The notes under the pieces were generated by a model that did not search any database, was not told the DNA's origin, and was given only the letters and a program-made list of their open reading frames with translations. A program made the translations under genes and the position numbers. Positions 1-64,000 of a stretch of 64,000 bases of DNA are shown here, piece after piece (the first letter of the stretch is position 1; the number at the start of each line of letters is the position of its first letter). The stretch spans positions 1 through 64,000 of the forward strand of contig CAMBAJ010000003.1 of NCBI GenBank assembly GCA_945864305.1. The letters are read 5' to 3'. This DNA comes from an uncultured Clostridia bacterium (GTDB lineage: Bacteria > Bacillota > Clostridia > Oscillospirales > Oscillospiraceae).

Positions 1-965
1 CGGTGGCCCTCCAGCAGCCAGGCCTTGACGATCTTCTTCTGGAACTTGTAGGTGATCTCCTCCAGGTACTGGTCCATATCGGGATGGGTGTCCAGATACT
101 TCTCGTGCCACTTTTCGATCATGGCGTTCCAGCGGGACTCCCGGACGTTCTTGTCATCGGTGTCCATGGCGGCCTTGGCCTCGTCCATGAAGTTGGCGAC
201 GATATCGTCGAACAGTTCCTGGTCGAAGGCGGCGTGGGGATAGTCAAACTTGGGCTTGCCGATCTCGGCGACCATCTGGTTGATGAGGGCGATCTGCTTC
301 TGGTTCTCCTCATGGGCCTGCCGGATGGCCTCGAACATGACGTCGTTGGGCACCTCGTTGGCGCCGGCCTCGATCATGACGACCTTCTTGCCGGTGGAGA
401 CCACGGTGACGTCCAGGTCGGAGACCTTCCGCTGCTCGCTGGTGGGGTTGAACACCAGCTTGCCGTCAACCAATCCCACCTTCAGGGCGCCGACAGGGCC
501 GTTCCAGGGAATGTCGGAGATCGCCAGGGCGGCGGAGGTGCCGATGAGGGCGGCGATCTCGGGAGAGCAGTCGTGGTCCACGCTCATGACGGTGGCCATG
601 ATGGACACGTCATTGCGGAAGTCGTAGGGGAACAGGGGACGAATGGGGCGGTCGATGACGCGGGCGGTCAGGATGCCCTTCTCGCCGGGGCGGCCCTCAC
701 GGCGGTTGAAGCTGCCGGGGATGCGGCCCACGGAGTACATCTTCTCCTCAAAGTCCACGCTCAGGGGGAAGAAGTCGATGCCGTCACGGGGACGGGGAGC
801 GGCGGTGACGCAGCACAGCACGCGGGTGTCGCCGTAGCCCACCATGACGGCGGCGTTGGCCAGCTCGGCCAGCTTGCCGACCTCCAGGGTCAGGGGACGG
901 CCCGCCAGCTCCATCTCATACTTGTGATAGTTGGGGAACTGTCTGTGAGTGATGATGGTTGACAT
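1..965 (-). CDS. pnp: polyribonucleotide nucleotidyltransferase (PNPase), N-terminal part, cut by window edge
   Basis: About 321 N-terminal residues of PNPase, the phosphorolytic 3'-5' exoribonuclease of RNA turnover (full length is usually near 700). The minus-strand translation begins MSTIITHRQFPNYHKYEMEL and carries the first RNase PH-type core, with GRPLTLEVGKLAELANAAV, then GRIPGSFNRREGRPGEKG and TARVIDRPIRPLFP. The all-alpha linker region follows. The second RNase PH core, KH and S1 domains would lie beyond the left edge. The ORF track misses the gene because it has no stop in the window and lists only the plus-strand shadow. The start has AAAGGAGCAAAATC just upstream. It lies downstream of rpsO in the same orientation, the conserved rpsO-pnp order. 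Confidence 0.95.
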   Translation of the reverse strand, partial: MSTIITHRQFPNYHKYEMELAGRPLTLEVGKLAELANAAVMVGYGDTRVLCCVTAAPRPRDGIDFFPLSVDFEEKMYSVGRIPGSFNRREGRPGEKGILTARVIDRPIRPLFPYDFRNDVSIMATVMSVDHDCSPEIAALIGTSAALAISDIPWNGPVGALKVGLVDGKLVFNPTSEQRKVSDLDVTVVSTGKKVVMIEAGANEVPNDVMFEAIRQAHEENQKQIALINQMVAEIGKPKFDYPHAAFDQELFDDIVANFMDEAKAAMDTDDKNVRESRWNAMIEKWHEKYLDTHPDMDQYLEEITYKFQKKIVKAWLLEGH

Positions 966-1012
966 GATTTTGCTCCTTTGCATTCAGATTTTTTCCACAT
1001 GGAGCCAAACCA

Positions 1013-1155
1013 TTTAGCACTTGAAAACGCGTCCTCACAAGCTCCATATGGCTCGCTTCCGGCTGAAGCCGCTTGGACAGCCGCTAAGGGGCTCTCGCAG
1101 GGTTTGCGCGGGGGCCCTGGTTTCGCTTTAAGAAGGCGCATTTTCAACTGCTAAA
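1013..1155. repeat. inverted-repeat-bounded spacer between rpsO and pnp
   Basis: A 143-bp segment is bounded by imperfect inverted repeats, TTTAGCAcTTGAAAAcGCG on the left and the reverse complement of TTTAGCAgTTGAAAAtGCG on the right. The inside is G+C-rich and contains smaller hairpins such as GGCTTC-AGCC-GGAAGC on the minus strand. No ORF is convincing. It could be a MITE-like repeat or a long mRNA processing or stability hairpin between two cotranscribed genes; RNase III cleavage upstream of pnp is known in E. coli. Confidence 0.4.
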
Positions 1156-1194
1156 GGCTTTGACTGGCTCACATGCGCGCGGGGATGATAGTGT

Positions 1195-1228
1195 GAAAGA
1201 AGGGTGGTGCGGGTATCCACACCACCCT
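1195..1228 (-). terminator. hairpin after rpsO, probable partial terminator
   Basis: On the minus strand AGGGTGGTG and CACCACCCT form a nine-base-pair stem, followed by TCTTTC. The U tract is poor, so some read-through into pnp is likely. Confidence 0.5.
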
Positions 1229-1238
1229 CATTCGACAA

Positions 1239-1505
1239 TTACTTACGGATACCCAGCTTGGCGATCAGAGCACGATAGCGCTCGATGTCCTTCTTCTGCA
1301 GGTAGTCCAGCAGGCTGCGGCGCTTACCGACCATCTTCAGCAGGCCCCGGTTGGAGTGCTTGTCCTGGGGGTTGTTCTGCATGTGAACGGTCAGCTGGTT
1401 GATCCGCTCGGTCAGAATGGCGATCTGGACCTCGGGAGAGCCGGTGTCGTTCTCGTGGGTACGGTTGGCGTCGATAATAGCGGTTTTCTGTTCTTTGCGC
1501 AGCAT
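1239..1505 (-). CDS. rpsO: 30S ribosomal protein S15
   Basis: An 88-residue S15, a primary 16S rRNA-binding protein of the small-subunit platform. The translation shows the family hallmarks: [20 protein letters not shown], then [22 protein letters not shown] and a C-terminal [14 protein letters not shown]. The track starts four codons upstream (MEITM), but the second ATG at 1505 has AAAGGTGG about seven bases ahead and gives the normal family length, so I take it. It is transcribed from its own promoter, with pnp following after a 273-bp spacer. The roughly 100-nt leader could hold an S15 autoregulatory structure, but I cannot fold one confidently by eye. Confidence 0.96.
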
Positions 1506-1612
1506 GGTAATTTCCACCTTTCAAATGATTCCCCTCGGGACTGCGCATCGGGACGGTGAAGTTCCGCGAAACGAAGTCCTGGGGCTGTTTCCACACATTC
1601 GCGTGCCTTAAA

Positions 1613-1641
1613 ACTATAGCACAGCCTTTTTTAATTGTAAA
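1613..1641 (-). promoter_or_regulatory. rpsO promoter
   Basis: Minus strand TTTACA and TATAGT separated by 17 bp, about 100 nt upstream of the rpsO start. Confidence 0.6.
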
Positions 1642-1698
1642 GAGAAAAATCCTGGTTTTTCCTCTGAAAATACAGAATTGTGGTCTGCAAACGGGGAC

Positions 1699-1754
1699 TT
1701 GACAGGGGCGTCATGGCATGATATTCTAACTGTACTAGAACGGTTAATACAGTT
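1699..1754 (+). promoter_or_regulatory. promoter and palindromic operator of the first GntR/ABC operon
   Basis: TTGACA (1699-1704), a 17-bp spacer and TATTCT (1722-1727) are followed by an inverted repeat, AACTGTAcTA...TAaTACAGTT (1728-1754), covering the predicted start of transcription. The core TGTAcTA-N7-TAATACA closely resembles the palindrome ahead of the second GntR gene at 61715-61734, which supports a YtrA-type autorepressor site. Confidence 0.65.
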
Positions 1755-1772
1755 GACACAGGAGGTGAAGCG

Positions 1773-2135
1773 ATGATCAGCCTGAATTATCGGGACTCCC
1801 GTCCCATCTACGAGCAGATCAAGGACGGCCTGCGGAAGCTGATCGTCACCGGAGCCATGGCGCCGGATGAAAAACTGCCCTCGGTGCGGGCGCTGGCGAC
1901 CCAGCTCTCCATCAACCCCAACACCATCCAGCGGGCCTACAACGAGCTGGAGGGGGAGGGGTACATCTACTCCGTCCCCGGCAAGGGCAGCTTCGCGTCC
2001 GGAAACATGGACGCCGACGCCGCCAGGCGGAAGGAGCTTCTGACCAGAGTGCGGGAGCTGGTGACGGAGCTGCGCTATCTGGGCGTCACGGACGAGGAGC
2101 TGCTGGCAATCCTGAAAGAGGAGGATAAGACATGA
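1773..2135 (+). CDS. GntR-family (YtrA subfamily) transcriptional regulator
   Basis: A 120-residue regulator with an N-terminal winged helix-turn-helix (residues about 8-75; PIYEQIKDGLRKLIVTGAM and LPSVRALATQLSINPNTIQRAY) and only a short helical tail instead of a large ligand domain. That is the YtrA layout. The start follows ACAGGAGGTG by nine bases. The gene overlaps the ABC ATPase by four bases (ATGA), so the regulator and transporter are made together and the palindrome ahead suggests autorepression. YtrA regulators commonly control ABC exporters that answer cell-wall-active compounds; the inducer here is unknown. Confidence 0.9.
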   Translation: MISLNYRDSRPIYEQIKDGLRKLIVTGAMAPDEKLPSVRALATQLSINPNTIQRAYNELEGEGYIYSVPGKGSFASGNMDADAARRKELLTRVRELVTELRYLGVTDEELLAILKEEDKT

Positions 2136-3028
2136 TCGAAGTGAGAGACGCCGTCAAGAAGTTCGACGGCTTCGCCGCTCTGGACGGGACCACGCTGACG
2201 GTCCCGGCGGGCAGCGTATACGGCCTGGTGGGCCCCAACGGCGCGGGCAAGTCCACCCTGATCCGCCACCTGACGGGCATCTACCGGCAGGATTCCGGCG
2301 AGGTGACCATCGGCGGGGAGCAGGTCTGGGAGAACGCGGCCCTGAAGGCCCGCATCGCCGCCATTCCCGACGACTGGTATTTTTTCATGCAGTCCACTGT
2401 ACGGGATATGATGCGCTTTTACAAAGGATTTTATCCCTCCTTTTCCATGGAGCGGTATGAAAAACTGAAGGAAGTTTTCAACATCGACGAGAAGCGGGCC
2501 ATCCGCCGCCTGTCCAAGGGCATGCAGAAGCAGGTGGCCTTCTGGCTGGCCCTTTCCTGCATGCCGGACTATCTCGTTCTCGACGAGCCGGTGGACGGCC
2601 TGGACCCGGTGATGCGGCGGCAGGTGTGGTCGTTGGTCATGGGCGATGTGGCCCAGCGGGGCACCACGGTGCTGGTCAGCTCCCACAACCTGCGGGAGCT
2701 GGAGGACGTCTGCGACCACGTGGGCATCATGGACCACGGCAGGGTGCTGCTGGAGCGGTCTCTGGCCCAGCTCCAGGACAACATGGTGAAGCTCCAGGTA
2801 GTGTTCCGGGACGGCGTGAACGAGGTGCCCCCCGAGCTGCCGGTGCTCCACGCGTCCCGGGTGGGGCGCATCCATACCTTAATTATGCGCATGAACGCCG
2901 AGGAGGCCACCGACAGGCTGGCCGCCTATGACCCTCTGCTGGTGGACGCGGTGCCCCTGACGCTGGAGGAGATCTTTATCTATGAATTGGGAGGTGCGGA
3001 CTATGCAGTCAAAGACATCGTTCTTTAA
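2132..3028 (+). CDS. ABC transporter ATP-binding protein
   Basis: A 298-residue cytoplasmic ATPase subunit of the exporter encoded by this operon. Walker A is GPNGAGKST at residues 34-42, the ABC signature is the variant RLSKGMQKQ near 128, and Walker B is YLVLDEPVDGLDP near 150, followed by a switch histidine in SSHNLRELEDVCDH. The last 60 residues form a C-terminal extension typical of bacitracin-type and YtrB-type ATPases. It overlaps the regulator upstream and the permease downstream by 26 bases, indicating translational coupling. The substrate cannot be read from sequence. Confidence 0.93.
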   Translation: MIEVRDAVKKFDGFAALDGTTLTVPAGSVYGLVGPNGAGKSTLIRHLTGIYRQDSGEVTIGGEQVWENAALKARIAAIPDDWYFFMQSTVRDMMRFYKGFYPSFSMERYEKLKEVFNIDEKRAIRRLSKGMQKQVAFWLALSCMPDYLVLDEPVDGLDPVMRRQVWSLVMGDVAQRGTTVLVSSHNLRELEDVCDHVGIMDHGRVLLERSLAQLQDNMVKLQVVFRDGVNEVPPELPVLHASRVGRIHTLIMRMNAEEATDRLAAYDPLLVDAVPLTLEEIFIYELGGADYAVKDIVL

Positions 3029-5018
3029 TCGGACCCTGTTCCGCAAGAACCTGACCCGGTTCTGGCCGCTGTGGGGCGGCGCGTCCTTCCTGGGCTGCCT
3101 GTTCCCCCTGGCGCTGCTGCTGCAGCTGATGCGGGGCTGGATGAACCTGATCAACCCGCTGGCGGTGACCGAGGCCTATTACTCCGTGCTGTGCTACGCG
3201 GTCCCGATCCTCTCTCTGCTGTACGCCATCCTCTGCGCCATGCTGGTGTGGAGCTACCTCTATAACAGCCGCAGCGTGGGGCTGATGCACACCCTGCCCA
3301 TCACCCGGAAGGGCGTGTTCATCACCAACTTCCTCTCCGGTATGGCGATGGTGCTGATTCCCTACGCCATTGTGGGGACGCTGTGCATCCTGATCTCCCT
3401 GGCCTACGGCGTCTTTGAGCCGGTGGGATTGCTGGTGACCATCCTGGGCGTGCTGGGGGAGAGCTTCTTCTACTTCGCCTCCGCCACCTTTGTGGCCTTC
3501 ATGGTGGGCAATACCTTCGCACTGCCCGCCGTGTACTTCCTGCTGCACTTCCTGGCCCCGCTGCTGGACTGGCTGATCAGCACCTTTGCCGGGAACTTCC
3601 TCTTCGGCCTGAACAGCTACTACTCCGGCGTGGTAGATTTCCTGTCCCCCACTGTCTACCTGATGGAGCGGGTCAACGTGAACTGCACCTATGAAAATAT
3701 TATCACCCAGACGAGCATCACCGGGGCATATTCTGAAACGAACCGGCTCACCGCTGTCGCCCTGCAAAACGCCTGGCTCATCGGCGTCTACGTCCTGGTG
3801 GGCGCGGCGCTCCTGGCCCTGGCCTGGGTCCTGTACGCCCGCCGCCGCAGCGAATCCGCCGGCGATGTGGTGGCCGTGGGCTGGATGAAGCCCGTGTTCC
3901 GCTTCGGCATCGCGGCTCTGGTGGCCCTGCTGGGGGGCCAGGCCCTGTACGCCCTGTTCTGGAGCAGCTTTCAGGACGGCGCTTACTACGACGCTCTGCC
4001 CATGGTGGTCTGTATGCTGGTGGCGGGCACCATCGGCTACTACACCGCCTCCATGCTCCTCGCCAAATCCCTCCGGGTGTTCCGGGGCAGCTGGAAGGGC
4101 CTTGTACTGGTGGCCGCGGGCTGTATCGCCCTGTGCTGCGTCCTGCGGTTTGACCTGCTGGGCATCTCCCGGCGGGTGCCGGAGATCGACCGGGTGGAGA
4201 AGGTGGAGTTCTACGCCGCCGACAATACGTATAGACTGTATCCCGGTGAGGACGACGCCCTGCTGGAGGAGGTGCGTACCCTCCACCAGGCCATCGTGGA
4301 GGACCAGGCGTACATCCGGAACTATGAGGACAACTGGCGGAGCACGGTGGTAAACGATGACATCGGCACCATGGCCTACACATACATCCGCCTGATCTAC
4401 ACCCTGAACAACGGCCTGAAGGTGGAGCGGTATTACGATCTGCCCCTGACCAAATACCGGATGGGGCAGGAGGGCACCTACGACCGCCTGCTGGACGAAC
4501 TGGTAAACAGCGAGGCCATGAAGGCCAAGCGCCTCCACGCCGGAGACAGCCGGTTTACCATCCAGGGCGGCGATCTGTATCTGGAGGCCAGCCTGGAGGC
4601 CAGCGGCGGCTACTTCGACCTGAGCAGCCGGGAGGCCGCTGACCTCCTGACCGCCGTGGCGCAGGACGCCGCCGCCGGCACCTGGGGCGACTTCGACTGG
4701 TTCGACCAAAACCAGAACGGCGCCTATGCCCTGAGCCTGGAGCTGTCCTTCACCTATCCCAATGACTACGGCGGGGACAGCTACGACTGGATCAACATCA
4801 CCGTCCGCCCCGGCATGGACAACACCGTGGCCTGCCTGAAGGAGCTGGGCCTCGTCACGGATAAGGACCTGGTGACCCGGGAGCAGATGGAGAAAATAAA
4901 CGGCTGGAATACCAGTGAAACCGAGACGTATGAGGAGAAAATGACCCAGGAGGCCTCCCTCGGCGTCATCGGCGGCGCCGACGGCCCCACAGCCATCGCT
5001 GTGACCGAAGTCGGGTGA
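3003..5018 (+). CDS. ABC-2-like transporter permease with large extracytoplasmic C-terminal domain
   Basis: A 671-residue membrane partner of the preceding ATPase. Hydrophobic segments run from about residue 20 to 395, first in LWGGASFLGCLFPLALLL and later in GLVLVAAGCIALCCVL. A soluble domain of about 270 residues follows, rich in Tyr, Asp and Trp and probably outside the membrane. I start at the ATG at 3003 rather than the track start at 2982 because GGGAGGTG sits six bases ahead. The C-terminus carries GVIGGADGPTAIAV, a short motif resembling one in beta subunits of sodium-pumping decarboxylases. Its presence at the end of a permease is odd. Confidence 0.82.
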   Translation: MQSKTSFFNRTLFRKNLTRFWPLWGGASFLGCLFPLALLLQLMRGWMNLINPLAVTEAYYSVLCYAVPILSLLYAILCAMLVWSYLYNSRSVGLMHTLPITRKGVFITNFLSGMAMVLIPYAIVGTLCILISLAYGVFEPVGLLVTILGVLGESFFYFASATFVAFMVGNTFALPAVYFLLHFLAPLLDWLISTFAGNFLFGLNSYYSGVVDFLSPTVYLMERVNVNCTYENIITQTSITGAYSETNRLTAVALQNAWLIGVYVLVGAALLALAWVLYARRRSESAGDVVAVGWMKPVFRFGIAALVALLGGQALYALFWSSFQDGAYYDALPMVVCMLVAGTIGYYTASMLLAKSLRVFRGSWKGLVLVAAGCIALCCVLRFDLLGISRRVPEIDRVEKVEFYAADNTYRLYPGEDDALLEEVRTLHQAIVEDQAYIRNYEDNWRSTVVNDDIGTMAYTYIRLIYTLNNGLKVERYYDLPLTKYRMGQEGTYDRLLDELVNSEAMKAKRLHAGDSRFTIQGGDLYLEASLEASGGYFDLSSREAADLLTAVAQDAAAGTWGDFDWFDQNQNGAYALSLELSFTYPNDYGGDSYDWINITVRPGMDNTVACLKELGLVTDKDLVTREQMEKINGWNTSETETYEEKMTQEASLGVIGGADGPTAIAVTEVG

Positions 5019-5021
5019 GCC

Positions 5022-5693
5022 ATGTCCGCCCGCAGAAGAAGAAGGAGACGCCGGCGGCTGAATCCCCGGTTCGTGGCCCTGTGCCTGGTTCTGGTGCTTG
5101 CTCTGGGAGGCGGCACCGTCTGGCTGCGGCGGGCCAGCCGGGGCCTCCCCGGTGAGGAGATCGAGACGCCCGGCTACGTACAAAAGGACTACCTGACCGT
5201 CAACGAGTGGTCCCGGCCCGGCACGTCTCTGGAGAAGATCAACGGCGTGGTCATCCACTACGTGGGCAACCCCGGCACCACCGCCCAGGCCAACCGGAAC
5301 TACTTTGAGTCCCTGGCCTCCGGGGCGGAGGGGACCTACGCCAGCTCCCACTTCGTGGTGGGCCTGGAGGGCGAGGTCATCCAGTGCGTCCCGCTGACGG
5401 AGGTGGCCTACGCCTCCAACGAGCGCAACGGGGACACCGTGTCCATCGAGGTCTGCCATCCCGACGAGACGGGGGAGTTTTCCCCCGTCACCTACGCCCG
5501 GGTGGTGGAGCTGACGGCCTGGCTGTGCCGGGAGTTCAAACTGGACCCAGCCCGGGATGTCATCCGCCATTACGACGTGACGGGAAAGGTCTGCCCAAGG
5601 TACTATGTGGACAACCCGGCGGCCTGGGATGACTTCCGGACGGATGTGGCGGCCGAAATGGAGGCCCAGAGAGCCGCGGAGAAGAGCCGCTGA
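5022..5693 (+). CDS. N-acetylmuramoyl-L-alanine amidase (amidase_2/PGRP fold), membrane-anchored
   Basis: A 223-residue cell-wall hydrolase that cuts the bond between muramic acid and L-alanine of peptidoglycan. A short Arg-rich start (MSARRRRRRRRR) precedes one hydrophobic anchor (residues about 18-34), placing the catalytic domain outside the membrane. Zinc ligands expected for the T7-lysozyme/PGRP fold are visible: His in GVVIHYVGNPG, His in VIRHYDVTGKVCPRYY and the Cys in the same segment. It starts three bases after the permease stop, so it is probably cotranscribed with the GntR/ABC operon, consistent with an envelope-stress role. Confidence 0.9.
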   Translation: MSARRRRRRRRRLNPRFVALCLVLVLALGGGTVWLRRASRGLPGEEIETPGYVQKDYLTVNEWSRPGTSLEKINGVVIHYVGNPGTTAQANRNYFESLASGAEGTYASSHFVVGLEGEVIQCVPLTEVAYASNERNGDTVSIEVCHPDETGEFSPVTYARVVELTAWLCREFKLDPARDVIRHYDVTGKVCPRYYVDNPAAWDDFRTDVAAEMEAQRAAEKSR

Positions 5694-5721
5694 GGAAAAA
5701 TTCAAAAATTTTTCAAACACG

Positions 5722-5748
5722 TGAAACAAAACGCCCCGGAGAATCGTC
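5722..5748 (+). promoter_or_regulatory. candidate ECF-sigma promoter
   Basis: TGAAAC (5722-5727), a 17-bp spacer and CGTC (5745-5748) match the Bacillus SigW/SigX-type consensus (TGAAAC ... CGT). It precedes the 56-residue peptide gene by about 40 bases. No good SigA-type hexamers were seen in this spacer. Confidence 0.5.
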
Positions 5749-5785
5749 TTATAGTCAGAAGCTGTGTAAAAGGAGACTTCCTCTG

Positions 5786-5956
5786 ATGGAGAAGAAGACA
5801 TCAACGGAAAATCTGTGGCGCGTCTGGGTGGACACCCGGCGGCGCATTGTATCCTTCCATGAAGAGGAAGGCTGTCAGCTGCTGGAATTCCGCAGCCGGG
5901 AGATGTTTTTGAGCTGCGTGGACCAGTACACCGGCATGCAGTACCGGTATCAGTGA
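5786..5956 (+). CDS. small protein of 56 residues, unknown function
   Basis: Too short for the ORF track. AAAAGGAG lies about ten bases before the ATG. The product begins MEKKTSTENLWRVWVDTRRR and ends QYTGMQYRYQ. It is rich in charged and aromatic residues, with no signal peptide or membrane segment. A strong terminator follows immediately, and the candidate ECF promoter precedes it, so it looks like a self-contained transcription unit. I do not recognise a family. The coding case rests on the ribosome-binding site, the flanking promoter and terminator, and the balanced amino-acid composition. Confidence 0.65.
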   Translation: MEKKTSTENLWRVWVDTRRRIVSFHEEEGCQLLEFRSREMFLSCVDQYTGMQYRYQ

Positions 5957-5964
5957 AGGGCAGA

Positions 5965-5991
5965 GGGCCAGCCGGATGGCTGGCCCTTTTT
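5965..5991 (+). terminator. rho-independent terminator after the 56-residue gene
   Basis: GGGCCAGCC-GGAT-GGCTGGCCC followed by TTTTT. Confidence 0.9.
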
Positions 5992-6042
5992 GCACGCTTT
6001 TGACGCTGCGCCCCGAGTGGGGACAAATTCCCAATTTTCCCG

Positions 6043-6070
6043 TTGACAAACCGCGAAAACGTGATATTAT
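6043..6070 (+). promoter_or_regulatory. promoter of the T-box/ileS transcript
   Basis: TTGACA (6043-6048) and TATTAT (6065-6070) separated by 16 bp, just ahead of the T-box leader. Confidence 0.65.
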
Positions 6071-6077
6071 AAATCAG

Positions 6078-6360
6078 TAATTGAACATTTTGGCGTAGAT
6101 AAGGACGAGTAACCCTCCGGTCCCCGCGAAGAGAGCCGCCGTTTGGTGCAAGGCGGACGGGTGTGGAGCGTGAAAATCACCTTGGAGCTTCCCTCCGAAA
6201 GACGACGCGAGTAAGAGAGGACGCATGATGCCCGTTACAGCATCGGCCCGTGACAGCGGGTGATGAGCGGTCGTGTCCGCAAGGCCACGGCAACCGAGAG
6301 TGGTACCGCAGAGTGTTTTTCCAAACGCTTTGTCTCTTGATGGAGACAAGGCGTTTTTAT
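6078..6360 (+). ncRNA. T-box leader, probably tRNA-Ile responsive
   Basis: The leader contains the conserved T-box sequence in GAGTGGTACCGCAGAG (about 6298-6313). A terminator stem follows, CGCTTTGTCTC-TTGAT-GGAGACAAGGCG, with TTTTTAT. Upstream is a long structured Stem I with an AGTA box (GGACGAGTAAC) and GGTG. The segment GTGAAAATCACC offers ATC as a likely isoleucine specifier codon, which agrees with ileS downstream. Uncharged tRNA-Ile should stabilise the antiterminator and allow read-through into the zinc-ribbon gene and ileS. The specifier assignment is inferred, not folded. Confidence 0.9.
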
Positions 6361-6380
6361 TTTTGCGAGGAGGTATGCTT

Positions 6381-6593
6381 ATGGAGTGCCCTGGCTGCGG
6401 TGCGCCTATGGAGCAAGGGTGGCTGATCTGCGGTATGCCGTGCATCTGGACGTCCCACCAGTCCGGAGGCATAGCACTTTTGAGCGGCGGTTTTTTGGAG
6501 GGCGCGGACGATGTCCGCCTGCCAAAGGATGAAACGGGCCGCCCGGTGGCATGGCGCTGCCGAAAATGCCGGAAACTGATTGTGAATTTTTGA
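6381..6593 (+). CDS. small zinc-ribbon protein, DUF6487-like
   Basis: A 70-residue protein lying between the T-box terminator and ileS. Two Cys pairs, CPGCG near the N-terminus and CRKCRK near the C-terminus, frame a region with a conserved-looking W and Gly-rich turns, suggesting one zinc ribbon. The layout recalls the DUF6487 family of short zinc-ribbon proteins. The track ORF begins inside the T-box RNA; I choose the ATG at 6381 because GAGGAGG sits seven bases upstream. It is transcribed only when the T-box reads through, so its expression should follow isoleucyl-tRNA charging. Function unknown. Confidence 0.7.
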   Translation: MECPGCGAPMEQGWLICGMPCIWTSHQSGGIALLSGGFLEGADDVRLPKDETGRPVAWRCRKCRKLIVNF

Positions 6594-6634
6594 AAAGCAT
6601 GACACAGAAAACTGATTTTATAGGAGCGAGAGAT

Positions 6635-9448
6635 ATGGATTACAACAAGACCATCAATCTGCCGAAGACCGACTTTCCCATGCGGGCGGGCCTGCCCAAG
6701 CGGGAGCCGGAGATGCTGAAGCGCTGGAAAGAGCAGGATGTGTACAACGAACTGCTGAAGAAGAATGAGGGCAAGCCCCTGTTCAACCTGCATGACGGCC
6801 CTCCGTTCTCCAACGGCAGCCTCCACATGGGCCACGCCCTGAACAAGTCCATCAAGGATTTCATCACCCGGTCTTACGCCATGCGGGGCTACTACACCCC
6901 TTATATCCCCGGCTGGGATAACCACGGCATGCCTATTGAATCCGCCATCATCAAGCAGAACAAGCTCAACCACAAGGCCATGAGCATCCCTGATTTCCGC
7001 TCCGCCTGCCATGACTTCGCCAAGCACTATATGGATGTCCAGAGCGAGGGCTTCCAGCGGCTAGGTGTCATCGGCGACTGGGAGCACCCCTACGCCACCA
7101 TGAATCCCGGCTTTGAGGCCGAGGAGGTCAAGGTCTTCGGCGAGATGTACAAGAAGGGCTATATCTACAAGGGATTGAAGCCCGTGTACTGGTGCGCCCA
7201 CGACGAGACCGCTCTGGCCGAGGCCGAGATCGAGTACCAGGACGACCCCTGCACCACCGTCTACGTCAAGTTCCCCATGCACGACGACCTGGGCAAGCTG
7301 TCCGGCTACGACAAGAGCAAGCTGTTCTTCGTGATTTGGACCACCACCATCTGGACCCTGCCCGGCAACCTGGCCATCGCCCTGCATCCCGACGAGCCCT
7401 ACGCCCTGGTGAAGGTCCCCTCCGGCGATGTGTTCATCATGGCCGAGGCCCTGACCGACAAGGTCATGCACATCGGCGGCTACGACAGCTACGAGATCGT
7501 GGAGACCCATCCCGGTGCCTTCTTCGAGAACATGCTGGCAGACCATCCCTTCCTGCCCAAGACCTCCCGCCTGCTGCTGGCCGACTACGTCACCATGGAC
7601 TCCGGTACCGGCTGCGTCCACACTGCCCCCGGCTTCGGCGCTGACGACTACCAGACCTGCAAGCGCTACGGCATGGACATGGTGGTGCCCGTCAACGATC
7701 AGGGCCGCCACACCGAGTACGCCGGCAAGTACGCCGGCATGACCACCGACGAGTCCAACCCCGTCATCCTGAACGACATGAAGGAGAGCGGCATGCTCTT
7801 CGCCTCTGAGGACATCGTCCACAGCTACCCCCACTGCTGGCGCTGCAAGAGCCCCATCATCTTCCGTGCCACTCCCCAGTGGTTCTGCTCCGTGGAGTCC
7901 TTCAAGGACGAGGCCTGCGCCGCCGCCGATGACGTCCGCTGGGTCCCCGCCTGGGGCGTGGACCGCATGAAGTCCATGATCCGCGAGCGCACCGACTGGT
8001 GCATTTCCCGCCAGCGCAAGTGGGGCCTGCCCATCCCCGTTGTCTACTGCAAGGACTGCGGCAAGCCCATTGTTACCGACGAGACCATCGCCGCCATCTC
8101 CGCCCTGTTTGAAAAAGAGGGCTCCAACGCCTGGTTCTCCAAGGAAGCCGCTGAAATTCTGCCCGAGGGCTTCACCTGCCCCCACTGCGGCGGCAGCACC
8201 GGCTTCGAGAAGGAGACCGACACCCTGGACGGCTGGTTTGACTCCGGCTCCACCCACTTCGCCGCCATGAAGCGGGACCAGGGCTTCTGGCCCGCCACCA
8301 TGTATATGGAGGGCTTGGACCAGTACCGCGGCTGGTTCCAGTCCGCGCTGCTGACCGCCGTCGGCGCCTTCGGTCAGGGCGCTCCCTTCAAGGAGTGCGT
8401 CACTCACGGCTGGACTGTGGACGGCGAGGGCAAGGCCATGCACAAGTCTCTGGGCAACGGCATGGACCCCGCTGAGATCTTCGACAAGTACGGCGCCGAC
8501 ATGCTTCGCCTGTGGGCCGCTTCCGCCGACTACCACGCCGACATGCGCTGCTCCGATGCCATCTTCAAGCAGCTCTCCCAGAACTACCTGAAGTTCCGCA
8601 ACACCGCCCGGTACTGCCTGGGCAACCTGGACGGCTTCAACGCCGATGACCTGGTGCCCGCTGCCGAGATGGAGGAGCTGGACCGCTGGGCCGTCACCCG
8701 CCTGAACGACCTCATTGAAAAGTGCTTCGCCGCCTATGACGAGTACGAGTTCAACGCCGTCACCCACGCTGTCAACGACTTCTGCGTGGTGGACATGTCC
8801 AACTTCTATCTGGATATCATCAAGGACCGCCTGTACTGCGAGGAGAAGGACGGTGCCAAGCGCCGCAGCGCCCAGACCGCCCTGTTCCTGATCCTGGACA
8901 CCATGACCAAGATCATGGCGCCCATCCTGGCCTTCACCTGCGACGAGATCTGGCAGGCCATGCCCCACCGCGCCGGCGACGACGCCCGCAACGTGGTGTT
9001 CAACGAGATGAACAAGCCCTTCACGGACTACGCGCTGGACGAAACGGCCATGGAGAAGTGGGCTGTGGTGGAGAGCTTGCGGGACGACGTGAACGCCGTT
9101 CTGGAGACCGCCCGCGCCCAGAAGAAGATCGGCAAGGCGCTGGAGGCCCATGTGGCCCTCCACGCCGGTGACGATGCCGCCGCCTCCGCGCTGATGCAGG
9201 TCATGGGCCTGAACCTGGCGGAGCTGTTCATCGTCTCCGACTGCACCGTGTCCAACGCCGATCCCGCAGAGGGCTCCGTGGCGGGTCAGGGCACCGCGTT
9301 CCCCGGCCTGACCGTGGAGGTCAGCGAGGCCAAGGGCGAGAAGTGCGAGCGCTGCTGGATGCACTCCACCCAGGTGGGCCAGGATGCCAACCATCCCACC
9401 CTGTGCCCCCGCTGCGCCGCCGTCGTGGCAAAGCTGCCCCAGTTCTGA
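6635..9448 (+). CDS. ileS: isoleucyl-tRNA synthetase
   Basis: A 937-residue class I aminoacyl-tRNA synthetase that charges tRNA-Ile. The HIGH motif is present as HMGH in PPFSNGSLHMGHALNKS, and the KMSKS-loop equivalent reads AMHKSLGNG. The CP1 editing domain includes FVIWTTTIWTLPGN, and a C-terminal zinc finger is visible (CERCW ... LCPRC). The start at 6635 follows AGGAGCGAGAG and gives normal family length; the track start at 6551 overlaps the zinc-ribbon gene out of frame. It is controlled by the upstream T-box and closed by a strong terminator. Confidence 0.97.
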   Translation: MDYNKTINLPKTDFPMRAGLPKREPEMLKRWKEQDVYNELLKKNEGKPLFNLHDGPPFSNGSLHMGHALNKSIKDFITRSYAMRGYYTPYIPGWDNHGMPIESAIIKQNKLNHKAMSIPDFRSACHDFAKHYMDVQSEGFQRLGVIGDWEHPYATMNPGFEAEEVKVFGEMYKKGYIYKGLKPVYWCAHDETALAEAEIEYQDDPCTTVYVKFPMHDDLGKLSGYDKSKLFFVIWTTTIWTLPGNLAIALHPDEPYALVKVPSGDVFIMAEALTDKVMHIGGYDSYEIVETHPGAFFENMLADHPFLPKTSRLLLADYVTMDSGTGCVHTAPGFGADDYQTCKRYGMDMVVPVNDQGRHTEYAGKYAGMTTDESNPVILNDMKESGMLFASEDIVHSYPHCWRCKSPIIFRATPQWFCSVESFKDEACAAADDVRWVPAWGVDRMKSMIRERTDWCISRQRKWGLPIPVVYCKDCGKPIVTDETIAAISALFEKEGSNAWFSKEAAEILPEGFTCPHCGGSTGFEKETDTLDGWFDSGSTHFAAMKRDQGFWPATMYMEGLDQYRGWFQSALLTAVGAFGQGAPFKECVTHGWTVDGEGKAMHKSLGNGMDPAEIFDKYGADMLRLWAASADYHADMRCSDAIFKQLSQNYLKFRNTARYCLGNLDGFNADDLVPAAEMEELDRWAVTRLNDLIEKCFAAYDEYEFNAVTHAVNDFCVVDMSNFYLDIIKDRLYCEEKDGAKRRSAQTALFLILDTMTKIMAPILAFTCDEIWQAMPHRAGDDARNVVFNEMNKPFTDYALDETAMEKWAVVESLRDDVNAVLETARAQKKIGKALEAHVALHAGDDAAASALMQVMGLNLAELFIVSDCTVSNADPAEGSVAGQGTAFPGLTVEVSEAKGEKCERCWMHSTQVGQDANHPTLCPRCAAVVAKLPQF

Positions 9449-9460
9449 AGAATCAATAAA

Positions 9461-9490
9461 AGCCCGGAAGCATCAGCTTCCGGGCTTTTT
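9461..9490 (+). terminator. rho-independent terminator after ileS
   Basis: AGCCCGGAAGC-ATCA-GCTTCCGGGCT followed by TTTT. Confidence 0.92.
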
Positions 9491-9549
9491 CCTGTCGATC
9501 GGTGGGAGCACCGCCTGCAAAGCCGTGCGCCGCTTTGCGCTCTGCACAG

Positions 9550-9578
9550 TTGCATTTCCCCGGAAAACCGTGTAAACT
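9550..9578 (+). promoter_or_regulatory. promoter of lspA-rluD
   Basis: TTGCAT (9550-9555) and TAAACT (9573-9578) with 17-bp spacing, 35 bp before lspA. Confidence 0.55.
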
Positions 9579-9613
9579 AAGGCAGAATCTCGAACGCTGG
9601 AAGGAGCCTTCCT

Positions 9614-10114
9614 ATGTTGTATGCTGTTTTCTCCGTCCTGGCCCTGGCCCTGCTGGCCTTGGACCAGTGGGTCAAGCACTGGATCACGGTCAACCTGCCC
9701 CTGGGAGAGGGCATGCCGTTTTTGCCCGGTTTCATGGAGCTGCGGACCGTCCACAACTACGGCGCCGCCTGGTCCAGCTTCTCCGGAATGCGCTGGGTGC
9801 TGGTGGCCGTTACCAGCTGCATCGTTCTGGCGGTGGCCTTCGCCCTGGTCCGCCGCATCGTCCGCCATCCCTTCGGCGTGGCCGCCTGCTTTTTGATCAT
9901 CTCCGGCGGCCTGGGCAACATCATCGACCGGGTCCGCCAGGGCTACGTGGTGGACATGTTCAACTTCCTGTTCATGGACTACCCCGTGTTCAACGTGGCG
10001 GATATCTGCGTGGTCTGCGGCTGCATCATGGGCGCCATCTACTACCTATGGCTCTACGAAAAATACGATAAAAAGGATAAAAAGCATGGAGATACAGACG
10101 CTCCAACCGAATAA
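9614..10114 (+). CDS. lspA: lipoprotein signal peptidase (signal peptidase II)
   Basis: A 166-residue polytopic membrane aspartyl protease that removes signal peptides from prolipoproteins. Four hydrophobic segments are visible, starting at MLYAVFSVLALALLALDQWV. The two catalytic aspartates lie in GNIIDRVRQGYVVDMF and FNVADICV, the expected family positions, and NYGAAWSSF is the conserved NxGAAF-like segment. GGAAGGAGCC precedes the start. It overlaps the next gene by 29 bases. The window also encodes lipoproteins (thiY and the 34-36 kb pair) that would be its substrates. Confidence 0.95.
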   Translation: MLYAVFSVLALALLALDQWVKHWITVNLPLGEGMPFLPGFMELRTVHNYGAAWSSFSGMRWVLVAVTSCIVLAVAFALVRRIVRHPFGVAACFLIISGGLGNIIDRVRQGYVVDMFNFLFMDYPVFNVADICVVCGCIMGAIYYLWLYEKYDKKDKKHGDTDAPTE

Positions 10115-11003
10115 GGAGGACGCCGGACAGCGGGTGGACGCCTGGCTGGCCGCCCATCTGGAGGACCTCACCCGCTCCGCCGCGGCGCGCCTGCTGGAGG
10201 AGGGCCGGGTCACCTGCGCCGGAAAGGCCCTGGCCAAGAACTACAAGCTCACCGGCGCCGAGACGCTGGAGGTCGCCCTGCCGGACCCGGAGCCGGTGGA
10301 CGTGGCGCCCCAGAACATTCCGCTGGATATCGTGTACGAGGACGGCGACGTCATCGTGGTGAACAAGCCCAAGGGTCTGGTGGTCCACCCGGCCCCCGGC
10401 CACCCCGACGGCACGCTGGTGAACGCCCTGCTGTACCACTGCGGGGACTCCCTCTCCGGCATCGGAGGGGAGCTGCGGCCCGGCATCGTCCACCGCATCG
10501 ACCGGGACACCTCCGGCCTCATCATCGCGGCGAAAAACGACTTCGCCCATCAGAAGCTGGCGGCCCAGCTCCAGGACCACACCTTGGCCCGGGTCTATGA
10601 GTGCGTGGTGGTGGGCAATCTGAAAGAGGACAGCGGCACCGTGGACGCCCCCATCGGACGGCATCCCGTGGACCGGAAGAAGATGGCGGTGGTGGCGAAT
10701 GGCCGTCCCGCCGTGACCCACTGGCGTGTGCTGGACCGGTTCCGGGGCTTCACCCATGTGGAGTGTCGGCTGGAGACCGGCCGGACCCATCAGATCCGTG
10801 TCCACATGGCCTATATCGGCCACCCGATCCTGGGGGATACGGTCTACGGCAGCAAAAAGCCCGTCCCCGGCCTCCAGGGCCAGTGCCTCCACGCCGTGGG
10901 CCTGCGGTTTCTCCACCCCCGGACAGGGGAGATGGTGGAGCTGCACTGCGGGTTGCCGGAGGAGTTCCGGGCGCAGCTGTGCAAACTGGCGGCAAAGCGC
11001 TGA
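10086..11003 (+). CDS. RluA/RluD-family 23S rRNA pseudouridine synthase
   Basis: A 305-residue enzyme that isomerises uridine to pseudouridine in RNA. An N-terminal S4 RNA-binding domain (residues about 12-70, with QRVDAWLAAHL and RLLEEGRVTCAGK) precedes the catalytic domain. The catalytic Asp lies in GIVHRIDRDTSGLIIAAKN, and LETGRTHQIRVHMAYIGHPILGD is the usual RluA-family block. VNKPKGLVVHPAPGH matches RluD-type enzymes best, but the exact target sites cannot be assigned. It is translationally coupled to lspA, an order common in Firmicutes. Confidence 0.93.
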   Translation: MEIQTLQPNKEDAGQRVDAWLAAHLEDLTRSAAARLLEEGRVTCAGKALAKNYKLTGAETLEVALPDPEPVDVAPQNIPLDIVYEDGDVIVVNKPKGLVVHPAPGHPDGTLVNALLYHCGDSLSGIGGELRPGIVHRIDRDTSGLIIAAKNDFAHQKLAAQLQDHTLARVYECVVVGNLKEDSGTVDAPIGRHPVDRKKMAVVANGRPAVTHWRVLDRFRGFTHVECRLETGRTHQIRVHMAYIGHPILGDTVYGSKKPVPGLQGQCLHAVGLRFLHPRTGEMVELHCGLPEEFRAQLCKLAAKR

Positions 11004-11019
11004 ATATGGACAAAGAGAT

Positions 11020-11058
11020 GGCGGAAAGTCCCCGGAAAAGGGGCTTTCCGCCATTTTT
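11020..11058 (+). terminator. rho-independent terminator after the pseudouridine synthase
   Basis: GGCGGAAAG-CCCC-GGAAAA-GGGG-CTTTCCGCC stem followed by ATTTTT. Confidence 0.85.
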
Positions 11059-11152
11059 GCGCGAAAATTACAAAGGAATATTTTTCAATGAAAAGTGAAA
11101 AATTGCACAAAAAGCAATCGATTACTTAACACAAATATGAGAAAATTGAGCG

Positions 11153-11181
11153 TTGACGCTGCCGCCGGAGGCTGATAGAAT
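11153..11181 (+). promoter_or_regulatory. promoter of the HPr-like gene
   Basis: TTGACG (11153-11158) and TAGAAT (11176-11181), 17-bp spacing. The leader that follows contains a short hairpin, GGGGTGCT-TG-AGCATCCC. Confidence 0.6.
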
Positions 11182-11239
11182 ATGGGCCGATCTCAGGGGT
11201 GCTTGAGCATCCCAGCAAGCACAGAAAGGAACATGCGAT

Positions 11240-11461
11240 ATGACGAAAACGATTGATATAAAGAGCAAGGAACAGGTGGAGAAAATCAGCGAGCTGGCCA
11301 GCCAGGCGCCCTACGGCGTGTGGCTGAGTACCGGCGCGGTGATGCTGGACGCCCGGTCTCTGCTGGGCCTGTTTGCCCTGGTGGGCAAGAGGGCCAGTGT
11401 TGTGGTTGGCGACCATGTGAATCCCAAGGCATTCGGCCATCTGGTGGATCAGATGCAGTAA
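11240..11461 (+). CDS. HPr-like protein without the active-site histidine
   Basis: A 73-residue protein with the size and overall pattern of phosphocarrier HPr: an N-terminal strand (KTIDIKSKEQVEKISELAS) and a later LDARSLLGLFALVGKRASVVV that mirrors the HPr helix around the regulatory site. The HARPA-type segment containing the phosphorylated His is absent; the corresponding stretch reads APYGVWLSTGAV. It is therefore unlikely to carry PTS phosphate and may have a regulatory role. It has its own promoter, GAAAGGAACATGCGAT before the ATG, and a strong terminator. Confidence 0.75.
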   Translation: MTKTIDIKSKEQVEKISELASQAPYGVWLSTGAVMLDARSLLGLFALVGKRASVVVGDHVNPKAFGHLVDQMQ

Positions 11462-11466
11462 AGCGC

Positions 11467-11509
11467 AGAGAAGGGGCTGCCGCGAAAGCGGCGGCCCCTT
11501 CTCTGTTAT
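11467..11509 (+). terminator. rho-independent terminator after the HPr-like gene
   Basis: AGAGAAGGGGCTGCCGC-GAAA-GCGGCGGCCCCTTCTCT, followed by GTTAT. Long stem, short U tract. Confidence 0.8.
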
Positions 11510-11611
11510 CCGGCACTTTTCACGCAAAGACCCACGGTTTTTCGCCTTGTGCTTTCCGGGCTTTCGTGATATGATATTTTAGTTAAAGTATCTGTATTCG
11601 GAGGAACGACT

Positions 11612-13024
11612 TTGGAACGAAACAATGTACTGGTCCCGGAAGCGGACCTCGCCCGCCAGCGGGAATTTGAGGAGAAGATCAAAGGGATGTTCACCGCCCG
11701 GGAGGCCCATCCCGTTGCCTGCGTGGACACCTTTGGCTGCCAGCAGAACGTGGCCGACGGCCAGAAGCTGATGGGCATGCTGGAGGCAATGAGCTTCACC
11801 TTCACGGACAAGCCCGCCGAGGCCGATCTGGTCATCCTAAACACCTGCGCCGTCCGGGAGCACGCCGAGGACCGGGTGTTCGGCAATCTGGGCGCCCTGA
11901 CCCACGCGAAAAAGGAAAACCCGGAGATGGTCATCGCCCTGTGCGGCTGCATGGCCCAGGAGCCCCGGGTCTCCCAGCGCATCAAAAAATCCTATCCTTT
12001 GGTAAATCTGGTGTTCGGCCCTCATGCCCTGTGGAAGTTCCCGGAGCTTCTCTGGCGGGTCTATGAGAGCCGCAAGCGGGTGTTCTCCGTGGACGACGAA
12101 CACGGCACTATCGCCGAGGGTATCCCCGTGGTGCGGGAGAAGGGCGTAAAGGCCTGGGTCTCCATCATGTACGGGTGCAACAACTTCTGCTCCTACTGCA
12201 TCGTGCCCTACGTCCGGGGCCGGGAGCGGAGCCGGGACCCCCAGTGTGTGTTGCAGGAGGTCCGGGAGTTGGTGGAGGCCGGGTACAAGGACATCACCCT
12301 GCTGGGCCAGAACGTCAACTCCTACGGCAACGACCTGAATCTGGGCTATGACTTCGCGGACCTGCTGGCGGATATTGATAAAATCCCCGGCGAGTACCTG
12401 ATCCGATTTATGTCCAGCCACCCCAAGGACGCCACGAAGAAACTGTTCGACACCATGGCCCGGTGTGAGCATGTGGCCAAGCAGCTCCACCTGCCCTTCC
12501 AGTCCGGCAATGACCGGGTCTTGCGCGAGATGAACCGGCGCTACACCCGGCAGCAGTATCTGGACCTGGTGAACTACGCGAAATCCGTCATGCCCGGTCT
12601 GGTACTGACCTCCGACGTCATCATCGGCTTCCCCGGCGAGACGGAATCGGAGGCCATGGACACCGTGTCCCTGGTGCGGGAGGTGGGCTTCGACGCCCTG
12701 TTCACCTTCATTTACAGCCCCCGTCCCGGCACGAAAGCGGCGGCCATGCCGGACCCCGCCTCCCGGGAGGAGAAGCAGAAGTGGTTCGACAAGCTCCTGG
12801 AGGTCCAGAACGCCATGTCCGCCAGGCTTCACGCCGCGTATGTGGGAAAGACCGTCCGGGTGCTGGTGGACGGCGAGAGCGACGATCCGGACTTTCCCCT
12901 TGCCTCCCGCACGGAGGGCAACCGCCTGGTGCGGCTCAAGGGGGACAAGAGCCTGATTGGCAGGTTCATCGACGTGAAGGTCACGGACAGCAACACCTGG
13001 GCGCTGTACGGCGAGCCGGTCTAA
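11612..13024 (+). CDS. miaB: tRNA-2-methylthio-N6-dimethylallyladenosine synthase
   Basis: A 470-residue radical-SAM methylthiotransferase acting at A37 of tRNAs that read UNN codons, after MiaA. The N-terminal cluster ligands lie in VDTFGCQQNV, LNTCAVREH and ALCGCMAQE; the radical-SAM CxxxCxxC is in GCNNFCSYCIVPYVRGRE; a TRAM domain ends the protein (GKTVRVLVDG). PFQSGNDRVLREMNRRYT is typical of MiaB rather than RimO or MtaB. The start is a TTG with GGAGG seven bases upstream; the nearby ATG at 11625 is out of frame. It meets the next gene tail to tail with a 4-bp overlap. miaA lies 10 kb downstream. Confidence 0.95.
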   Translation: MERNNVLVPEADLARQREFEEKIKGMFTAREAHPVACVDTFGCQQNVADGQKLMGMLEAMSFTFTDKPAEADLVILNTCAVREHAEDRVFGNLGALTHAKKENPEMVIALCGCMAQEPRVSQRIKKSYPLVNLVFGPHALWKFPELLWRVYESRKRVFSVDDEHGTIAEGIPVVREKGVKAWVSIMYGCNNFCSYCIVPYVRGRERSRDPQCVLQEVRELVEAGYKDITLLGQNVNSYGNDLNLGYDFADLLADIDKIPGEYLIRFMSSHPKDATKKLFDTMARCEHVAKQLHLPFQSGNDRVLREMNRRYTRQQYLDLVNYAKSVMPGLVLTSDVIIGFPGETESEAMDTVSLVREVGFDALFTFIYSPRPGTKAAAMPDPASREEKQKWFDKLLEVQNAMSARLHAAYVGKTVRVLVDGESDDPDFPLASRTEGNRLVRLKGDKSLIGRFIDVKVTDSNTWALYGEPV

Positions 13025-13272
13025 CGGTAGACCTCCCGGGCCAGACGGAAGGTCTCCAGAAAAAGCTGCTGAAACTCCAGGTCAACGAGGCCGTTGTATT
13101 CGTCCTCGTACTGGAGGTACAGCTCCTCCTGCTCCGGCGAGAACGTGCCGGACAGCCGCCGCAGGGCGGTTTCCGACCGGGCGGCCTGCGCGGCGTAGTC
13201 CGCCGGCAGCGGTGCCTTGGGCAGGCGCTCTTCCGTGAGATAGTGGTAGAGGGCGTCCAAATAATCGTCCAT
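13021..13272 (-). CDS. small helical protein of 83 residues, possibly DUF6809-like
   Basis: An acidic, helical 83-residue protein beginning MDDYLDALYHYLTEERLP and containing SETALRRLSGTFSPEQEELY. The pattern of an N-terminal LYxx segment followed by two helices recalls the DUF6809 family of short Clostridia proteins, but this is a weak resemblance. GGAGGT lies just upstream of the ATG. It is transcribed away from the HTH gene from a promoter that overlaps and faces the HTH promoter, so the two are probably co-regulated. No catalytic or membrane features are seen. Confidence 0.65.
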   Translation of the reverse strand: MDDYLDALYHYLTEERLPKAPLPADYAAQAARSETALRRLSGTFSPEQEELYLQYEDEYNGLVDLEFQQLFLETFRLAREVYR

Positions 13273-13291
13273 CGGGACCTCCTAAAACGAC

Positions 13292-13347
13292 ATTGACATG
13301 AATGTTTGTGTGCGATTATAATATCACACACGTTTGTGAGTGTCAAT
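13292..13347. promoter_or_regulatory. two overlapping face-to-face promoters in a palindromic region
   Basis: ATTGACA at 13292-13298 and TGTCAAT at 13341-13347 are perfect inverted repeats and supply a -35 hexamer to each strand. Plus strand: TTGACA, 18 bp, TATAAT (13317-13322). Minus strand: TTGACA, 17 bp, TATTAT (13323-13318). The -10 boxes of both promoters coincide. Inside are TTGTGTG/CACACA arms and two GTTTGTG direct repeats (13304-13310 and 13332-13338), likely operator half-sites for the adjacent HTH protein. Confidence 0.65.
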
Positions 13348-13361
13348 AGAAAGAGGCACAA

Positions 13362-13583
13362 ATGACTTTTTCTGAGCATCTTCTGCAGTTAAGAAAAACA
13401 AAAGGACTCAGTCAACCGGAGATTGCGGCGGCGGTCGGCATCAGTTGGCGGGGCTATCAGAATTATGAGCTTGGGTTGAGAGAACCCAAGCTGTCCACGC
13501 TGATCGCCCTGGCGGACTTTTACAGCATCTCCCTGGACGAGCTGGTCTGCCGGGAATGGCCGAAAGAGGAGGAACATGCATGA
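13362..13583 (+). CDS. XRE-family HTH regulator
   Basis: A 73-residue DNA-binding protein consisting almost only of a Cro/C1-type helix-turn-helix: HLLQLRKTKGLSQPEIAAAV is helix 1-2, GISWRGYQNYELGLREP covers the recognition helix, and LIALADFYSISLDELV closes the fold. The ribosome-binding site is weak (AAGAGG). Its stop overlaps the ATG of the metallo-beta-lactamase-fold gene (ATGA), so the two form an operon. It most likely binds the palindromic region directly upstream, controlling itself and the divergent 83-residue gene. Confidence 0.9.
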   Translation: MTFSEHLLQLRKTKGLSQPEIAAAVGISWRGYQNYELGLREPKLSTLIALADFYSISLDELVCREWPKEEEHA

Positions 13584-14407
13584 AGATCGTCACCTTACTG
13601 GAAAATACCGCCTGTGACGCGGGGCTGTGCGCCGCCCACGGGCTGAGCCTGTACATCGAGACGCCGAAGCATAAGATTCTGTTCGACATGGGCCCGGATG
13701 CCCGCTTCCTCGACAACGCGAAAAAGTTGGGCGTGGACCTGAGCGCGGTGGATATCGCGGTGCTGTCCCACGGCCATTACGACCACGGCGGCGGTCTGCG
13801 GGCCTTCTGCGAGATCAACAGCCAGGCAGACATCTTCATCCACACCGACGCCTTCGGCGACTTTTACGCTGTGGAGGAGGGCAAGGAGCCCCGCTACATC
13901 GGTCTGGACCCGGAGCTGTGGGAGCTGGAGAGCCGCATTGTCCCCACGTCGGAGTTTGTGAAGTTGGACGACGAGCTGACACTGTTCTCCAACGAGCCGG
14001 AGGTGTTTCCCGCCCTGGCGGCCAGCGCCAAGCTCCAGGTGGAGACACCGGAGGGCCTGCGGCCCGACTCCTTTACCCATGAGCAGAACCTGCTGGTGAC
14101 GGCCTGGGGCAAGTCCGTGCTGTTCGCGGGCTGCGCCCACCGGGGCATCGTCAACATTTTGGCGGGGGCAGAGACCTATCTGGGCCGCCGGCCCGACGTG
14201 ACCTTCGGTGGCTTCCACTTCTTTGAGCTGGACCCGGCGGACCCCAGGAGCGGCGAGCTGATCGAGGCCACCGGCAAGGCCCTGCTGGAGGGGGAGACGG
14301 TGTACTACACCGGCCACTGCACCGGGGAGTACGCCTACGGAAAGCTCCATGACATTCTTGGCGACCGCCTGCGCCGCATGACCGGCGGCAGCGTGGTGGA
14401 GATTTGA
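13580..14407 (+). CDS. metallo-beta-lactamase-fold hydrolase (COG1237-like)
   Basis: A 275-residue MBL-fold protein. The metal-binding signature appears as LSHGHYDHGGGL (the HxHxDH motif), with further ligand candidates in FAGCAHRGIVNI and YYTGHCTG. The N-terminal VTLLENTACDAGLC, followed by HGLSLYIET and ILFDMGP, matches the COG1237 group once annotated after a methanopterin enzyme; the true substrate in bacteria is unclear. I start at 13580, where GAGGAGG precedes an ATG overlapping the HTH stop, instead of the track start at 13556. Confidence 0.88.
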   Translation: MKIVTLLENTACDAGLCAAHGLSLYIETPKHKILFDMGPDARFLDNAKKLGVDLSAVDIAVLSHGHYDHGGGLRAFCEINSQADIFIHTDAFGDFYAVEEGKEPRYIGLDPELWELESRIVPTSEFVKLDDELTLFSNEPEVFPALAASAKLQVETPEGLRPDSFTHEQNLLVTAWGKSVLFAGCAHRGIVNILAGAETYLGRRPDVTFGGFHFFELDPADPRSGELIEATGKALLEGETVYYTGHCTGEYAYGKLHDILGDRLRRMTGGSVVEI

Positions 14408-14699
14408 GGCACGCAGCGGATGCACCCGCAACCGTGTTCCGGAACCACCCATACAATACCGGGCAGCGCGCAGCGAAGCGGAACGCGCGGGGCCTGTTGC
14501 TGAAAGCCCTGCGTTGACCACCCCGAAAGCAAGTCAGACTTCCATCTTGCGGCGGCAGACCATCCCTTTCCGCCGATGTCCGGCGCACCCGGCAGAAGGC
14601 CTCCGGACTTAGCCGGCACCGGCTGCCACGCCCCCGCCCTCCGGTCTGGAGGACAAAAACGCCATCCATTCAACACAGAAAGACAACGAGGTGAACCTC
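14408..14699. other. 292-bp G+C-rich gap before mutS, nothing recognised
   Basis: No convincing ORF, tRNA or known RNA. Small inverted repeats are present, for example AGCCGG-CA-CCGGCT and CCTCC-GGTCT-GGAGG near the 3' end. No good SigA promoter was identified by eye. It may hold an unrecognised structured RNA or degenerate sequence. Confidence 0.4.
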
Positions 14700-17306
14700 A
14701 TGGCGGAACTGACCCCCATGATGAAGCAATATCTGGAAATTAAGAAGGACAACCCGGACTCTATCCTGTTCTTCCGCCTGGGCGACTTCTACGAGATGTT
14801 CGCCGACGACGCCAAGCTGGCGTCCAAGGAACTGGACCTGACCCTGACTTCCCGGGACCACGGCAAGCACGCCAAGCCCGAGGAGGAGCGGGTGCCCATG
14901 TGCGGCATCCCCTACCACGCCAGCGAGGCCTACATCGCCCGCCTCATCGCCAAGGGCTACAAGGTGGCCATCTGCGAGCAGATGGAGGACCCCGCCACCG
15001 CCAAGGGCCTGGTCAAGCGGGACATCATCCGGGTGGTCACCCCCGGCACCGTCATTGACGCCGCGTGCCTCGATGACAAGTCCAGCAACTTTCTCTGCGG
15101 CATCTACATGGACTCCCGCTGCGCCGGCGTGGCCTTCTGCGACATCACCACCGGCAAGGCCCACCTGACGGCGTTCACCGGCAAGGACCGGGTAGAGCAC
15201 ATCATCAACGAGCTGGGCCGCTTCTCCCCGGCGGAGGCCATTTTGAACGACGGGGCCTATGCCGAAAAGGCCCTGACCGCCGCCCTGACGGAGAAGTTCT
15301 CCTGCCGGGTGGAGAACGGCGGGGAGCGCCGGTTTTTGCTGAACGAGGCGGAGAAGAACATCCGGAAACAGTTCGGGGAGGACGCCCTGCACCAGCTGTC
15401 CGCCGGAAACCCGGCGGCGGCCATGGCCCTGGGCGGACTGCTGAATTACTTATACGAGACCCAGAAAACGGACCTCTCCCACATCAACGACCTGGACTAC
15501 TATGAGCAGGGGCGGTTCATGGAGCTGGACCTGACGGCCCGGCGGAATCTGGAGCTGACGGAGACCCTGCGGGGCAAGGAGAAGAAGGGGAGCCTGCTGT
15601 GGGTCCTGGACAAGACCAAGACCCCCATGGGCGCCCGGTGTCTGCGCTCCTGGCTGGAGCGGCCGCTGCTGAGCGTCACCGCCATCTGCAAGCGGAACTC
15701 CGCTGTGGCGGCACTGGTGGACAACACCATCGCCAGAGAGGAACTGATCGCCTCCATGACGGGCTTGGGCGACATGGAGCGGCTCATCGGCCGCATCGTC
15801 TACGGCACCGCGGGCGGCCGGGACATGGCGTCCCTCCGGGCGGCCATCGAAAAGCTGCCCGCCGTGAAGGAGCAGCTGTCCGCCTTCTCTGACCGCCGCT
15901 TGAACGAGCTGACGGCGGAGCTGGACACGCTGGATGACATCGGCGGGCGCATTGCCGCCACCATCTGCGACGAGCCTCCGTTCTCCGTCCGGGAGGGCGG
16001 CTTCATCCGGGACGGCTTTGACGGGGAAGTGGACCGACTGCGGCACATCCTCAAGGGCGGCAAGAGCGTCATCGCGGAGATGGAGGCCAAGGAGAAGGAG
16101 CGCACCGGCATCCGGACCCTGAAGATCGGCTACAACAAGGTGTTCGGCTACTACATCGAGGTATCCAACTCCTTCAAGGACCAGGTGCCCGAGACCTACA
16201 TCCGCAAGCAGACACTGGTGAACGGCGAGCGGTTCATCACCCAGGAGCTGAAGGACCTGGAGCATGAGATTCTGACCGCCTCGGAGCGGGTGGTGGCCCT
16301 GGAGTACGAGCTGTTTACCCAGCTCCGGGAGGAGATATCCGCCCAGGCGCAGTGCATTCAGAAGACCGCCGCCGCCATCGCCGAGATCGACGCCCTGGCG
16401 TCTTTTGCCGCCGTGGCGGTGCGGAACAACTACTGCCGCCCGGATGTGGACGAGTCCGGCGTGATTGAAATTAAAGAGGGCCGCCACCCCGTGGTGGAGC
16501 GGGTTTTAAAGGACAGCCTGTTCGTCCCCAACGACACGTTTATGGGCGAAAAGGAGGACCGGGTGGCCATCATCACCGGCCCCAACATGGCGGGCAAGTC
16601 CACGTATATGCGCCAGGTGGCGCTGATCGTCCTGATGGCCCAGATGGGCAGCTTCGTCCCCGCGTCCCACGCCCACATCGGCGTGGTGGACCGCATCTTC
16701 ACCCGCATCGGCGCCAGCGACGACCTGAGCGCCGGACAGTCCACCTTCATGGTGGAGATGACGGAGGTGTCGGACATCCTGCACCACGCCACAAAGAACT
16801 CCCTGCTGATTCTGGACGAGATCGGCCGGGGCACCAGCACCTTTGACGGCATGTCCATCGCCCGGGCGGTGCTGGAGTACTGCGCGGATAAAAAGACCCT
16901 GGGGGCCAAGACGCTGTTCGCCACCCACTACCACGAGCTGACGGAGCTGGAGAATACCCTCCCCGGCACCGTGAACTACAACATCGCCGTCAAGACCCGG
17001 GGAGAGGACATCATCTTCCTGCGGAAAATCATCCCCGGCGGCGCGGACCGGAGCTACGGCATCGAGGTCGCCAAGCTGGCGGGCCTGCCGGACAAGGTGG
17101 TCCAGCGGGCAAAAACCGTTCTGAAAGAACTGGAGGCGGAGAACGGCGTCCAGTACACGGCCCCCCGGAAGGAGGCGGACCAGGTGTCCCTCAGTGCCAT
17201 CGGCGAGGGCGAGGTCCTGGACGCGCTGCGCCGCTGTCAGCCGGACACGCTGACGCCCATTGAGGCGATGACGCTGCTGTACGAGCTGAAACGAAAACTG
17301 CAATGA
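14700..17306 (+). CDS. mutS: DNA mismatch repair protein MutS
   Basis: An 868-residue mismatch-recognition ATPase. The mismatch-reading Phe-x-Glu lies in FFRLGDFYEMF at about residues 25-35, the connector, lever and clamp domains follow, and the ATPase shows Walker A ITGPNMAGKSTYMRQ, Walker B LLILDEIGRGTSTFDG and the ATHYHELTELE segment. The track starts at a GTG (14691), but GAGGTG there acts better as the ribosome-binding site for the ATG at 14700. mutL lies 1.8 kb downstream with two unrelated membrane-protein genes between, a split version of the usual mutS-mutL pair. Confidence 0.97.
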   Translation: MAELTPMMKQYLEIKKDNPDSILFFRLGDFYEMFADDAKLASKELDLTLTSRDHGKHAKPEEERVPMCGIPYHASEAYIARLIAKGYKVAICEQMEDPATAKGLVKRDIIRVVTPGTVIDAACLDDKSSNFLCGIYMDSRCAGVAFCDITTGKAHLTAFTGKDRVEHIINELGRFSPAEAILNDGAYAEKALTAALTEKFSCRVENGGERRFLLNEAEKNIRKQFGEDALHQLSAGNPAAAMALGGLLNYLYETQKTDLSHINDLDYYEQGRFMELDLTARRNLELTETLRGKEKKGSLLWVLDKTKTPMGARCLRSWLERPLLSVTAICKRNSAVAALVDNTIAREELIASMTGLGDMERLIGRIVYGTAGGRDMASLRAAIEKLPAVKEQLSAFSDRRLNELTAELDTLDDIGGRIAATICDEPPFSVREGGFIRDGFDGEVDRLRHILKGGKSVIAEMEAKEKERTGIRTLKIGYNKVFGYYIEVSNSFKDQVPETYIRKQTLVNGERFITQELKDLEHEILTASERVVALEYELFTQLREEISAQAQCIQKTAAAIAEIDALASFAAVAVRNNYCRPDVDESGVIEIKEGRHPVVERVLKDSLFVPNDTFMGEKEDRVAIITGPNMAGKSTYMRQVALIVLMAQMGSFVPASHAHIGVVDRIFTRIGASDDLSAGQSTFMVEMTEVSDILHHATKNSLLILDEIGRGTSTFDGMSIARAVLEYCADKKTLGAKTLFATHYHELTELENTLPGTVNYNIAVKTRGEDIIFLRKIIPGGADRSYGIEVAKLAGLPDKVVQRAKTVLKELEAENGVQYTAPRKEADQVSLSAIGEGEVLDALRRCQPDTLTPIEAMTLLYELKRKLQ

Positions 17307-17333
17307 GACAAGACCCCGGAGGTATATGACAGT

Positions 17334-18044
17334 ATGGCCAAACGCAAAGCCGCAAGTTACATGACGCCCGGTGAGCAGATCGCCGGTGTGATCTTCTTCC
17401 TGATCTATCTGCTGGTGCTGCCCTTTGCCACGGCGCCGCTGTTCCGTCTGGCGGAGACGCTGCTGGGTACCAGCATCTCCGAGGCCATGCGGAATGTCAT
17501 CTATTACTACATTCTCTTCGCGGTGACGGTCCTGATCTTCCACAAGTTCCTGGCCCGGACCTCCCGCCAACTGGCAGACAACCTGGGCGTGGCCTTCAAG
17601 ACTCTGGGCCTGGGCCTGGTGGGGCTGTACGGCCTGAACGAGCTGGTGTACCGGCTGACGAATCTGGTGGTCACCAACCACACCAACCTCAACGACACCA
17701 CCATCTCCGCCCAGATTCACGACGCGCCCCACATGACGCTGCTGATTGTCATTGTCCTGGCGCCCTTTGTGGAGGAGGTGCTGTTCCGGGGCCTGGTGTT
17801 TGGCAACCTGAAGGGGAAGAGCCGGGGGGTGGCCTATCTGGTGTCCTGCGCCCTGTTCGCCCTGCTGCACGTGTGGCAGTTCGCGGTGGTGGAGCGTGAT
17901 GTCACCTATTTTCTGCTGATGATCCAGTATCTGGTGCCCGGCGTGGTGCTGGCCTGGGCCTATGAGCACAGCGGCACACTGTGGACCTCCATCGGTGTCC
18001 ACGCCGTGGCCAACGCCCTGTCCGCCTGGACCATGGTGGGCTGA
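17334..18044 (+). CDS. CPBP-family intramembrane metalloprotease-like protein
   Basis: A 236-residue integral membrane protein with about six to seven hydrophobic segments. The CPBP/Abi motif 1 is clear, APFVEEVLFRGLVFG (EExxxR), motif 2 includes the His of ALLHVW, and motif 3 reads WTSIGVHAVANALS. Family members are Rce1-like glutamyl intramembrane proteases or, in some cases, bacteriocin-immunity or scaffold proteins. CCGGAGG precedes the ATG. It sits 27 bp after mutS and may be cotranscribed. The substrate is unknown. Confidence 0.87.
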   Translation: MAKRKAASYMTPGEQIAGVIFFLIYLLVLPFATAPLFRLAETLLGTSISEAMRNVIYYYILFAVTVLIFHKFLARTSRQLADNLGVAFKTLGLGLVGLYGLNELVYRLTNLVVTNHTNLNDTTISAQIHDAPHMTLLIVIVLAPFVEEVLFRGLVFGNLKGKSRGVAYLVSCALFALLHVWQFAVVERDVTYFLLMIQYLVPGVVLAWAYEHSGTLWTSIGVHAVANALSAWTMVG

Positions 18045-18107
18045 ACCGGCTCTGCGATTGGGGCAGAACAGGGCTGAATCTATATACAATAAGGAAGAAT
18101 ATATCCT

Positions 18108-19019
18108 ATGAGTTTTTTTGATGCGTTCAGCGAGATGCTGGTGATTCTCTTTGCCATTCTGGCGGGTTATGGCGCTCACCACCTGGGCTATCTGGGCGGA
18201 GAAGTCGACCAAAAGATCTGCAAGGTCATTTTAAACATTACGATGCCCGCCATGATCGTGGCGGCTGTTATCACTGGAGATACGCTGCCGGACCTGGCGG
18301 AAGTGCTGTCCATTCTGAAAGTGGCCGTGGTGTTTTACGCACTGGAATTCGCCATGGTGCTGGTGGTGCCCCGCTTCCTGGGCGGTACGCCGAAACAGCT
18401 TGGCGTGTGGCGGTATGTTCTGTCGTTTCCGAACGTGGGTTTCATCGGTTACCCCGTCGCGGTGGCGCTGTTCGGCCAGGAGGCGCTGTTTTACGCTGTG
18501 GTGCTGGCATTGCCGTTCAACCTGCTGTCTTACACCTTGGGCCCGCTTATGCTGGCGGGAGTCGGAAAATTCAGCTGGAAGAAGTCGGTTTCTCCCTGCG
18601 CTGCTGCGGCTGTCATCAGCCTGGTGCTGGCCCTGACCCGGGTGCGGGTACCATCCATGATCGGAGAGTGCCTGGATTTTGTGGGTGACATCACCGTGCC
18701 GCTGTCCCTGCTGGTGGTAGGTTCCCTACTGGCGGGACTTCCCGCGAAGCAGGTGTTTTCGTCTCCCAGACTGTGGATTCTCTCAGCTCTGCGGCTGCTG
18801 GCCCTACCGGTGATTCTGTGCTTCATTTTGCGTGCGGTCGGTGTGGATGCGATGATTCTGGGTGTCGCCGTGACGCAGATGGCCATGCCGGTGGCTGTCA
18901 ATGGCACGATGCTGAGCATGGAATATGGCGGCGATACCGGCAGCATGGCGCAGATCACATTCTTGTCCACATTGCTGTCTATCGTGACCATCCCTTTGAT
19001 TGCGGCTTTCCTGCTGTAA
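18108..19019 (+). CDS. AEC (auxin efflux carrier) family transporter
   Basis: A 303-residue membrane protein with about ten hydrophobic helices in two halves, the layout of AEC/BART-superfamily secondary transporters of carboxylates. Recognisable family blocks include AGYGAHHLGYLGGEVDQ near the start, LNITMPAMIVAAV, RYVLSFPNVGFIGYPV, and VTQMAMPVAVNGTMLS toward the end. AAGGAAG lies about ten bases ahead of the ATG. It is inserted between mutS and mutL with the same orientation. The substrate cannot be inferred; related proteins move malate, malonate or lactate. Confidence 0.88.
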   Translation: MSFFDAFSEMLVILFAILAGYGAHHLGYLGGEVDQKICKVILNITMPAMIVAAVITGDTLPDLAEVLSILKVAVVFYALEFAMVLVVPRFLGGTPKQLGVWRYVLSFPNVGFIGYPVAVALFGQEALFYAVVLALPFNLLSYTLGPLMLAGVGKFSWKKSVSPCAAAAVISLVLALTRVRVPSMIGECLDFVGDITVPLSLLVVGSLLAGLPAKQVFSSPRLWILSALRLLALPVILCFILRAVGVDAMILGVAVTQMAMPVAVNGTMLSMEYGGDTGSMAQITFLSTLLSIVTIPLIAAFLL

Positions 19020-19072
19020 GGGTGCGGAGAGCCGTATCTGAGTTCTGAGATTTTGACATGGAGCGTGCTGTT

Positions 19073-21139
19073 ATGCCTCATATCCAACAATTAGAGTCCC
19101 ATGTGGCCGACCTAATCGCCGCCGGCGAGGTGGTGGAGCGGCCCGCCAGCGTGGTGAAGGAACTGGTGGAGAACGCCATCGACGCCGGAGCCTCCGCCGT
19201 GGTGGTGGAGATACAGCGGGGCGGCATGGGCGTCATCCGGGTGACGGACAACGGCTGCGGCATCGCCCCCGGAGAGCTGCCCACGGCCTTTCTCCGCCAC
19301 GCCACCAGCAAGCTGCGCACGCCGGAGGACCTGGGCAGGATCGGCACCCTGGGCTTCCGGGGCGAGGCCTTGGCGGCTATCTCCGCCGTCAGCCGGGTGG
19401 ACATCCTGACCCGGCAGACGGGCGCCGCCGGCGGCGCTTCCCTGCACCTGGAGGGGGGCGTCCCCGGCCAGGTGGAGGACGCCGGCGCGCCGGAGGGCAC
19501 CACCATCGTGGTCCGGGACCTGTTCTACAACACCCCGGCCCGGCTGAAATTCATGCGGAAGGACAGCGCCGAGACCGCCTCCGTGGCGGGGCTCATGCAG
19601 CATCTGGCCCTGTCCCATCCCGATATCTCCTTCAAATTCATCAAGGACGGCACAGAGGCCCTCCACACCCCCGGCGACGGCAGACTGGACTCCGCCGTCT
19701 ACGCGGCCCTGGGCCGGGATTTTGCCAAAACTCTGGTACCCGTGGAGGGCAGGGGCGGCGAGGCGGCCGTGACCGGCTTTGTCACCCAGCCTCTCATGGG
19801 CCGGGGCTCCCGGTCCATGCAGGTGTTCTTTGTCAACGGCCGCTTCATCAAGTCCCAGCTGCTGACGGCGGCCCTGGAGGAGGGCTACCGCAACCAGCTC
19901 ATGAAGGGCAAGTTCCCCGGCTGCGTCCTGTCCGTGACGCTGCCGGTGACGGTGGTGGACGTCAACGTCCATCCCGCCAAGACCCAGGTCAAATTCGCCC
20001 GGGAGCAGGAGGTGTTCGATGCGGTGTACCACACCGTGCTGGACTGCCTGGACGCCAGGGGCACCCCGGTGGCCGCGCCGAAACCGGCGGAGCAGGTGGT
20101 GAACCCCCGGCGGGACTTCTTCCAGACCATGGACGCCAGGACCTACCGGGAGCAGGGCGCAAAGCCCGCACCCAAAGCGCCGGAGGCACCGAAGGCCCCT
20201 GCCCGCCCCGCCGGTTGGCAGACGGTCACACCCGCCCGGCCCGCGGCGCCGGTTTCAAAACCGGAAGCCGCCAAACCCGCCTGGAACACAGAGTGGCGCT
20301 CCTCAGCCAAGGTGGCGGACAGCGCCCCGGAAAAAACGGTCTACCAGACGGCGCGGCCCACGCCGAGGCCCATGGGCTCCGCCCTTGGAAAGCCTCCGGC
20401 CTCCGTTGCGGCAAAGCCTGTGGAAAAGCTGCCCCCCGTGAGGGAGCCCGCTCCGGCCCCCATGGAGGAGGTTCCGGTGAGGCCGGAGGCCGCCCGGCGG
20501 CCCTTCGTGCCCGCCATCCCGCCGGAGCAGCAGACCCTGGACCTGCCGGAGCAGACCACCATCGAACCGCAAAAGGAGGCTCCCTGGCGCATCGCCGGGG
20601 AGGTGCTGCACACCTACATCATCTGCGAGAGCGAGGGCGGCTGCGTCTGGCTCATCGACAAGCACGCCGCCCACGAGCGCGTCAACTTCGACCGGCTGAA
20701 GGCCGCCAAAACCCCGCCCATGCGTCAGACCCTGCTCCAGCCCATCGCGGCGGAGCTGACGAAGGAGGACGGCGCGCTGCTGCTGGAAAACCTGCCCCTG
20801 CTGGAGCAGTTCGGCTTCGCCTGCGAGGACTTCGGCGACGGCGCCATTCTGGTGCGAGAGGTCCCGGCGGACATTGACGCGGCGGATACTGTCCCCACGC
20901 TGGAGGAGTTCGCGGAAAATCTGCGCACCGGCCGCTCCCCGGAGGAAAAGCGGGACAATCTGCTCCACACCATGGCCTGCAAAGCCGCCATCAAGGGCGG
21001 CTGGACCAGCGATGTGTCGGAATTGAAGGTACTGGTGGAAAAGGTGCAGAGCGGCGAGGTCCGCTTCTGCCCCCACGGCCGTCCCGTGGCGGTGAAGCTG
21101 ACGAAGTACGAGCTGGAGAAGATGTTCAAGCGGGCGTGA
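19073..21139 (+). CDS. mutL: DNA mismatch repair protein MutL
   Basis: A 688-residue GHKL ATPase that couples MutS to downstream repair. ATP-binding motifs are IAAGEVVERPASVVKELVENA, DNGCGI and GFRGEALAAI. A Pro/Ala-rich linker covers about residues 340-500, and the C-terminal dimerisation domain carries DKHAAHERV, matching the DQHAxxE endonuclease motif of MutL proteins from bacteria without MutH. CPHGRPVAVKLTKYELEKMFKR ends the protein as expected. I start at 19073 (MPHIQQLESHVADLIAAGE, the family N-terminus) and not at 19058. Confidence 0.96.
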   Translation: MPHIQQLESHVADLIAAGEVVERPASVVKELVENAIDAGASAVVVEIQRGGMGVIRVTDNGCGIAPGELPTAFLRHATSKLRTPEDLGRIGTLGFRGEALAAISAVSRVDILTRQTGAAGGASLHLEGGVPGQVEDAGAPEGTTIVVRDLFYNTPARLKFMRKDSAETASVAGLMQHLALSHPDISFKFIKDGTEALHTPGDGRLDSAVYAALGRDFAKTLVPVEGRGGEAAVTGFVTQPLMGRGSRSMQVFFVNGRFIKSQLLTAALEEGYRNQLMKGKFPGCVLSVTLPVTVVDVNVHPAKTQVKFAREQEVFDAVYHTVLDCLDARGTPVAAPKPAEQVVNPRRDFFQTMDARTYREQGAKPAPKAPEAPKAPARPAGWQTVTPARPAAPVSKPEAAKPAWNTEWRSSAKVADSAPEKTVYQTARPTPRPMGSALGKPPASVAAKPVEKLPPVREPAPAPMEEVPVRPEAARRPFVPAIPPEQQTLDLPEQTTIEPQKEAPWRIAGEVLHTYIICESEGGCVWLIDKHAAHERVNFDRLKAAKTPPMRQTLLQPIAAELTKEDGALLLENLPLLEQFGFACEDFGDGAILVREVPADIDAADTVPTLEEFAENLRTGRSPEEKRDNLLHTMACKAAIKGGWTSDVSELKVLVEKVQSGEVRFCPHGRPVAVKLTKYELEKMFKRA

Positions 21140-21185
21140 GGAGGCCTGACGCCACTGTGTATATAACAAGGAGTAATCAATAAAA

Positions 21186-21776
21186 ATGAAATTACTGTCT
21201 GTAGACTGTTGCATCAGCCAGAGGGGGAAGGACTCCCGGACCCGGGCGCTGGCGGACGCGTTTCTGGAGGCCTTCCGGGCCTCCCATCCCACGGCGGAAG
21301 TCGAGACCGTGGAGCCGGCGGCGCTGGGACTGCGGTCCTTTGACCCGGAGATGCTGAACGACCGGGACGCTCTGGCGGGCATCGGCGCCTGGGACGCGCC
21401 GGTGTTCGAGGAGGCCCGGCGGTTCCGGGCGGCGGACGGCATCGTGGTGGCCGCGCCCTTCTGGGACCTGAGCTTTCCGTCCGTGCTGCGGACCTATATC
21501 GAGTACATCTGCGCCAACGGTCTGACCTATCACTACGAGGCGGACGGCTGCCACGGCGACTGCAAGGCGTCCCGGCTGGTGTACCTGACCTCCGGCGGCG
21601 ACTTCGAGCGGGAGGACAGCCTCGGTGTGCTGTACTGGCGGCAGCTGTGCGCCATGTTCGGCATCGGGAAGTTTGACTACGTGTTCGCCGGCGGTCTGGA
21701 CACGGACCCCGCTCTGGCGCCGGAGCGGCTGGAGGCCGCCTGCGCCCTGGCCCGGCGGTTGGCGGAGAAGTTTTAA
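21186..21776 (+). CDS. flavodoxin-like NAD(P)H-dependent oxidoreductase, copy 1
   Basis: A 196-residue flavodoxin-fold protein of the azoreductase/NQO type (Flavodoxin_2). The N-terminal strand is followed by a phosphate-binding loop with SQRGKDSRTRALADAF, and VVAAPFWDLSFPSVLRTYIEY is the conserved flavin and dimer region. Expected activity is FMN-dependent reduction of quinones or azo compounds by NAD(P)H in the cytoplasm. An AAGGAG site precedes the ATG. A clear paralogue follows 95 bp downstream in the same orientation. Confidence 0.85.
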   Translation: MKLLSVDCCISQRGKDSRTRALADAFLEAFRASHPTAEVETVEPAALGLRSFDPEMLNDRDALAGIGAWDAPVFEEARRFRAADGIVVAAPFWDLSFPSVLRTYIEYICANGLTYHYEADGCHGDCKASRLVYLTSGGDFEREDSLGVLYWRQLCAMFGIGKFDYVFAGGLDTDPALAPERLEAACALARRLAEKF

Positions 21777-21871
21777 AGCACGATTTCACGGTTGCATGCG
21801 GGCCTGGCCCGTTGTAACATAGATGTAACAGGTACGCAAAGACCCGGCGGAATCAAAAGGAGGAGAAAGCG

Positions 21872-22459
21872 ATGTTATTGTTTGTGGATTGCTGCATCAG
21901 CTACCGGGGAGACCGCTCCCGCAGTCATGCGCTGTGTGATGCGTTTCTGACGGAGTATAAAAAGGCGAATCCGGCGGAGGATATCGAGGTGGTGAACCTG
22001 CAGCGCATGGACCTGAAGCCCTTCAACCAGTTCAGCACCGACGACCGGAACGCCCTGCGGAACGTGAAGGCCTTCGATGCGCCCATCTTCAAGCTGGCCC
22101 GTCAGTTCAAGCGGGCGGACCGCATCGTCATCGGCGCTCCTCTCCGGGACCTGACCTTCCCGGCCATGCTGCGCATTTACATTGAGTATGTCTGCGTCCG
22201 CGAGGTGACCTACCACTACGAAAACGGCCGGTGCAAGGGCGACTGCATGGCCCAGAAGCTGGCGTACCTGACCGTCAGCGGCGGCCCGGAGCCGGAGGAG
22301 AATCTGGGCGTGGAGTACTGGCGGCAGCTGTGCGAACGCTTTGGCATCAAGGAGTACCGGCACGTGGAGGCCTATGGCCTGGACATTGAACCGGAAAAGA
22401 GCGGCGAGATCATGAAGGCCGCCTGTGACAAGGCCCGAGAACTGGCAAAGGTGTTCTGA
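21872..22459 (+). CDS. flavodoxin-like NAD(P)H-dependent oxidoreductase, copy 2
   Basis: A 195-residue paralogue of the preceding protein: DCCISYRGDRSRSHALCDAF aligns with its N-terminus and GAPLRDLTFPAMLRIYIEY with its central block. The first Trp of the flavin-contacting WDLSFP segment is Arg here (RDLTFP), so substrate or cofactor handling may differ. AAAGGAGGAGAAAGCG gives a strong ribosome-binding site. The pair probably arose by tandem duplication; both have about the same length and no signal peptide. Confidence 0.85.
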   Translation: MLLFVDCCISYRGDRSRSHALCDAFLTEYKKANPAEDIEVVNLQRMDLKPFNQFSTDDRNALRNVKAFDAPIFKLARQFKRADRIVIGAPLRDLTFPAMLRIYIEYVCVREVTYHYENGRCKGDCMAQKLAYLTVSGGPEPEENLGVEYWRQLCERFGIKEYRHVEAYGLDIEPEKSGEIMKAACDKARELAKVF

Positions 22460-22537
22460 GCTGAGAAAAGGAGACCGGGTCCTGGTTTGTCTGAGCCGGA
22501 TACCGGAATTTGCACGAACACGGAGGAGGTGGAGACC

Positions 22538-23482
22538 ATGGCACCGAAGATCGTCTGCGTCGTAGGCCCCACGGCCTGCGGCAAGACCACGCTGGGCGTG
22601 TTGCTAGCAAAAAAATTTAACGGCGAAGTGGTCTCCGCCGATTCCATGCAAATCTACAGGGGCATGACCGTGGGCACCGCCGCCCCCACGCCGGAGGAGA
22701 TGGACGGCGTGCCCCACCACATGGTGGCCGTGGCGGACCCGGCGGAGCAGTGGTCCGCCGCCCGCTACGCCCAGGCCGCCACGCCTATCATCGACGACAT
22801 TCTGGCTCGTGGAAAGCTGCCCATCCTGGTGGGCGGCACGGGGCTGTGGCTGGACGCGGTGGTGAGGGGCCACGGCTTCGCCGGAGGCCACGCCGGCGGC
22901 GAGGTCCGGCGTCAGCTCCAGCAGCGGCTGGAGCGGGAGGGCATCGAACCCCTGCTGGCGGAGCTGCGCCAGGTGGACCCGGCGTCGGCGGAGCGGCTGC
23001 ATCCGGCGGATGAAAAGCGTATCCTCCGGGCGCTGGAGGTCTATCTGGAAACCGGCAAGACCATCACCGCCCACAACGAGGAGACCAAGAAGCTGCCGCC
23101 CCGGTACGACGCCGTCTGGATCGGATTGCAGTTCGAGGACCGGGCGGACATGAAGGCCCTCATCGACCGCCGGGTGGACAAAATGGTGGAGGAGGGCCTT
23201 CTGGAGGAGGTTCGGGGGCTGCTGGAGAGCGGCCTGCCCCGGGAGTCCACGGCCCTCCAGGCCATCGGCTACAAGGAGTTCCTGGGGGTGGCCGACGGCA
23301 CCGCCACAGAGGCGGAGGCCATCGAGGAGGTCAAGCTCCGCTCCCGGCAGTACGCCAAGCGCCAGCTGACCTGGCTGCGGAAGAGTTCCGACATCCACTG
23401 GATTTTTTGGAAAAAAGAGCGGGATTTTGAAAGGGCCTTACAGGTTTCGACGGAAATCCTGACCGCCGAGGGCTTATCCTAG
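22538..23482 (+). CDS. miaA: tRNA dimethylallyltransferase
   Basis: A 314-residue enzyme that adds a dimethylallyl group to A37 of tRNAs reading UNN codons, giving the substrate for MiaB, also in this window. The P-loop is VVGPTACGKTTLG, the tRNA-binding segment includes SADSMQIYRGM, and PILVGGTGLWLDAVV and LQAIGYKEFL are family blocks. The ATG at 22538 has GGAGGAGGTGGAG upstream and starts directly at the core, so I prefer it to the track start 17 codons earlier. hfq follows 59 bp downstream, the widespread miaA-hfq order. Confidence 0.95.
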   Translation: MAPKIVCVVGPTACGKTTLGVLLAKKFNGEVVSADSMQIYRGMTVGTAAPTPEEMDGVPHHMVAVADPAEQWSAARYAQAATPIIDDILARGKLPILVGGTGLWLDAVVRGHGFAGGHAGGEVRRQLQQRLEREGIEPLLAELRQVDPASAERLHPADEKRILRALEVYLETGKTITAHNEETKKLPPRYDAVWIGLQFEDRADMKALIDRRVDKMVEEGLLEEVRGLLESGLPRESTALQAIGYKEFLGVADGTATEAEAIEEVKLRSRQYAKRQLTWLRKSSDIHWIFWKKERDFERALQVSTEILTAEGLS

Positions 23483-23541
23483 TCCAAGGCGGACGTACAT
23501 AAAAGCATCGTCCGACCGACAAAGAAAAAGGAGCGGACGAT

Positions 23542-23778
23542 ATGCAGACAAAAGCGAATTTGCAGGACTTATTTCTCCTTCAGGCCAGACGGGACAGGCT
23601 GCCGGTGACCATGTTTCTGATGAACGGCTTCCAGATGCGGGGCGTCATCACCGGGTTTGACGCCTTCGTGGTCATTCTGGACAGCGAGGGACGGCAGCAG
23701 GTGATCTACAAGCACGCGATCTCCACCATCGCCCCCATCCGCCCGGTGGACCTGACGGGAGAGCCTGCACAGCAGTGA
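23542..23778 (+). CDS. hfq: RNA chaperone Hfq
   Basis: A 78-residue Sm-like RNA chaperone. The Sm1 motif is seen in LPVTMFLMNGFQMRGVITGFD and the Sm2 motif in QQVIYKHAISTIAP, with the conserved Tyr-Lys-His that contacts U-rich RNA. The C-terminal tail is very short, as in other Gram-positive Hfq proteins, so it lacks the disordered extension of the E. coli protein. AAAAAGGAGCGGACGAT precedes the ATG. It follows miaA, an association seen in many bacteria. Confidence 0.95.
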   Translation: MQTKANLQDLFLLQARRDRLPVTMFLMNGFQMRGVITGFDAFVVILDSEGRQQVIYKHAISTIAPIRPVDLTGEPAQQ

Positions 23779-23860
23779 AAGGGCCGCCGGGGCGGTCCTC
23801 CAGAGGAAAGAAGCGCCCTGCCGGTCAAGCGCCGGCGGGGCGCCAAGAGGCTGTCTCAAT

Positions 23861-25129
23861 ATGAAAAACAACTCCATTGGCATGAAACTTCTGATGGCTG
23901 TGGTGACACTGGCCGTCCTTACATATTTCGGCATCCAGGCGTATCTGTACTTCGACGATCCCCTGACCACCACGGTAGCCTATACCTATCAGGTGGAGGA
24001 GGGCGTGGAGCTCACCGGCTACGTGGTGCGGGACGAGCAGGTGCTGGAGGAGGAGCCCTCCGGCCTGGTCCGCATCCAGCGGGACGAGGGAGAGCGGGTC
24101 AGCACCGGCGGCGTCATTGCCAGGGTGTATGCGAACCAGGAGGCCATGGACCAGCAGGCCCAGATCGAGTCCCTGGTCACCCAGATCGAGCAGTTCCAGT
24201 ACGCTCAGGAGGCGGCGCTGGGAGCGGAGGCGTCATTGAAGCTGGACGCCCAGATTCTCAGCAATCTGCTGGCCTACCGGGGCTATGTGGCGGAGGACCG
24301 TCTGGACATGGCGGAGAAAAAGGGCAGCGAGCTACGGGGCCTGGTTTTGAAGCGGGACTATACGTATTCCGATGCCACGGACCTCTCCGGAGAGATCGCC
24401 GAGCTGGAGGCCCAGCTGAAGGACCTGCGGTCCAAGGCGGCTGGCTCGGTCCGGACTATCACCGCATCCAGAACGGGGTTGTATTCCGCCGTGGTGGACG
24501 GATATGAGTCTGTGCTGACGCCAGAGAGCCTGGCGGAGCTGACGCCCTCCAAGCTGTCCGCCGTCCGGGCGGATTCCTCCGTGCAGTCCGACATGGGGAA
24601 ACTGATCCTGGGCGACACTTGGTACTACGCTGCCACGATGTCCAAATCGGACGCGGAGACGCTGCAAAAAAAGCAGGCGCAGGGTATCGGCCTGACCCTC
24701 CAGTTCTCCAAGAGCATCGAGCGGAGCCTGTCGGTGAGGCTGGAGAGCGTCAGCGAGGAGGAGAACGGCCGGGTGGTGGCGGTGTTCAAGGGCCGGACCT
24801 ATCTGGCGGAGCTGACGCTGCTGCGTCAGCAGGGCGCCAAAATCATTTATAAATCGGAGAGCGGCATCCGCATTCCCAAGGAGGCCCTGCGGGCGGAGAA
24901 GGTTACGGTGAACGCGGAGGGAGAGCGGACCACGGAGCAGACCATGGGCGCCTACTGTGTGGTGGGCATGGAGGCCCGCTTCAAGCCGGTGGAGGTGCTC
25001 TATAACGGAGAGAACTTCGTCCTGGTGCGCTCCACTGCGGGCGAGGACCAGGAAAAGCTCCGCCTCCGCCACGGCGACGAAGTCATTGTCACGGCCAATG
25101 ATCTGTACGACGGAAAGGTCCTCGGCTGA
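23861..25129 (+). CDS. HlyD-like membrane-anchored adaptor protein
   Basis: A 422-residue protein with one N-terminal membrane anchor (residues about 8-27) and an extracytoplasmic region. A biotinyl-lipoyl/HlyD-like strand set is visible in GVELTGYVVRDEQVLEEE and GLVRIQRDEGERVSTGGVIARV, then a coiled-coil-like helical stretch (residues about 100-200), then further beta strands including IPKEALRAEKVTV. This is the membrane-fusion-protein plan, but no transporter gene is adjacent. Instead the yggS-sepF-divIVA cell-division cluster follows, so an envelope or division role seems more likely than export. Confidence 0.75.
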   Translation: MKNNSIGMKLLMAVVTLAVLTYFGIQAYLYFDDPLTTTVAYTYQVEEGVELTGYVVRDEQVLEEEPSGLVRIQRDEGERVSTGGVIARVYANQEAMDQQAQIESLVTQIEQFQYAQEAALGAEASLKLDAQILSNLLAYRGYVAEDRLDMAEKKGSELRGLVLKRDYTYSDATDLSGEIAELEAQLKDLRSKAAGSVRTITASRTGLYSAVVDGYESVLTPESLAELTPSKLSAVRADSSVQSDMGKLILGDTWYYAATMSKSDAETLQKKQAQGIGLTLQFSKSIERSLSVRLESVSEEENGRVVAVFKGRTYLAELTLLRQQGAKIIYKSESGIRIPKEALRAEKVTVNAEGERTTEQTMGAYCVVGMEARFKPVEVLYNGENFVLVRSTAGEDQEKLRLRHGDEVIVTANDLYDGKVLG

Positions 25130-25193
25130 TCGGCCCGATTTCAAAGTATAAAAATCAGGAAACTATCAAATACGAAGGGAAGTTGGAACGCGT

Positions 25194-25889
25194 ATGTCCA
25201 TTGCAGAAAACATTGCCCAGGTCCGGGCAAATATTGAGGCCGCTGCGCAGGAGGCCGGCCGGGACCCCAAAGAGATCACCCTGGTGGGCGCCAGCAAGAT
25301 GAACGACGCCGCTGCCTGCCGGGAGGCCATCGCCGCCGGCATCGACGTGCTGGGGGAGAACCGGGTCCAGGAGATGATCCAGAAGCTCAGCGAGCACGCC
25401 TATGACGGCGCGCCGCTGCACTTCATCGGCCATTTGCAGCGCAACAAGGTCAAGCAGGTGGTGGGCCATGTGGACCTTATTCAGTCCGTGGGCTCCATCG
25501 AGCTGCTGGATGAGATCGAGAAGGTGGCCGCCGCCCGGGACCTGGTCCAGGATATCCTGCTGGAGGTCAACATCGGCAGGGAAGAGGCCAAGAGCGGCTT
25601 TGCCCCTGACGCGGTGTTCCAGGCGGCGGAGGCCGCCATGTCCCGCCCCCATGTCCGGGTGCGGGGATTGATGACCATTCCGCCGGCGGATGCGGATCGG
25701 GATGCGAATATGCGGTATTTTGATAAAGTCCGGGCACTTTATGTTGACATCAATACAAATTTGTTCCATAATGAATTGAAGTACCTGTCCATGGGCATGA
25801 GCGGTGACTATGAAGACGCCATCCGCACCGGCGCCACCATGGTCCGGGTGGGCACTGCCATCTTCGGCGCCCGCCACTATAATACCTGA
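25194..25889 (+). CDS. YggS-family pyridoxal-phosphate homeostasis protein
   Basis: A 231-residue protein of the YggS/PROSC family, a fold-type III PLP-binding protein that buffers PLP and affects amino-acid balance and has no proven enzyme activity. The PLP-lysine block is LVGASKMNDAA, followed by DVLGENRVQEM, LHFIGHLQRNKV and the C-terminal LSMGMSGDYEDAIRTGATMVRVGTAIFG. The start follows GGGAAGTTGG. It lies directly before sepF, as in many Firmicutes (ylmE-ylmF). Confidence 0.94.
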   Translation: MSIAENIAQVRANIEAAAQEAGRDPKEITLVGASKMNDAAACREAIAAGIDVLGENRVQEMIQKLSEHAYDGAPLHFIGHLQRNKVKQVVGHVDLIQSVGSIELLDEIEKVAAARDLVQDILLEVNIGREEAKSGFAPDAVFQAAEAAMSRPHVRVRGLMTIPPADADRDANMRYFDKVRALYVDINTNLFHNELKYLSMGMSGDYEDAIRTGATMVRVGTAIFGARHYNT

Positions 25890-25961
25890 TACCGCGTTCT
25901 CTGACACGCGCCGCGCTTTTGCCGGAGGATTCTATAAGAACTCCAACAAGGAGGATATGCC

Positions 25962-26399
25962 ATGAGCTTTATTGATGAGCTGAAAAAGCTGACCCATCCC
26001 TATGAGGATGAAGATGAGGAAGAGTTTGACGACTTCGAGGAGGTGCCCCGGAAGGACACCTTTGAAGACCGCCGGAACAAGACCGAGGACCGTCGCAACA
26101 AGGTGGTGAACATCCACGCCACCACGCAGCTGAAGGTGGTGCTGGTGAAGCCGGAGCGGTTTGAGAACGCCTCCGAGATCGCGGACCACCTGAAGGATAA
26201 GCGGACCGTGGTGCTGAACCTGGAGTCCACCAACAAAGACGTCGCCCGCCGTCTGGTGGACTTCTTGTCCGGCGTGGCCTATGCCGGTGAGGGTAAGATC
26301 AAAAAGGTGGCCGCCAATACATACCTCATCACGCCCTACCACGTGGACATCGAGGGCGATTTGATCGACGAACTGGAAAACAACGGCCTTTATTTCTGA
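25962..26399 (+). CDS. sepF: cell-division protein SepF
   Basis: A 145-residue division protein that binds membrane and bundles FtsZ filaments. The amphipathic N-terminal helix (MSFIDELKKLTHP) is followed by an acidic linker, EDEDEEEFDDFEEVP, and the SepF core of about residues 60-140 (KVVLVKPERFENASEIADHL, RRLVDFLSGVAYAGEGKIKKV, NTYLITPYHVDI). AAGGAGG lies just before the ATG. It sits in the yggS-sepF-divIVA order typical of Firmicutes. Confidence 0.95.
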   Translation: MSFIDELKKLTHPYEDEDEEEFDDFEEVPRKDTFEDRRNKTEDRRNKVVNIHATTQLKVVLVKPERFENASEIADHLKDKRTVVLNLESTNKDVARRLVDFLSGVAYAGEGKIKKVAANTYLITPYHVDIEGDLIDELENNGLYF

Positions 26400-26419
26400 C
26401 AGAGGGGTAGGGACACACA

Positions 26420-27109
26420 ATGCTGACACCACAGGAAGTTTCCTCCCACGCCTTTACCAAGGCGGTCATGGGCGGATATAACATGGCCATGGTCGACGAG
26501 TTCCTGGACGAGCTCACCGATGACTATACGGCACTTTATAAAGAGAACGCGACGCTGAAGGCCAAGATGAAGGTCCTGGTGGAAAAGGTGGAGGACTACC
26601 GCGCCACTGAGGATTCCATGCGGGCCACGCTGCTGACTGCCCAGAAGATGGCAGACTCCATCGTCCGGGAGGCAGAGGCCAAGCGGGACCAGATTCTGGC
26701 CCAGGCTGAGAGCGACGCCAAGGACCGCGTCGCCCAGATGCAGCAGGAACTGACAGCGGCGGAGGAGCGTTTGCGCCAGGGCCAGCAGGAGCTGGCGAAG
26801 TTCATCGCCGCCAGCCGCAGCATCTGCGAAAAGGAGCTGGCGTTCCTGGAGCAGCTGCCCGAGCTGCCGGTGGACGTGGCGGAACCGGCTCCGGCGGAGG
26901 AGAATCCTGTCGCTGAGATCGAAGAGAATGTCCTGGCGGCGTTTTCCGCCCAGAGCACGGAAGAGCAGGCTTCCACGGAGGAGACTCCGGCGGAGGACGA
27001 TTATCCGGAGGGGGACCCCTTTGCCGAGGAAGAGCCTCTGGAAGCCACCCGCCGCATCAATCTGGATGACTTGAAGTTCGGCCGCAATTACAGCGGCGGA
27101 AAAGACTGA
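26420..27109 (+). CDS. divIVA: DivIVA-family protein
   Basis: A 229-residue coiled-coil protein that marks curved membrane at poles or septa. The N-terminal membrane-binding block is MLTPQEVSSHAFTKAVMGGY, with NMAMVDEFLDELTDDY after it. Heptad-rich coiled coils span residues about 35-150, and an acidic tail (TEEQASTEETPAEDDYPEGD) ends with ATRRINLDDLKFGRNY. It starts 20 bp after sepF and ends at a terminator, so it is the last gene of the division cluster. Confidence 0.93.
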   Translation: MLTPQEVSSHAFTKAVMGGYNMAMVDEFLDELTDDYTALYKENATLKAKMKVLVEKVEDYRATEDSMRATLLTAQKMADSIVREAEAKRDQILAQAESDAKDRVAQMQQELTAAEERLRQGQQELAKFIAASRSICEKELAFLEQLPELPVDVAEPAPAEENPVAEIEENVLAAFSAQSTEEQASTEETPAEDDYPEGDPFAEEEPLEATRRINLDDLKFGRNYSGGKD

Positions 27110-27117
27110 ACGAAAAG

Positions 27118-27141
27118 GCGGCTCTCGTGAGCCGCTTTTTT
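27118..27141 (+). terminator. rho-independent terminator after divIVA
   Basis: GCGGCTC-TCGT-GAGCCGC followed by TTTTTT. Confidence 0.9.
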
Positions 27142-27165
27142 GCTAGGAGGAAAAAGGAGGCGGCC

Positions 27166-28047
27166 ATGGAGACACAGCGGCCCATCGTGGCATTTCTCTA
27201 CGACTTTGACAAGACGCTCTGCACCACTGACATGCAGGACTATGCCTTCATCCCCAGCCTGGGCATGACGCCGAAGGAGTTCTGGGCGGAGGCCAACGGC
27301 TTTGGCCGTGGCAACCGCATTGACGGCATTCTGGCCTATATGTACACCATGATCCGGGAGGCGGAGAAGAGGAACCGGCCCTTCACCCGGGAGGACCTGG
27401 TAGAAAAAGGCCGTAGCATTGTGCTGTTCCCCGGCGTGGAGGACTGGTTCCGGCGCATCAACGCATTCGGAGAGGCCCAGGGCGTCCAGGTGGAGCACTA
27501 CATTATCTCCTCCGGCCTGCGGGAGATCATCGAGGGTTCCTCCATCAGCGGCGAATTCAAGGAGATCTACGCCAGCGAGTTCTACTACGACGAGACGGGC
27601 CGGCCTGTCTGGCCCAAGCTGGCGGTCAACTTCACCGCCAAGACCCAGTTCGTCTACCGCATCAACAAGGGCGTGCTGGACGTGTCCGACGACAAGACCC
27701 TCAACGATTCCATGCCTGACGACAGCAAGCGGGTACCGTTTACCAACATGGTCTACATGGGGGACGGCCTCTCCGATGTGCCCTGCATGAAGATGATGCG
27801 GGCCTACGGCGGCCAGGCCATCGCCGTGTATCAGGAGAGCAACCGCATGGGCGTGGAGGACCTGCTGGCCAAGGGTCGGGTGGACTTCATCTTCCCGGCG
27901 GATTACAGCGAGGACACGGCTCTGGACCTGACGGTGAAGAACATCATCCGGAAGATGTCCATTGTGGACCGGCTGTGGGAGGAGAACGTCCAGCAGCTGC
28001 GCTCCATCGGCGGCGATGTCCTGCCGGACCAGGTGGGGCTGTTCTGA
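27166..28047 (+). CDS. HAD-superfamily phosphatase (PSPase-like)
   Basis: A 293-residue HAD-superfamily hydrolase. Motif I is FLYDFDKTLCTTDMQDY (catalytic DxD), motif II lies in HYIISSGLREIIEG, and motif III/IV is VYMGDGLSDVPCMKMM. The helical cap inserted after motif I places it in the HAD-IB/phosphoserine-phosphatase-like group; the substrate is not evident. The ATG at 27166 follows AAAAAGGAGGCGGCC, better than the track start 13 codons upstream. It lies between the divIVA terminator and the HTH/MBOAT operon and may use the terminator read-through or an unseen promoter. Confidence 0.87.
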   Translation: METQRPIVAFLYDFDKTLCTTDMQDYAFIPSLGMTPKEFWAEANGFGRGNRIDGILAYMYTMIREAEKRNRPFTREDLVEKGRSIVLFPGVEDWFRRINAFGEAQGVQVEHYIISSGLREIIEGSSISGEFKEIYASEFYYDETGRPVWPKLAVNFTAKTQFVYRINKGVLDVSDDKTLNDSMPDDSKRVPFTNMVYMGDGLSDVPCMKMMRAYGGQAIAVYQESNRMGVEDLLAKGRVDFIFPADYSEDTALDLTVKNIIRKMSIVDRLWEENVQQLRSIGGDVLPDQVGLF

Positions 28048-28088
28048 GAGACGTTAACAGCCGGACCCATAAAAAAGTTGAAAAAATC

Positions 28089-28129
28089 TTTACACGCCGT
28101 ATAGTTTCTGGTAAACTATACGGCGTGTA
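28089..28129 (+). promoter_or_regulatory. promoter overlapped by a perfect 17-bp-arm palindrome (operator)
   Basis: TACACGCCGTATAGTTT (28091-28107), a 5-nt centre and its exact reverse complement (28113-28129). Promoter hexamers TTTACA (28089-28094) and TAAACT (28112-28117) are spaced 17 bp and are embedded in the palindrome. There is no U tract, so a terminator is less likely. It is probably the autorepressor site of the HTH protein just downstream. Confidence 0.7.
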
Positions 28130-28156
28130 TTTATATAGACAAGGAGAGGACATACC

Positions 28157-28840
28157 ATGGCTTCCACCACTGAATTTTCCCGCACCCTGTCCCTGCTGCG
28201 GCAGGAGCGGGGCGTCTCCCAGCGGACCGCCGCCGCGGACCTGGGCATCTCCCAGGCGCTGCTGAGCCACTACGAAAACGGCATCCGCGAGCCGGGCCTG
28301 GCCTTCGTAGTCAGGGCCTGCGATTACTACCATGTCTCCGCCGACTTCATCCTGGGCCGCACCCTGTCCCGGGAGGGCAGCATGCTGACCAGCGAGGAGG
28401 TGCTGAACGCCGCCGAGCCGGGCAACGTCCTCCAGGGCAGCGTCCTGGCGACCCTGCAGAGCAAACTGCTCTCCGGAGCCATTGGCGTGCTGTTCGGGCT
28501 GCTGGGCAAGCTGGGGGACAAAGCCGCCATCAACGCGGCGGCGTCCTACCTCTCCAGCGCGATCTACCAGCTCTACCGCCACCTGTACCGCACCGCCGGG
28601 GCCAACGAGGCCTACTTCGCCCTGGACCCCGCCGCCTGCACCCTTGGCGTGGCCGACGCGGACATGAAGCTGTCCGAGACCCGGTACACCCGGGCCCTGC
28701 GGAGCCAGGCGGCCCAGAAGAAGGAGTTTCCGGACCTGTCGCCAGAGGCGCTGACCAACAATTATCCCGGCCGCTGCCAGAGTCTGACCCAGGTCCTGAG
28801 CACCACCGACATCCGGCTGAACAAGCTGTCGGAGCAGTGA
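28157..28840 (+). CDS. XRE-family HTH regulator with C-terminal helical domain
   Basis: A 227-residue regulator. The N-terminal HTH (residues about 7-62) reads RTLSLLRQERGVSQRTAAAD, then LGISQALLSHYENGIREPG, and DYYHVSADFILGRT ends the fold. The remaining 150 residues are helical with no recognised domain; SKLLSGAIGVLFGLLGKLGD is notably hydrophobic. A strong ribosome-binding site, AAGGAGAGGA, precedes the ATG. It ends one base before the MBOAT gene, so it is the first gene of a three-gene operon. It probably controls its own promoter through the long palindrome. Confidence 0.87.
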   Translation: MASTTEFSRTLSLLRQERGVSQRTAAADLGISQALLSHYENGIREPGLAFVVRACDYYHVSADFILGRTLSREGSMLTSEEVLNAAEPGNVLQGSVLATLQSKLLSGAIGVLFGLLGKLGDKAAINAAASYLSSAIYQLYRHLYRTAGANEAYFALDPAACTLGVADADMKLSETRYTRALRSQAAQKKEFPDLSPEALTNNYPGRCQSLTQVLSTTDIRLNKLSEQ

Positions 28841-28841
28841 G

Positions 28842-30260
28842 ATGAGCTTTCAGTCGGTCGGGTTCCTGGCCTTTCTTGCCGGGACGGTACTTATCTGCCT
28901 GACGGCGGAGCGCCGCCACCCACAGGCGGGGCGGCTGCTGCTGGCCTGCGCGCTGTTCTATGTGGCGGGCGGCGGCTGGGCGGCGTTTCTGGTGCTGGCG
29001 GCGGGTGTGACCGTGACCGCCGCGGCCCTCCAGCGGCTGTGCGGGACGGAGAAAAGCTCCCGCCGCCGGGCGATGGCGCTGGGCTGCGGCTGGCATATCG
29101 CCGTGCTGCTGGTGTTCAAATACACCGGTTTTTTCACCGGCGGCGCGGTGTCCATCGGCTGGGCGCCTCTGGGTCTCAGCTTCTTCACCTTCCAGCAGCT
29201 GTGGCTGCTGAAGGAGGCCTACACCGGTCAGTACCAGCCGGTGCAGGGAGATGACCTGACGCTGTACGCCCTCTTTTTCCCCACCGTCACCTCCGGCCCC
29301 ATCCTGCGGCCCGGCGCCTTTTTCCCGCAGCTGCGGGAGGGACATTTTTTGCGGCCGGACTGGCAGGACATCTCGGCGGGACTGTACGCCTTCTCCCTGG
29401 GCCTTGCCAAAAAGACCCTGCTGGCGGACAGCTTCGGCACCGTCGTGGCCAACGGCTGGGCCATGGGGGAGGACATGACCGCCCCCGCCGCCTGGATGGT
29501 GATGCTGGGCTACACCCTGCAGCTGTACTTCGATTTCTCCGGCTACTGCGATATGGCCACCGGCGCCGCCCGTCTGCTGGGCGTGCGCCTGCCGCTGAAC
29601 TTCGACTCCCCCTACCGGAGTTTGTCCGTGGGGGAGTTCTGGAAGCGGTGGCATATCACCCTGACCACCTTTTTGCGGGAGTGCCTCTATTTCCCCCTGG
29701 GCGGCAGCAAAAAGGGCACCGCCCGGACGTATCTCAATATCCTCATCGTGTTCCTTGTCAGCGGATTCTGGCACGGAGCTGGGTGGACCTTCCTGGTCTG
29801 GGGCGCCCTCCACGGGCTGGCGCAGGTCGCGGAGCGGGCCTGGGGCCCGGCCCGGGACCGCCTGCCCAAGGGGCTGCGGTGGGCCATGACCTTTGTGTTC
29901 GTCAGCTTCGCCTGGGTGTTCTTCCAGGCCCCCAGCCTGACCGGAGCCGTGGGCCTGCTGTCCGCCGCTGTCACCGGCGGTCCGGGTCTGCCCCTGGAGG
30001 CGCTGGCCGCCGGCATGTTCGACAGCGAGGTGACGGCGGTCTCCACGCTGCTGCCGGCGCTGGCAAAGGCCATGCCGGGACTGACCCTGGCGGGGCTGTT
30101 CGCCGTGGGCATGGTCATTATCCTCTGGCCCCGGAACGTGGTCCGGCAGATGGACACCTTCCGGCCTACCCTGGTTCGGGCCGTGGCCTGCGGCATCCTG
30201 ACGGTCTGGTCGGTGCTGTCCTTCTCCGGCGTCACCACCTTCATCTATTCCAATTTCTGA
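28842..30260 (+). CDS. MBOAT-family O-acyltransferase (AlgI/DltB-like)
   Basis: A 472-residue polytopic membrane O-acyltransferase. The MBOAT signature includes LGLSFFTFQQLWLLKEAY, FFPTVTSGPILRPG, FDFSGYCDMATGAARLLG and the catalytic-His region FLVSGFWHGAGWTFLVWGALHG. Such proteins move acyl groups from the cytoplasm to surface polymers, usually with an SGNH partner. The next gene encodes exactly such a partner, so the pair probably O-acetylates an exported glycan or teichoic acid. It follows the HTH gene with a one-base gap. Confidence 0.93.
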   Translation: MSFQSVGFLAFLAGTVLICLTAERRHPQAGRLLLACALFYVAGGGWAAFLVLAAGVTVTAAALQRLCGTEKSSRRRAMALGCGWHIAVLLVFKYTGFFTGGAVSIGWAPLGLSFFTFQQLWLLKEAYTGQYQPVQGDDLTLYALFFPTVTSGPILRPGAFFPQLREGHFLRPDWQDISAGLYAFSLGLAKKTLLADSFGTVVANGWAMGEDMTAPAAWMVMLGYTLQLYFDFSGYCDMATGAARLLGVRLPLNFDSPYRSLSVGEFWKRWHITLTTFLRECLYFPLGGSKKGTARTYLNILIVFLVSGFWHGAGWTFLVWGALHGLAQVAERAWGPARDRLPKGLRWAMTFVFVSFAWVFFQAPSLTGAVGLLSAAVTGGPGLPLEALAAGMFDSEVTAVSTLLPALAKAMPGLTLAGLFAVGMVIILWPRNVVRQMDTFRPTLVRAVACGILTVWSVLSFSGVTTFIYSNF

Positions 30261-30272
30261 GGAGGCGCGGCT

Positions 30273-31322
30273 TTGAAACATCCACAAAAACGCTGGGCGG
30301 CAGCGCTTCTTCTGACCGTTGTGCTGCTCCTGGCCCTGTGCGCCGGAATCGTGCGGGTGGTGGACCCCTTTTTCCACTACCGGGACCCGGATCCCGAGGG
30401 GGAGGTGTGGTTTGACCAGCGCTATCAGTGCGCGGGCCTGCTGCGGAGCCAGGAATACGAGACAGTCCTGATGGGCTCCTCCCTGGCGGCCAATTACCGG
30501 CCCTTCTGGTTCGACGTGTTCTACGACACCTCCACCGTAAAAGTGACATTTCCCAACGGCGGATTCCATGAATTCGACCAGGCTCTGGACTACGCCTGTA
30601 CCTGCCGGGACGTGAAGCGGGTCATCTTCGGCCTGGACCCCAACCTCCTGGCCCGGAGCCCCGAGGAGGAGCCGGACCAGCTGCCGTCCTACCTCTATGA
30701 CGACGACCCCTGGAACGACGTACACTATCTTCTGAACAAGGACGTCCTGATGCGCTCGGCCTACACGGTCCTGAAAAAGGCGTCGGGGGAGACCCAGACC
30801 ATCCAGGACGCCTTCGTGTGGGACGGAAACGTCTTTTTCTCCCGGGAGCTGGCCCTGGCGGGCTATGAGCGGCCGGAGCCCAGCGGTCAGACGCTGCCGC
30901 CGGACGCGTTTCTGGAAAACTGCCGGGAAAATCTGACGGTGGTCACGGGCTGGCTGGAGGAGTACCCAGACACGGACTTCATCTTTTTCTTCTCCCCGTA
31001 CAGCATCCTGTTCTGGGACAAGATGGACCGCCTGGGGGAGACAGACGCCATGCTGACCATGCTGGACGAGGCCACGAAAACCCTGCTGGCCTATGACAAC
31101 GCCGAGATTCAGTTCTTCATGGCGGATTTCCCGGTCATCACGAATCTGGACAACTACGCCGACCATATCCATGTGGCGGGCCGGGTGACGTACCAGATGT
31201 CCCGGGCCATGCCGGAGGGGACCTACCGCCTGACGGCGGAAAACCGCGCGGAAGTGCTGGACGCTCTGCGGGAGTTTGTGGTACACTACGATTACGATAA
31301 AATCTGGGCCGAACAGCCCTGA
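30273..31322 (+). CDS. SGNH-hydrolase-like membrane-anchored partner of the MBOAT protein
   Basis: A 349-residue protein with an N-terminal anchor (residues about 8-28, [18 protein letters not shown]) and an extracytoplasmic domain. The likely nucleophile Ser lies in [13 protein letters not shown] (GSS in place of GDS), and a C-terminal DNYADHIHV offers the Asp-x-x-His of an SGNH triad. This matches the AlgJ/AlgX/DltD-type proteins that finish acetyl transfer outside the membrane. The start is a TTG 12 bases after the MBOAT stop, with GGAGG ahead. The target polymer is unknown. Confidence 0.82.
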
Positions 31323-31371
31323 CGGCCAGTTTGAAAGAAATTTCCAAACCCCAAACGGAGGTTTATTCGAT

Positions 31372-33177
31372 ATGACAAAACAGAGCAATATCCGAAACTT
31401 TTCCATCATTGCCCACATTGACCATGGCAAATCCACGCTGGCGGACCGGCTGCTGGAGAAGTGCGAGGCGGTCTCCCAGCGGCAGATGGAGAGCCAGCTG
31501 CTGGACAACATGGACCTGGAGCGGGAGCGGGGCATCACCATCAAGGCCCGGGCCGTCCGGCTGAACTACAAGGCCCAGGACGGACAGGTCTACGAGCTGA
31601 ACCTCATCGACACCCCGGGCCACGTGGACTTCAACTACGAGGTCTCCCGGTCTCTGGCGGCCTGTGAGGGCGCAGTGCTGGTGGTGGACGCCACCCAGGG
31701 CGTGGAGGCCCAGACCCTGGCCAACACTTACCTCGCTATGGAGCACGATCTGGAGATTCTGCCCGTGTTCAACAAGATCGACCTGCCCGCCGCAGACCCC
31801 CAGAAGGCCAAGCACGAGGTGGAGGACATCATCGGCCTGCCCGCCATGGACGCGCCGGAGATCTCCGCCAAAATGGGCATCAACATCGACGCCGTGCTGG
31901 AGGACATCGTGCAGAACGTGCCCGCTCCCACCGGCGACGTCAACGCGCCCCTCAAGGCCCTGATCTTCGACAGCCAGTACGACAGCTACCGGGGCGTCAT
32001 CGTCTACATGCGGCTGATGGAGGGCAGCATCCGCACCGGCCAGCAGGTGAAGCTGATGGCCACCGGCGCCACCTATCAGGTCGTCGAGTGCGGCCACCTG
32101 CTGCCCCTGGGCCTGGAGCCCTGCGACGCTCTGGAGGCTGGAGAAGTTGGCTATTTCACCGCCAGCATTAAGAATGTTCAGGATACCCGGGTGGGCGACA
32201 CCGTCACCGATGCGGTAAATCCCACCGCCGAGGCCCTGCCCGGTTACCGCCCCGTGCAGCCGATGGTCTACTGCGGTATTTACACCGAGGATGGTTCCAA
32301 GTACCCCGACCTGCGGGACGCTCTGGAAAAACTGCGGCTGAACGACGCCTCCCTGAGCTTTGAGCCGGAGTCCTCCGTGGCCTTGGGCTTCGGCTTCCGC
32401 TGCGGCTTCCTGGGGATGCTCCACATGGAGGTCATCCAGGAGCGGCTGGAGCGGGAGTTTGATCTGGACCTGGTGACCACCCTGCCCTCCGTCATCTACA
32501 ATGTCTACAAGACCGACGGGTCTCTCGTGCGGGTGGACAATCCCCACAACTACCCGGATCCCGCCTCCATCGAGCACGCGGAGGAGCCCTACGTCAAGGT
32601 GTCCATCATCACCCCCAACGAGTACGTGGGCAACATCATGCCCCTGTGCCAGACCCGGCGGGGCGAGTTCAAGGACATGCAGTATCTGGATACGAATCTG
32701 GTGGAGCTCCACTACCAGATGCCCCTGAACGAGATCATCTACGACTTTTTCGACACCCTGAAGGCTAACACCAAGGGCTACGCCTCCCTGGACTACGAGC
32801 TGTCCGACTACCGGCCCAGCGAGCTGGTGAAGGTGGACCTGCTGTTAAATGGCGACAAGGTGGACGCCCTGAGCTTCATCGCCCACAAGGACAAGGCCTA
32901 CCCCCGGGCCCGGAAGCTGTGCGAGAAGCTGAAGGAGAATGTGCCCCGCCAGCTGTTCGAGGTCCCCATTCAGGCGGCCATCGGCGGCCGGATCATCGCC
33001 CGGGAGACCATCAAGGCCATGCGGAAGGACGTGTTGGCCAAGTGCTACGGCGGCGACGTCACCCGGAAGAAGAAGCTGCTGGAAAAGCAGAAAGAGGGCA
33101 AAAAGAAAATGCGCTCCCTGGGCACGGTGCAGGTGCCGACAGAGGCATTTTTGGCGGTCCTCAAGCTGGATGAATGA
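31372..33177 (+). CDS. lepA: elongation factor 4 (LepA)
   Basis: A 601-residue translational GTPase that acts on stalled or mistranslocated ribosomes. G1 is [15 protein letters not shown]2 is [14 protein letters not shown]3 is [12 protein letters not shown] and G4 is FNKIDLP. The LepA-specific C-terminal domain is recognised in [20 protein letters not shown], then [20 protein letters not shown] and [26 protein letters not shown] precedes the ATG at 31372; the track start lies inside the previous gene. The last 81 bp of the gene are repeated 225 bp downstream (see the repeat entries). Confidence 0.97.
33097..33177 (+). repeat. 81-bp direct repeat, proximal copy (3' end of lepA)
   Basis: The final 81 bp of lepA match 33322-33402 at 77 of 81 positions. 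The four differences are synonymous in the lepA frame or exchange stop codons (TGA here, TAA in the distal copy). Confidence 0.95.
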
Positions 33178-33321
33178 GTTTGCCCTCTGCGAGCGTGAGC
33201 GAGCCGCCGCGGAATCGGCGTACAAGCGTTTTGCGGAGCAAAACCTTGAAATCGACGGGCTTTGCCTGGCGATTTGAGTCCAATGCGGGGTCCTCGCAAA
33301 ATCGAAGATTTTGTGGGGTGC
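33178..33321. other. 144-bp insert between the two lepA 3'-end copies
   Basis: Non-coding and rich in small hairpins (GTTTTGC-GGA-GCAAAAC and CAAAATC-GAA-GATTTTG). It could be the remnant of a mobile element that once separated the two lepA ends. No integrase, terminal repeat or known RNA is seen. Confidence 0.5.
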
Positions 33322-33402
33322 GGCAAAAAGAAAATGCGCTCCCTGGGCACGGTGCAGGTGCCGACGGAGGCATTTCTGGCGGTTCTCAAGCTGGATGAAT
33401 AA
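33322..33402 (+). repeat. 81-bp direct repeat, distal copy of the lepA 3' end
   Basis: Same 81 bp as 33097-33177 with four silent differences and a TAA stop. It has no start codon or ribosome-binding site of its own, so it is a gene fragment. Confidence 0.95.
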
Positions 33403-33403
33403 T

Positions 33404-33440
33404 AAAACAGTACCGCGGGCAGCGCCTGCGGTACTGTTTT
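33404..33440. terminator. bidirectional terminator between lepA and the convergent lipoprotein gene
   Basis: AAAACAGTACCGC and GCGGTACTGTTTT flank an 11-nt loop, giving U tracts on both strands. Confidence 0.9.
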
Positions 33441-33443
33441 ATC

Positions 33444-34404
33444 TTATCCCATAAACGGCCAGAAGGTCAGGCGGAGGACACCTTTGCCCCAGTCATAGCC
33501 GGAAAGAAATTCCGTCTCCACCTGAATCGCATTGGCATGAGCACTGTGCATCCATGGTTCATCCGGTGCGGCCGTTCCCAGAGAACAGATGACGGCAGTG
33601 TCGGCACCGCGCTGCTCCGCCCGGATGCCCTCCATGTAGAGATTATTGCCGGAGACAGTACAGAGAAGGTCCGTATCCAGACACGTCAGGGTCAACTCCC
33701 CGATAGATTCATCATAGGAGACCTCCACCTGGGGGAACGCGGCCTGTTCCGAGGTGTCAAACACCAACTCCAGGGAATCAGCGCCGGGATAGAGCGCTTC
33801 CAGGGAAGAAGCGGCGCCGTTTCCCGGCAAGGTCAGCAGCGTGCCTGAAGCCAGAGAGATTTCCCGTGGATAGCGATTCGCCACTGAAGCGCAGTGCAGC
33901 CCATCCTGCTGTACAGGTTCCCCTGTACCGGTGTTTACCAGGGAGCGGACCAAACCGGCGGAGACGGCGACAGGGCAACCCTCCTCGCCGTCGGTGTTCA
34001 GCGTGATGCTGCCCTGACCGGCGGACAAGACCTCATCCATGGTATACCGCCCTTCCAGCAGGGCGTAACAGTAGCCGCTCTCCCCGTAGACCCAGTCAAA
34101 CCGGGTATCTTCGTCCGGGACCTCCCCGGTGTCCGTGTAGGGCATGGGGACGGACCAGAAAATCCCCGTTTTCCTCCCGGATGTCCAGCGCATAGCGGTA
34201 GAATCCGTCCGGGGACAGATAGTATTCCCGAATGCGCGCCTCTGTCACCGGCAGAGGTAGTTTCCGGCCGATAGTCAGGGTCACGTCCGTGGCCTCCGCC
34301 GGAGTAGGCTCCGGCGGCTGCGACGCATCCTCCACAGGCGCCGGGGCGGACGCGCAGCCGGACAGGAGCGCCAGACAGATAAGCATCAGAAAAAAACGCT
34401 TCAT
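33444..34404 (-). pseudogene. lipoprotein gene with an apparent frameshift
   Basis: The N-terminal part starts at 34404 (GGAGGTACTTT ahead of the ATG) with a lipoprotein signal, MKRFFLMLICLALLSGCAS, and reads to DGFYRYALDIREENGDF. The rest of the protein, from WSVPMPYTDTGEVPDED to GVLRLTFWPFMG, continues in another frame (track ORF 33444-34193). The shift lies near 34155-34175, where runs of A, G and T occur, and corresponds to one surplus base or two missing bases. Joined, the product would be about 319 residues of beta-rich extracytoplasmic lipoprotein of unknown function. It follows a second lipoprotein gene by 40 bp. It may be a real pseudogene or a sequencing error. Confidence 0.7.
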
Positions 34405-34444
34405 AAAGTACCTCCTGCGGTTGAGTTTGCCCACGTTCTGCGCG

Positions 34445-35884
34445 TCAAGACATAGGTTCCCGGCTCCAGGTCTCCCCGCCGTCGGGGGAGAGAAACGTCT
34501 CAACATAGCTGCTGCCGTTTTCACCGGAGGCCCGCATGAAGAGCCAGACTGTCTCACCGTCCAGGGACAGCCCCTCCGGGCTCCATACGGAGTTCGTTTC
34601 CGGTAAAGGCAGACCGGCCTCTGTCCAGGTCTCTCCGCCGTCGGAGGTGACGTATACCGGGGCGCTGTCAAACAGCTCTGTGGCGATGACGGCGTGCTTC
34701 CCGTCCGGGAAAGCGGCCTTGAAGGGCTTCCAGGCGTCCTCCGGCAGAGAGGAGACCTCCTCCCAGGTTCTTCCGCCATCGTGGGTTTGATAGATGCAGG
34801 TGTCCATGCCGGCCGCGCCCTGTCCGATGGACAGAACCAGCCAGCCGTCCTCGGCAGAGACCATTTGCAGGGCGGTGAACGCCGGCTCGAGGTCCGTCCA
34901 GGTCTCCGCCCCCTTCCGGCCCGCCAGGTCCTGCTTTGCCCATTCCCGGGGCGCGGGGACGGCGGGGCCCAGAGCCGTCCACTCCGTCTCTCCGGAACGC
35001 ATCACATTGGGGACGCCGTCCAGAAGGACATAGAGGTCCATGGTCCACAGCTGGCTCTCCGGGACCTGAAATTCGATGGCCTGCGGCGCAAAATGGAGCC
35101 GGGCGGACAGGGAGGCATACGCCGAGGTCTCGTCCCAGGGTGTCCCGCCGCAGGGAAGATAGGTGACGGGCAGGGCCTTTGTGTCCTCCTCAAACCGGCT
35201 CGGGGCCGCACCGCAGACATAGATGGGGGAGACGTCCGCCAGGGCCGAGGAGACGTCGGCAAAGCGGACTTGACCGTCCAGGAGCATGTAATAGTAAATC
35301 TCCTGACCGCCGTGGTAGAACCACATCAGCTCCGTCACACCGTCGCTGTTGAAATCCATCTCCAGCACATAGTTGGCACAGTCCGCCAGCAGCCGGGGCA
35401 CACCGGTATCATCTAGCACGTAGTAGTCGTAAGCGGTATAGGCCACGCCCCGGGGGGCGACGATGCGGAAACCGTCCTGCCCCAGAACTTCGGTGAAGGA
35501 AGCCACGTCGTAGCCCTCTGTGTAGCAGCTCTCTTCCCGGCAGAATCGCAGCAGTTTATCGCCCCTGCGGATGGCCCAGTATTTCACACCGGAGGCGGGA
35601 CCGTCTTCCCAGAAGCAGACCACTTCCAAGCCGTCCGGCAGGGTTTTGTCACACAGGACCTCCCCCATGGCATTCATGGAGACAGTGTCCGGCTCCATGT
35701 CCGTCCAGGGTTCATAGGGTTCCATCTCCGCCAGGGGGATGGACAGCACAGTCACGGGCTCATTCTCCGCGGGCGTCCGGGCGGTATCCGCCGCTGTATC
35801 CGTGGTATCCAGAACGGAAGCCGCCAGAGAGGAGCAACCCGTCAGCAGCACAAGCGCAAGGAAAACCGCCGGCCATCTGCTCAT
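34445..35884 (-). CDS. lipoprotein with Asp-box/BNR-like repeats
   Basis: A 479-residue lipoprotein with a clear signal and lipobox, MSRWPAVFLALVLLTGCSSL. The C-terminal third has three Asp-box-like motifs, THDGGRTWEEV, TSDGGETWTEA and SPDGGETWSRE, suggesting a beta-propeller of the sialidase/YCF48 type. The N-terminal half is unassigned but contains VLEMDFNSDGVTELMW, similar to FG-GAP or EF-hand-like repeats. No catalytic residues are apparent, so a binding role is plausible. I start at 35884 because AGGAGGGATTTTT lies ahead. That ribosome-binding site is buried in a perfect hairpin. Confidence 0.8.
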   Translation of the reverse strand: MSRWPAVFLALVLLTGCSSLAASVLDTTDTAADTARTPAENEPVTVLSIPLAEMEPYEPWTDMEPDTVSMNAMGEVLCDKTLPDGLEVVCFWEDGPASGVKYWAIRRGDKLLRFCREESCYTEGYDVASFTEVLGQDGFRIVAPRGVAYTAYDYYVLDDTGVPRLLADCANYVLEMDFNSDGVTELMWFYHGGQEIYYYMLLDGQVRFADVSSALADVSPIYVCGAAPSRFEEDTKALPVTYLPCGGTPWDETSAYASLSARLHFAPQAIEFQVPESQLWTMDLYVLLDGVPNVMRSGETEWTALGPAVPAPREWAKQDLAGRKGAETWTDLEPAFTALQMVSAEDGWLVLSIGQGAAGMDTCIYQTHDGGRTWEEVSSLPEDAWKPFKAAFPDGKHAVIATELFDSAPVYVTSDGGETWTEAGLPLPETNSVWSPEGLSLDGETVWLFMRASGENGSSYVETFLSPDGGETWSREPMS

Positions 35885-35886
35885 AA

Positions 35887-35932
35887 AAATCCCTCCTCTT
35901 TCTGTTATGTTAACAAGAAAGAGGAGGGATTT
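35887..35932 (-). promoter_or_regulatory. perfect 17-bp hairpin covering the Shine-Dalgarno of the lipoprotein gene
   Basis: In the minus-strand RNA, AAATCCCTCCTCTTTCT pairs exactly with AGAAAGAGGAGGGATTT around a 12-nt loop. The 3' arm contains AGGAGG and ends two bases before the ATG at 35884, so translation should be blocked unless the stem opens. The following TTTTTATG is short for a terminator. Confidence 0.75.
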
Positions 35933-35976
35933 CGTTACAAAGCAGGGAAAAAGCGGTGAAAAACTGAAAACAAAAG

Positions 35977-38265
35977 TTACAGGGTTTCCAACGTCAGCAG
36001 CAGGATGCCCGCCTCCCGGTCCAGCCAGGAGCAGCAAAAGCGCTTGCTCCGGGGGCCGTCGGGGGTGTCCAGCATGCCGGTGTATTCACAGAACTCCCGG
36101 CCGTCCAACTGGCTCAGCAGCGTGTCCAGCCGCACCGCCCGGCGGAGGGCCGTCCGCTGGTGGGTGGCTGCCTGGCCCCGGAGATATTGAGCCGCCAGCG
36201 CCCGGTAGGTGGTATTGGGGGGCAGCGCTTCTCCGCCGCCCCAGAGGCGGCAAGTGCCGTCGGCGGCGTTGACGGTCAGCACGAAGTCATAGCCCCGGCG
36301 GACCAGGGCGTCCAGCACGGCGGTCTCATACCGCTGAACATCGATGCCGGAGACGGTGCAGAAGGCTGTGATATGGAGGGTATCCGGGTCCTCGGCCAGC
36401 TCCACAGAGGTCCTGGCCCAGACGGGATTTCCGCTGCCGGGAATAAAGTGGTGCTCCAGAGAGAACACCGTCTCACCCCGGTGGAATGCATCCAGCAGCG
36501 TATCCCGGCGGAAGAGGGTGTCAAATTGCCCGCGCTGGTCCCCGTCAGGCACATTATCCCGCAGGTGCCGCAGACAGGCGTCCGCCGTGTTGCCGAACAG
36601 CACCCGGGACAGATGGCGGCTGCTGCCCTTGGCGTCCAGAATGCGGTCCGCCGCTAGGTCCAGTCGGGCGGAGGCCAGCACGCCGGGGAGGAGCTTTTTC
36701 TGCCGCACTGTCAACTGGCGGAACCGCTGAGCGGCGGCCTTGCTCTGGGAGATGTCCTCGCTTTTGCCCAGCAGGCGGGTCACATTGCCCTTGTCGTCGA
36801 ACACGCTCATCCAGGAGAGGCGGTACCACCGCCAGCCCTGGCCGTCGTAATCGCCCCGGTATTCCACCGTCTCGGCGCCGGCGCGGGCGGAGAGTCGCTT
36901 GATCACAGCTGCCAGTTTCCGACGGTCGTCGGGATGGACAACAGCGGCGCTGGCCAGAGAGGCCCGGTAGCCCTGGATGGTGCGGGTTTTCCGGTGTCCG
37001 GTATCGTTGTGGCGGTCGATGCGGACGGTGTCGGTGACCGGATCGTAGTCCAAGCTGAGAATGCGGGACCGGTCCAGAAGCAGATCGCACATCTGGGCGC
37101 GGAGCCGCAGTTCCAGTTGGGAGTTCATCTCGGAAGTCTGGTCGGAGCACGTGGCGTACAGAAGGTGGGTGCCGTCCGCTTGGGCTTGCCAGACGATCTC
37201 CAGAGAGACCCAGACCGCCGGGCGGTCGGAAAGGCGCAGATGACAGGCGTGGCACAGGGACGCACCGGTGTTTCGGGCGTGGGCGGCAGCGGCCAGCAGA
37301 GCGTCCCGCTCCGGCTCCGGCACACACCACAGGGGATCGACCGTCAAACGGCGCGTCAGCTCATCTGTCGAGCATTTCAACATGTCGGAGAGGCCCTGGC
37401 TGACCAGCAGAGGCGTCAGCGTTTCCCCCTCCCGCCGAAGCAGACAGCGGCAGCCCGGCAGCCCGGCCAAAAGGTCCATCAGCCGCCGCTGAGAATCCGC
37501 CAATTGCCGGAGATTGGCGGACAGCCGGTCTCCCGCGCGCCGCCGCTGATCGACGTCCAGCAGCAGGGCGTGGATGGTATAGACGCCCTCTCGCAGCGGC
37601 AGAATATCCGCTTGAAGGGCCACCCATAGAGAGGGCAGGCCGTTTCGCCGCAGCCGGAACTCATGATCCACGCTCCGGCCATCCCGGGCGGCGTCCAGAA
37701 GCTCCTGCAAAAGAGCTGGCCAGTCCTCCTGTTCCACCAGGGCGGAGAAGTCCTCTCCGAACCGGTTTAACAGCTCCGTCCGGCTCCAGCCGGAGAGTGT
37801 GCACAGCCGTGGATTGAAGGACAGGCACCGGACTCCCGATCGGCTCAGCTCAATGACAGCCGCGGCGGCGGGAAGATTTTCCACAGACAGCGGCGTGGAC
37901 TCCCGCTGATAGTCCCGGACGGGCTCCAGGAGGCAGCAGACCATGCCGTACATGGGCTGGTAGCAAGTGATGGACAGGGTTTGACCCAAATTGGTATCGT
38001 AAATAAAAGAGGCGGCAGAGCCTGAAAATGCCACGGATTCCAGGGCTCTCAGCTTTTGCAGGCGCTGATGGGGAAAACTGCGGGTGAACCGCTGACCCCG
38101 CAGCTCCTCCGCCGGTATTTGCAGGAGAGCCCCGGCGGCGTCGTTGGCAAACCGGCAGGCCAGGTCCACCATGGTCCCCTGCCCGTCTGTAATGACCTCC
38201 GCCAGCAAAAAGGGGATGCGGCTGTTCCGGAACGCGTTTGTGAACTTGTCCAGATGCTTGGCCAC
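35977..38265 (-). CDS. multi-PAS domain protein without a visible output domain
   Basis: A 762-residue soluble protein composed of several PAS-like units, for example LCTLSGWSRTELLNRFGEDF with REGVYTIHALLLDVDQRRRAGD, a central VVHPDDRRKLAAVIKRLSAR with WYRLSWMSVFDDKGNV and LLGKSEDISQSK, and a final unit ending at ILLLTLETL. I find no GGDEF, EAL, HD-GYP, histidine kinase or methyl-accepting segment, so the sensor may act by protein contact. The track ATG lies inside the -10 box, so translation more likely starts at GTG 38265, which has AAAGGAGG eight bases ahead. It lies upstream of the two lipoprotein genes in the same orientation. Confidence 0.72.
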   Translation of the reverse strand: MAKHLDKFTNAFRNSRIPFLLAEVITDGQGTMVDLACRFANDAAGALLQIPAEELRGQRFTRSFPHQRLQKLRALESVAFSGSAASFIYDTNLGQTLSITCYQPMYGMVCCLLEPVRDYQRESTPLSVENLPAAAAVIELSRSGVRCLSFNPRLCTLSGWSRTELLNRFGEDFSALVEQEDWPALLQELLDAARDGRSVDHEFRLRRNGLPSLWVALQADILPLREGVYTIHALLLDVDQRRRAGDRLSANLRQLADSQRRLMDLLAGLPGCRCLLRREGETLTPLLVSQGLSDMLKCSTDELTRRLTVDPLWCVPEPERDALLAAAAHARNTGASLCHACHLRLSDRPAVWVSLEIVWQAQADGTHLLYATCSDQTSEMNSQLELRLRAQMCDLLLDRSRILSLDYDPVTDTVRIDRHNDTGHRKTRTIQGYRASLASAAVVHPDDRRKLAAVIKRLSARAGAETVEYRGDYDGQGWRWYRLSWMSVFDDKGNVTRLLGKSEDISQSKAAAQRFRQLTVRQKKLLPGVLASARLDLAADRILDAKGSSRHLSRVLFGNTADACLRHLRDNVPDGDQRGQFDTLFRRDTLLDAFHRGETVFSLEHHFIPGSGNPVWARTSVELAEDPDTLHITAFCTVSGIDVQRYETAVLDALVRRGYDFVLTVNAADGTCRLWGGGEALPPNTTYRALAAQYLRGQAATHQRTALRRAVRLDTLLSQLDGREFCEYTGMLDTPDGPRSKRFCCSWLDREAGILLLTLETL

Positions 38266-38296
38266 AGCGGTGTCCTCCTTTGCGAGTGATGGCTCC

Positions 38297-38325
38297 ATTA
38301 TACGCAAGGAGGCTGTTTCTTGCAA
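38297..38325 (-). promoter_or_regulatory. promoter of the PAS protein and lipoprotein genes
   Basis: Minus strand TTGCAA (38325-38320) and TATAAT (38302-38297), 17-bp spacer, about 30 bp before the GTG start. Confidence 0.7.
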
Positions 38326-38440
38326 CGAAATTCGCCGGATTTCGGGGGAATATCAGGGAAATAGGTGGACCTTTGCGAAAATGCACAAAAAGTAGTACCT
38401 TTTCCGGCGGAAAGTCTATTTGCCGGAAAGCGGGGAAACA

Positions 38441-38469
38441 TTGACTGTTTTGGCAAAAACCATCATAAT
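38441..38469 (+). promoter_or_regulatory. carAB promoter
   Basis: TTGACT (38441-38446) and CATAAT (38464-38469), 17-bp spacing. A palindrome ATGTT-AC-AACAT follows at 38470-38481, and TTTCCGGC/GCCGGAAA arms (38401-38408 and 38422-38429) lie upstream; both are possible regulator sites. Confidence 0.6.
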
Positions 38470-38520
38470 ATGTTACAACATGTAAAATCGAGAAACTGCG
38501 GGCAAAAGCGGAGGAGACGT

Positions 38521-39584
38521 ATGAAAAAAGGCTATTTGGTGTTACAGGACGGCCGGGTGTTTGAAGGCGTCCGGTTCGGCGCGGATGCCGACACAATTGG
38601 CGAGCTGGTGTTCACCACCGGCATGTGCGGGTATATCGAGACCTTGACCGACCCCAGCTACGCGGGACAGATCGTCATGCAGACCTATCCCCTCATCGGC
38701 AACTACGGCATCATCCGGGAGGACTTCGAGGGCTCTTGCTGTGTGAAGGGCTATGTGGTCCGGGAGTACTGCGACGCGCCGTCCAATTTCCGGACGGACT
38801 GCGATCTGGATACCTATTTGAAAGAGCAGAACGTGCCGGGCCTGTACGGCGTGGACACCCGGGAGCTGACCCGCATCATCCGGGAGCATGGCGTCATGAA
38901 CGCCACGATCTGCGACGAAGTGCCCGCCGATCTGAAGCCGGTGGAGACCTATGCCGTGGTGGGCGTGGTGGAGGCCGTCACCTGTAAGGAGCCCACTGTC
39001 CATCCGGCGGTGGGGGAGGAACAGTTCAAGGTCTCCCTGCTGGACTACGGCGCCAAGAACAACATCATCCGGGAGCTCCAGAAGCGGGGCTGTACCGTCA
39101 CCGTCCTGCCCGCCGCCACTTCCGCGGAGGACATCCTGGCGGCGGATCCCGACGGCGTCATGCTCTCCAACGGCCCCGGCGACCCGGCGGAAAACGTCTA
39201 TGAGATCGAGCAGATCAAAAAGCTCCTGGGCAGGGTCCCCATGTTCGGCATCTGCCTGGGCCACCAGCTGACGGCCCTGGCCGCCGGCGGCAAAACCTAC
39301 AAGCTGAAATACGGCCACCGGGGCGTCAATCAGCCCGTCCGGGATGTGAACGGCGTCCGCACCTTCATCACCAGCCAGAACCACGGCTACGCGGTGGACT
39401 CCGACAGCATCCAGACCGGCCGCCTGTCCTTTGCCAACGCCAACGACGGCACCTGCGAGGGCATCGACTACCCCGACCTGAAAGCCTTTACCGTGCAGTT
39501 CCATCCGGAAGCCTGCACAGGACCGAAAGACACATCCTTCCTCTTTGACCGCTTTGTGGAACTCATGAAAGGTGGTGACCGGTA

Positions 39585-39585
<1 letters not shown>
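38521..39585 (+). CDS. carA: carbamoyl-phosphate synthase small subunit
   Basis: A 354-residue glutaminase subunit that feeds ammonia to CarB for carbamoyl phosphate, used in pyrimidine and arginine synthesis. The N-terminal domain shows FTTGMCGYIETLTDPSYAGQ and YVVREYCDAPSNFRTD. The class I amidotransferase domain has the nucleophile elbow MFGICLGHQLTAL, and KAFTVQFHPEACTGPKDT near the end carries the catalytic His and Glu. I start at 38521 where GAGGAGACGT precedes the ATG; the track start is 52 codons upstream, inside the promoter. The stop overlaps the carB start by one base (TAATG). Confidence 0.96.
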
Positions 39586-43621
<4,036 letters not shown>

Positions 43622-43622
<1 letters not shown>

Positions 43623-44320
43623 TGGCAGTGAGCGGTGCCAAGATGAGCGGCCGTGGACAGATGTCGGAGGCCTTTTCCACAGCCGCGTTTCTCTCCGCCT
43701 CCGGCGGTCTGCAGGACGCCTATACCTATATCGCAAGGGGAGAGGTGTTCGCCAACGCCCAGACGGGTAACATCGTCCTTCTGAGCCAGAACCTGTTCCA
43801 GGGAAACTGGACCCGGGCGCTGCGCTATCTGGTCCCGCTGCTGGCATTCGCCTTCGGCGTGGCGGCGGCGGAATACATCCGGCACCGCTTCCGGGACATG
43901 GACCGCATTCACTGGCGGCAGCCGGTGCTTCTGGTGGAGATCGTTCTGCTGTTTCTGGTGGGTTTTCTTCCGGAGTCTCTTCATCTGCTGGCCAACGCCG
44001 TGGTCTCCTTCTGCTGTGCCATGCAGGTGCAGGCCTTCCGGAAGGTGAACGGCTACGCCTATGCCAGCACCATGTGTATCGGCAACCTCCGCAGCGGCGT
44101 GGAATCCCTGTGTGCCTATCAGCGGACCGGCGACCCCAAACTCTGTGGAAAGGCCGCCCGGTATTTCGGCGTGATTCTCCTGTTCGCGCTGGGCGCCGGC
44201 ACGGGAGGCATCTGCATCCAGCTTTGGGGACTGCGGGCCATCTGGGCGTCCTGCGTCCTGCTGCTGGCGGGCTTCTGCCTGATGCTCCGCAGCGAGGAAG
44301 TGGCGGAAAAGCAAGAGTAA
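43622..44320 (+). CDS. YoaK/DUF1275-family membrane protein
   Basis: A 232-residue protein with about five to six hydrophobic helices. The family signature LSASGGLQDAYTYIARGEVFANAQTGNIVLLSQNL is clear near the N-terminus, and FRKVNGYAYASTMCIGNLRSG is the second conserved block. Function in the family is not established. The ATG at 43622 overlaps the stop of the carB-dapF gene (TGATG); the track start one codon earlier is a TTG. It is therefore the last gene of the carA-carB/dapF operon, closed by a bidirectional terminator. Confidence 0.9.
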
Positions 44321-44354
44321 GATGAACACGATCTTTATACCTGGAGATATGAAA

Positions 44355-44395
44355 TCAAAAAGGAGGCTCGCCGCCACGGCAAGCCTCCTTTTTGA
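44355..44395. terminator. bidirectional terminator between YoaK and thiY
   Basis: TCAAAAAGGAGGCT and AAGCCTCCTTTTTGA pair with an internal GCCG/CGGC stem, giving U tracts on both strands. Confidence 0.9.
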
Positions 44396-44416
44396 TTTGC
44401 AGCAAATTTCCGGAAA

Positions 44417-45472
44417 TCAGAAGTCCAGATTGACCCGCACATCGTCCAGGGAGGGAGCGGAGCTGATGAGCCCCTGCTCCAGCATCCAGTCGATGTTCTC
44501 CTGCCAGCACGCATCGGACTGGGACAGGAACCGGGCGTCCTCTGTCTCCATGATGGGCAGCAGCACGTTGATGCTGGAGCGCTCCACCGTCTCGGACAGG
44601 GGGAAGTTCTCCTCGTTCTGGTTGGCCAGCAGGATGCTCAGCGCCTCCTCGGGGTCGGCCTGCATGTCTGCAAAGCCCTTGGCACTGGCCCGCAGGAAGG
44701 CCTTCAGCGTCTCGCTGTCGTTTTCAATGGCGTCGTCGTTGGCCACGAACACGCCCTCGTAGTTGGTGGGCACGCCGTAGTCGTCCAGGCTGAACCAGTT
44801 GACCTCAAATCCTTCTTCTTCCATCTGGGGGACCTCGTGGTTGACCAGGCACCCGATGGTGGCGTCCACATTGCCGGTGGTCATGGAGCTCATCAGGTCA
44901 AAGCCCACATCGATCATGGTCACGTCGCTGTAATCGGCGCCCACGTAGTTCATGATGCTGCGGATCAGGGCCTCGGACAACTCCGTGCCCGCGTAGCCGA
45001 TGGTTTTGCCCACCAGGTCGGAGGGGGAGGTGATGTCCTTCTCCTTCAGAGACAGGATGATGTTCAGGGGGCCCTGGACCACGGCGCCGATGGACTTCAC
45101 GGGCACATTCTGGTTGGCCCGGGCCTGGATGACGTCATGCTGGTAGTACAGGCCGATGTCCGCCTTGCCGGCGGCCACCAGGGACAGGGCGTCGTTGGTG
45201 TTGGAGGGGAAGCGGATGTTGACCTTCAATCCCTCCTCGGCATAGTAGCCCTTATCGATGGCCTCGTACAAAAAGGCGTGGAGGGCGTTGGGATACCAGT
45301 CCAGCACCACGTCCAGCTCCCGCAGCTCGCCGCTTTCGGCGGCATTGGCGGTCTCGGCGGGTTCGGCGGGTTCGGTGCTGCCGGAGGCCTCGGCGGATTT
45401 GCCGGACCCGCAGGCTGTCAGCAGAGTCAGGCACAAAACAGCGGACAGCATAAATGCGAAAAGTCTTTTCAT
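44417..45472 (-). CDS. thiY: thiamine-precursor ABC transporter substrate-binding lipoprotein
   Basis: A 351-residue lipoprotein (LLTACGSG lipobox) of the NMT1/THI5-like fold. Family blocks are LDVVLDWYPNALHAFLYEAIDKGYY, ADIGLYYQHDVIQARANQNVP, IGYAGTELSEA and TTGNVDATIGCLVNHE. It is expected to capture a pyrimidine precursor of thiamine, such as formylaminopyrimidine, and hand it to ThiX. A Pro/Glu/Ala-rich linker follows the lipid anchor. It is the last gene of the TPP-riboswitch operon. The exact ligand is inferred from the operon. Confidence 0.9.
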   Translation of the reverse strand: MKRLFAFMLSAVLCLTLLTACGSGKSAEASGSTEPAEPAETANAAESGELRELDVVLDWYPNALHAFLYEAIDKGYYAEEGLKVNIRFPSNTNDALSLVAAGKADIGLYYQHDVIQARANQNVPVKSIGAVVQGPLNIILSLKEKDITSPSDLVGKTIGYAGTELSEALIRSIMNYVGADYSDVTMIDVGFDLMSSMTTGNVDATIGCLVNHEVPQMEEEGFEVNWFSLDDYGVPTNYEGVFVANDDAIENDSETLKAFLRASAKGFADMQADPEEALSILLANQNEENFPLSETVERSSINVLLPIMETEDARFLSQSDACWQENIDWMLEQGLISSAPSLDDVRVNLDF

Positions 45473-45510
45473 ATCAGTTCTCCAATCTTCATTTTATACA
45501 GGGAGACGGC

Positions 45511-46266
45511 TCAGGACTCGCCTCTCCATTTGACAACTTTGCTTTCAATGAGGCCCACCACGGCCACCATCAGCATGGCCACCACACTCAGAAGGACGAT
45601 GGGGGCAAACACGCCGGCGCCGTCCAGCTGGGTCATCATCCGGCGGGAGAAGTACCCCAGGCCGCTCTGGGCGCCCAGCCACTCGCCGATGGCGGCGCCG
45701 ATGATGCTCAGGGGGACCGCCATCTTGATGGCGGAGAAGAAGTAGGGCAGGGCGCAGGGAACCTTGATTTTCAGAAAGATGTCCCATCTGGTGGCGCCAT
45801 AGGTCTGCAAGAGCTCACTCATCTCCGTCTTGGCGGCCCGGAAGCCGTCACAGACGGTGATGGTAATGGGGAAGAAGGTCATCAGCACGGTCACCAGCAC
45901 CTTGCTCCAGATGCCGTAGCCGAACCACAGCACGAACAGGGGGGCGATGGCGGTGGTGGGAATGGTCTGGGAGGCGACGACGATGGGATACAGGCATTTT
46001 TGCAGCAGAGGGCTCCAGTCCATGGCCACCGCCAGGGCGAGGCCCAGGACCACGGAGATCAGAAGGCCGATGCAGGTGACGGCCATGGTGGCGGGCAGGT
46101 GGACGGTGAACAGGGCCACCCGCAGCTCCCAGAGCCGCTTTAAAATTTGGATAGGGGTGGGCAGGATGTAGGCGGCGTTCACCTTCATAGCGCCCAGCTG
46201 CCACAAAAACAGCAGGCAGAACAGGAAAATGGCCGCGGGCAGGTTGCCCCGGTTTGCTTTTTTCAC
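45511..46266 (-). CDS. thiX: thiamine-precursor ABC transporter permease
   Basis: A 251-residue membrane permease of the SsuC/TauC type, with about six helices starting at PAAIFLFCLLFLWQLGA. LPTPIQILKRLWEL and the EAA loop-like AAKTEMSELLQTYGATRWDIFLKIKVP are diagnostic. The track ORF runs far upstream in the ATPase region; I choose GTG at 46266 because it overlaps the ATPase stop (GTGA) and gives the usual family length. It works with ThiZ and ThiY to import a thiamine precursor. Confidence 0.92.
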   Translation of the reverse strand: MKKANRGNLPAAIFLFCLLFLWQLGAMKVNAAYILPTPIQILKRLWELRVALFTVHLPATMAVTCIGLLISVVLGLALAVAMDWSPLLQKCLYPIVVASQTIPTTAIAPLFVLWFGYGIWSKVLVTVLMTFFPITITVCDGFRAAKTEMSELLQTYGATRWDIFLKIKVPCALPYFFSAIKMAVPLSIIGAAIGEWLGAQSGLGYFSRRMMTQLDGAGVFAPIVLLSVVAMLMVAVVGLIESKVVKWRGES

Positions 46267-47024
46267 GGCTGCACCTGCTTTCTCAGAACGTCGATCAGAT
46301 TCTCGCGCAGGGCCACCATGTCCGGACGGGTCAGGCACTCCCGGGTCCGGGGATAGCCCACCGGCACGGGGACCTCCGTCAGGGCGTGGATGGGGGTGCT
46401 GGTGACGGCCAGCACGCTGCCGGAGAGGAACACCGCCTCCTCCACGTCGTGGGTGATGAAGAGGATAGTCTTTTTGTGCTTCTCCCACTGGCCCAGCAGC
46501 CACTCCTGCATGGAGATGCGGGTCAAAAAGTCCAGGGCGGAGAAGGGCTCGTCCAGCAGCAGAAGGTCGCTGCCGGTCAGCATGGTACGGGCGAAGGCCG
46601 CCCGCTGGCGCATGCCGCCGGAGAGCTCGTCCGGCATCTTGTCCCGGCAGCCTTCCAGGCCCACGTCCGCCAGGGCGTCGTCAATCAGCTCCCGCTGCTC
46701 GGCCTTGGAATGGCCGCCCATGATCTCCAGGGGCAGGGCCAGATTCTCCCCGATGGTCCGCCAGGGGAACAGCAGGTCCTTCTGGGGCATGTAGCCGCAG
46801 TAGTGATTCTGTTCGCCGATGGGCCTGCCCCCCACCCGGATGGTGCCGGACTTGGGCTGTAGCAGGCCGTTGGTCATGCGGAAGATGGTGCTCTTGCCGC
46901 AGCCGCTGACGCCGATGATGCAGTGGAAGGAGCCGGGCTCCACGGAGAAGCTCAAATCGTCGATGATGTCGAAATCCTCGGAGGGGTACTGGTAGGAGAC
47001 GTGCTCAAATTCCAGCTGGCTCAT
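46263..47024 (-). CDS. thiZ: thiamine-precursor ABC transporter ATP-binding protein
   Basis: A 253-residue ATPase. Walker A is IIGVSGCGKSTIFR, the Q-loop is YMPQKDLLFPWRT, the signature is DELSGGMRQRAAFART, Walker B is LLLLDEPFSALD, and ITHDVEEAVFLS carries the switch His. This is the SsuB/TauB/ThiZ type. I start at the ATG at 47024, which overlaps the tenA stop (ATGA), rather than the track start 17 codons upstream. Assigned to thiamine-precursor uptake from its neighbours and the TPP riboswitch. Confidence 0.92.
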   Translation of the reverse strand: MSQLEFEHVSYQYPSEDFDIIDDLSFSVEPGSFHCIIGVSGCGKSTIFRMTNGLLQPKSGTIRVGGRPIGEQNHYCGYMPQKDLLFPWRTIGENLALPLEIMGGHSKAEQRELIDDALADVGLEGCRDKMPDELSGGMRQRAAFARTMLTGSDLLLLDEPFSALDFLTRISMQEWLLGQWEKHKKTILFITHDVEEAVFLSGSVLAVTSTPIHALTEVPVPVGYPRTRECLTRPDMVALRENLIDVLRKQVQP

Positions 47025-47680
47025 TTGCGCATCTCCCAGGCCATGTCCCAGAAGCCCAGCTCGTAGCGGCTGCAATTGACAAAGATGTCCTCCAGCCGGG
47101 CGATCTCCGCCTCGGTCATACCCTGGGACAGGGTGTCCGTCAGCTCAATGAGGGCCTGGTTGCCGGCGGCGTAGTCCTCAGAGGCGTAGCCCTGGATCCA
47201 CTCGCCGTAGAAGGGGTGCTCCGCCGCGCCGGGGATCTTGGCCAGGGCCTGGCCGATCTCCGCGTAGCTCCAGGAGCAGGCCAGGATGGAGGCCACGATC
47301 TCCGCGGGGCCGCCCATGTCCGCCACGGCCAGCATGTAGTGGGTGTAGGACACGTTGTCCAGGGCGGGCTTCACGGCGGACACCTGCTCCTCGGTGATGC
47401 CCAGCCGCTGCATGTAGGCCCGGTGGATGTTCATCTCGCCGTTGAGGATGGAGTGCACGTTCTGGGAGAAGGTCTGCATCAGTTTGCGGTCCTGGGCTTT
47501 CACCACGCCCAGAGCAAACACCTTGGCGTAGTCGAAGAGGTACAGGTAGTCCTGAAGCATGAAATACTGAAATTTTTCCACAGGCAGAGTGCCGTCACCG
47601 ATGCCGGTGACAAAGGGATGGGACAGACAGGCCTCCCAGATAGGCCGTGCTGCCTGATACAGGCGCTGGGAAGTGGTCAT
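47021..47680 (-). CDS. tenA: thiaminase II/TenA family aminopyrimidine aminohydrolase
   Basis: A 219-residue all-helical protein. The family blocks are HPFVTGIGDGTLPVEKFQYFMLQDYLYLFDYAKVFAL, CSWSYAEIG (with the catalytic Cys), HPFYGEWIQGYAS and the C-terminal RYELGFWDMAW with an active-site Glu upstream. TenA hydrolyses amino- and aminomethyl-pyrimidines from degraded thiamine to recover HMP. GGGAGGAAACC precedes the ATG at 47680. It is the first gene behind the TPP riboswitch, matching a precursor-salvage operon. Confidence 0.94.
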   Translation of the reverse strand: MTTSQRLYQAARPIWEACLSHPFVTGIGDGTLPVEKFQYFMLQDYLYLFDYAKVFALGVVKAQDRKLMQTFSQNVHSILNGEMNIHRAYMQRLGITEEQVSAVKPALDNVSYTHYMLAVADMGGPAEIVASILACSWSYAEIGQALAKIPGAAEHPFYGEWIQGYASEDYAAGNQALIELTDTLSQGMTEAEIARLEDIFVNCSRYELGFWDMAWEMRK

Positions 47681-47698
47681 GGCGGTTTCCTCCCGTTT

Positions 47699-47738
47699 CA
47701 AATCAAAATGCCCCCGCCGGACATCCCGGCAGGGGCAT
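47699..47738 (-). terminator. terminator of the TPP-riboswitch expression platform
   Basis: Minus strand ATGCCCC-TGCCGG and CCGGCGGGGGCAT form a stem followed by TTTGATTT, between the aptamer and tenA. TPP binding would favour this stem and stop transcription. Confidence 0.8.
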
Positions 47739-47767
47739 TGAAATCGCGGTCTCACGACGCAAACTGT

Positions 47768-47856
47768 ATGCTCCCTACGCTGGCATGATCCAGATCAGGT
47801 GTAATGGGTCTCGGAATATATCCGACTCTCAGCCCGTCGATCCGGGCTCCCCTGTT
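47768..47856 (-). ncRNA. TPP riboswitch aptamer (THI element)
   Basis: On the minus strand the hallmark segments appear in order: GGGGAGCCC, then GGGCTGAGA, then ACCTGATCTGGATCATGCCAG and CGTAGGGA. It controls tenA-thiZ-thiX-thiY through the terminator downstream. Confidence 0.97.
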
Positions 47857-47865
47857 GTTCTATCT

Positions 47866-47894
47866 ACTGTATGCCGCTTTCGGAAATTTGTCAA
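47866..47894 (-). promoter_or_regulatory. promoter of the TPP-riboswitch operon
   Basis: Minus strand TTGACA (47894-47889) and TACAGT (47871-47866), 17-bp spacing, immediately before the aptamer. Confidence 0.75.
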
Positions 47895-47942
47895 GATTTT
47901 CTCCAAAAAAGCGGGAAGAATTTTGCAATGCAGGAGAGACGC

Positions 47943-49304
47943 TCATACTTCGGGAAGCGGCTCATCCGCCGTTTTCCGCGGCTTCCGCCAGGGGCCCCGG
48001 AGATAGAAGAGGATGGACATGCAGGTGGCCACGGACCAGCCGATGGGCCAGGCGCACCAGATGCCCAGGGCGGACCCCATGGCGGCGGACAGGGCATAGG
48101 CCAGAACCACCCGCAGGACCAGGTCTGTGAAGGTGGATGCCATGAACCGGCCCATCAGGCTGGAGCCCCGCAGAATGCCGTCGGCTACCAGCTTGGAGGA
48201 GACCACAAAATAGAAGGGGGAGAGAATGCGCAGGTACTGGACGCCCGTGGTGATGGCAGTCTCGGTGGGCGTGTCGATGAAGAACCCCACCAGATACCGG
48301 CCCGCGAAAAAGTACAGCAGCACCAGGGGGACGCACAGGGACCACACCAGCCGCACACCGGCCCGGAAGCCGTCCGGAACGCGGGAGAGCTTTCCGGCGC
48401 CGATGTTCTGCGCGGTGTAGTTGGAGACGCCGTTGGCCAGGGTGGTGAAGGATGTGATGACCAGATTGTTCAGCTTGACGGCGGCGGAGTAACCGGCCAT
48501 GACGCCGGTGCCGAAGCTGTTGATCACGCCCTGGATCAGGATATTGCCCACGGAGATGAAGCTCTGCTGCAAAATGCTGGGCACAGCGATGACCGCGAAT
48601 TTCCTGAACAGCGGCCAGGAAAAGATCCCGGCTTTTTTCTCCGTGGGCATCCGTCCCAGACGCCGGAAGACAACGATGACTGCCAGCACGCAGCTGACGC
48701 CCTGACACAAAAAAGTCGCCCAGGCCACGCCGGCCACACCCATGTCAAAGGCGGTGACAAAGAGCATGTCCACCAGAATGTTGCTGGTGGAGGAGCAGGC
48801 CAGGAAGATGAAGGGCGTCCGGGAATCTCCCAGGGCCGAAAAGATACCGGTGGAGACATTGTAGAAAAACACGAAGGGAAGACCATAGATATAGATGCTC
48901 AGATACAGGGCGGAGTCCGCCATGACTTCCTCCGGGGTGCGGATGAGTTCCAGTAATCCGGTGCCGAAAGCCAGGCCCACGACCATCAGCACACCGCAGA
49001 CCACGGCGCTGGAGAGCAGCGCCGTGTGGACGGCGGTTTTCATATCCGCAATCTGCCTGGCTCCGAAGAGCTGGGACACGATGACGGAGCAGCCGATGTT
49101 GCAGCCGAAGGCGAAGGCCAGGAAGATCAATGTGATCTCATAGCTGTTGCCCACGGCGGCCAGGGCGTTTTCGCCCACGAACTTGCCGGCCACCAGGCTG
49201 TCCGCGATATTGTAGAGCTGCTGGAACACGATGCTTCCGAACAGCGGCAGGCAGAATTTCCAGAGGACGGTCCGGGGATTTCCCACCGTCAGGTCTTTTT
49301 CCAT
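47943..49304 (-). CDS. MATE-family efflux transporter
   Basis: A 453-residue membrane protein with about twelve helices in two halves, the plan of MATE Na+/H+-drug antiporters (NorM/DinF type). MATE blocks are LPLFGSIVFQQLYNIADSLV, GNSYEITLIFLAFAFGCNIGCSVIVSQ and, in the second half, VPSILQQSFISVGNILIQGVIN with NYTAQNIGAGK. AGGAGATGG precedes the ATG at 49304; the track start is 16 codons earlier. It lies divergent from the LysR gene, which may regulate it. The substrate is unknown. Confidence 0.93.
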   Translation of the reverse strand: MEKDLTVGNPRTVLWKFCLPLFGSIVFQQLYNIADSLVAGKFVGENALAAVGNSYEITLIFLAFAFGCNIGCSVIVSQLFGARQIADMKTAVHTALLSSAVVCGVLMVVGLAFGTGLLELIRTPEEVMADSALYLSIYIYGLPFVFFYNVSTGIFSALGDSRTPFIFLACSSTSNILVDMLFVTAFDMGVAGVAWATFLCQGVSCVLAVIVVFRRLGRMPTEKKAGIFSWPLFRKFAVIAVPSILQQSFISVGNILIQGVINSFGTGVMAGYSAAVKLNNLVITSFTTLANGVSNYTAQNIGAGKLSRVPDGFRAGVRLVWSLCVPLVLLYFFAGRYLVGFFIDTPTETAITTGVQYLRILSPFYFVVSSKLVADGILRGSSLMGRFMASTFTDLVLRVVLAYALSAAMGSALGIWCAWPIGWSVATCMSILFYLRGPWRKPRKTADEPLPEV

Positions 49305-49391
49305 GCTTCCATCTCCTGTTGCAGCGCTGGGAGAGGCGCTTGTTTTTCTCACGATGTTCCAGTATACTCTGATTTCAGAAAGATGAAAAAT

Positions 49392-49408
49392 ATATCGTTC
49401 ATATCGTT
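49392..49408. promoter_or_regulatory. candidate LysR operator between MATE and LysR genes
   Basis: Two TATCGTT direct repeats (49392-49398 and 49402-49408) in an A+T-rich divergent intergenic region, with a partial inverted repeat CGTTATCATAT. On the minus strand TATACT near 49355 could serve as the -10 box of the MATE gene. Confidence 0.35.
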
Positions 49409-49442
49409 ATCATATCAATTTGTGATGAAAGAGGGCGGGATT

Positions 49443-50342
49443 ATGGCGGTCAATTACGAGTACTACCGCTGCTTTTACTACGTGGCGAAATACAAAAATC
49501 TCACCCGGGCGGCCTCGGCCATAATGAGCAGCCAGCCCAATGTCACCCGGGTGATGCACAATCTGGAGCACGAGCTGGGCTGCCGCCTCATCACCCGCTC
49601 CAATCGGGGTATCGCCCTGACGGAAGAGGGAGAGCGGCTGTATCAGCACGTGGCGGCGGCCATTGCGCATTTGCAGCAGGGGGAGGAACTGCTGACCCAC
49701 AGCGGCGGTCTCCAGGCGGGCAGCATATATATCGGCGCCAGCGAGGTGGCCCTTCACGGACTGCTGCTGGACGTGCTCCGCCGGTTCCATCAGGCGTATC
49801 CGGCCATCCGGCTGAAAATTCGGAATGATTCAGCCACGCGGGTGCTCCAGGCGCTGCACGGCGGGCAGATCGACTTCGCGGTGGTCACCATGCCGGTGGG
49901 CCCCATGCAGCGGCCCTTCAGGCGCACGGACCTGAAGCCCTTCCGGGATGTTCTGGTGGGCGGACGGCCTTTCGCGGAGCTGGCCCATCAGACGCTGAGT
50001 TTGGCGGATCTGAGCCAGTATCCCATGATCGGCCTGGCCCGGGACACGGCCACCTTTTCCTTTTACAGCAACTTCTACATGGCCCACGGGCTGGAATTCG
50101 ACCCGGATATGGAGGTGGCCACCGCGGACCTGTTGCTGCCCATGATCGAAAACGACCTTGGCCTTGGATTTGTGCCGGAGAAGTTTGCCGGAGAGGCCCT
50201 GGAAGCCGGCCGCGTAGTGCAGCTGAAATTGAAGGAGACGATCCCGGAACGCCGCATCTGCCTGGTACAGGATACCCGGAGCAGCCTCAGTGCCGCGGCC
50301 CGGAAGCTGCAGCAAATGCTCTGCGGGGAAGCGGAAAATTAA
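49443..50342 (+). CDS. LysR-family transcriptional regulator
   Basis: A 299-residue LTTR. The winged HTH covers residues about 1-60 (YYVAKYKNLTRAASAIMSSQPNVTRVMHNLEHELGCRLI) and the effector-binding domain follows (GSIYIGASEVALHGLLLDVL to ERRICLVQDT). The track ORF begins 139 codons upstream in the intergenic region and MATE gene; the ATG at 49443 opens the HTH and is preceded by AAGAGGGCGGG. It is divergent from the MATE gene, the common arrangement of an LTTR and its target. The effector is unknown. Confidence 0.93.
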   Translation: MAVNYEYYRCFYYVAKYKNLTRAASAIMSSQPNVTRVMHNLEHELGCRLITRSNRGIALTEEGERLYQHVAAAIAHLQQGEELLTHSGGLQAGSIYIGASEVALHGLLLDVLRRFHQAYPAIRLKIRNDSATRVLQALHGGQIDFAVVTMPVGPMQRPFRRTDLKPFRDVLVGGRPFAELAHQTLSLADLSQYPMIGLARDTATFSFYSNFYMAHGLEFDPDMEVATADLLLPMIENDLGLGFVPEKFAGEALEAGRVVQLKLKETIPERRICLVQDTRSSLSAAARKLQQMLCGEAEN

Positions 50343-50395
50343 GAGGAGCCTCGTAAATTTACGTGGGATTTTGCGAAGAAATTTGCGTGGACACC

Positions 50396-50424
50396 TTTCC
50401 ACCAAGAGGATAAGATGGTATAAT
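50396..50424 (+). promoter_or_regulatory. promoter of the aromatic-acid-exporter-like gene
   Basis: A good -10 box TATAAT (50419-50424), with a weak -35 TTTCCA (50396-50401) at 17-bp spacing. Confidence 0.45.
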
Positions 50425-50485
50425 TTTAACAAAACATTAACAGCAGAACCCCCGTAAAAAAATTCGAAACAGGGAGATCGTAGCC

Positions 50486-51088
50486 ATGGACACGAAAGAA
50501 ACACCCAAGTATCGCCATCCAAAAATTGGATTGCGCAATATCAAGACGGCTCTGGCCGCCACGCTTTGCGCACTGGTCTATTATTTTTTTGACCGCAGTC
50601 CGGCGTTTGCCTGCATCGGTGCCATCTTTGGCATGGGCAGCGACTATGGGATGAGTAAACTCCACGGCGGCAACCGCTTTTTCGGTACGCTGGTAGGCGG
50701 CTTTATTGGCATGGGTCTGTTTGCTTTTTATGTGTTCCTGTTTCCGGATGGTAGCAACCGCTGGTTCCTGATCCCGCTGACCTTTGTGGGTGTGGTGATT
50801 TTGATCGTTCTCTGCCAGTACATCTGGGTGGGCGGCATTCAGCCCGGCGGCGTGGTGCTGTGTATCATCCTGTTCAACACGCCTATGGATACGTATATCT
50901 CCTATGCGCTGAACCGGATTCTGGATACCGGTATCGGCGTGCTGGCGGCGCTGTTTGTGAACGGAATGCTTCCGGGCGGCTTTACCTTTGGCTTCATGCA
51001 CCGTCTATACGTGCGGCTGGGCATCAAAGACGATGTCGAGTATGTGGAACGGAAGAGTAAATCCTCTGAGGAAGAGACTCAGAAATAA
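50486..51088 (+). CDS. aromatic acid exporter (DUF939/ArAE_1)-like membrane protein
   Basis: A 200-residue protein with about six hydrophobic helices, resembling the membrane half of ArAE/FUSC-type proteins. The N-terminal RNIKTALAATLCALVYYFFDRSPAFACIGAIF is the diagnostic block, followed by GNRFFGTLVGGFIGMG and YALNRILDTGIGVLAALFVNG. The cytoplasmic C-terminal domain of full-size family members is missing, leaving only a charged tail. The role in aromatic acid export is by family name only. GGGAGATCG precedes the ATG. Confidence 0.82.
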   Translation: MDTKETPKYRHPKIGLRNIKTALAATLCALVYYFFDRSPAFACIGAIFGMGSDYGMSKLHGGNRFFGTLVGGFIGMGLFAFYVFLFPDGSNRWFLIPLTFVGVVILIVLCQYIWVGGIQPGGVVLCIILFNTPMDTYISYALNRILDTGIGVLAALFVNGMLPGGFTFGFMHRLYVRLGIKDDVEYVERKSKSSEEETQK

Positions 51089-51111
51089 AGACCAAAAGGG
51101 AGAGGGACCAC

Positions 51112-51792
51112 ATGGAATACAGCATTGAGGGAAAGCCGCTGCCGGTGGTGATCTGCCAGCTGCGGGCCGGTGAGACAATGATTACAGAGCGGGGCAGCAT
51201 GAGTTGGATGAGCCCCAATATGAAGATGGAGACCACCACGGGCGGTGGTCTGGGTCGGGCTCTGGGCAGGATGTTCGCCGGCGAGGCCATGTTCCAGAAC
51301 CGCTATACCGCCCAGGGGGGCCCCGGTATGATCGCCTTTGCCTCCAGCTTTCCGGGGGATATCCGGGCCTTTGAGATCGGGCCAGGACGGGAACTGGTGG
51401 TGCAGAAGAGCGGTTTTCTGGCCAGCGAGGCCGGTGTACAGTTGTCCGTGTTCTTCCAGAAGAAGGCCAGCGCCGGGTTCTTCGGCGGTGAGGGCTTCAT
51501 CATGCAGCGATTGTCCGGACAGGGCATCGCTTTCGCGGAGTTCGACGGCCATGTGGTGGAGTACGACCTGGCGCCCGGACAGTCCATGGTGGTGGATACC
51601 GGGTATCTGGCGGCCATGGACGCCACCTGTTCCATGGAGATTCAGTCTGTACCGGGGGTAAAAAACGCGGTTTTCGGCGGTGAGGGACTGTTCAATACCG
51701 TCGTCACCGGACCGGGGCGCATCTATCTTCAGACCATGCCCATCAGCACCGTGGCCGGCGCCATCCGGCCATTCATCCCCACGGGGAATTAA
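51112..51792 (+). CDS. TIGR00266/AIM24-family protein
   Basis: A 226-residue beta-rich protein of the AIM24 family (TRAP-like barrel). The pattern is typical: EYSIEGKPLPVVICQLRAGETMITERGSMSWMSP at the N-terminus, Gly-rich GGGLGRALGRMFAGEAMFQNRYTA, LVVQKSGFLASEAGVQL, and GGEGLFNTVVTGPGRIYLQTMP at the end. Molecular function is not established in bacteria. It lies 23 bp after the exporter-like gene with GGGAGAGGG upstream, and a strong terminator follows. Confidence 0.92.
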   Translation: MEYSIEGKPLPVVICQLRAGETMITERGSMSWMSPNMKMETTTGGGLGRALGRMFAGEAMFQNRYTAQGGPGMIAFASSFPGDIRAFEIGPGRELVVQKSGFLASEAGVQLSVFFQKKASAGFFGGEGFIMQRLSGQGIAFAEFDGHVVEYDLAPGQSMVVDTGYLAAMDATCSMEIQSVPGVKNAVFGGEGLFNTVVTGPGRIYLQTMPISTVAGAIRPFIPTGN

Positions 51793-51804
51793 AAAGACAA
51801 AGGG

Positions 51805-51842
51805 AAGCCCCGCTCCGGCCATCCGGTCGGAGCGGGGCTTTG
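51805..51842 (+). terminator. terminator after the AIM24-family gene
   Basis: AAGCCCCGCTCCG and CGGAGCGGGGCTT flank a 9-nt loop, followed by TGG. Confidence 0.75.
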
Positions 51843-52056
51843 GCTTACCTAGCTTTCAGGGCAGTTTTTTACAGTTGAAACGTATGATGTTGAATGCAGT
51901 GCGATTTTCCGGTTAGGCATCTTATGCATTCTTTGACATATCCGGACGCCGTTGATCGTGAGCTTAGCAAGAGATTATTTTGTTTTTTTATTGACAATAT
52001 GAATATTTTCCGATAAATTTTTCTTAGAAACTGGAATTAAATGGATTTTTCGCCTG
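51843..52056. other. A+T-rich gap at the edge of the accessory patch
   Basis: Base composition drops sharply here compared with the flanking genes. No ORF, RNA or att-like repeat was recognised. Confidence 0.4.
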
Positions 52057-52809
52057 TCACACACAGGCCAAAAGTTCGGCATGATCCTGCCGCAAATACA
52101 AAATATCAGCAACTGTTGCGATAAACTCCGAATTTGTTGGCTTGGCCATCTGGGGCTTTTTGGTGCATCCAAAGTAATACTGCAAAAAATCAATATTCCC
52201 CCGTTCCCAAGCAACTGCAATTGCTTTTCGCATTGCGCGTTCCACACAGCTGGCGGTCGTACCATAGCACTTTGCGATATCCGGATAGAGGATTTTGGTA
52301 ACTCCGTCCATGACCGCGGGGTCTTTCATAGCCATGATGATGGCTCTTCGGAGATATTGATATCCTTTGAGATGCGCGGGAATGCCGAGCTGGCGCATCA
52401 AATTGGATATCTGCACTTCCAATGCCGCATCATATTCGGCGGTTGAGACCGGCTCTAGGATATTCCTGATATATTCGGACAAGTTTACGACCTGAGATGC
52501 CATTTCGCCGGGAGGACTGCTCCATTCGGGCGATAGGGGCACAATGAAGCGCCCTTTTACCTGTGGAAATGTCAAGGAGTTAAGGCTGACTCCGCTTTTA
52601 TGAATATAAGACAGCAGCGCCATGCTGTTTTCAATCATCGGATTCATGACAAGAAGATTTGGCGTTTTTTTCTGAATCAACTGCACTGCTTTTTCGCCAT
52701 CACCGCTGGCCCCGAGAATCTCAAGACCTTTTCTGAAACGGATGTACCCTGTCAGCGACTCGCAAAAGTCCCGGCTTGTATCTGCGATGACGATTTTTAA
52801 TACACTCAT
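52057..52809 (-). CDS. Spo0A-like response regulator with degenerate receiver domain
   Basis: A 250-residue protein with a clear Spo0A DNA-binding domain (residues about 125-240): LGIPAHLKGYQYLRRAI, ILYPDIAKCYGTTASCVERAM, AWERGNIDFLQYYFGC and KPTNSEFIATVADIL. The receiver is eroded. The phospho-acceptor position reads LLVMNPMIE, with Asn where Spo0A has the Asp of VLDIIMP, and the usual Lys switch segment is absent. In the recognition helix, TTASR of Spo0A is TTASC. It is probably a phosphorylation-independent paralogue. GAAAGGAGACTC precedes the ATG. It lies in a lower-G+C patch, divergent from the tandem-HTH gene. Confidence 0.85.
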   Translation of the reverse strand: MSVLKIVIADTSRDFCESLTGYIRFRKGLEILGASGDGEKAVQLIQKKTPNLLVMNPMIENSMALLSYIHKSGVSLNSLTFPQVKGRFIVPLSPEWSSPPGEMASQVVNLSEYIRNILEPVSTAEYDAALEVQISNLMRQLGIPAHLKGYQYLRRAIIMAMKDPAVMDGVTKILYPDIAKCYGTTASCVERAMRKAIAVAWERGNIDFLQYYFGCTKKPQMAKPTNSEFIATVADILYLRQDHAELLACV

Positions 52810-52831
52810 GTCTGTGAGTCTCCTTTCTCTC

Positions 52832-52852
52832 TTGTTAAGTATACTTTAACAA
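52832..52852. promoter_or_regulatory. palindrome in the Spo0A-like/tandem-HTH intergenic region
   Basis: TTGTTAA-GTATACT-TTAACAA, perfect 7-bp arms, about 25 bp upstream of the Spo0A-like start. A second short repeat, CACCAA-TAA-TTTGGTG, lies near 52978-52993. Both are candidate regulator sites in this 256-bp divergent spacer. Confidence 0.45.
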
Positions 52853-53065
52853 AATACGATTTTGCGTGCATTACCTAAAAAAGGACGAATTCAGACAATC
52901 TTTTCAATCTAAATGGTTTTCCATAATATTACAAAAATGTTTTGCGGAATCTGTGGAAGGAGGGGGGAAAATAATTTCACCAATAATTTGGTGGGAGTTC
53001 TGCAAAATTTTTTACGACCCGTCAAACAGCAACGCCGAGAATCTTTAGAAAGGAGTGGCTGCTAA

Positions 53066-54223
53066 TTGCTTTTTAACCGCATCATTGAGGACGCAGACCG
53101 TTGCGGCAACTTACTCTCCAGCAGCAGAACCCGTGCTGAACTGAGCCGGAAAACGATGAGCATTGCGCTGGGCGTTTCGGAAAGTACGATTAAAGCATGG
53201 GAAAATGGCCAAGGCTCTCCAACCCTGTACGGAATTCTCGAATGGTTCCGCACGGTGGGCGAAAGCCCTTTTCGTCCGATGTTGGAGTTTTTCTGGCCGG
53301 ATGTATTCGCCGTGCTTACCGCAAAAAGTGCAGATGATGAGATTCGGGAAGCGTGCAGGTTTTACTTTGCGAATGTGGCTGGCCCCAAAGAGATCCAAAA
53401 GCTCCATTACCTCATATTTGGAAAACATGGTTCAGAGTGGTCAGGGCTATTGGATATGGCCTGTGCGCATACCCACACAAGTCTGAACAGCCGCTACCGA
53501 GTTGCAGAGATCATTCAGGTATCTTACGAGATGAGTGCGGCCAACGGGCTTACGCAGAAGCCCCCTGGAATCGAGGCGGACCGTCCATTACTCCTGTCTG
53601 CGATTGCCGCTGCGAAAGAGACGTCCGTTTCTTCCAATAAGAATGGATATACAATCGGCCAAAGCCATGCGGACACTTCCGCAATGCTGGCAAGAGCCAG
53701 AATGGACTCCGGTGCAACACAGGAGGAATTGGCAAAGGCACTTGGCAAAACATTGCATACCATTCAAAAATGGGAGACGAATTACGACCCATCTTTTTTG
53801 GACGTGTGTACCTGGTTCCGCGTATTGAACATGCCAGCATGGACATATATCCACTGTATGCTGTATCCCACAGAAAGGCTGACCTTTTTGGAGGGAGATG
53901 AGAAGCGCCGTGAGGAAGTGGTCTCCTATCTCTCTTCAACCGGCAGTGCTGAGCTGCGAAAAATATTTTATCTGGTTGCCGGTATGCACGGCTCCAATTG
54001 GTTGGCTGTGCTGGAAATGATGTTTGAGCATGTCTGCTCGCCTCTGGCACAGCGGGTTATCTCCGCACGCTCTGTGCTCATTGGCTATCAGTTAGAGCAG
54101 GAGAATCAGCAGCTTTTGAAAACAGACCATATCATGCCAGATATTGAAAATCTGAATCGCTGTATTGTGTTGGGAACTGAAGCGACAAAAAAGGGTTTGC
54201 CGGCTTATAAGATGACTATTTAA
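53066..54223 (+). CDS. protein with two tandem HTH-plus-helical units
   Basis: A 385-residue protein built from two copies of one module. Unit 1 (about 10-185) has SRTRAELSRKTMSIALGVSE as its HTH and then AGPKEIQKLHYLIFGKHGSEW. Unit 2 (about 195-345) has ARMDSGATQEELAKALGKTL as its HTH and then GSAELRKIFYLVAGMHGSNW. The repeated FGKHGSEW/AGMHGSNW segment suggests internal duplication. Two DNA-binding heads in one chain could bridge adjacent half-sites. The start is a TTG with AAAGGAG nine bases ahead. It lies divergent from the degenerate Spo0A gene in lower-G+C DNA. No named family is recognised beyond XRE-like HTH. Confidence 0.78.
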   Translation: MLFNRIIEDADRCGNLLSSSRTRAELSRKTMSIALGVSESTIKAWENGQGSPTLYGILEWFRTVGESPFRPMLEFFWPDVFAVLTAKSADDEIREACRFYFANVAGPKEIQKLHYLIFGKHGSEWSGLLDMACAHTHTSLNSRYRVAEIIQVSYEMSAANGLTQKPPGIEADRPLLLSAIAAAKETSVSSNKNGYTIGQSHADTSAMLARARMDSGATQEELAKALGKTLHTIQKWETNYDPSFLDVCTWFRVLNMPAWTYIHCMLYPTERLTFLEGDEKRREEVVSYLSSTGSAELRKIFYLVAGMHGSNWLAVLEMMFEHVCSPLAQRVISARSVLIGYQLEQENQQLLKTDHIMPDIENLNRCIVLGTEATKKGLPAYKMTI

Positions 54224-54368
54224 GTTAAGCCCGAGTTTTCCTGGTCCTTTTCTGCTGTCCGGACTGATCAAATAATGCTATTGCGGACGCAGGTAAAATA
54301 TGGAAGCTAAATGAGCGCGGGGATAAGATGCGGCTGCGAACAGGGAGCCCCTTATTCAGACAGCTCAG

Positions 54369-54407
54369 CGAAAATAAGAACGCTCTGCGGATATCCGCAG
54401 AGCGTTC
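54369..54407 (-). terminator. terminator after ppdK
   Basis: GAACGCTCTGCGGAT and ATCCGCAGAGCGTTC form a perfect stem, and on the minus strand TTATTTT follows. Confidence 0.85.
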
Positions 54408-54431
54408 AAAGTTTTTATGAAATGCAGGAAA

Positions 54432-57059
54432 TTACATTTCTTTGATAGCGGCCTGAGCGGCAGCCAGACGGGCGATGGGCACGCGGAAGGGAGAGCAGGA
54501 CACGTAGTCCAGGCCCACGCGGTGGCAGAACTCCACGGAGGAGGGATCGCCGCCGTGCTCGCCGCAGATACCCAGGTGGATGTCGGGATTGGTGGCACGG
54601 CCCATTTTGGCGGCCATGTCAACCAGCTTGCCGACGCCGTTCTGGTCCAGCTTGGCGAAGGGATCGTTCTCGTAAATCTTCTTGTCGTAGTAGGCATCCA
54701 GGAACTTGCCGGCGTCGTCACGGGAGAAGCCGAAGGTCATCTGGGTCAGGTCGTTGGTACCGAAGGAGAAGAAGTCGGCCTCCTTGGCAATCTCATCGGC
54801 GGTCAGAGCGGCGCGGGGGATCTCAATCATGGTACCCACCAAGTACTTCATGTCGGAGCCGGCCTCCTTGATGATGGCGTCAGCAGTCTCCACGACCACG
54901 CTCTTGACGTACTTCAGCTCCTTGACCTCGCCCACCAGGGGGATCATGATCTCGGGGACCATGGTCCACTCGGGATGACGGGCCTGGACAGCCAGAGCGG
55001 CCTTGATGACGGCGCGGGTCTGCATGGCGGCAATCTCGGGATAGGTGACGGCCAGACGGCAGCCGCGGTGACCCATCATGGGGTTGAACTCATGCAGGGA
55101 AGCGATGATGGACTTGATCTCCTGAACGGTCTTGCCCATGTCGGAAGCCAGCTTCTCAATGTCGGCCTCCTCGGTGGGAACGAACTCGTGCAGGGGGGGG
55201 TCCAGGAAACGGATGGTGACGGGGCACCCCTCCATGGCCTCGTAGATGCCCTCGAAGTCACCCTGCTGCATGGGCTCCAGAACGGCCAGAGCGGCCTCGC
55301 GCTGCTCGACGGTGTCGGAGCAGATCATGCGGCGGATGGCGGGGATACGGTCCTCATCGAAGAACATGTGCTCGGTACGGGTCAGGCCAATGCCCTCGGC
55401 GCCGAACTTGCGGGCCTGAGCGGCATCGTGGGGAGTGTCGGCGTTGGTGCGGACCTTCAGACGGCGATACTTGTCAGCCCAGCCCATGACGCGGCCGAAC
55501 TCGCCGCCGATGGTGGCGTCCACGGTGGGGATGGCGCCGTCATAGATGTTGCCGGTGGAGCCGTTCAGGGAGATCCAGTCGCCCTCGACGTAGGTCTTGC
55601 CGGCCAGCTCGAACTTCTTGTTCTCCTCGTCCATCTTGATGTCGCCGCAGCCGGAGACGCAGCACTTGCCCATGCCGCGGGCCACGACGGCGGCGTGGGA
55701 GGTCATGCCGCCGCGGACGGTCAGGATGCCCTGCGCGGCCTTCATGCCCTCGATGTCCTCGGGAGAGGTCTCCAGGCGGACCAGAACGACCTTCTCACCG
55801 CGGGCGGCCCACTCCTTGGCGTCCTCAGCGGAGAAGACGATCTTGCCGGAGGCGGCGCCGGGAGAGGCACCCAGGGCCTTGCCGATGACGGCGGCCTTCT
55901 TCAGGGCCTCGGCGTCGAACTGGGGATGCAGCAGGGTGTCCAGAGAGCGGGGCTCAATCATGGCCACAGCCTGCTTCTCGTCGATCATGCCCTCGTCCAC
56001 CAGGTCGCAGGCGATTTTCAGAGCGGCGGCGGGGGTGCGCTTACCGTTACGGGTCTGCAGCATGTAGAGCTTGCCGTGCTCGACGGTGAACTCCATATCC
56101 TGCATGTCGTGATAGTGGTTCTCCAGGGTCTTGCAGACGCCCTCGAACTGAGCGAAGGCCTCGGGGAACTTCTCAGCCATCTCAGCGATGGGCATGGGAG
56201 TGCGGACGCCGGCCACGACGTCCTCGCCCTGGGCGTTGGTCAGGAACTCGCCGAACAGCTTCTTCTCGCCAGTGGCGGGGTTGCGGGTGAAGGCAACGCC
56301 GGTGCCGCAGTCGTCGCCCATGTTGCCGAAGGCCATGGACTGGACGTTGACGGCGGTGCCCCAGGAGTAGGGGATATCATTGTCGCGGCGATAGACGTTG
56401 GCGCGGGGGTTGTCCCAGGAACGGAACACGGCCTTGACGGCGCCCATCAGCTGCTCCTTGGGATCGGTGGGGAACTCCTCGCCAATCTTGGCCTTGTACT
56501 CGGCCTTGAACTGGCCGGCCAGCTCCTTCAGGTCCTCAGCGGTCAGCTCCACGTCCTGAGTGACGCCGCGGTCTTCCTTCATCTTGTCAATGAGCTGCTC
56601 AAAGTACTTCTTGCCGACTTCCATAACGACGTCGGAATACATCTGAATAAAGCGGCGATAGCAGTCCCAGGCCCAGCGGGGGTTGCCGGACTTCTTGGCC
56701 AGCACGTCCACCACAGTCTCGTTCAGACCCAGGTTCAGAATGGTGTCCATCATACCGGGCATGGAGGCACGGGCACCGGAACGGACGGAGACCAGCAGGG
56801 GGTTCTCGGCGTCGCCGAACTTCTTGCCGGTGATGCCCTCCATCTTCTCAATGTACTCCATAATCTCGGCCACGATCTCGTCGTTGATCTGGCGGCCATC
56901 CTCATAGTACTGAGTGCAGGCCTCGGTGGTAATAGTGAAGCCCTGGGGAACGGGCAGGCCGATATTGGTCATCTCGGCCAGGTTTGCGCCCTTGCCGCCC
57001 AGGAGCTCACGCATGTTGGCGTTGCCCTCGGTAAACAGGTAACAATACTTTTTGCTCAT
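54432..57059 (-). CDS. ppdK: pyruvate, phosphate dikinase
   Basis: An 875-residue enzyme that interconverts pyruvate, ATP and phosphate with PEP, AMP and PPi. The nucleotide domain opens with NMRELLGGKGANLAEMTNIGLPVPQGF. The phospho-His domain has RGGMTSHAAVVARGMGKCCVSG with the swivelling His, and the PEP/pyruvate barrel has GIGLTRTEHMFF and, near the end, GICGEHGGDPSSVEFCH. The ATG at 57059 has GGAGG seven bases upstream; the ATG at 57065 used by the track is only two bases from it. It is monocistronic, with its own promoter and terminator, and supports the PPi-based glycolysis common in Clostridia. Confidence 0.97.
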   Translation of the reverse strand: MSKKYCYLFTEGNANMRELLGGKGANLAEMTNIGLPVPQGFTITTEACTQYYEDGRQINDEIVAEIMEYIEKMEGITGKKFGDAENPLLVSVRSGARASMPGMMDTILNLGLNETVVDVLAKKSGNPRWAWDCYRRFIQMYSDVVMEVGKKYFEQLIDKMKEDRGVTQDVELTAEDLKELAGQFKAEYKAKIGEEFPTDPKEQLMGAVKAVFRSWDNPRANVYRRDNDIPYSWGTAVNVQSMAFGNMGDDCGTGVAFTRNPATGEKKLFGEFLTNAQGEDVVAGVRTPMPIAEMAEKFPEAFAQFEGVCKTLENHYHDMQDMEFTVEHGKLYMLQTRNGKRTPAAALKIACDLVDEGMIDEKQAVAMIEPRSLDTLLHPQFDAEALKKAAVIGKALGASPGAASGKIVFSAEDAKEWAARGEKVVLVRLETSPEDIEGMKAAQGILTVRGGMTSHAAVVARGMGKCCVSGCGDIKMDEENKKFELAGKTYVEGDWISLNGSTGNIYDGAIPTVDATIGGEFGRVMGWADKYRRLKVRTNADTPHDAAQARKFGAEGIGLTRTEHMFFDEDRIPAIRRMICSDTVEQREAALAVLEPMQQGDFEGIYEAMEGCPVTIRFLDPPLHEFVPTEEADIEKLASDMGKTVQEIKSIIASLHEFNPMMGHRGCRLAVTYPEIAAMQTRAVIKAALAVQARHPEWTMVPEIMIPLVGEVKELKYVKSVVVETADAIIKEAGSDMKYLVGTMIEIPRAALTADEIAKEADFFSFGTNDLTQMTFGFSRDDAGKFLDAYYDKKIYENDPFAKLDQNGVGKLVDMAAKMGRATNPDIHLGICGEHGGDPSSVEFCHRVGLDYVSCSPFRVPIARLAAAQAAIKEM

Positions 57060-57148
57060 TTTCATTCCTCCGTTTTTTTGTCGCTGCCATACGGCAGAAA
57101 AACTATCAACCGTCCACGGGTAAACGATTAGCCAAAATTGACGATAAT

Positions 57149-57177
57149 ATTATAATAGGAAGATTTCTGGAAAACAA
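57149..57177 (-). promoter_or_regulatory. ppdK promoter
   Basis: Minus strand TTGTTT (57177-57172) and TATAAT (57154-57149), 17-bp spacing, in an A+T-rich stretch about 90 bp before the ATG. Confidence 0.6.
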
Positions 57178-57328
57178 TGCATAAATAGCATAAGAAATCG
57201 ATTTAAAATTAACACATTCTGCCTAATTCAGAGGAAAATTCAACAAAAGGCAGGAAGAAATTGGAAGACAACCGAGCCGGACGGCCGCGTCTGGCGTAAA
57301 ACGATTACGCGGGACCGACACCGGAAAT

Positions 57329-58216
57329 TCAGAGGAAGGCATCGGACAGCTTTCGGTAAAACGCGGTGGCTTCCCGGTTTTCACGCTGGAAACGGAGGAT
57401 GACAGCGTGGTGGGGCAACTCGATGGTGCAGTCCAAAATGTCTCGTTCCTGCTGGCTTTCCTCCAGCCGGATTTGGTGGATACCGATGAGGGGAAGATAG
57501 GTGAAGTGGTAGCTGTATTCGTTTTCCTGGGCTTTTTTCTCCGGGACCTCCCGCTGGATGACGATGAGTTCCTGCGAATTCAGCAGGTGGAGTGTGGCGG
57601 GCAGGCGCTGGGGCCGCGCCCGGCTGGCCAGATTTTTGAAGAAAGAGCCGCCCCTTGTCTCCAGGGGTGCCATGGACTGACAGGCGTACACCCGAGCCTC
57701 CGGCTCTGTTTGCTTCAGCTCACGCAGCAGATTGACGAACAGCACGTCCAGGTCTGCCGGGGCCTTCTCCCAGGGACGCAGCTCCGGCAGGGCGGGCACC
57801 GTCCCAGTCTGATACCGCCCGCGGATGAGAGAGGTGAAACGGGTGACGATGTCCATGGACACCGCGTTGAAGGGGAGCCGGATCTCTCCGCTCCGCAGAT
57901 ACAGGGTCAGATCGCCCCGGAGGAAGTGGCGGAACAGGCGAAGCCCCTCAATCTCGGCGTAGGAGACGGTGATGGTCTCCACAGTATGTTCCACACGTTT
58001 CAGAATCAGCAGCCGCTCCTCGTAGGCGCCCACCACGTAGTCGTACAGGTCCATGTCCGGCGTGGCCCGACGGCGCTCAATGTCCCGGGGAATCTTGAAC
58101 AGCATCAGCGGCGTCTCCTCGCTCCGGACATATGGCGCGAACAGAGCGGGCAGCGGGTGGGCCTCTGTGATCTCATAGATCCAGGGGCCGAAGGCATCGT
58201 ATTCGGACGGATACAT
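57329..58216 (-). CDS. unrecognised protein of 295 residues, possibly two PH-like domains
   Basis: A soluble protein starting MYPSEYDAFGPWIYEITEAH, with no signal peptide or membrane helix. Two stretches look like bacterial PH-type beta sandwiches: residues about 55-125 (EERLLILKRVEHTVETITV, GDLTLYLRSGEIRLPFNAV) and about 205-290 (ATLHLLNSQELIVIQREV, LPHHAVILRF). TTAAGGAGG precedes the ATG. It lies between ppdK and holB without an obvious partner. I do not recognise the family; the PH comparison is only by pattern. Confidence 0.75.
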   Translation of the reverse strand: MYPSEYDAFGPWIYEITEAHPLPALFAPYVRSEETPLMLFKIPRDIERRRATPDMDLYDYVVGAYEERLLILKRVEHTVETITVSYAEIEGLRLFRHFLRGDLTLYLRSGEIRLPFNAVSMDIVTRFTSLIRGRYQTGTVPALPELRPWEKAPADLDVLFVNLLRELKQTEPEARVYACQSMAPLETRGGSFFKNLASRARPQRLPATLHLLNSQELIVIQREVPEKKAQENEYSYHFTYLPLIGIHQIRLEESQQERDILDCTIELPHHAVILRFQRENREATAFYRKLSDAFL

Positions 58217-58412
58217 GGATGAAACCTCCTTAAGGCCATTGGGCCGTCCCGGCGGAGCATCCCGCTGGGAGTGAATATTTTTCTACCATAATATTTCCAC
58301 GCGGCGGGCCGCCTGTCAACCATATCTGTGGAAAACGGCCCTTTTCCTGTATTCCTTTTTTTCAGGGGGTGTGGTACAATAAAAAAATCAAAATCCCGAG
58401 AGGAGTCCCGCC

Positions 58413-59276
58413 ATGACCCCATTTGGCCTGCCTGAAAACGACCCCATCGCCGCCCGCGTCCGGGAGGCCGCCACCCGCGGCACCCTGTCCCACGCCCTGC
58501 TGTTCACCGGCAGCGGGGACCGGCTGGCCGCCGCCCGCTATGCCGCCGCCGGACTGGAGTGCACCGGAGAGGGAACACGGCCCTGCGGCGTGTGCCCCGG
58601 CTGCCGCAAGGTGCTGGGGGACATCCACCCCGATGTCATCACCGTCCGGGACCCGGACCACAAGAACATCGCCGTGGACGTGGTGCGGAATATCCGGGCG
58701 GACGCCTACATCCGGCCCAATGAGGGAACCAGAAAGGTCTATCTCTTCCCGGACTGCGCCCTGCTGACGGAGCAAGATCAGAACGTGCTTTTGAAGATCG
58801 TGGAGGAGGGCCCGCCCTACGCGGCATTCCTCTTCTGCGCGGAGAACCCGGCGGTGGTGCTTCAAACCCTGCGGTCCCGCTGCGTGGAGCTGAAGCTGCA
58901 CCCGGCGGTGGGTGAGACGGGGGAAGAGGTGTCCGAGGCCGGGGAGGAGCTGTGCCGGGCGATTGGAAAACACCGCCGCGGCGCCGTGGCGGAGCTGGCG
59001 GTCCGCTTGGAGAAAAAGCGCACCACCCGGGAGGACCTAGCGGCCCTGCTGGAGCGGAGCCGGGGGGCTTTCACGTCGGCCCTGCTGCTGCTGTACGGGC
59101 AGGAGCCGGAGGAGATCGACCGGGAAATCGCCCCGTATCTTGCGAAAAACTTGACAAAAAGCCAAATTATGCGCACAATAGAACTGTTGCAGAAGTATCA
59201 CGGGGAATGCGCCTACAATGTCGGCCTCGGCCACGTGTTGGGCGCCCTCGCTGCGGAATTGGAGGGTATCCTTTGA
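58413..59276 (+). CDS. holB: DNA polymerase III delta-prime subunit-like protein
   Basis: A 287-residue AAA+ clamp-loader subunit. The N-terminal region has LSHALLFTGSGDRLAAARYAA, where the P-loop is degenerate as usual for delta-prime, then the zinc module CGVCPGCRKVLGDIHPDV and the SRC motif in TLRSRCVELKL. The C-terminal collar domain is short. GAGAGGAGTCCC precedes the ATG. Its stop overlaps the ricT start (TTGA), the conserved holB-yaaT order of Firmicutes, with the dnaX-linked genes elsewhere. Confidence 0.9.
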   Translation: MTPFGLPENDPIAARVREAATRGTLSHALLFTGSGDRLAAARYAAAGLECTGEGTRPCGVCPGCRKVLGDIHPDVITVRDPDHKNIAVDVVRNIRADAYIRPNEGTRKVYLFPDCALLTEQDQNVLLKIVEEGPPYAAFLFCAENPAVVLQTLRSRCVELKLHPAVGETGEEVSEAGEELCRAIGKHRRGAVAELAVRLEKKRTTREDLAALLERSRGAFTSALLLLYGQEPEEIDREIAPYLAKNLTKSQIMRTIELLQKYHGECAYNVGLGHVLGALAAELEGIL

Positions 59277-60562
59277 CGGAAGTGATCAGCGTCCGCTTTC
59301 GGGGCGGATGCAAGAATTATTATTTTGACCCCAAAGGGGTCCAGGTGAAGATGGGGGACCAGGTAATCGTGGAGACTGCCCAGGGCCCGGAATTCGCCAC
59401 CTGCACGGAGGGCAACCACGAGGTGGATGACGAGTCCATCGTCAAGCCCCTGTGCGCCATGCTGCGGACGGCCACGGAGAATGACCGCCGCACCGTGGAA
59501 TACAACAAGAAACGGGAGAACGAGGCCTTTGACATCTGCGAGAAGAAGATCGCGGACCACGGTCTGGAGATGAAGCTGGTGAACGTTTCCGCCAGCTTTG
59601 ACGGCAACAAGATCATCTTTTACTTCACCGCCGACGGTCGTGTGGACTTCCGGGAGCTGGTACGGGACTTGGCATCTGTGTTCCGGGCCCGGATCGAACT
59701 GCGGCAGATCGGCGTCCGGGACGAGGCTAAGATGATCGGCGGCCTGGGCATCTGCGGCCGGCCCTTCTGCTGCTCCGAGTTTTTGGATGGGTTCATGCCC
59801 GTCTCCATCAAGATGGCCAAGACCCAGAACCTGAGCCTGAATCCCACCAAGATTTCCGGCACTTGCGGCCGTCTGATGTGCTGCCTGAAGTACGAGCAGA
59901 ACGCCTATGAGGACGCCGCCAAGCGGATGCCCAAGGTGGAGTCCTTCGTCCAGACCCCCGACGGCCCCGGCAACGTCAAGAGCGTGGACCTGCTGCGGGA
60001 GACCATGAAGGTGGCCCTGGACAGCGCGCCGGAGCCCCTCAAGACGTACCACGGCTGCGAGGTCTGCATCCTGCGCAACGGCAAGGGCAGCCGGGAGGGC
60101 ATTGAAATCCCCGAGCGGCCGGCCCGCTATGTGGAGGAGAAGCCGGAGGAGGAGTTCGTCGCCCCGGTCATCACCGCCACACCTTTCTATGTGGATGCGC
60201 AGCTGGAGGACGCGCCCACCCGGGAGAAGATGGGCGTGGAGGGCAGTGAGAGCGGCAAGCCCCGCCGCCGTCATCGCGGCGGACGCCGCCGGAGCGGCAA
60301 GCCCGCCGGTGAGCTACTCAAGGCGGAACCCAGGCAGCAGCCCAAATCCGGCGAGGAAAAAGAGAAGAAGGGCGGCCAAAGCGGCCAGAAGTCTCGTACG
60401 CCCAAGCAGCAGGCACCGAAGCAGTCTCAGCCGCCCCGCCCCGAGGCAGCAGCTGCCGAGGGCGGCGACAGCGGCGAGACCAAGCGCCGCCGCCGGCCCC
60501 ATCACCGGGGCGGACGCCGCCGGAACAAGGGTGGCGAGGGAGCCGCGCCGCAGAGCGAATAA
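59273..60562 (+). CDS. ricT: RicT (YaaT)/PSP1-domain protein with long basic C-terminal tail
   Basis: A 429-residue protein. Residues 1 to about 275 form the PSP1/RicT domain, with the Cys clusters FCCSEFLDGF and CGRLMCCLKYE, which in Bacillus bind a 4Fe-4S cluster in the RicAFT (Y) complex controlling mRNA maturation. A disordered Arg/Gly/Lys-rich tail of about 150 residues follows, with two repeats, RRRHRGGRRRSG and RRPHHRGGRRRNKG. The start is TTG at 59273, overlapping the holB stop and preceded by GGAGGG; the track start at 58952 lies inside holB. The tail is likely RNA-binding. Confidence 0.92.
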   Translation: MTEVISVRFRGGCKNYYFDPKGVQVKMGDQVIVETAQGPEFATCTEGNHEVDDESIVKPLCAMLRTATENDRRTVEYNKKRENEAFDICEKKIADHGLEMKLVNVSASFDGNKIIFYFTADGRVDFRELVRDLASVFRARIELRQIGVRDEAKMIGGLGICGRPFCCSEFLDGFMPVSIKMAKTQNLSLNPTKISGTCGRLMCCLKYEQNAYEDAAKRMPKVESFVQTPDGPGNVKSVDLLRETMKVALDSAPEPLKTYHGCEVCILRNGKGSREGIEIPERPARYVEEKPEEEFVAPVITATPFYVDAQLEDAPTREKMGVEGSESGKPRRRHRGGRRRSGKPAGELLKAEPRQQPKSGEEKEKKGGQSGQKSRTPKQQAPKQSQPPRPEAAAAEGGDSGETKRRRRPHHRGGRRRNKGGEGAAPQSE

Positions 60563-60573
60563 AGATCATAAAA

Positions 60574-60606
60574 AGTCCCGCCGTCCGCCCCGCGGGCGGC
60601 GGGACT
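60574..60606 (+). terminator. hairpin after ricT
   Basis: GTCCCGCC and GGCGGGAC form a strong G+C stem, followed by CGCTTTC; the U tract is weak. Confidence 0.6.
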
Positions 60607-60629
60607 CGCTTTCATAAAAGGAGATTGCC

Positions 60630-61475
60630 ATGGGAAAATTTTCGGGAGTTCTGCTGACCAGCGATTTTGACAACACTCTGATCTATACGGAGGACGCCCT
60701 GCGCTCCGGCGTGCCGGTGCCGCCGCTGTCCGAGGCCAACCGCACCGCCCTGGAGTACTTCATGGCGGAGGGCGGGCATTTCGCCATCGCCACCGGCCGG
60801 GCCCTGGCGGCCTTCCGGAAGTACGTGGACCAGGTGCCCATGAACACCCCGGGCGTGGTGTGCAACGGCGCGGCCCTGTATGATTTTGCAAAAGGCGAGT
60901 ACCTGGAGACGGCCCTGCTGGACGGCATCGTCCGGGAGCGGGGGCAGGAGATCCTGGAGCACTTCCCGGAGGCGGCAGTGGAGGCGTACCACATCGACAA
61001 CGTAATCCACGCCGTCCACCCCAATGAGATCACCCATCAGCACGAGCATCTGACCAAGGTGGGCGTGGAGGAGAAGCCGACCCTGCTGGATGTTCCCCTG
61101 CCCCTGGGTAAGCTGCTGTTCGAGGCGGACCACGAGACGTTGGAGGAGATCAAAGCCTATCTGGCGGAGCGGGGCTGGGCCGAGGACTACGAGCTGATTT
61201 TCTCCGGCAAGACCCTCCTGGAGATGACTGCCAAGGGCGCCAACAAGGGCGGCATGGTCCGCCGTCTGGCGGCCCACTTGGGCATCTCCATGGACCATGT
61301 CTACTGCGCCGGAGACGAGGCCAACGACATCACCATGCTGACTGCGGCGGCGGAGGGCTTCGCCCCGGCCAACTGCGTCCCGGCGGTCCGGGACTGCGGC
61401 GCCACCATCGTGGCCGACGCCCGGGAGAGCGCGCTGGCGGACGTGATCGCAATTTTGGACGAGCGGTATTCGTAA
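60630..61475 (+). CDS. Cof-type HAD-superfamily hydrolase
   Basis: A 281-residue HAD-IIB phosphatase. Motif I is LLTSDFDNTLIYTED (catalytic DxD), motif II is FAIATGRALAAF, and motif III/IV is VYCAGDEANDITMLTAA, with the Cof-type cap between residues about 85 and 190. Such enzymes dephosphorylate sugar phosphates or cofactors; the substrate is not evident. AAAAGGAGATTGCC precedes the ATG. It is closed by a terminator and may be transcribed with ricT by read-through. Confidence 0.9.
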   Translation: MGKFSGVLLTSDFDNTLIYTEDALRSGVPVPPLSEANRTALEYFMAEGGHFAIATGRALAAFRKYVDQVPMNTPGVVCNGAALYDFAKGEYLETALLDGIVRERGQEILEHFPEAAVEAYHIDNVIHAVHPNEITHQHEHLTKVGVEEKPTLLDVPLPLGKLLFEADHETLEEIKAYLAERGWAEDYELIFSGKTLLEMTAKGANKGGMVRRLAAHLGISMDHVYCAGDEANDITMLTAAAEGFAPANCVPAVRDCGATIVADARESALADVIAILDERYS

Positions 61476-61495
61476 GCGGATTTGACGAAAAAAGA

Positions 61496-61524
61496 CCGGC
61501 CCTGAGAGGCCGGCCTTACTTTTT
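61496..61524 (+). terminator. terminator after the Cof-type HAD gene
   Basis: CCGGCC-CTGAGA-GGCCGG followed by CCTTACTTTTT. Confidence 0.75.
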
Positions 61525-61647
61525 GGGCGGATAAGGGCTTTTTTGATCTGTTCGTTCCAACAGGTAGTCCACGCTGACGTGATAAAAGTCCGCCAGACGC
61601 CGCATAAGCTGGGGGCGGTTTGAGGCGCCTGGGTGGGCACTGAACAT
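61516..61647 (-). pseudogene. remnant of an XRE-family HTH gene (C-terminal part only)
   Basis: A 43-codon minus-strand frame reads MFSAHPGASNRPQLMRRLAD and then FYHVSVDYLLERTDQKSPYPPKK, ending at TAA. FYHVSVDYLLERTD is the usual end of a Cro/C1-type HTH repressor. The helix-turn-helix itself is missing, and no ribosome-binding site is visible. The region just upstream of the frame is a hairpin, so a deletion probably removed the start. It lies between two terminators. Confidence 0.6.
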
Positions 61648-61650
61648 GAA

Positions 61651-61678
61651 AAAGAGCGGCCGCCGGCTGCTCTTTTTT
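61651..61678. terminator. hairpin with flanking A and T tracts
   Basis: AAAGAGC-GGCCGCCGGCT-GCTCTTTTTT forms a stem with a U tract on the plus strand and another (CTTTTTCAT) on the minus strand. Confidence 0.7.
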
Positions 61679-61689
61679 CATATCCCCCC

Positions 61690-61734
61690 TTGACAAATCC
61701 ACAATATGTGTTATTGTATTAATTGCTTAATACA
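61690..61734 (+). promoter_or_regulatory. promoter and palindromic operator of the second GntR/ABC operon
   Basis: TTGACA (61690-61695) and TATTGT (61712-61717), 16-bp spacing. A perfect palindrome, TGTATTAA-TTGC-TTAATACA (61715-61734), overlaps the -10 box. Its core matches the operator at 1731-1751. Confidence 0.75.
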
Positions 61735-61760
61735 TTAGAGACAGACAGGAGGCGCATCTC

Positions 61761-62153
61761 TTGAAATGGCAATTTTCCAACGACGCCCCGATCTACGCCC
61801 AACTCATCGAGCAGATCAAGGTCGGCATCGTCTCCGGCGCGTTCCCGCCGGGGGAGCGGCTGCCATCGGTGCGTGACCTCGCCACGGAGGCGGGCGTCAA
61901 TCCCAACACCATGCAGCGCGCTCTGGCGGAGCTGGAGCGGGACGGACTGGTGTACAGCCAGCGGACCACGGGCAGATTTGTGACGGAGGACAAAACGATG
62001 ATCGAGACAGCGAAACGGAGTCTGGCGGAACGCCATGTCAAGACGTTTCTGGCGGCAATGCTCCGGCTGGGCTTCCAGCGGGAGGAGATCATGACCCTGC
62101 TGCGGCAGGAGACCGGAGAGGAGGGCGAATTCCATGGCGGTTCTGGAGTGTAA
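61761..62153 (+). CDS. GntR-family (YtrA subfamily) transcriptional regulator
   Basis: A 130-residue regulator similar to the one at 1773: a winged HTH (PIYAQLIEQIKVGIVSGAF, LPSVRDLATEAGVNPNTMQRAL) and a short tail. The start is a TTG with ACAGGAGG about eight bases ahead. It overlaps the ABC ATPase gene by 20 bases, indicating translational coupling. The palindrome over its promoter suggests autorepression. Compared with the first GntR, the recognition-helix segments VNPNTMQRA and INPNTIQRA are nearly identical, which fits their shared operator sequence. Confidence 0.9.
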   Translation: MKWQFSNDAPIYAQLIEQIKVGIVSGAFPPGERLPSVRDLATEAGVNPNTMQRALAELERDGLVYSQRTTGRFVTEDKTMIETAKRSLAERHVKTFLAAMLRLGFQREEIMTLLRQETGEEGEFHGGSGV

Positions 62154-62829
62154 GGACCTGTGCAAAAACTACGGCCGCGCGGCCGCGCTGGACCATGTCA
62201 GCTTCGCCGTGGAGCCGGGCCACATCGTGGGCTTGCTGGGCCCCAACGGCAGCGGCAAGACCACGCTCATTAAGCTGGCCAACGGCCTGCTGACCCCCAC
62301 CAGCGGCGAGATCCTGGTGTGCGATACGGCGCCGGGGAAGGCCACCCATGCCTGGGTCAGCTATCTGCCGGAGCGGACGTCCATCCCCACCTGGATGACC
62401 ACCACTCAGCTGCTGGACTTCTATCAGGATTTCTACGCGGACTTCCGCCGGGACGCGGCGGAGGAGATGCTTCAGCACCTGAATATTCAGCCCAGACAGC
62501 GCGTCAAGCAGATGAGCAAGGGCACCCGGGAGAAGGTGCAGCTCATCATGGTCATGAGCCGGGCGGCGAAGCTGTATCTGCTGGATGAGCCCATCGGCGG
62601 CGTGGACCCCGCCACCCGGGACTACATCCTCTCCACTATCATCGGCAACTACAACCCAGAGGCGGCGGTGGTGATCTCCACCCACCTGATCTCCGATGTG
62701 GAAAAGGTGCTGGACGAAGTGATTTTCATCAATCAGGGCCGCATGGTGCTCCAGGCCTCCGTGGATCAGATTCGGGAGGAGAAGGGCATGAGCGTGGATG
62801 AACTGTTCCGGGAGGTGTTCAAATGCTGA
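62134..62829 (+). CDS. ABC transporter ATP-binding protein
   Basis: A 231-residue ATPase. Walker A is LLGPNGSGKTTLIK, the signature is the variant QMSKGTREKVQLI, Walker B is LYLLDEPIGGVDP, and the switch His is in ISTHLISDVEKV. It lacks the C-terminal extension of the paralogue at 2132. It overlaps the regulator by 20 bases and the permease by 7, forming a compact regulator-ATPase-permease operon of the YtrA type. The exported substrate is unknown. Confidence 0.93.
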   Translation: MAVLECKDLCKNYGRAAALDHVSFAVEPGHIVGLLGPNGSGKTTLIKLANGLLTPTSGEILVCDTAPGKATHAWVSYLPERTSIPTWMTTTQLLDFYQDFYADFRRDAAEEMLQHLNIQPRQRVKQMSKGTREKVQLIMVMSRAAKLYLLDEPIGGVDPATRDYILSTIIGNYNPEAAVVISTHLISDVEKVLDEVIFINQGRMVLQASVDQIREEKGMSVDELFREVFKC

Positions 62830-63641
62830 GAAAGCTTTTGAAGCACGAGTTCCGTGCCACGGGCCGCATCATGCTGCCCCTGTTTCTGATCCTGCTGGCG
62901 ACCTCTGTGGGCGCCAATCTCTCCATTCGGGGGATGCTGGATACGGACAATCGGTTCCTGAACATTCTGGGCAGCCTGCTGATCGTGGCCTTTGTGGTCG
63001 CTGTCATCGGCGTGTGCGTCATGAGCATGGTGGTCATGGTCCAGCGGTTCTATAAGAACCTGCTCCAGGACGAGGGCTATGTGATGATGACGCTGCCGGT
63101 CTCCACCCACCAGCACATCTGGAGCAAGCTCATCGTCTCCGCCGTCTGGTTTGCCCTGACCATTCTGATCGTGTGCCTGGCCTGCCTGATCATGGCTGCG
63201 GATGTCACGGTCATCGGAGAGATCGTGTCGGGCTGCCAGGACCTGTTCCGCCATGTCACCGCCTATTACGCCATCAACGGCACCGCCATCGTGGCGGAGT
63301 TCCTGGTGATGTGCTTCGTGGGCTGCTGTGCCATGTGCCTGCAGTTCTACGCCTCCCTGGCCATCGGCCACAGCTTCCCCAACCACAAGATGGCCTGGTC
63401 CGTGGGCTGGTTCTTCATCATCCAGTTCGCCGTGCAGTTCCTGGGCGGCCTCCTCATCGCCCTGCTGGACGAATCCTGGCTCCACCACCTGCTGCTGGGC
63501 TGGACAGTCGGCTGGAATATTTCCGGCATGGCCGCCATGCATCTGTCCATGATTTTGATGATCCTGGGCGAGCTGTTCTACGGCGCTGTGTTCTATTTCT
63601 TAACAACTTATTTCTTGAAGCGCCGTCTGAATCTGGAGTAA
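62823..63641 (+). CDS. ABC transporter permease
   Basis: A 272-residue membrane protein with about six helices: first in IMLPLFLILLATSVGANL, then ILGSLLIVAFVVAVIGVCVMSMVVMV, and last in ILMILGELFYGAVFYFLTTYFL. It starts with MLRKLLKHEFRATGR, typical of ABC-2 permease subunits. It pairs with the ATPase whose gene it overlaps. Unlike the permease at 3003 it has no large extracytoplasmic domain, so the two exporters are not simple duplicates. Confidence 0.87.
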   Translation: MLRKLLKHEFRATGRIMLPLFLILLATSVGANLSIRGMLDTDNRFLNILGSLLIVAFVVAVIGVCVMSMVVMVQRFYKNLLQDEGYVMMTLPVSTHQHIWSKLIVSAVWFALTILIVCLACLIMAADVTVIGEIVSGCQDLFRHVTAYYAINGTAIVAEFLVMCFVGCCAMCLQFYASLAIGHSFPNHKMAWSVGWFFIIQFAVQFLGGLLIALLDESWLHHLLLGWTVGWNISGMAAMHLSMILMILGELFYGAVFYFLTTYFLKRRLNLE

Positions 63642-63656
63642 ACTAACCATAACGCT

Positions 63657-63688
63657 GTCAGGGCCTCCGGCACTGCCGGGGCCCTGAC
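63657..63688 (+). terminator. hairpin after the second ABC permease
   Basis: GTCAGGGCC-CCGGC and GCCGG-GGCCCTGAC pair around ACT. No U tract follows, so it may attenuate or stabilise rather than terminate. Confidence 0.45.
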
Positions 63689-63707
63689 CAACGTATGGAG
63701 GAATAAG

Positions 63708-64000
63708 ATGCCTTTTCTGGAAACTGCATTTGGAAAACTGCTGATGACCTTCGGCACGGCCATGATTCCGGTCATCGAGCTGCGGGGAGCCATTCCCGTG
63801 GGCATCGCCGCCGGACTGCCGCCTGCCGTGGCTTGTGCGACGGCAATCCTGGGAAATCTGTTGCCGGTGCCGCTGGTCATGCTACTGGTCCGCCGGATAT
63901 TTAACTGGTTGCGGGACACCCGCTTTTTCGGCCCGAAGATCGTTAAATTGGAGCGCCGCGCCCACCTGAAGGGCCGCATCGTGCGGAAGTACCGCCTGCT
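63708..64000 (+). CDS. small multidrug export family (COG2426) membrane protein, N-terminal part
   Basis: About 97 residues before the window edge. The start MPFLETAFGKLLMTFGTAMIP is followed by the family signature VIELRGAIPVGIAAGLP and a second hydrophobic helix, ILGNLLPVPLVMLLVRRIF. This matches PF06695-type small membrane proteins annotated as putative multidrug exporters; the export role is by name only. ATGGAGGAATAAG precedes the ATG. The C-terminal half lies outside the window. Confidence 0.85.
   Translation, partial: MPFLETAFGKLLMTFGTAMIPVIELRGAIPVGIAAGLPPAVACATAILGNLLPVPLVMLLVRRIFNWLRDTRFFGPKIVKLERRAHLKGRIVRKYRL

Follow-up and report, generated by a model that had tools for sequence, protein, structure and literature searches.

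A receiver-defective Spo0A paralogue and its tandem-HTH XRE neighbour in an uncultured Oscillospiraceae bacterium

Organization of the locus

The window analyzed here is the whole stretch of 64,000 nucleotides (contig CAMBAJ010000003.1, positions 1 to 64,000) from an uncultured Clostridia bacterium of the family Oscillospiraceae, the genome of which (G000) measures 2.24 Mb and is 88.6% complete. We found that it carries a gene encoding a Spo0A-like protein, positioned divergently from a gene for an XRE-type regulator. The features of the locus are as follows:

52057..52809 (-), Spo0A-like gene, 250 aa; a receiver-defective Spo0A paralogue with orthologues in genomes G007 and G354
52102..52410 (-), Spo0A_C DNA-binding domain (Pfam PF08769); fold match to 1lq1 and 1fc3; dN/dS 0.09
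52246..52248 (-), codon of Cys188, which replaces the recognition-helix Arg (position of B. subtilis Arg211); TTASC versus TT[PAS]SR
52438..52809 (-), receiver remnant, residues 1-124, delimited by alignments and an AlphaFold2 (AF2) model; dN/dS 0.37
52642..52644 (-), codon of Asn56 at the phospho-acceptor position, from the alignment column; Asn likewise in G007 and G354
52832..52852 (no strand), palindrome-like TTGTTAAGTATACTTTAACAA upstream of the Spo0A-like gene, a candidate only, from the sequence
52871..52881 (no strand), TTACCTAAAAA, candidate operator; the longest invariant block of three aligned divergent intergenic regions
53066..54223 (+), partner gene; its XRE product of 385 aa comprises two homologous HTH units in tandem (HTH_3 and HTH_31 matches)

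The Spo0A-like reading frame starts with ATG, and a ribosome-binding site is found immediately upstream. Elsewhere in the window we noted a T-box leader (6087-6340, +) and a TPP riboswitch (47755-47863, -), the latter ahead of genes for a TenA-like protein and transporters.

Domain structure of the Spo0A-like protein

The initial annotation had described the gene product as a Spo0A homologue with a well-kept C-terminal domain, devoid of the phospho-acceptor Asp and the Lys switch region and with Cys for Arg in the recognition segment; this description proved accurate. The Spo0A_C domain is matched at 1e-39 (135 bits against a Pfam cut-off of 25), the Response_reg match of 17 bits lies under the Pfam cut-off of 30.2, and the NCBIfam Spo0A equivalog TIGR02875 scores 190.7 bits, narrowly below its 200-bit cut-off. 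Aligned with canonical Spo0A proteins from this genome and its relatives, the protein has Asn56 (LLVMNPMI) in the phospho-Asp column and Thr at the second acid-pocket residue, beside the first acid-pocket Asp (IADTS). The stretch with the switch Lys is deleted, and the loss extends beyond this segment, as the distal receiver as a whole is short or unalignable; the elements from β1 to α3 are retained. The recognition segment reads TTASC (TTASCVER), versus TT[PAS]SR(VER) in all canonical Spo0A proteins of the family, and the Glu and Arg neighboring the replaced Arg are kept. In an AF2 model built from five sequences (pLDDT 78, pTM 0.49), the C-terminal domain is well modelled and matches the solved Spo0A structures 1lq1 and 1fc3, and the receiver is plausible and receiver-like from β1 to α3, with a short distal end of low confidence.

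The canonical spo0A of this genome is located on another contig (G000:C4:11762-12487) and encodes a 258-aa protein in which the phospho-site is Asp, the Lys position reads PKP and the recognition segment is TTPSRVER. In the same-genome alignment that the initial annotation had proposed, Asp, Lys and Arg are intact in the canonical copy and altered in the Spo0A-like protein. That annotation had named the lack of a second spo0A, together with an Asp restored by resequencing, as the outcome that would speak against it; the second copy exists, and Asn recurs in other species. We also detected SpoIVA and forespore-type sigma genes in this genome. In none of the ten genomes tested did the sigma matches reach the SigF cut-off; they therefore indicate forespore-type sigma factors and not SigF in particular.

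Orthologues and the two-gene module

A search of 60 relatives and about 400 genomes of the family yielded orthologues of the Spo0A-like protein in G007 (same genus, 73% identity) and G354 (other genus, 48%). All three proteins have Asn at the phospho-site and no Lys region, and share a similar C-terminal tail that closes with CV. A fourth genome, G229, encodes a Spo0A relative of 200 aa with the receiver cut to about 75 residues. The recognition segments are TTASC in the window and G007, TTASS in G354 and TTAGS in G229, the Arg being replaced in each of the four (C, C, S, S). Sequencing errors can be dismissed, since independent genomes show the changes again: Asn occurs in both G007 and G354, Cys in G007 and Ser in G354. 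A canonical Spo0A is also encoded by G229, and none was found in the genome search of G354, which is 81% complete.

The most informative feature of the locus, absent from the initial annotation, is the tandem-HTH XRE partner. Its two halves are homologous (26% identical, E 4e-17), which points to a tandem duplication, and single-unit XRE relatives of about 200 aa exist elsewhere. In the window, G007 and G354 alike, the Spo0A-like gene is divergent from an XRE gene of about 385 aa. In G229, where the partner shows 39% identity, the Spo0A relative adjoins it on its upstream side and both genes point the same way, which means that a shared divergent operator is not present in every case. In turn, the XRE gene is followed by a convergent ppdK gene in the window and G007, which differ in the opposite flank, and the G229 module is surrounded by unannotated, accessory-looking genes. 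Within the family sample, these four genomes are the ones with a full-length partner; apart from the window's own copy, sampling of the order and class gave only half-length relatives. Among the more than 1,100 different genomes of these overlapping samples combined, a receiver-defective Spo0A paralogue adjoins the full-length partner in four of four cases, and no partner lacks one. The Spo0A-like gene is one half of a two-gene module with the XRE gene, a module known from four genomes only. A single-sequence model of the XRE partner was useless (mean pLDDT 35).

Half-length XRE relatives of G141, G427 and G1101 had no Spo0A gene in the stretches listed. The one in G141 (L075, 2308-3564, +) lies near a gene for an SMC-type ATPase-like product, which is perhaps part of a defence system.

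Phylogeny and selection

The tree of C-terminal domains (107 columns, 87 rows) unites the four module proteins in a single clade with support of 92/92. This clade falls outside the canonical Spo0A group of its own family and is separated, with support of 97/93, from 16 stand-alone Spo0A_C proteins; with few columns and several long branches, deeper placement in this tree is uncertain. Judging by this topology, the module Spo0A goes back to an old paralogue or to gene transfer and not to a recent duplication.

Between the window and G007, dN/dS of the Spo0A-like protein equals 0.37 for residues 1-124 (bootstrap 0.23-0.60) and 0.09 for residues 125-250 (bootstrap 0.04-0.17), compared with 0.08 for the XRE partner and 0.23 for canonical Spo0A. 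By these estimates, the receiver half is relaxed yet constrained, and both halves are under purifying selection. This disfavors a decaying spo0A pseudogene, scarcely credible despite the degraded receiver and the sparse distribution, since the frames are intact in four genomes, the partner is constant, no bootstrap replicate for residues 1-124 reached a dN/dS of 1 or more and the C-terminal tail is common to three species.

The intergenic region

The palindrome that the initial annotation had offered as a possible target, TTGTTAAGTATACTTTAACAA, is indeed present upstream of the Spo0A-like gene. It is, however, found only once in the genome when up to 3 mismatches are allowed, and differs at two positions in G007, the closest relative, which leaves it as a local site at best. 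As a regulon operator it was rejected, with one copy in each of two genomes. Within the same region, the 11-nt invariant block TTACCTAAAAA (column-shuffle P about 0.014) occurs once in the window. Neither 0A boxes in the shared intergenic region or near the gene nor sigma-70-type promoters exceeded chance.

Proposed role and alternative explanations

Loss of the phospho-Asp, the switch Lys and the distal receiver, a constrained DNA-binding fold, a replaced recognition Arg and constant adjacency to the partner characterize this Spo0A-like protein. We consider it somewhat better than an even chance that it is a Spo0A-derived transcription regulator that acts independently of phosphorylation and constitutes a two-gene switch together with its tandem-HTH XRE neighbor. 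Kinases of the Spo0 type would be unable to switch such a protein; how active it is would instead depend on its abundance and on the XRE partner, which might repress from the intergenic region between the two genes or make direct contact. With a shifted DNA specificity, it would presumably read sites unlike canonical 0A boxes. Still, adjacency of the two genes is no proof of interaction, the XRE protein could control something else, and the Arg replacement may weaken DNA binding rather than retarget it.

The initial annotation had further suggested that the protein might bind 0A-box-like DNA, or titrate or antagonize the true Spo0A. By competing for 0A boxes or by forming inactive mixed complexes, it would then raise the sporulation threshold, a role that seems unlikely to us. 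The strong similarity of the C-terminal domain, the retained Glu and Arg of the recognition helix and the presence of a canonical Spo0A and spore genes in the same genome speak for an antagonist. Yet none of the four module members has kept the recognition Arg, the intergenic region holds no excess of 0A boxes, and the distal receiver, by which response regulators usually dimerize, is deleted. A role for this Arg fits the case of Paenibacillus, in which a spontaneous R211H change in Spo0A accompanied sporulation loss (cited in PMC9195935); by analogy, the module proteins may use 0A boxes poorly, although a simultaneous DegU change confounds that case. What stands of the earlier interpretation is that the paralogue is not phosphorylatable in the usual way, while 0A-box-like binding and antagonism of Spo0A are now less supported.

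It is distinctly unlikely that the protein is a sporulation-linked regulator that still serves a portion of the Spo0A regulon, is constitutively active because its receiver switch is gone, and is kept low by the XRE protein until needed. The isolated C-terminal domain of Spo0A can act without phosphate, and the output domain is tightly conserved here; a similar mode of action was proposed for a receiver-less phage Spo0A (PMC10294663). Such a role agrees poorly with the lost recognition Arg and with the selection still acting on the receiver part, which implies that the receiver is not simply dispensable.

Finally, cargo of a phage or mobile element, akin to the receiver-less phage Spo0A, is a very improbable explanation. 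Truncated Spo0A is known on phages (PMC10294663), and the G229 module lies among accessory-looking genes; against this, the stand-alone Spo0A_C proteins group apart from the module proteins, no partner was found in viral contigs, and the module is located beside ppdK in the window and G007. A phage or plasmid origin was rejected, as the Spo0A-like matches in the viral contigs, which had no partner, were less than 60% identical and many were full-length Spo0A. A defence system was likewise rejected, with only weak generic HTH matches in PADLOC, and the scan of genome contigs returned one distant Spo0A only.

Stand-alone Spo0A_C proteins

Proteins of about 110-210 aa that consist of Spo0A_C without a receiver are encoded in many genomes of the genus, often several per genome (loci L082-L092, L095, L096 and L101). 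Most have T[N/S]W.AVERN instead of TTPSRVERA, and they resemble the phage-borne truncated Spo0A of the literature. On the viral contig IMGVR_UViG_2888595665_000003, a 150-aa receiver-less Spo0A_C protein (L144, 2965-3417, +) is encoded about 0.5 kb from an XRE-type repressor gene.

Loss of the phospho-acceptor in other Spo0A proteins

In a side survey of single representatives of other families of the order, we observed that the sole or main Spo0A may lack the phospho-Asp, with Asn in G038, Glu in G042 and G047, and Ser in G049. Asn is also found in G044, a one-contig genome in which Lys is changed to Met, and in G051, where the frame is interrupted upstream. Both Spo0A copies of G039 have Asn; the second (L098, 2651-3400, +) has a full-length receiver and, in addition, Cys at the recognition Arg. 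It thereby shares the two changes of the window protein in another clade, an apparent convergence. Within the window's own genus, Spo0A of G010 has Glu at this position. The loci of these sole or main Spo0A proteins are L015, L022, L055, L118, L120, L122, L131 and L003. SpoIVA and forespore-type sigma genes were present in all four genomes tested (G038, G044, G049 and G039).

Tentatively, Spo0A output may have been uncoupled from phosphate more than once in the order, through an XRE-paired paralogue at the locus described here and through loss of Asp in the sole or main Spo0A elsewhere, in genomes with spore genes still present. If so, Spo0A programmes would be controlled by protein amount or by partner proteins rather than by phosphorylation. 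Entry into sporulation is generally regarded as gated by Spo0A phosphorylation (PMC3533761), and genomes are called spore-forming on the basis of their spo0A gene (PMC8340488). A conserved paralogue unable to accept phosphate in the usual way, with its own regulator, would show how a master regulator comes to be recruited for another job, and it cautions that the receiver needs inspection when surveys count spo0A genes. The losses of Asp seen across the order also raise the question of whether Spo0A works without phosphorylation in spore-forming Clostridia.

Comparison with known systems

We found no description of this gene pair or of an Asp-less Spo0A in the literature searched, which included few subscription journals. 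Within this coverage, pairing of a conserved Spo0A paralogue devoid of Asp with its own tandem-XRE protein is apparently undescribed. A second spo0A homologue in one genome is known from Clostridium thermocellum (Cthe_3087/Clo1313_0637), where a stress role is suspected; the likeness is by description only, and the parts of that report available to us mention neither loss of Asp nor an XRE partner (PMC4890492).

Receivers without the phospho-Asp are a known scattered class (ALR) of up to 4% of receivers, with Asn in 16% of them, according to the portion of the review consulted (PMC4395418). As in its members RitR, ChxR and FrzS, the phospho-Asp is replaced in the window protein, by Asn as in RitR and in all three orthologues, although the receiver homology is weak (17 bits). 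By analogy, activity without His-kinase phosphate would be expected in both. ALRs mostly retain the pocket Lys and the fold, whereas the Lys region is deleted here, and in the same portion we saw no Spo0A-type output discussed as an ALR (PMC4395418).

Phages also carry Spo0A homologues without a receiver (PMC10294663), which have in common with the window protein a Spo0A output without a working receiver. The phage proteins lack the receiver entirely, whereas the module proteins are longer, possess the XRE partner and belong to another clade than the stand-alone Spo0A_C proteins sampled; in the window protein, 124 residues under selection precede the effector domain.

The closest comparison is Spo0A itself (PDB 1lq1, 1fc3 and 1qmp), which has the same domain order and whose solved C-terminal domain is about 54% identical to that of the Spo0A-like protein over 111 residues. 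In contrast to Spo0A, the window protein has no phospho-Asp and no switch Lys, a shortened receiver and Cys for the recognition Arg; it is accompanied by a dedicated XRE neighbor and coexists with a canonical Spo0A.
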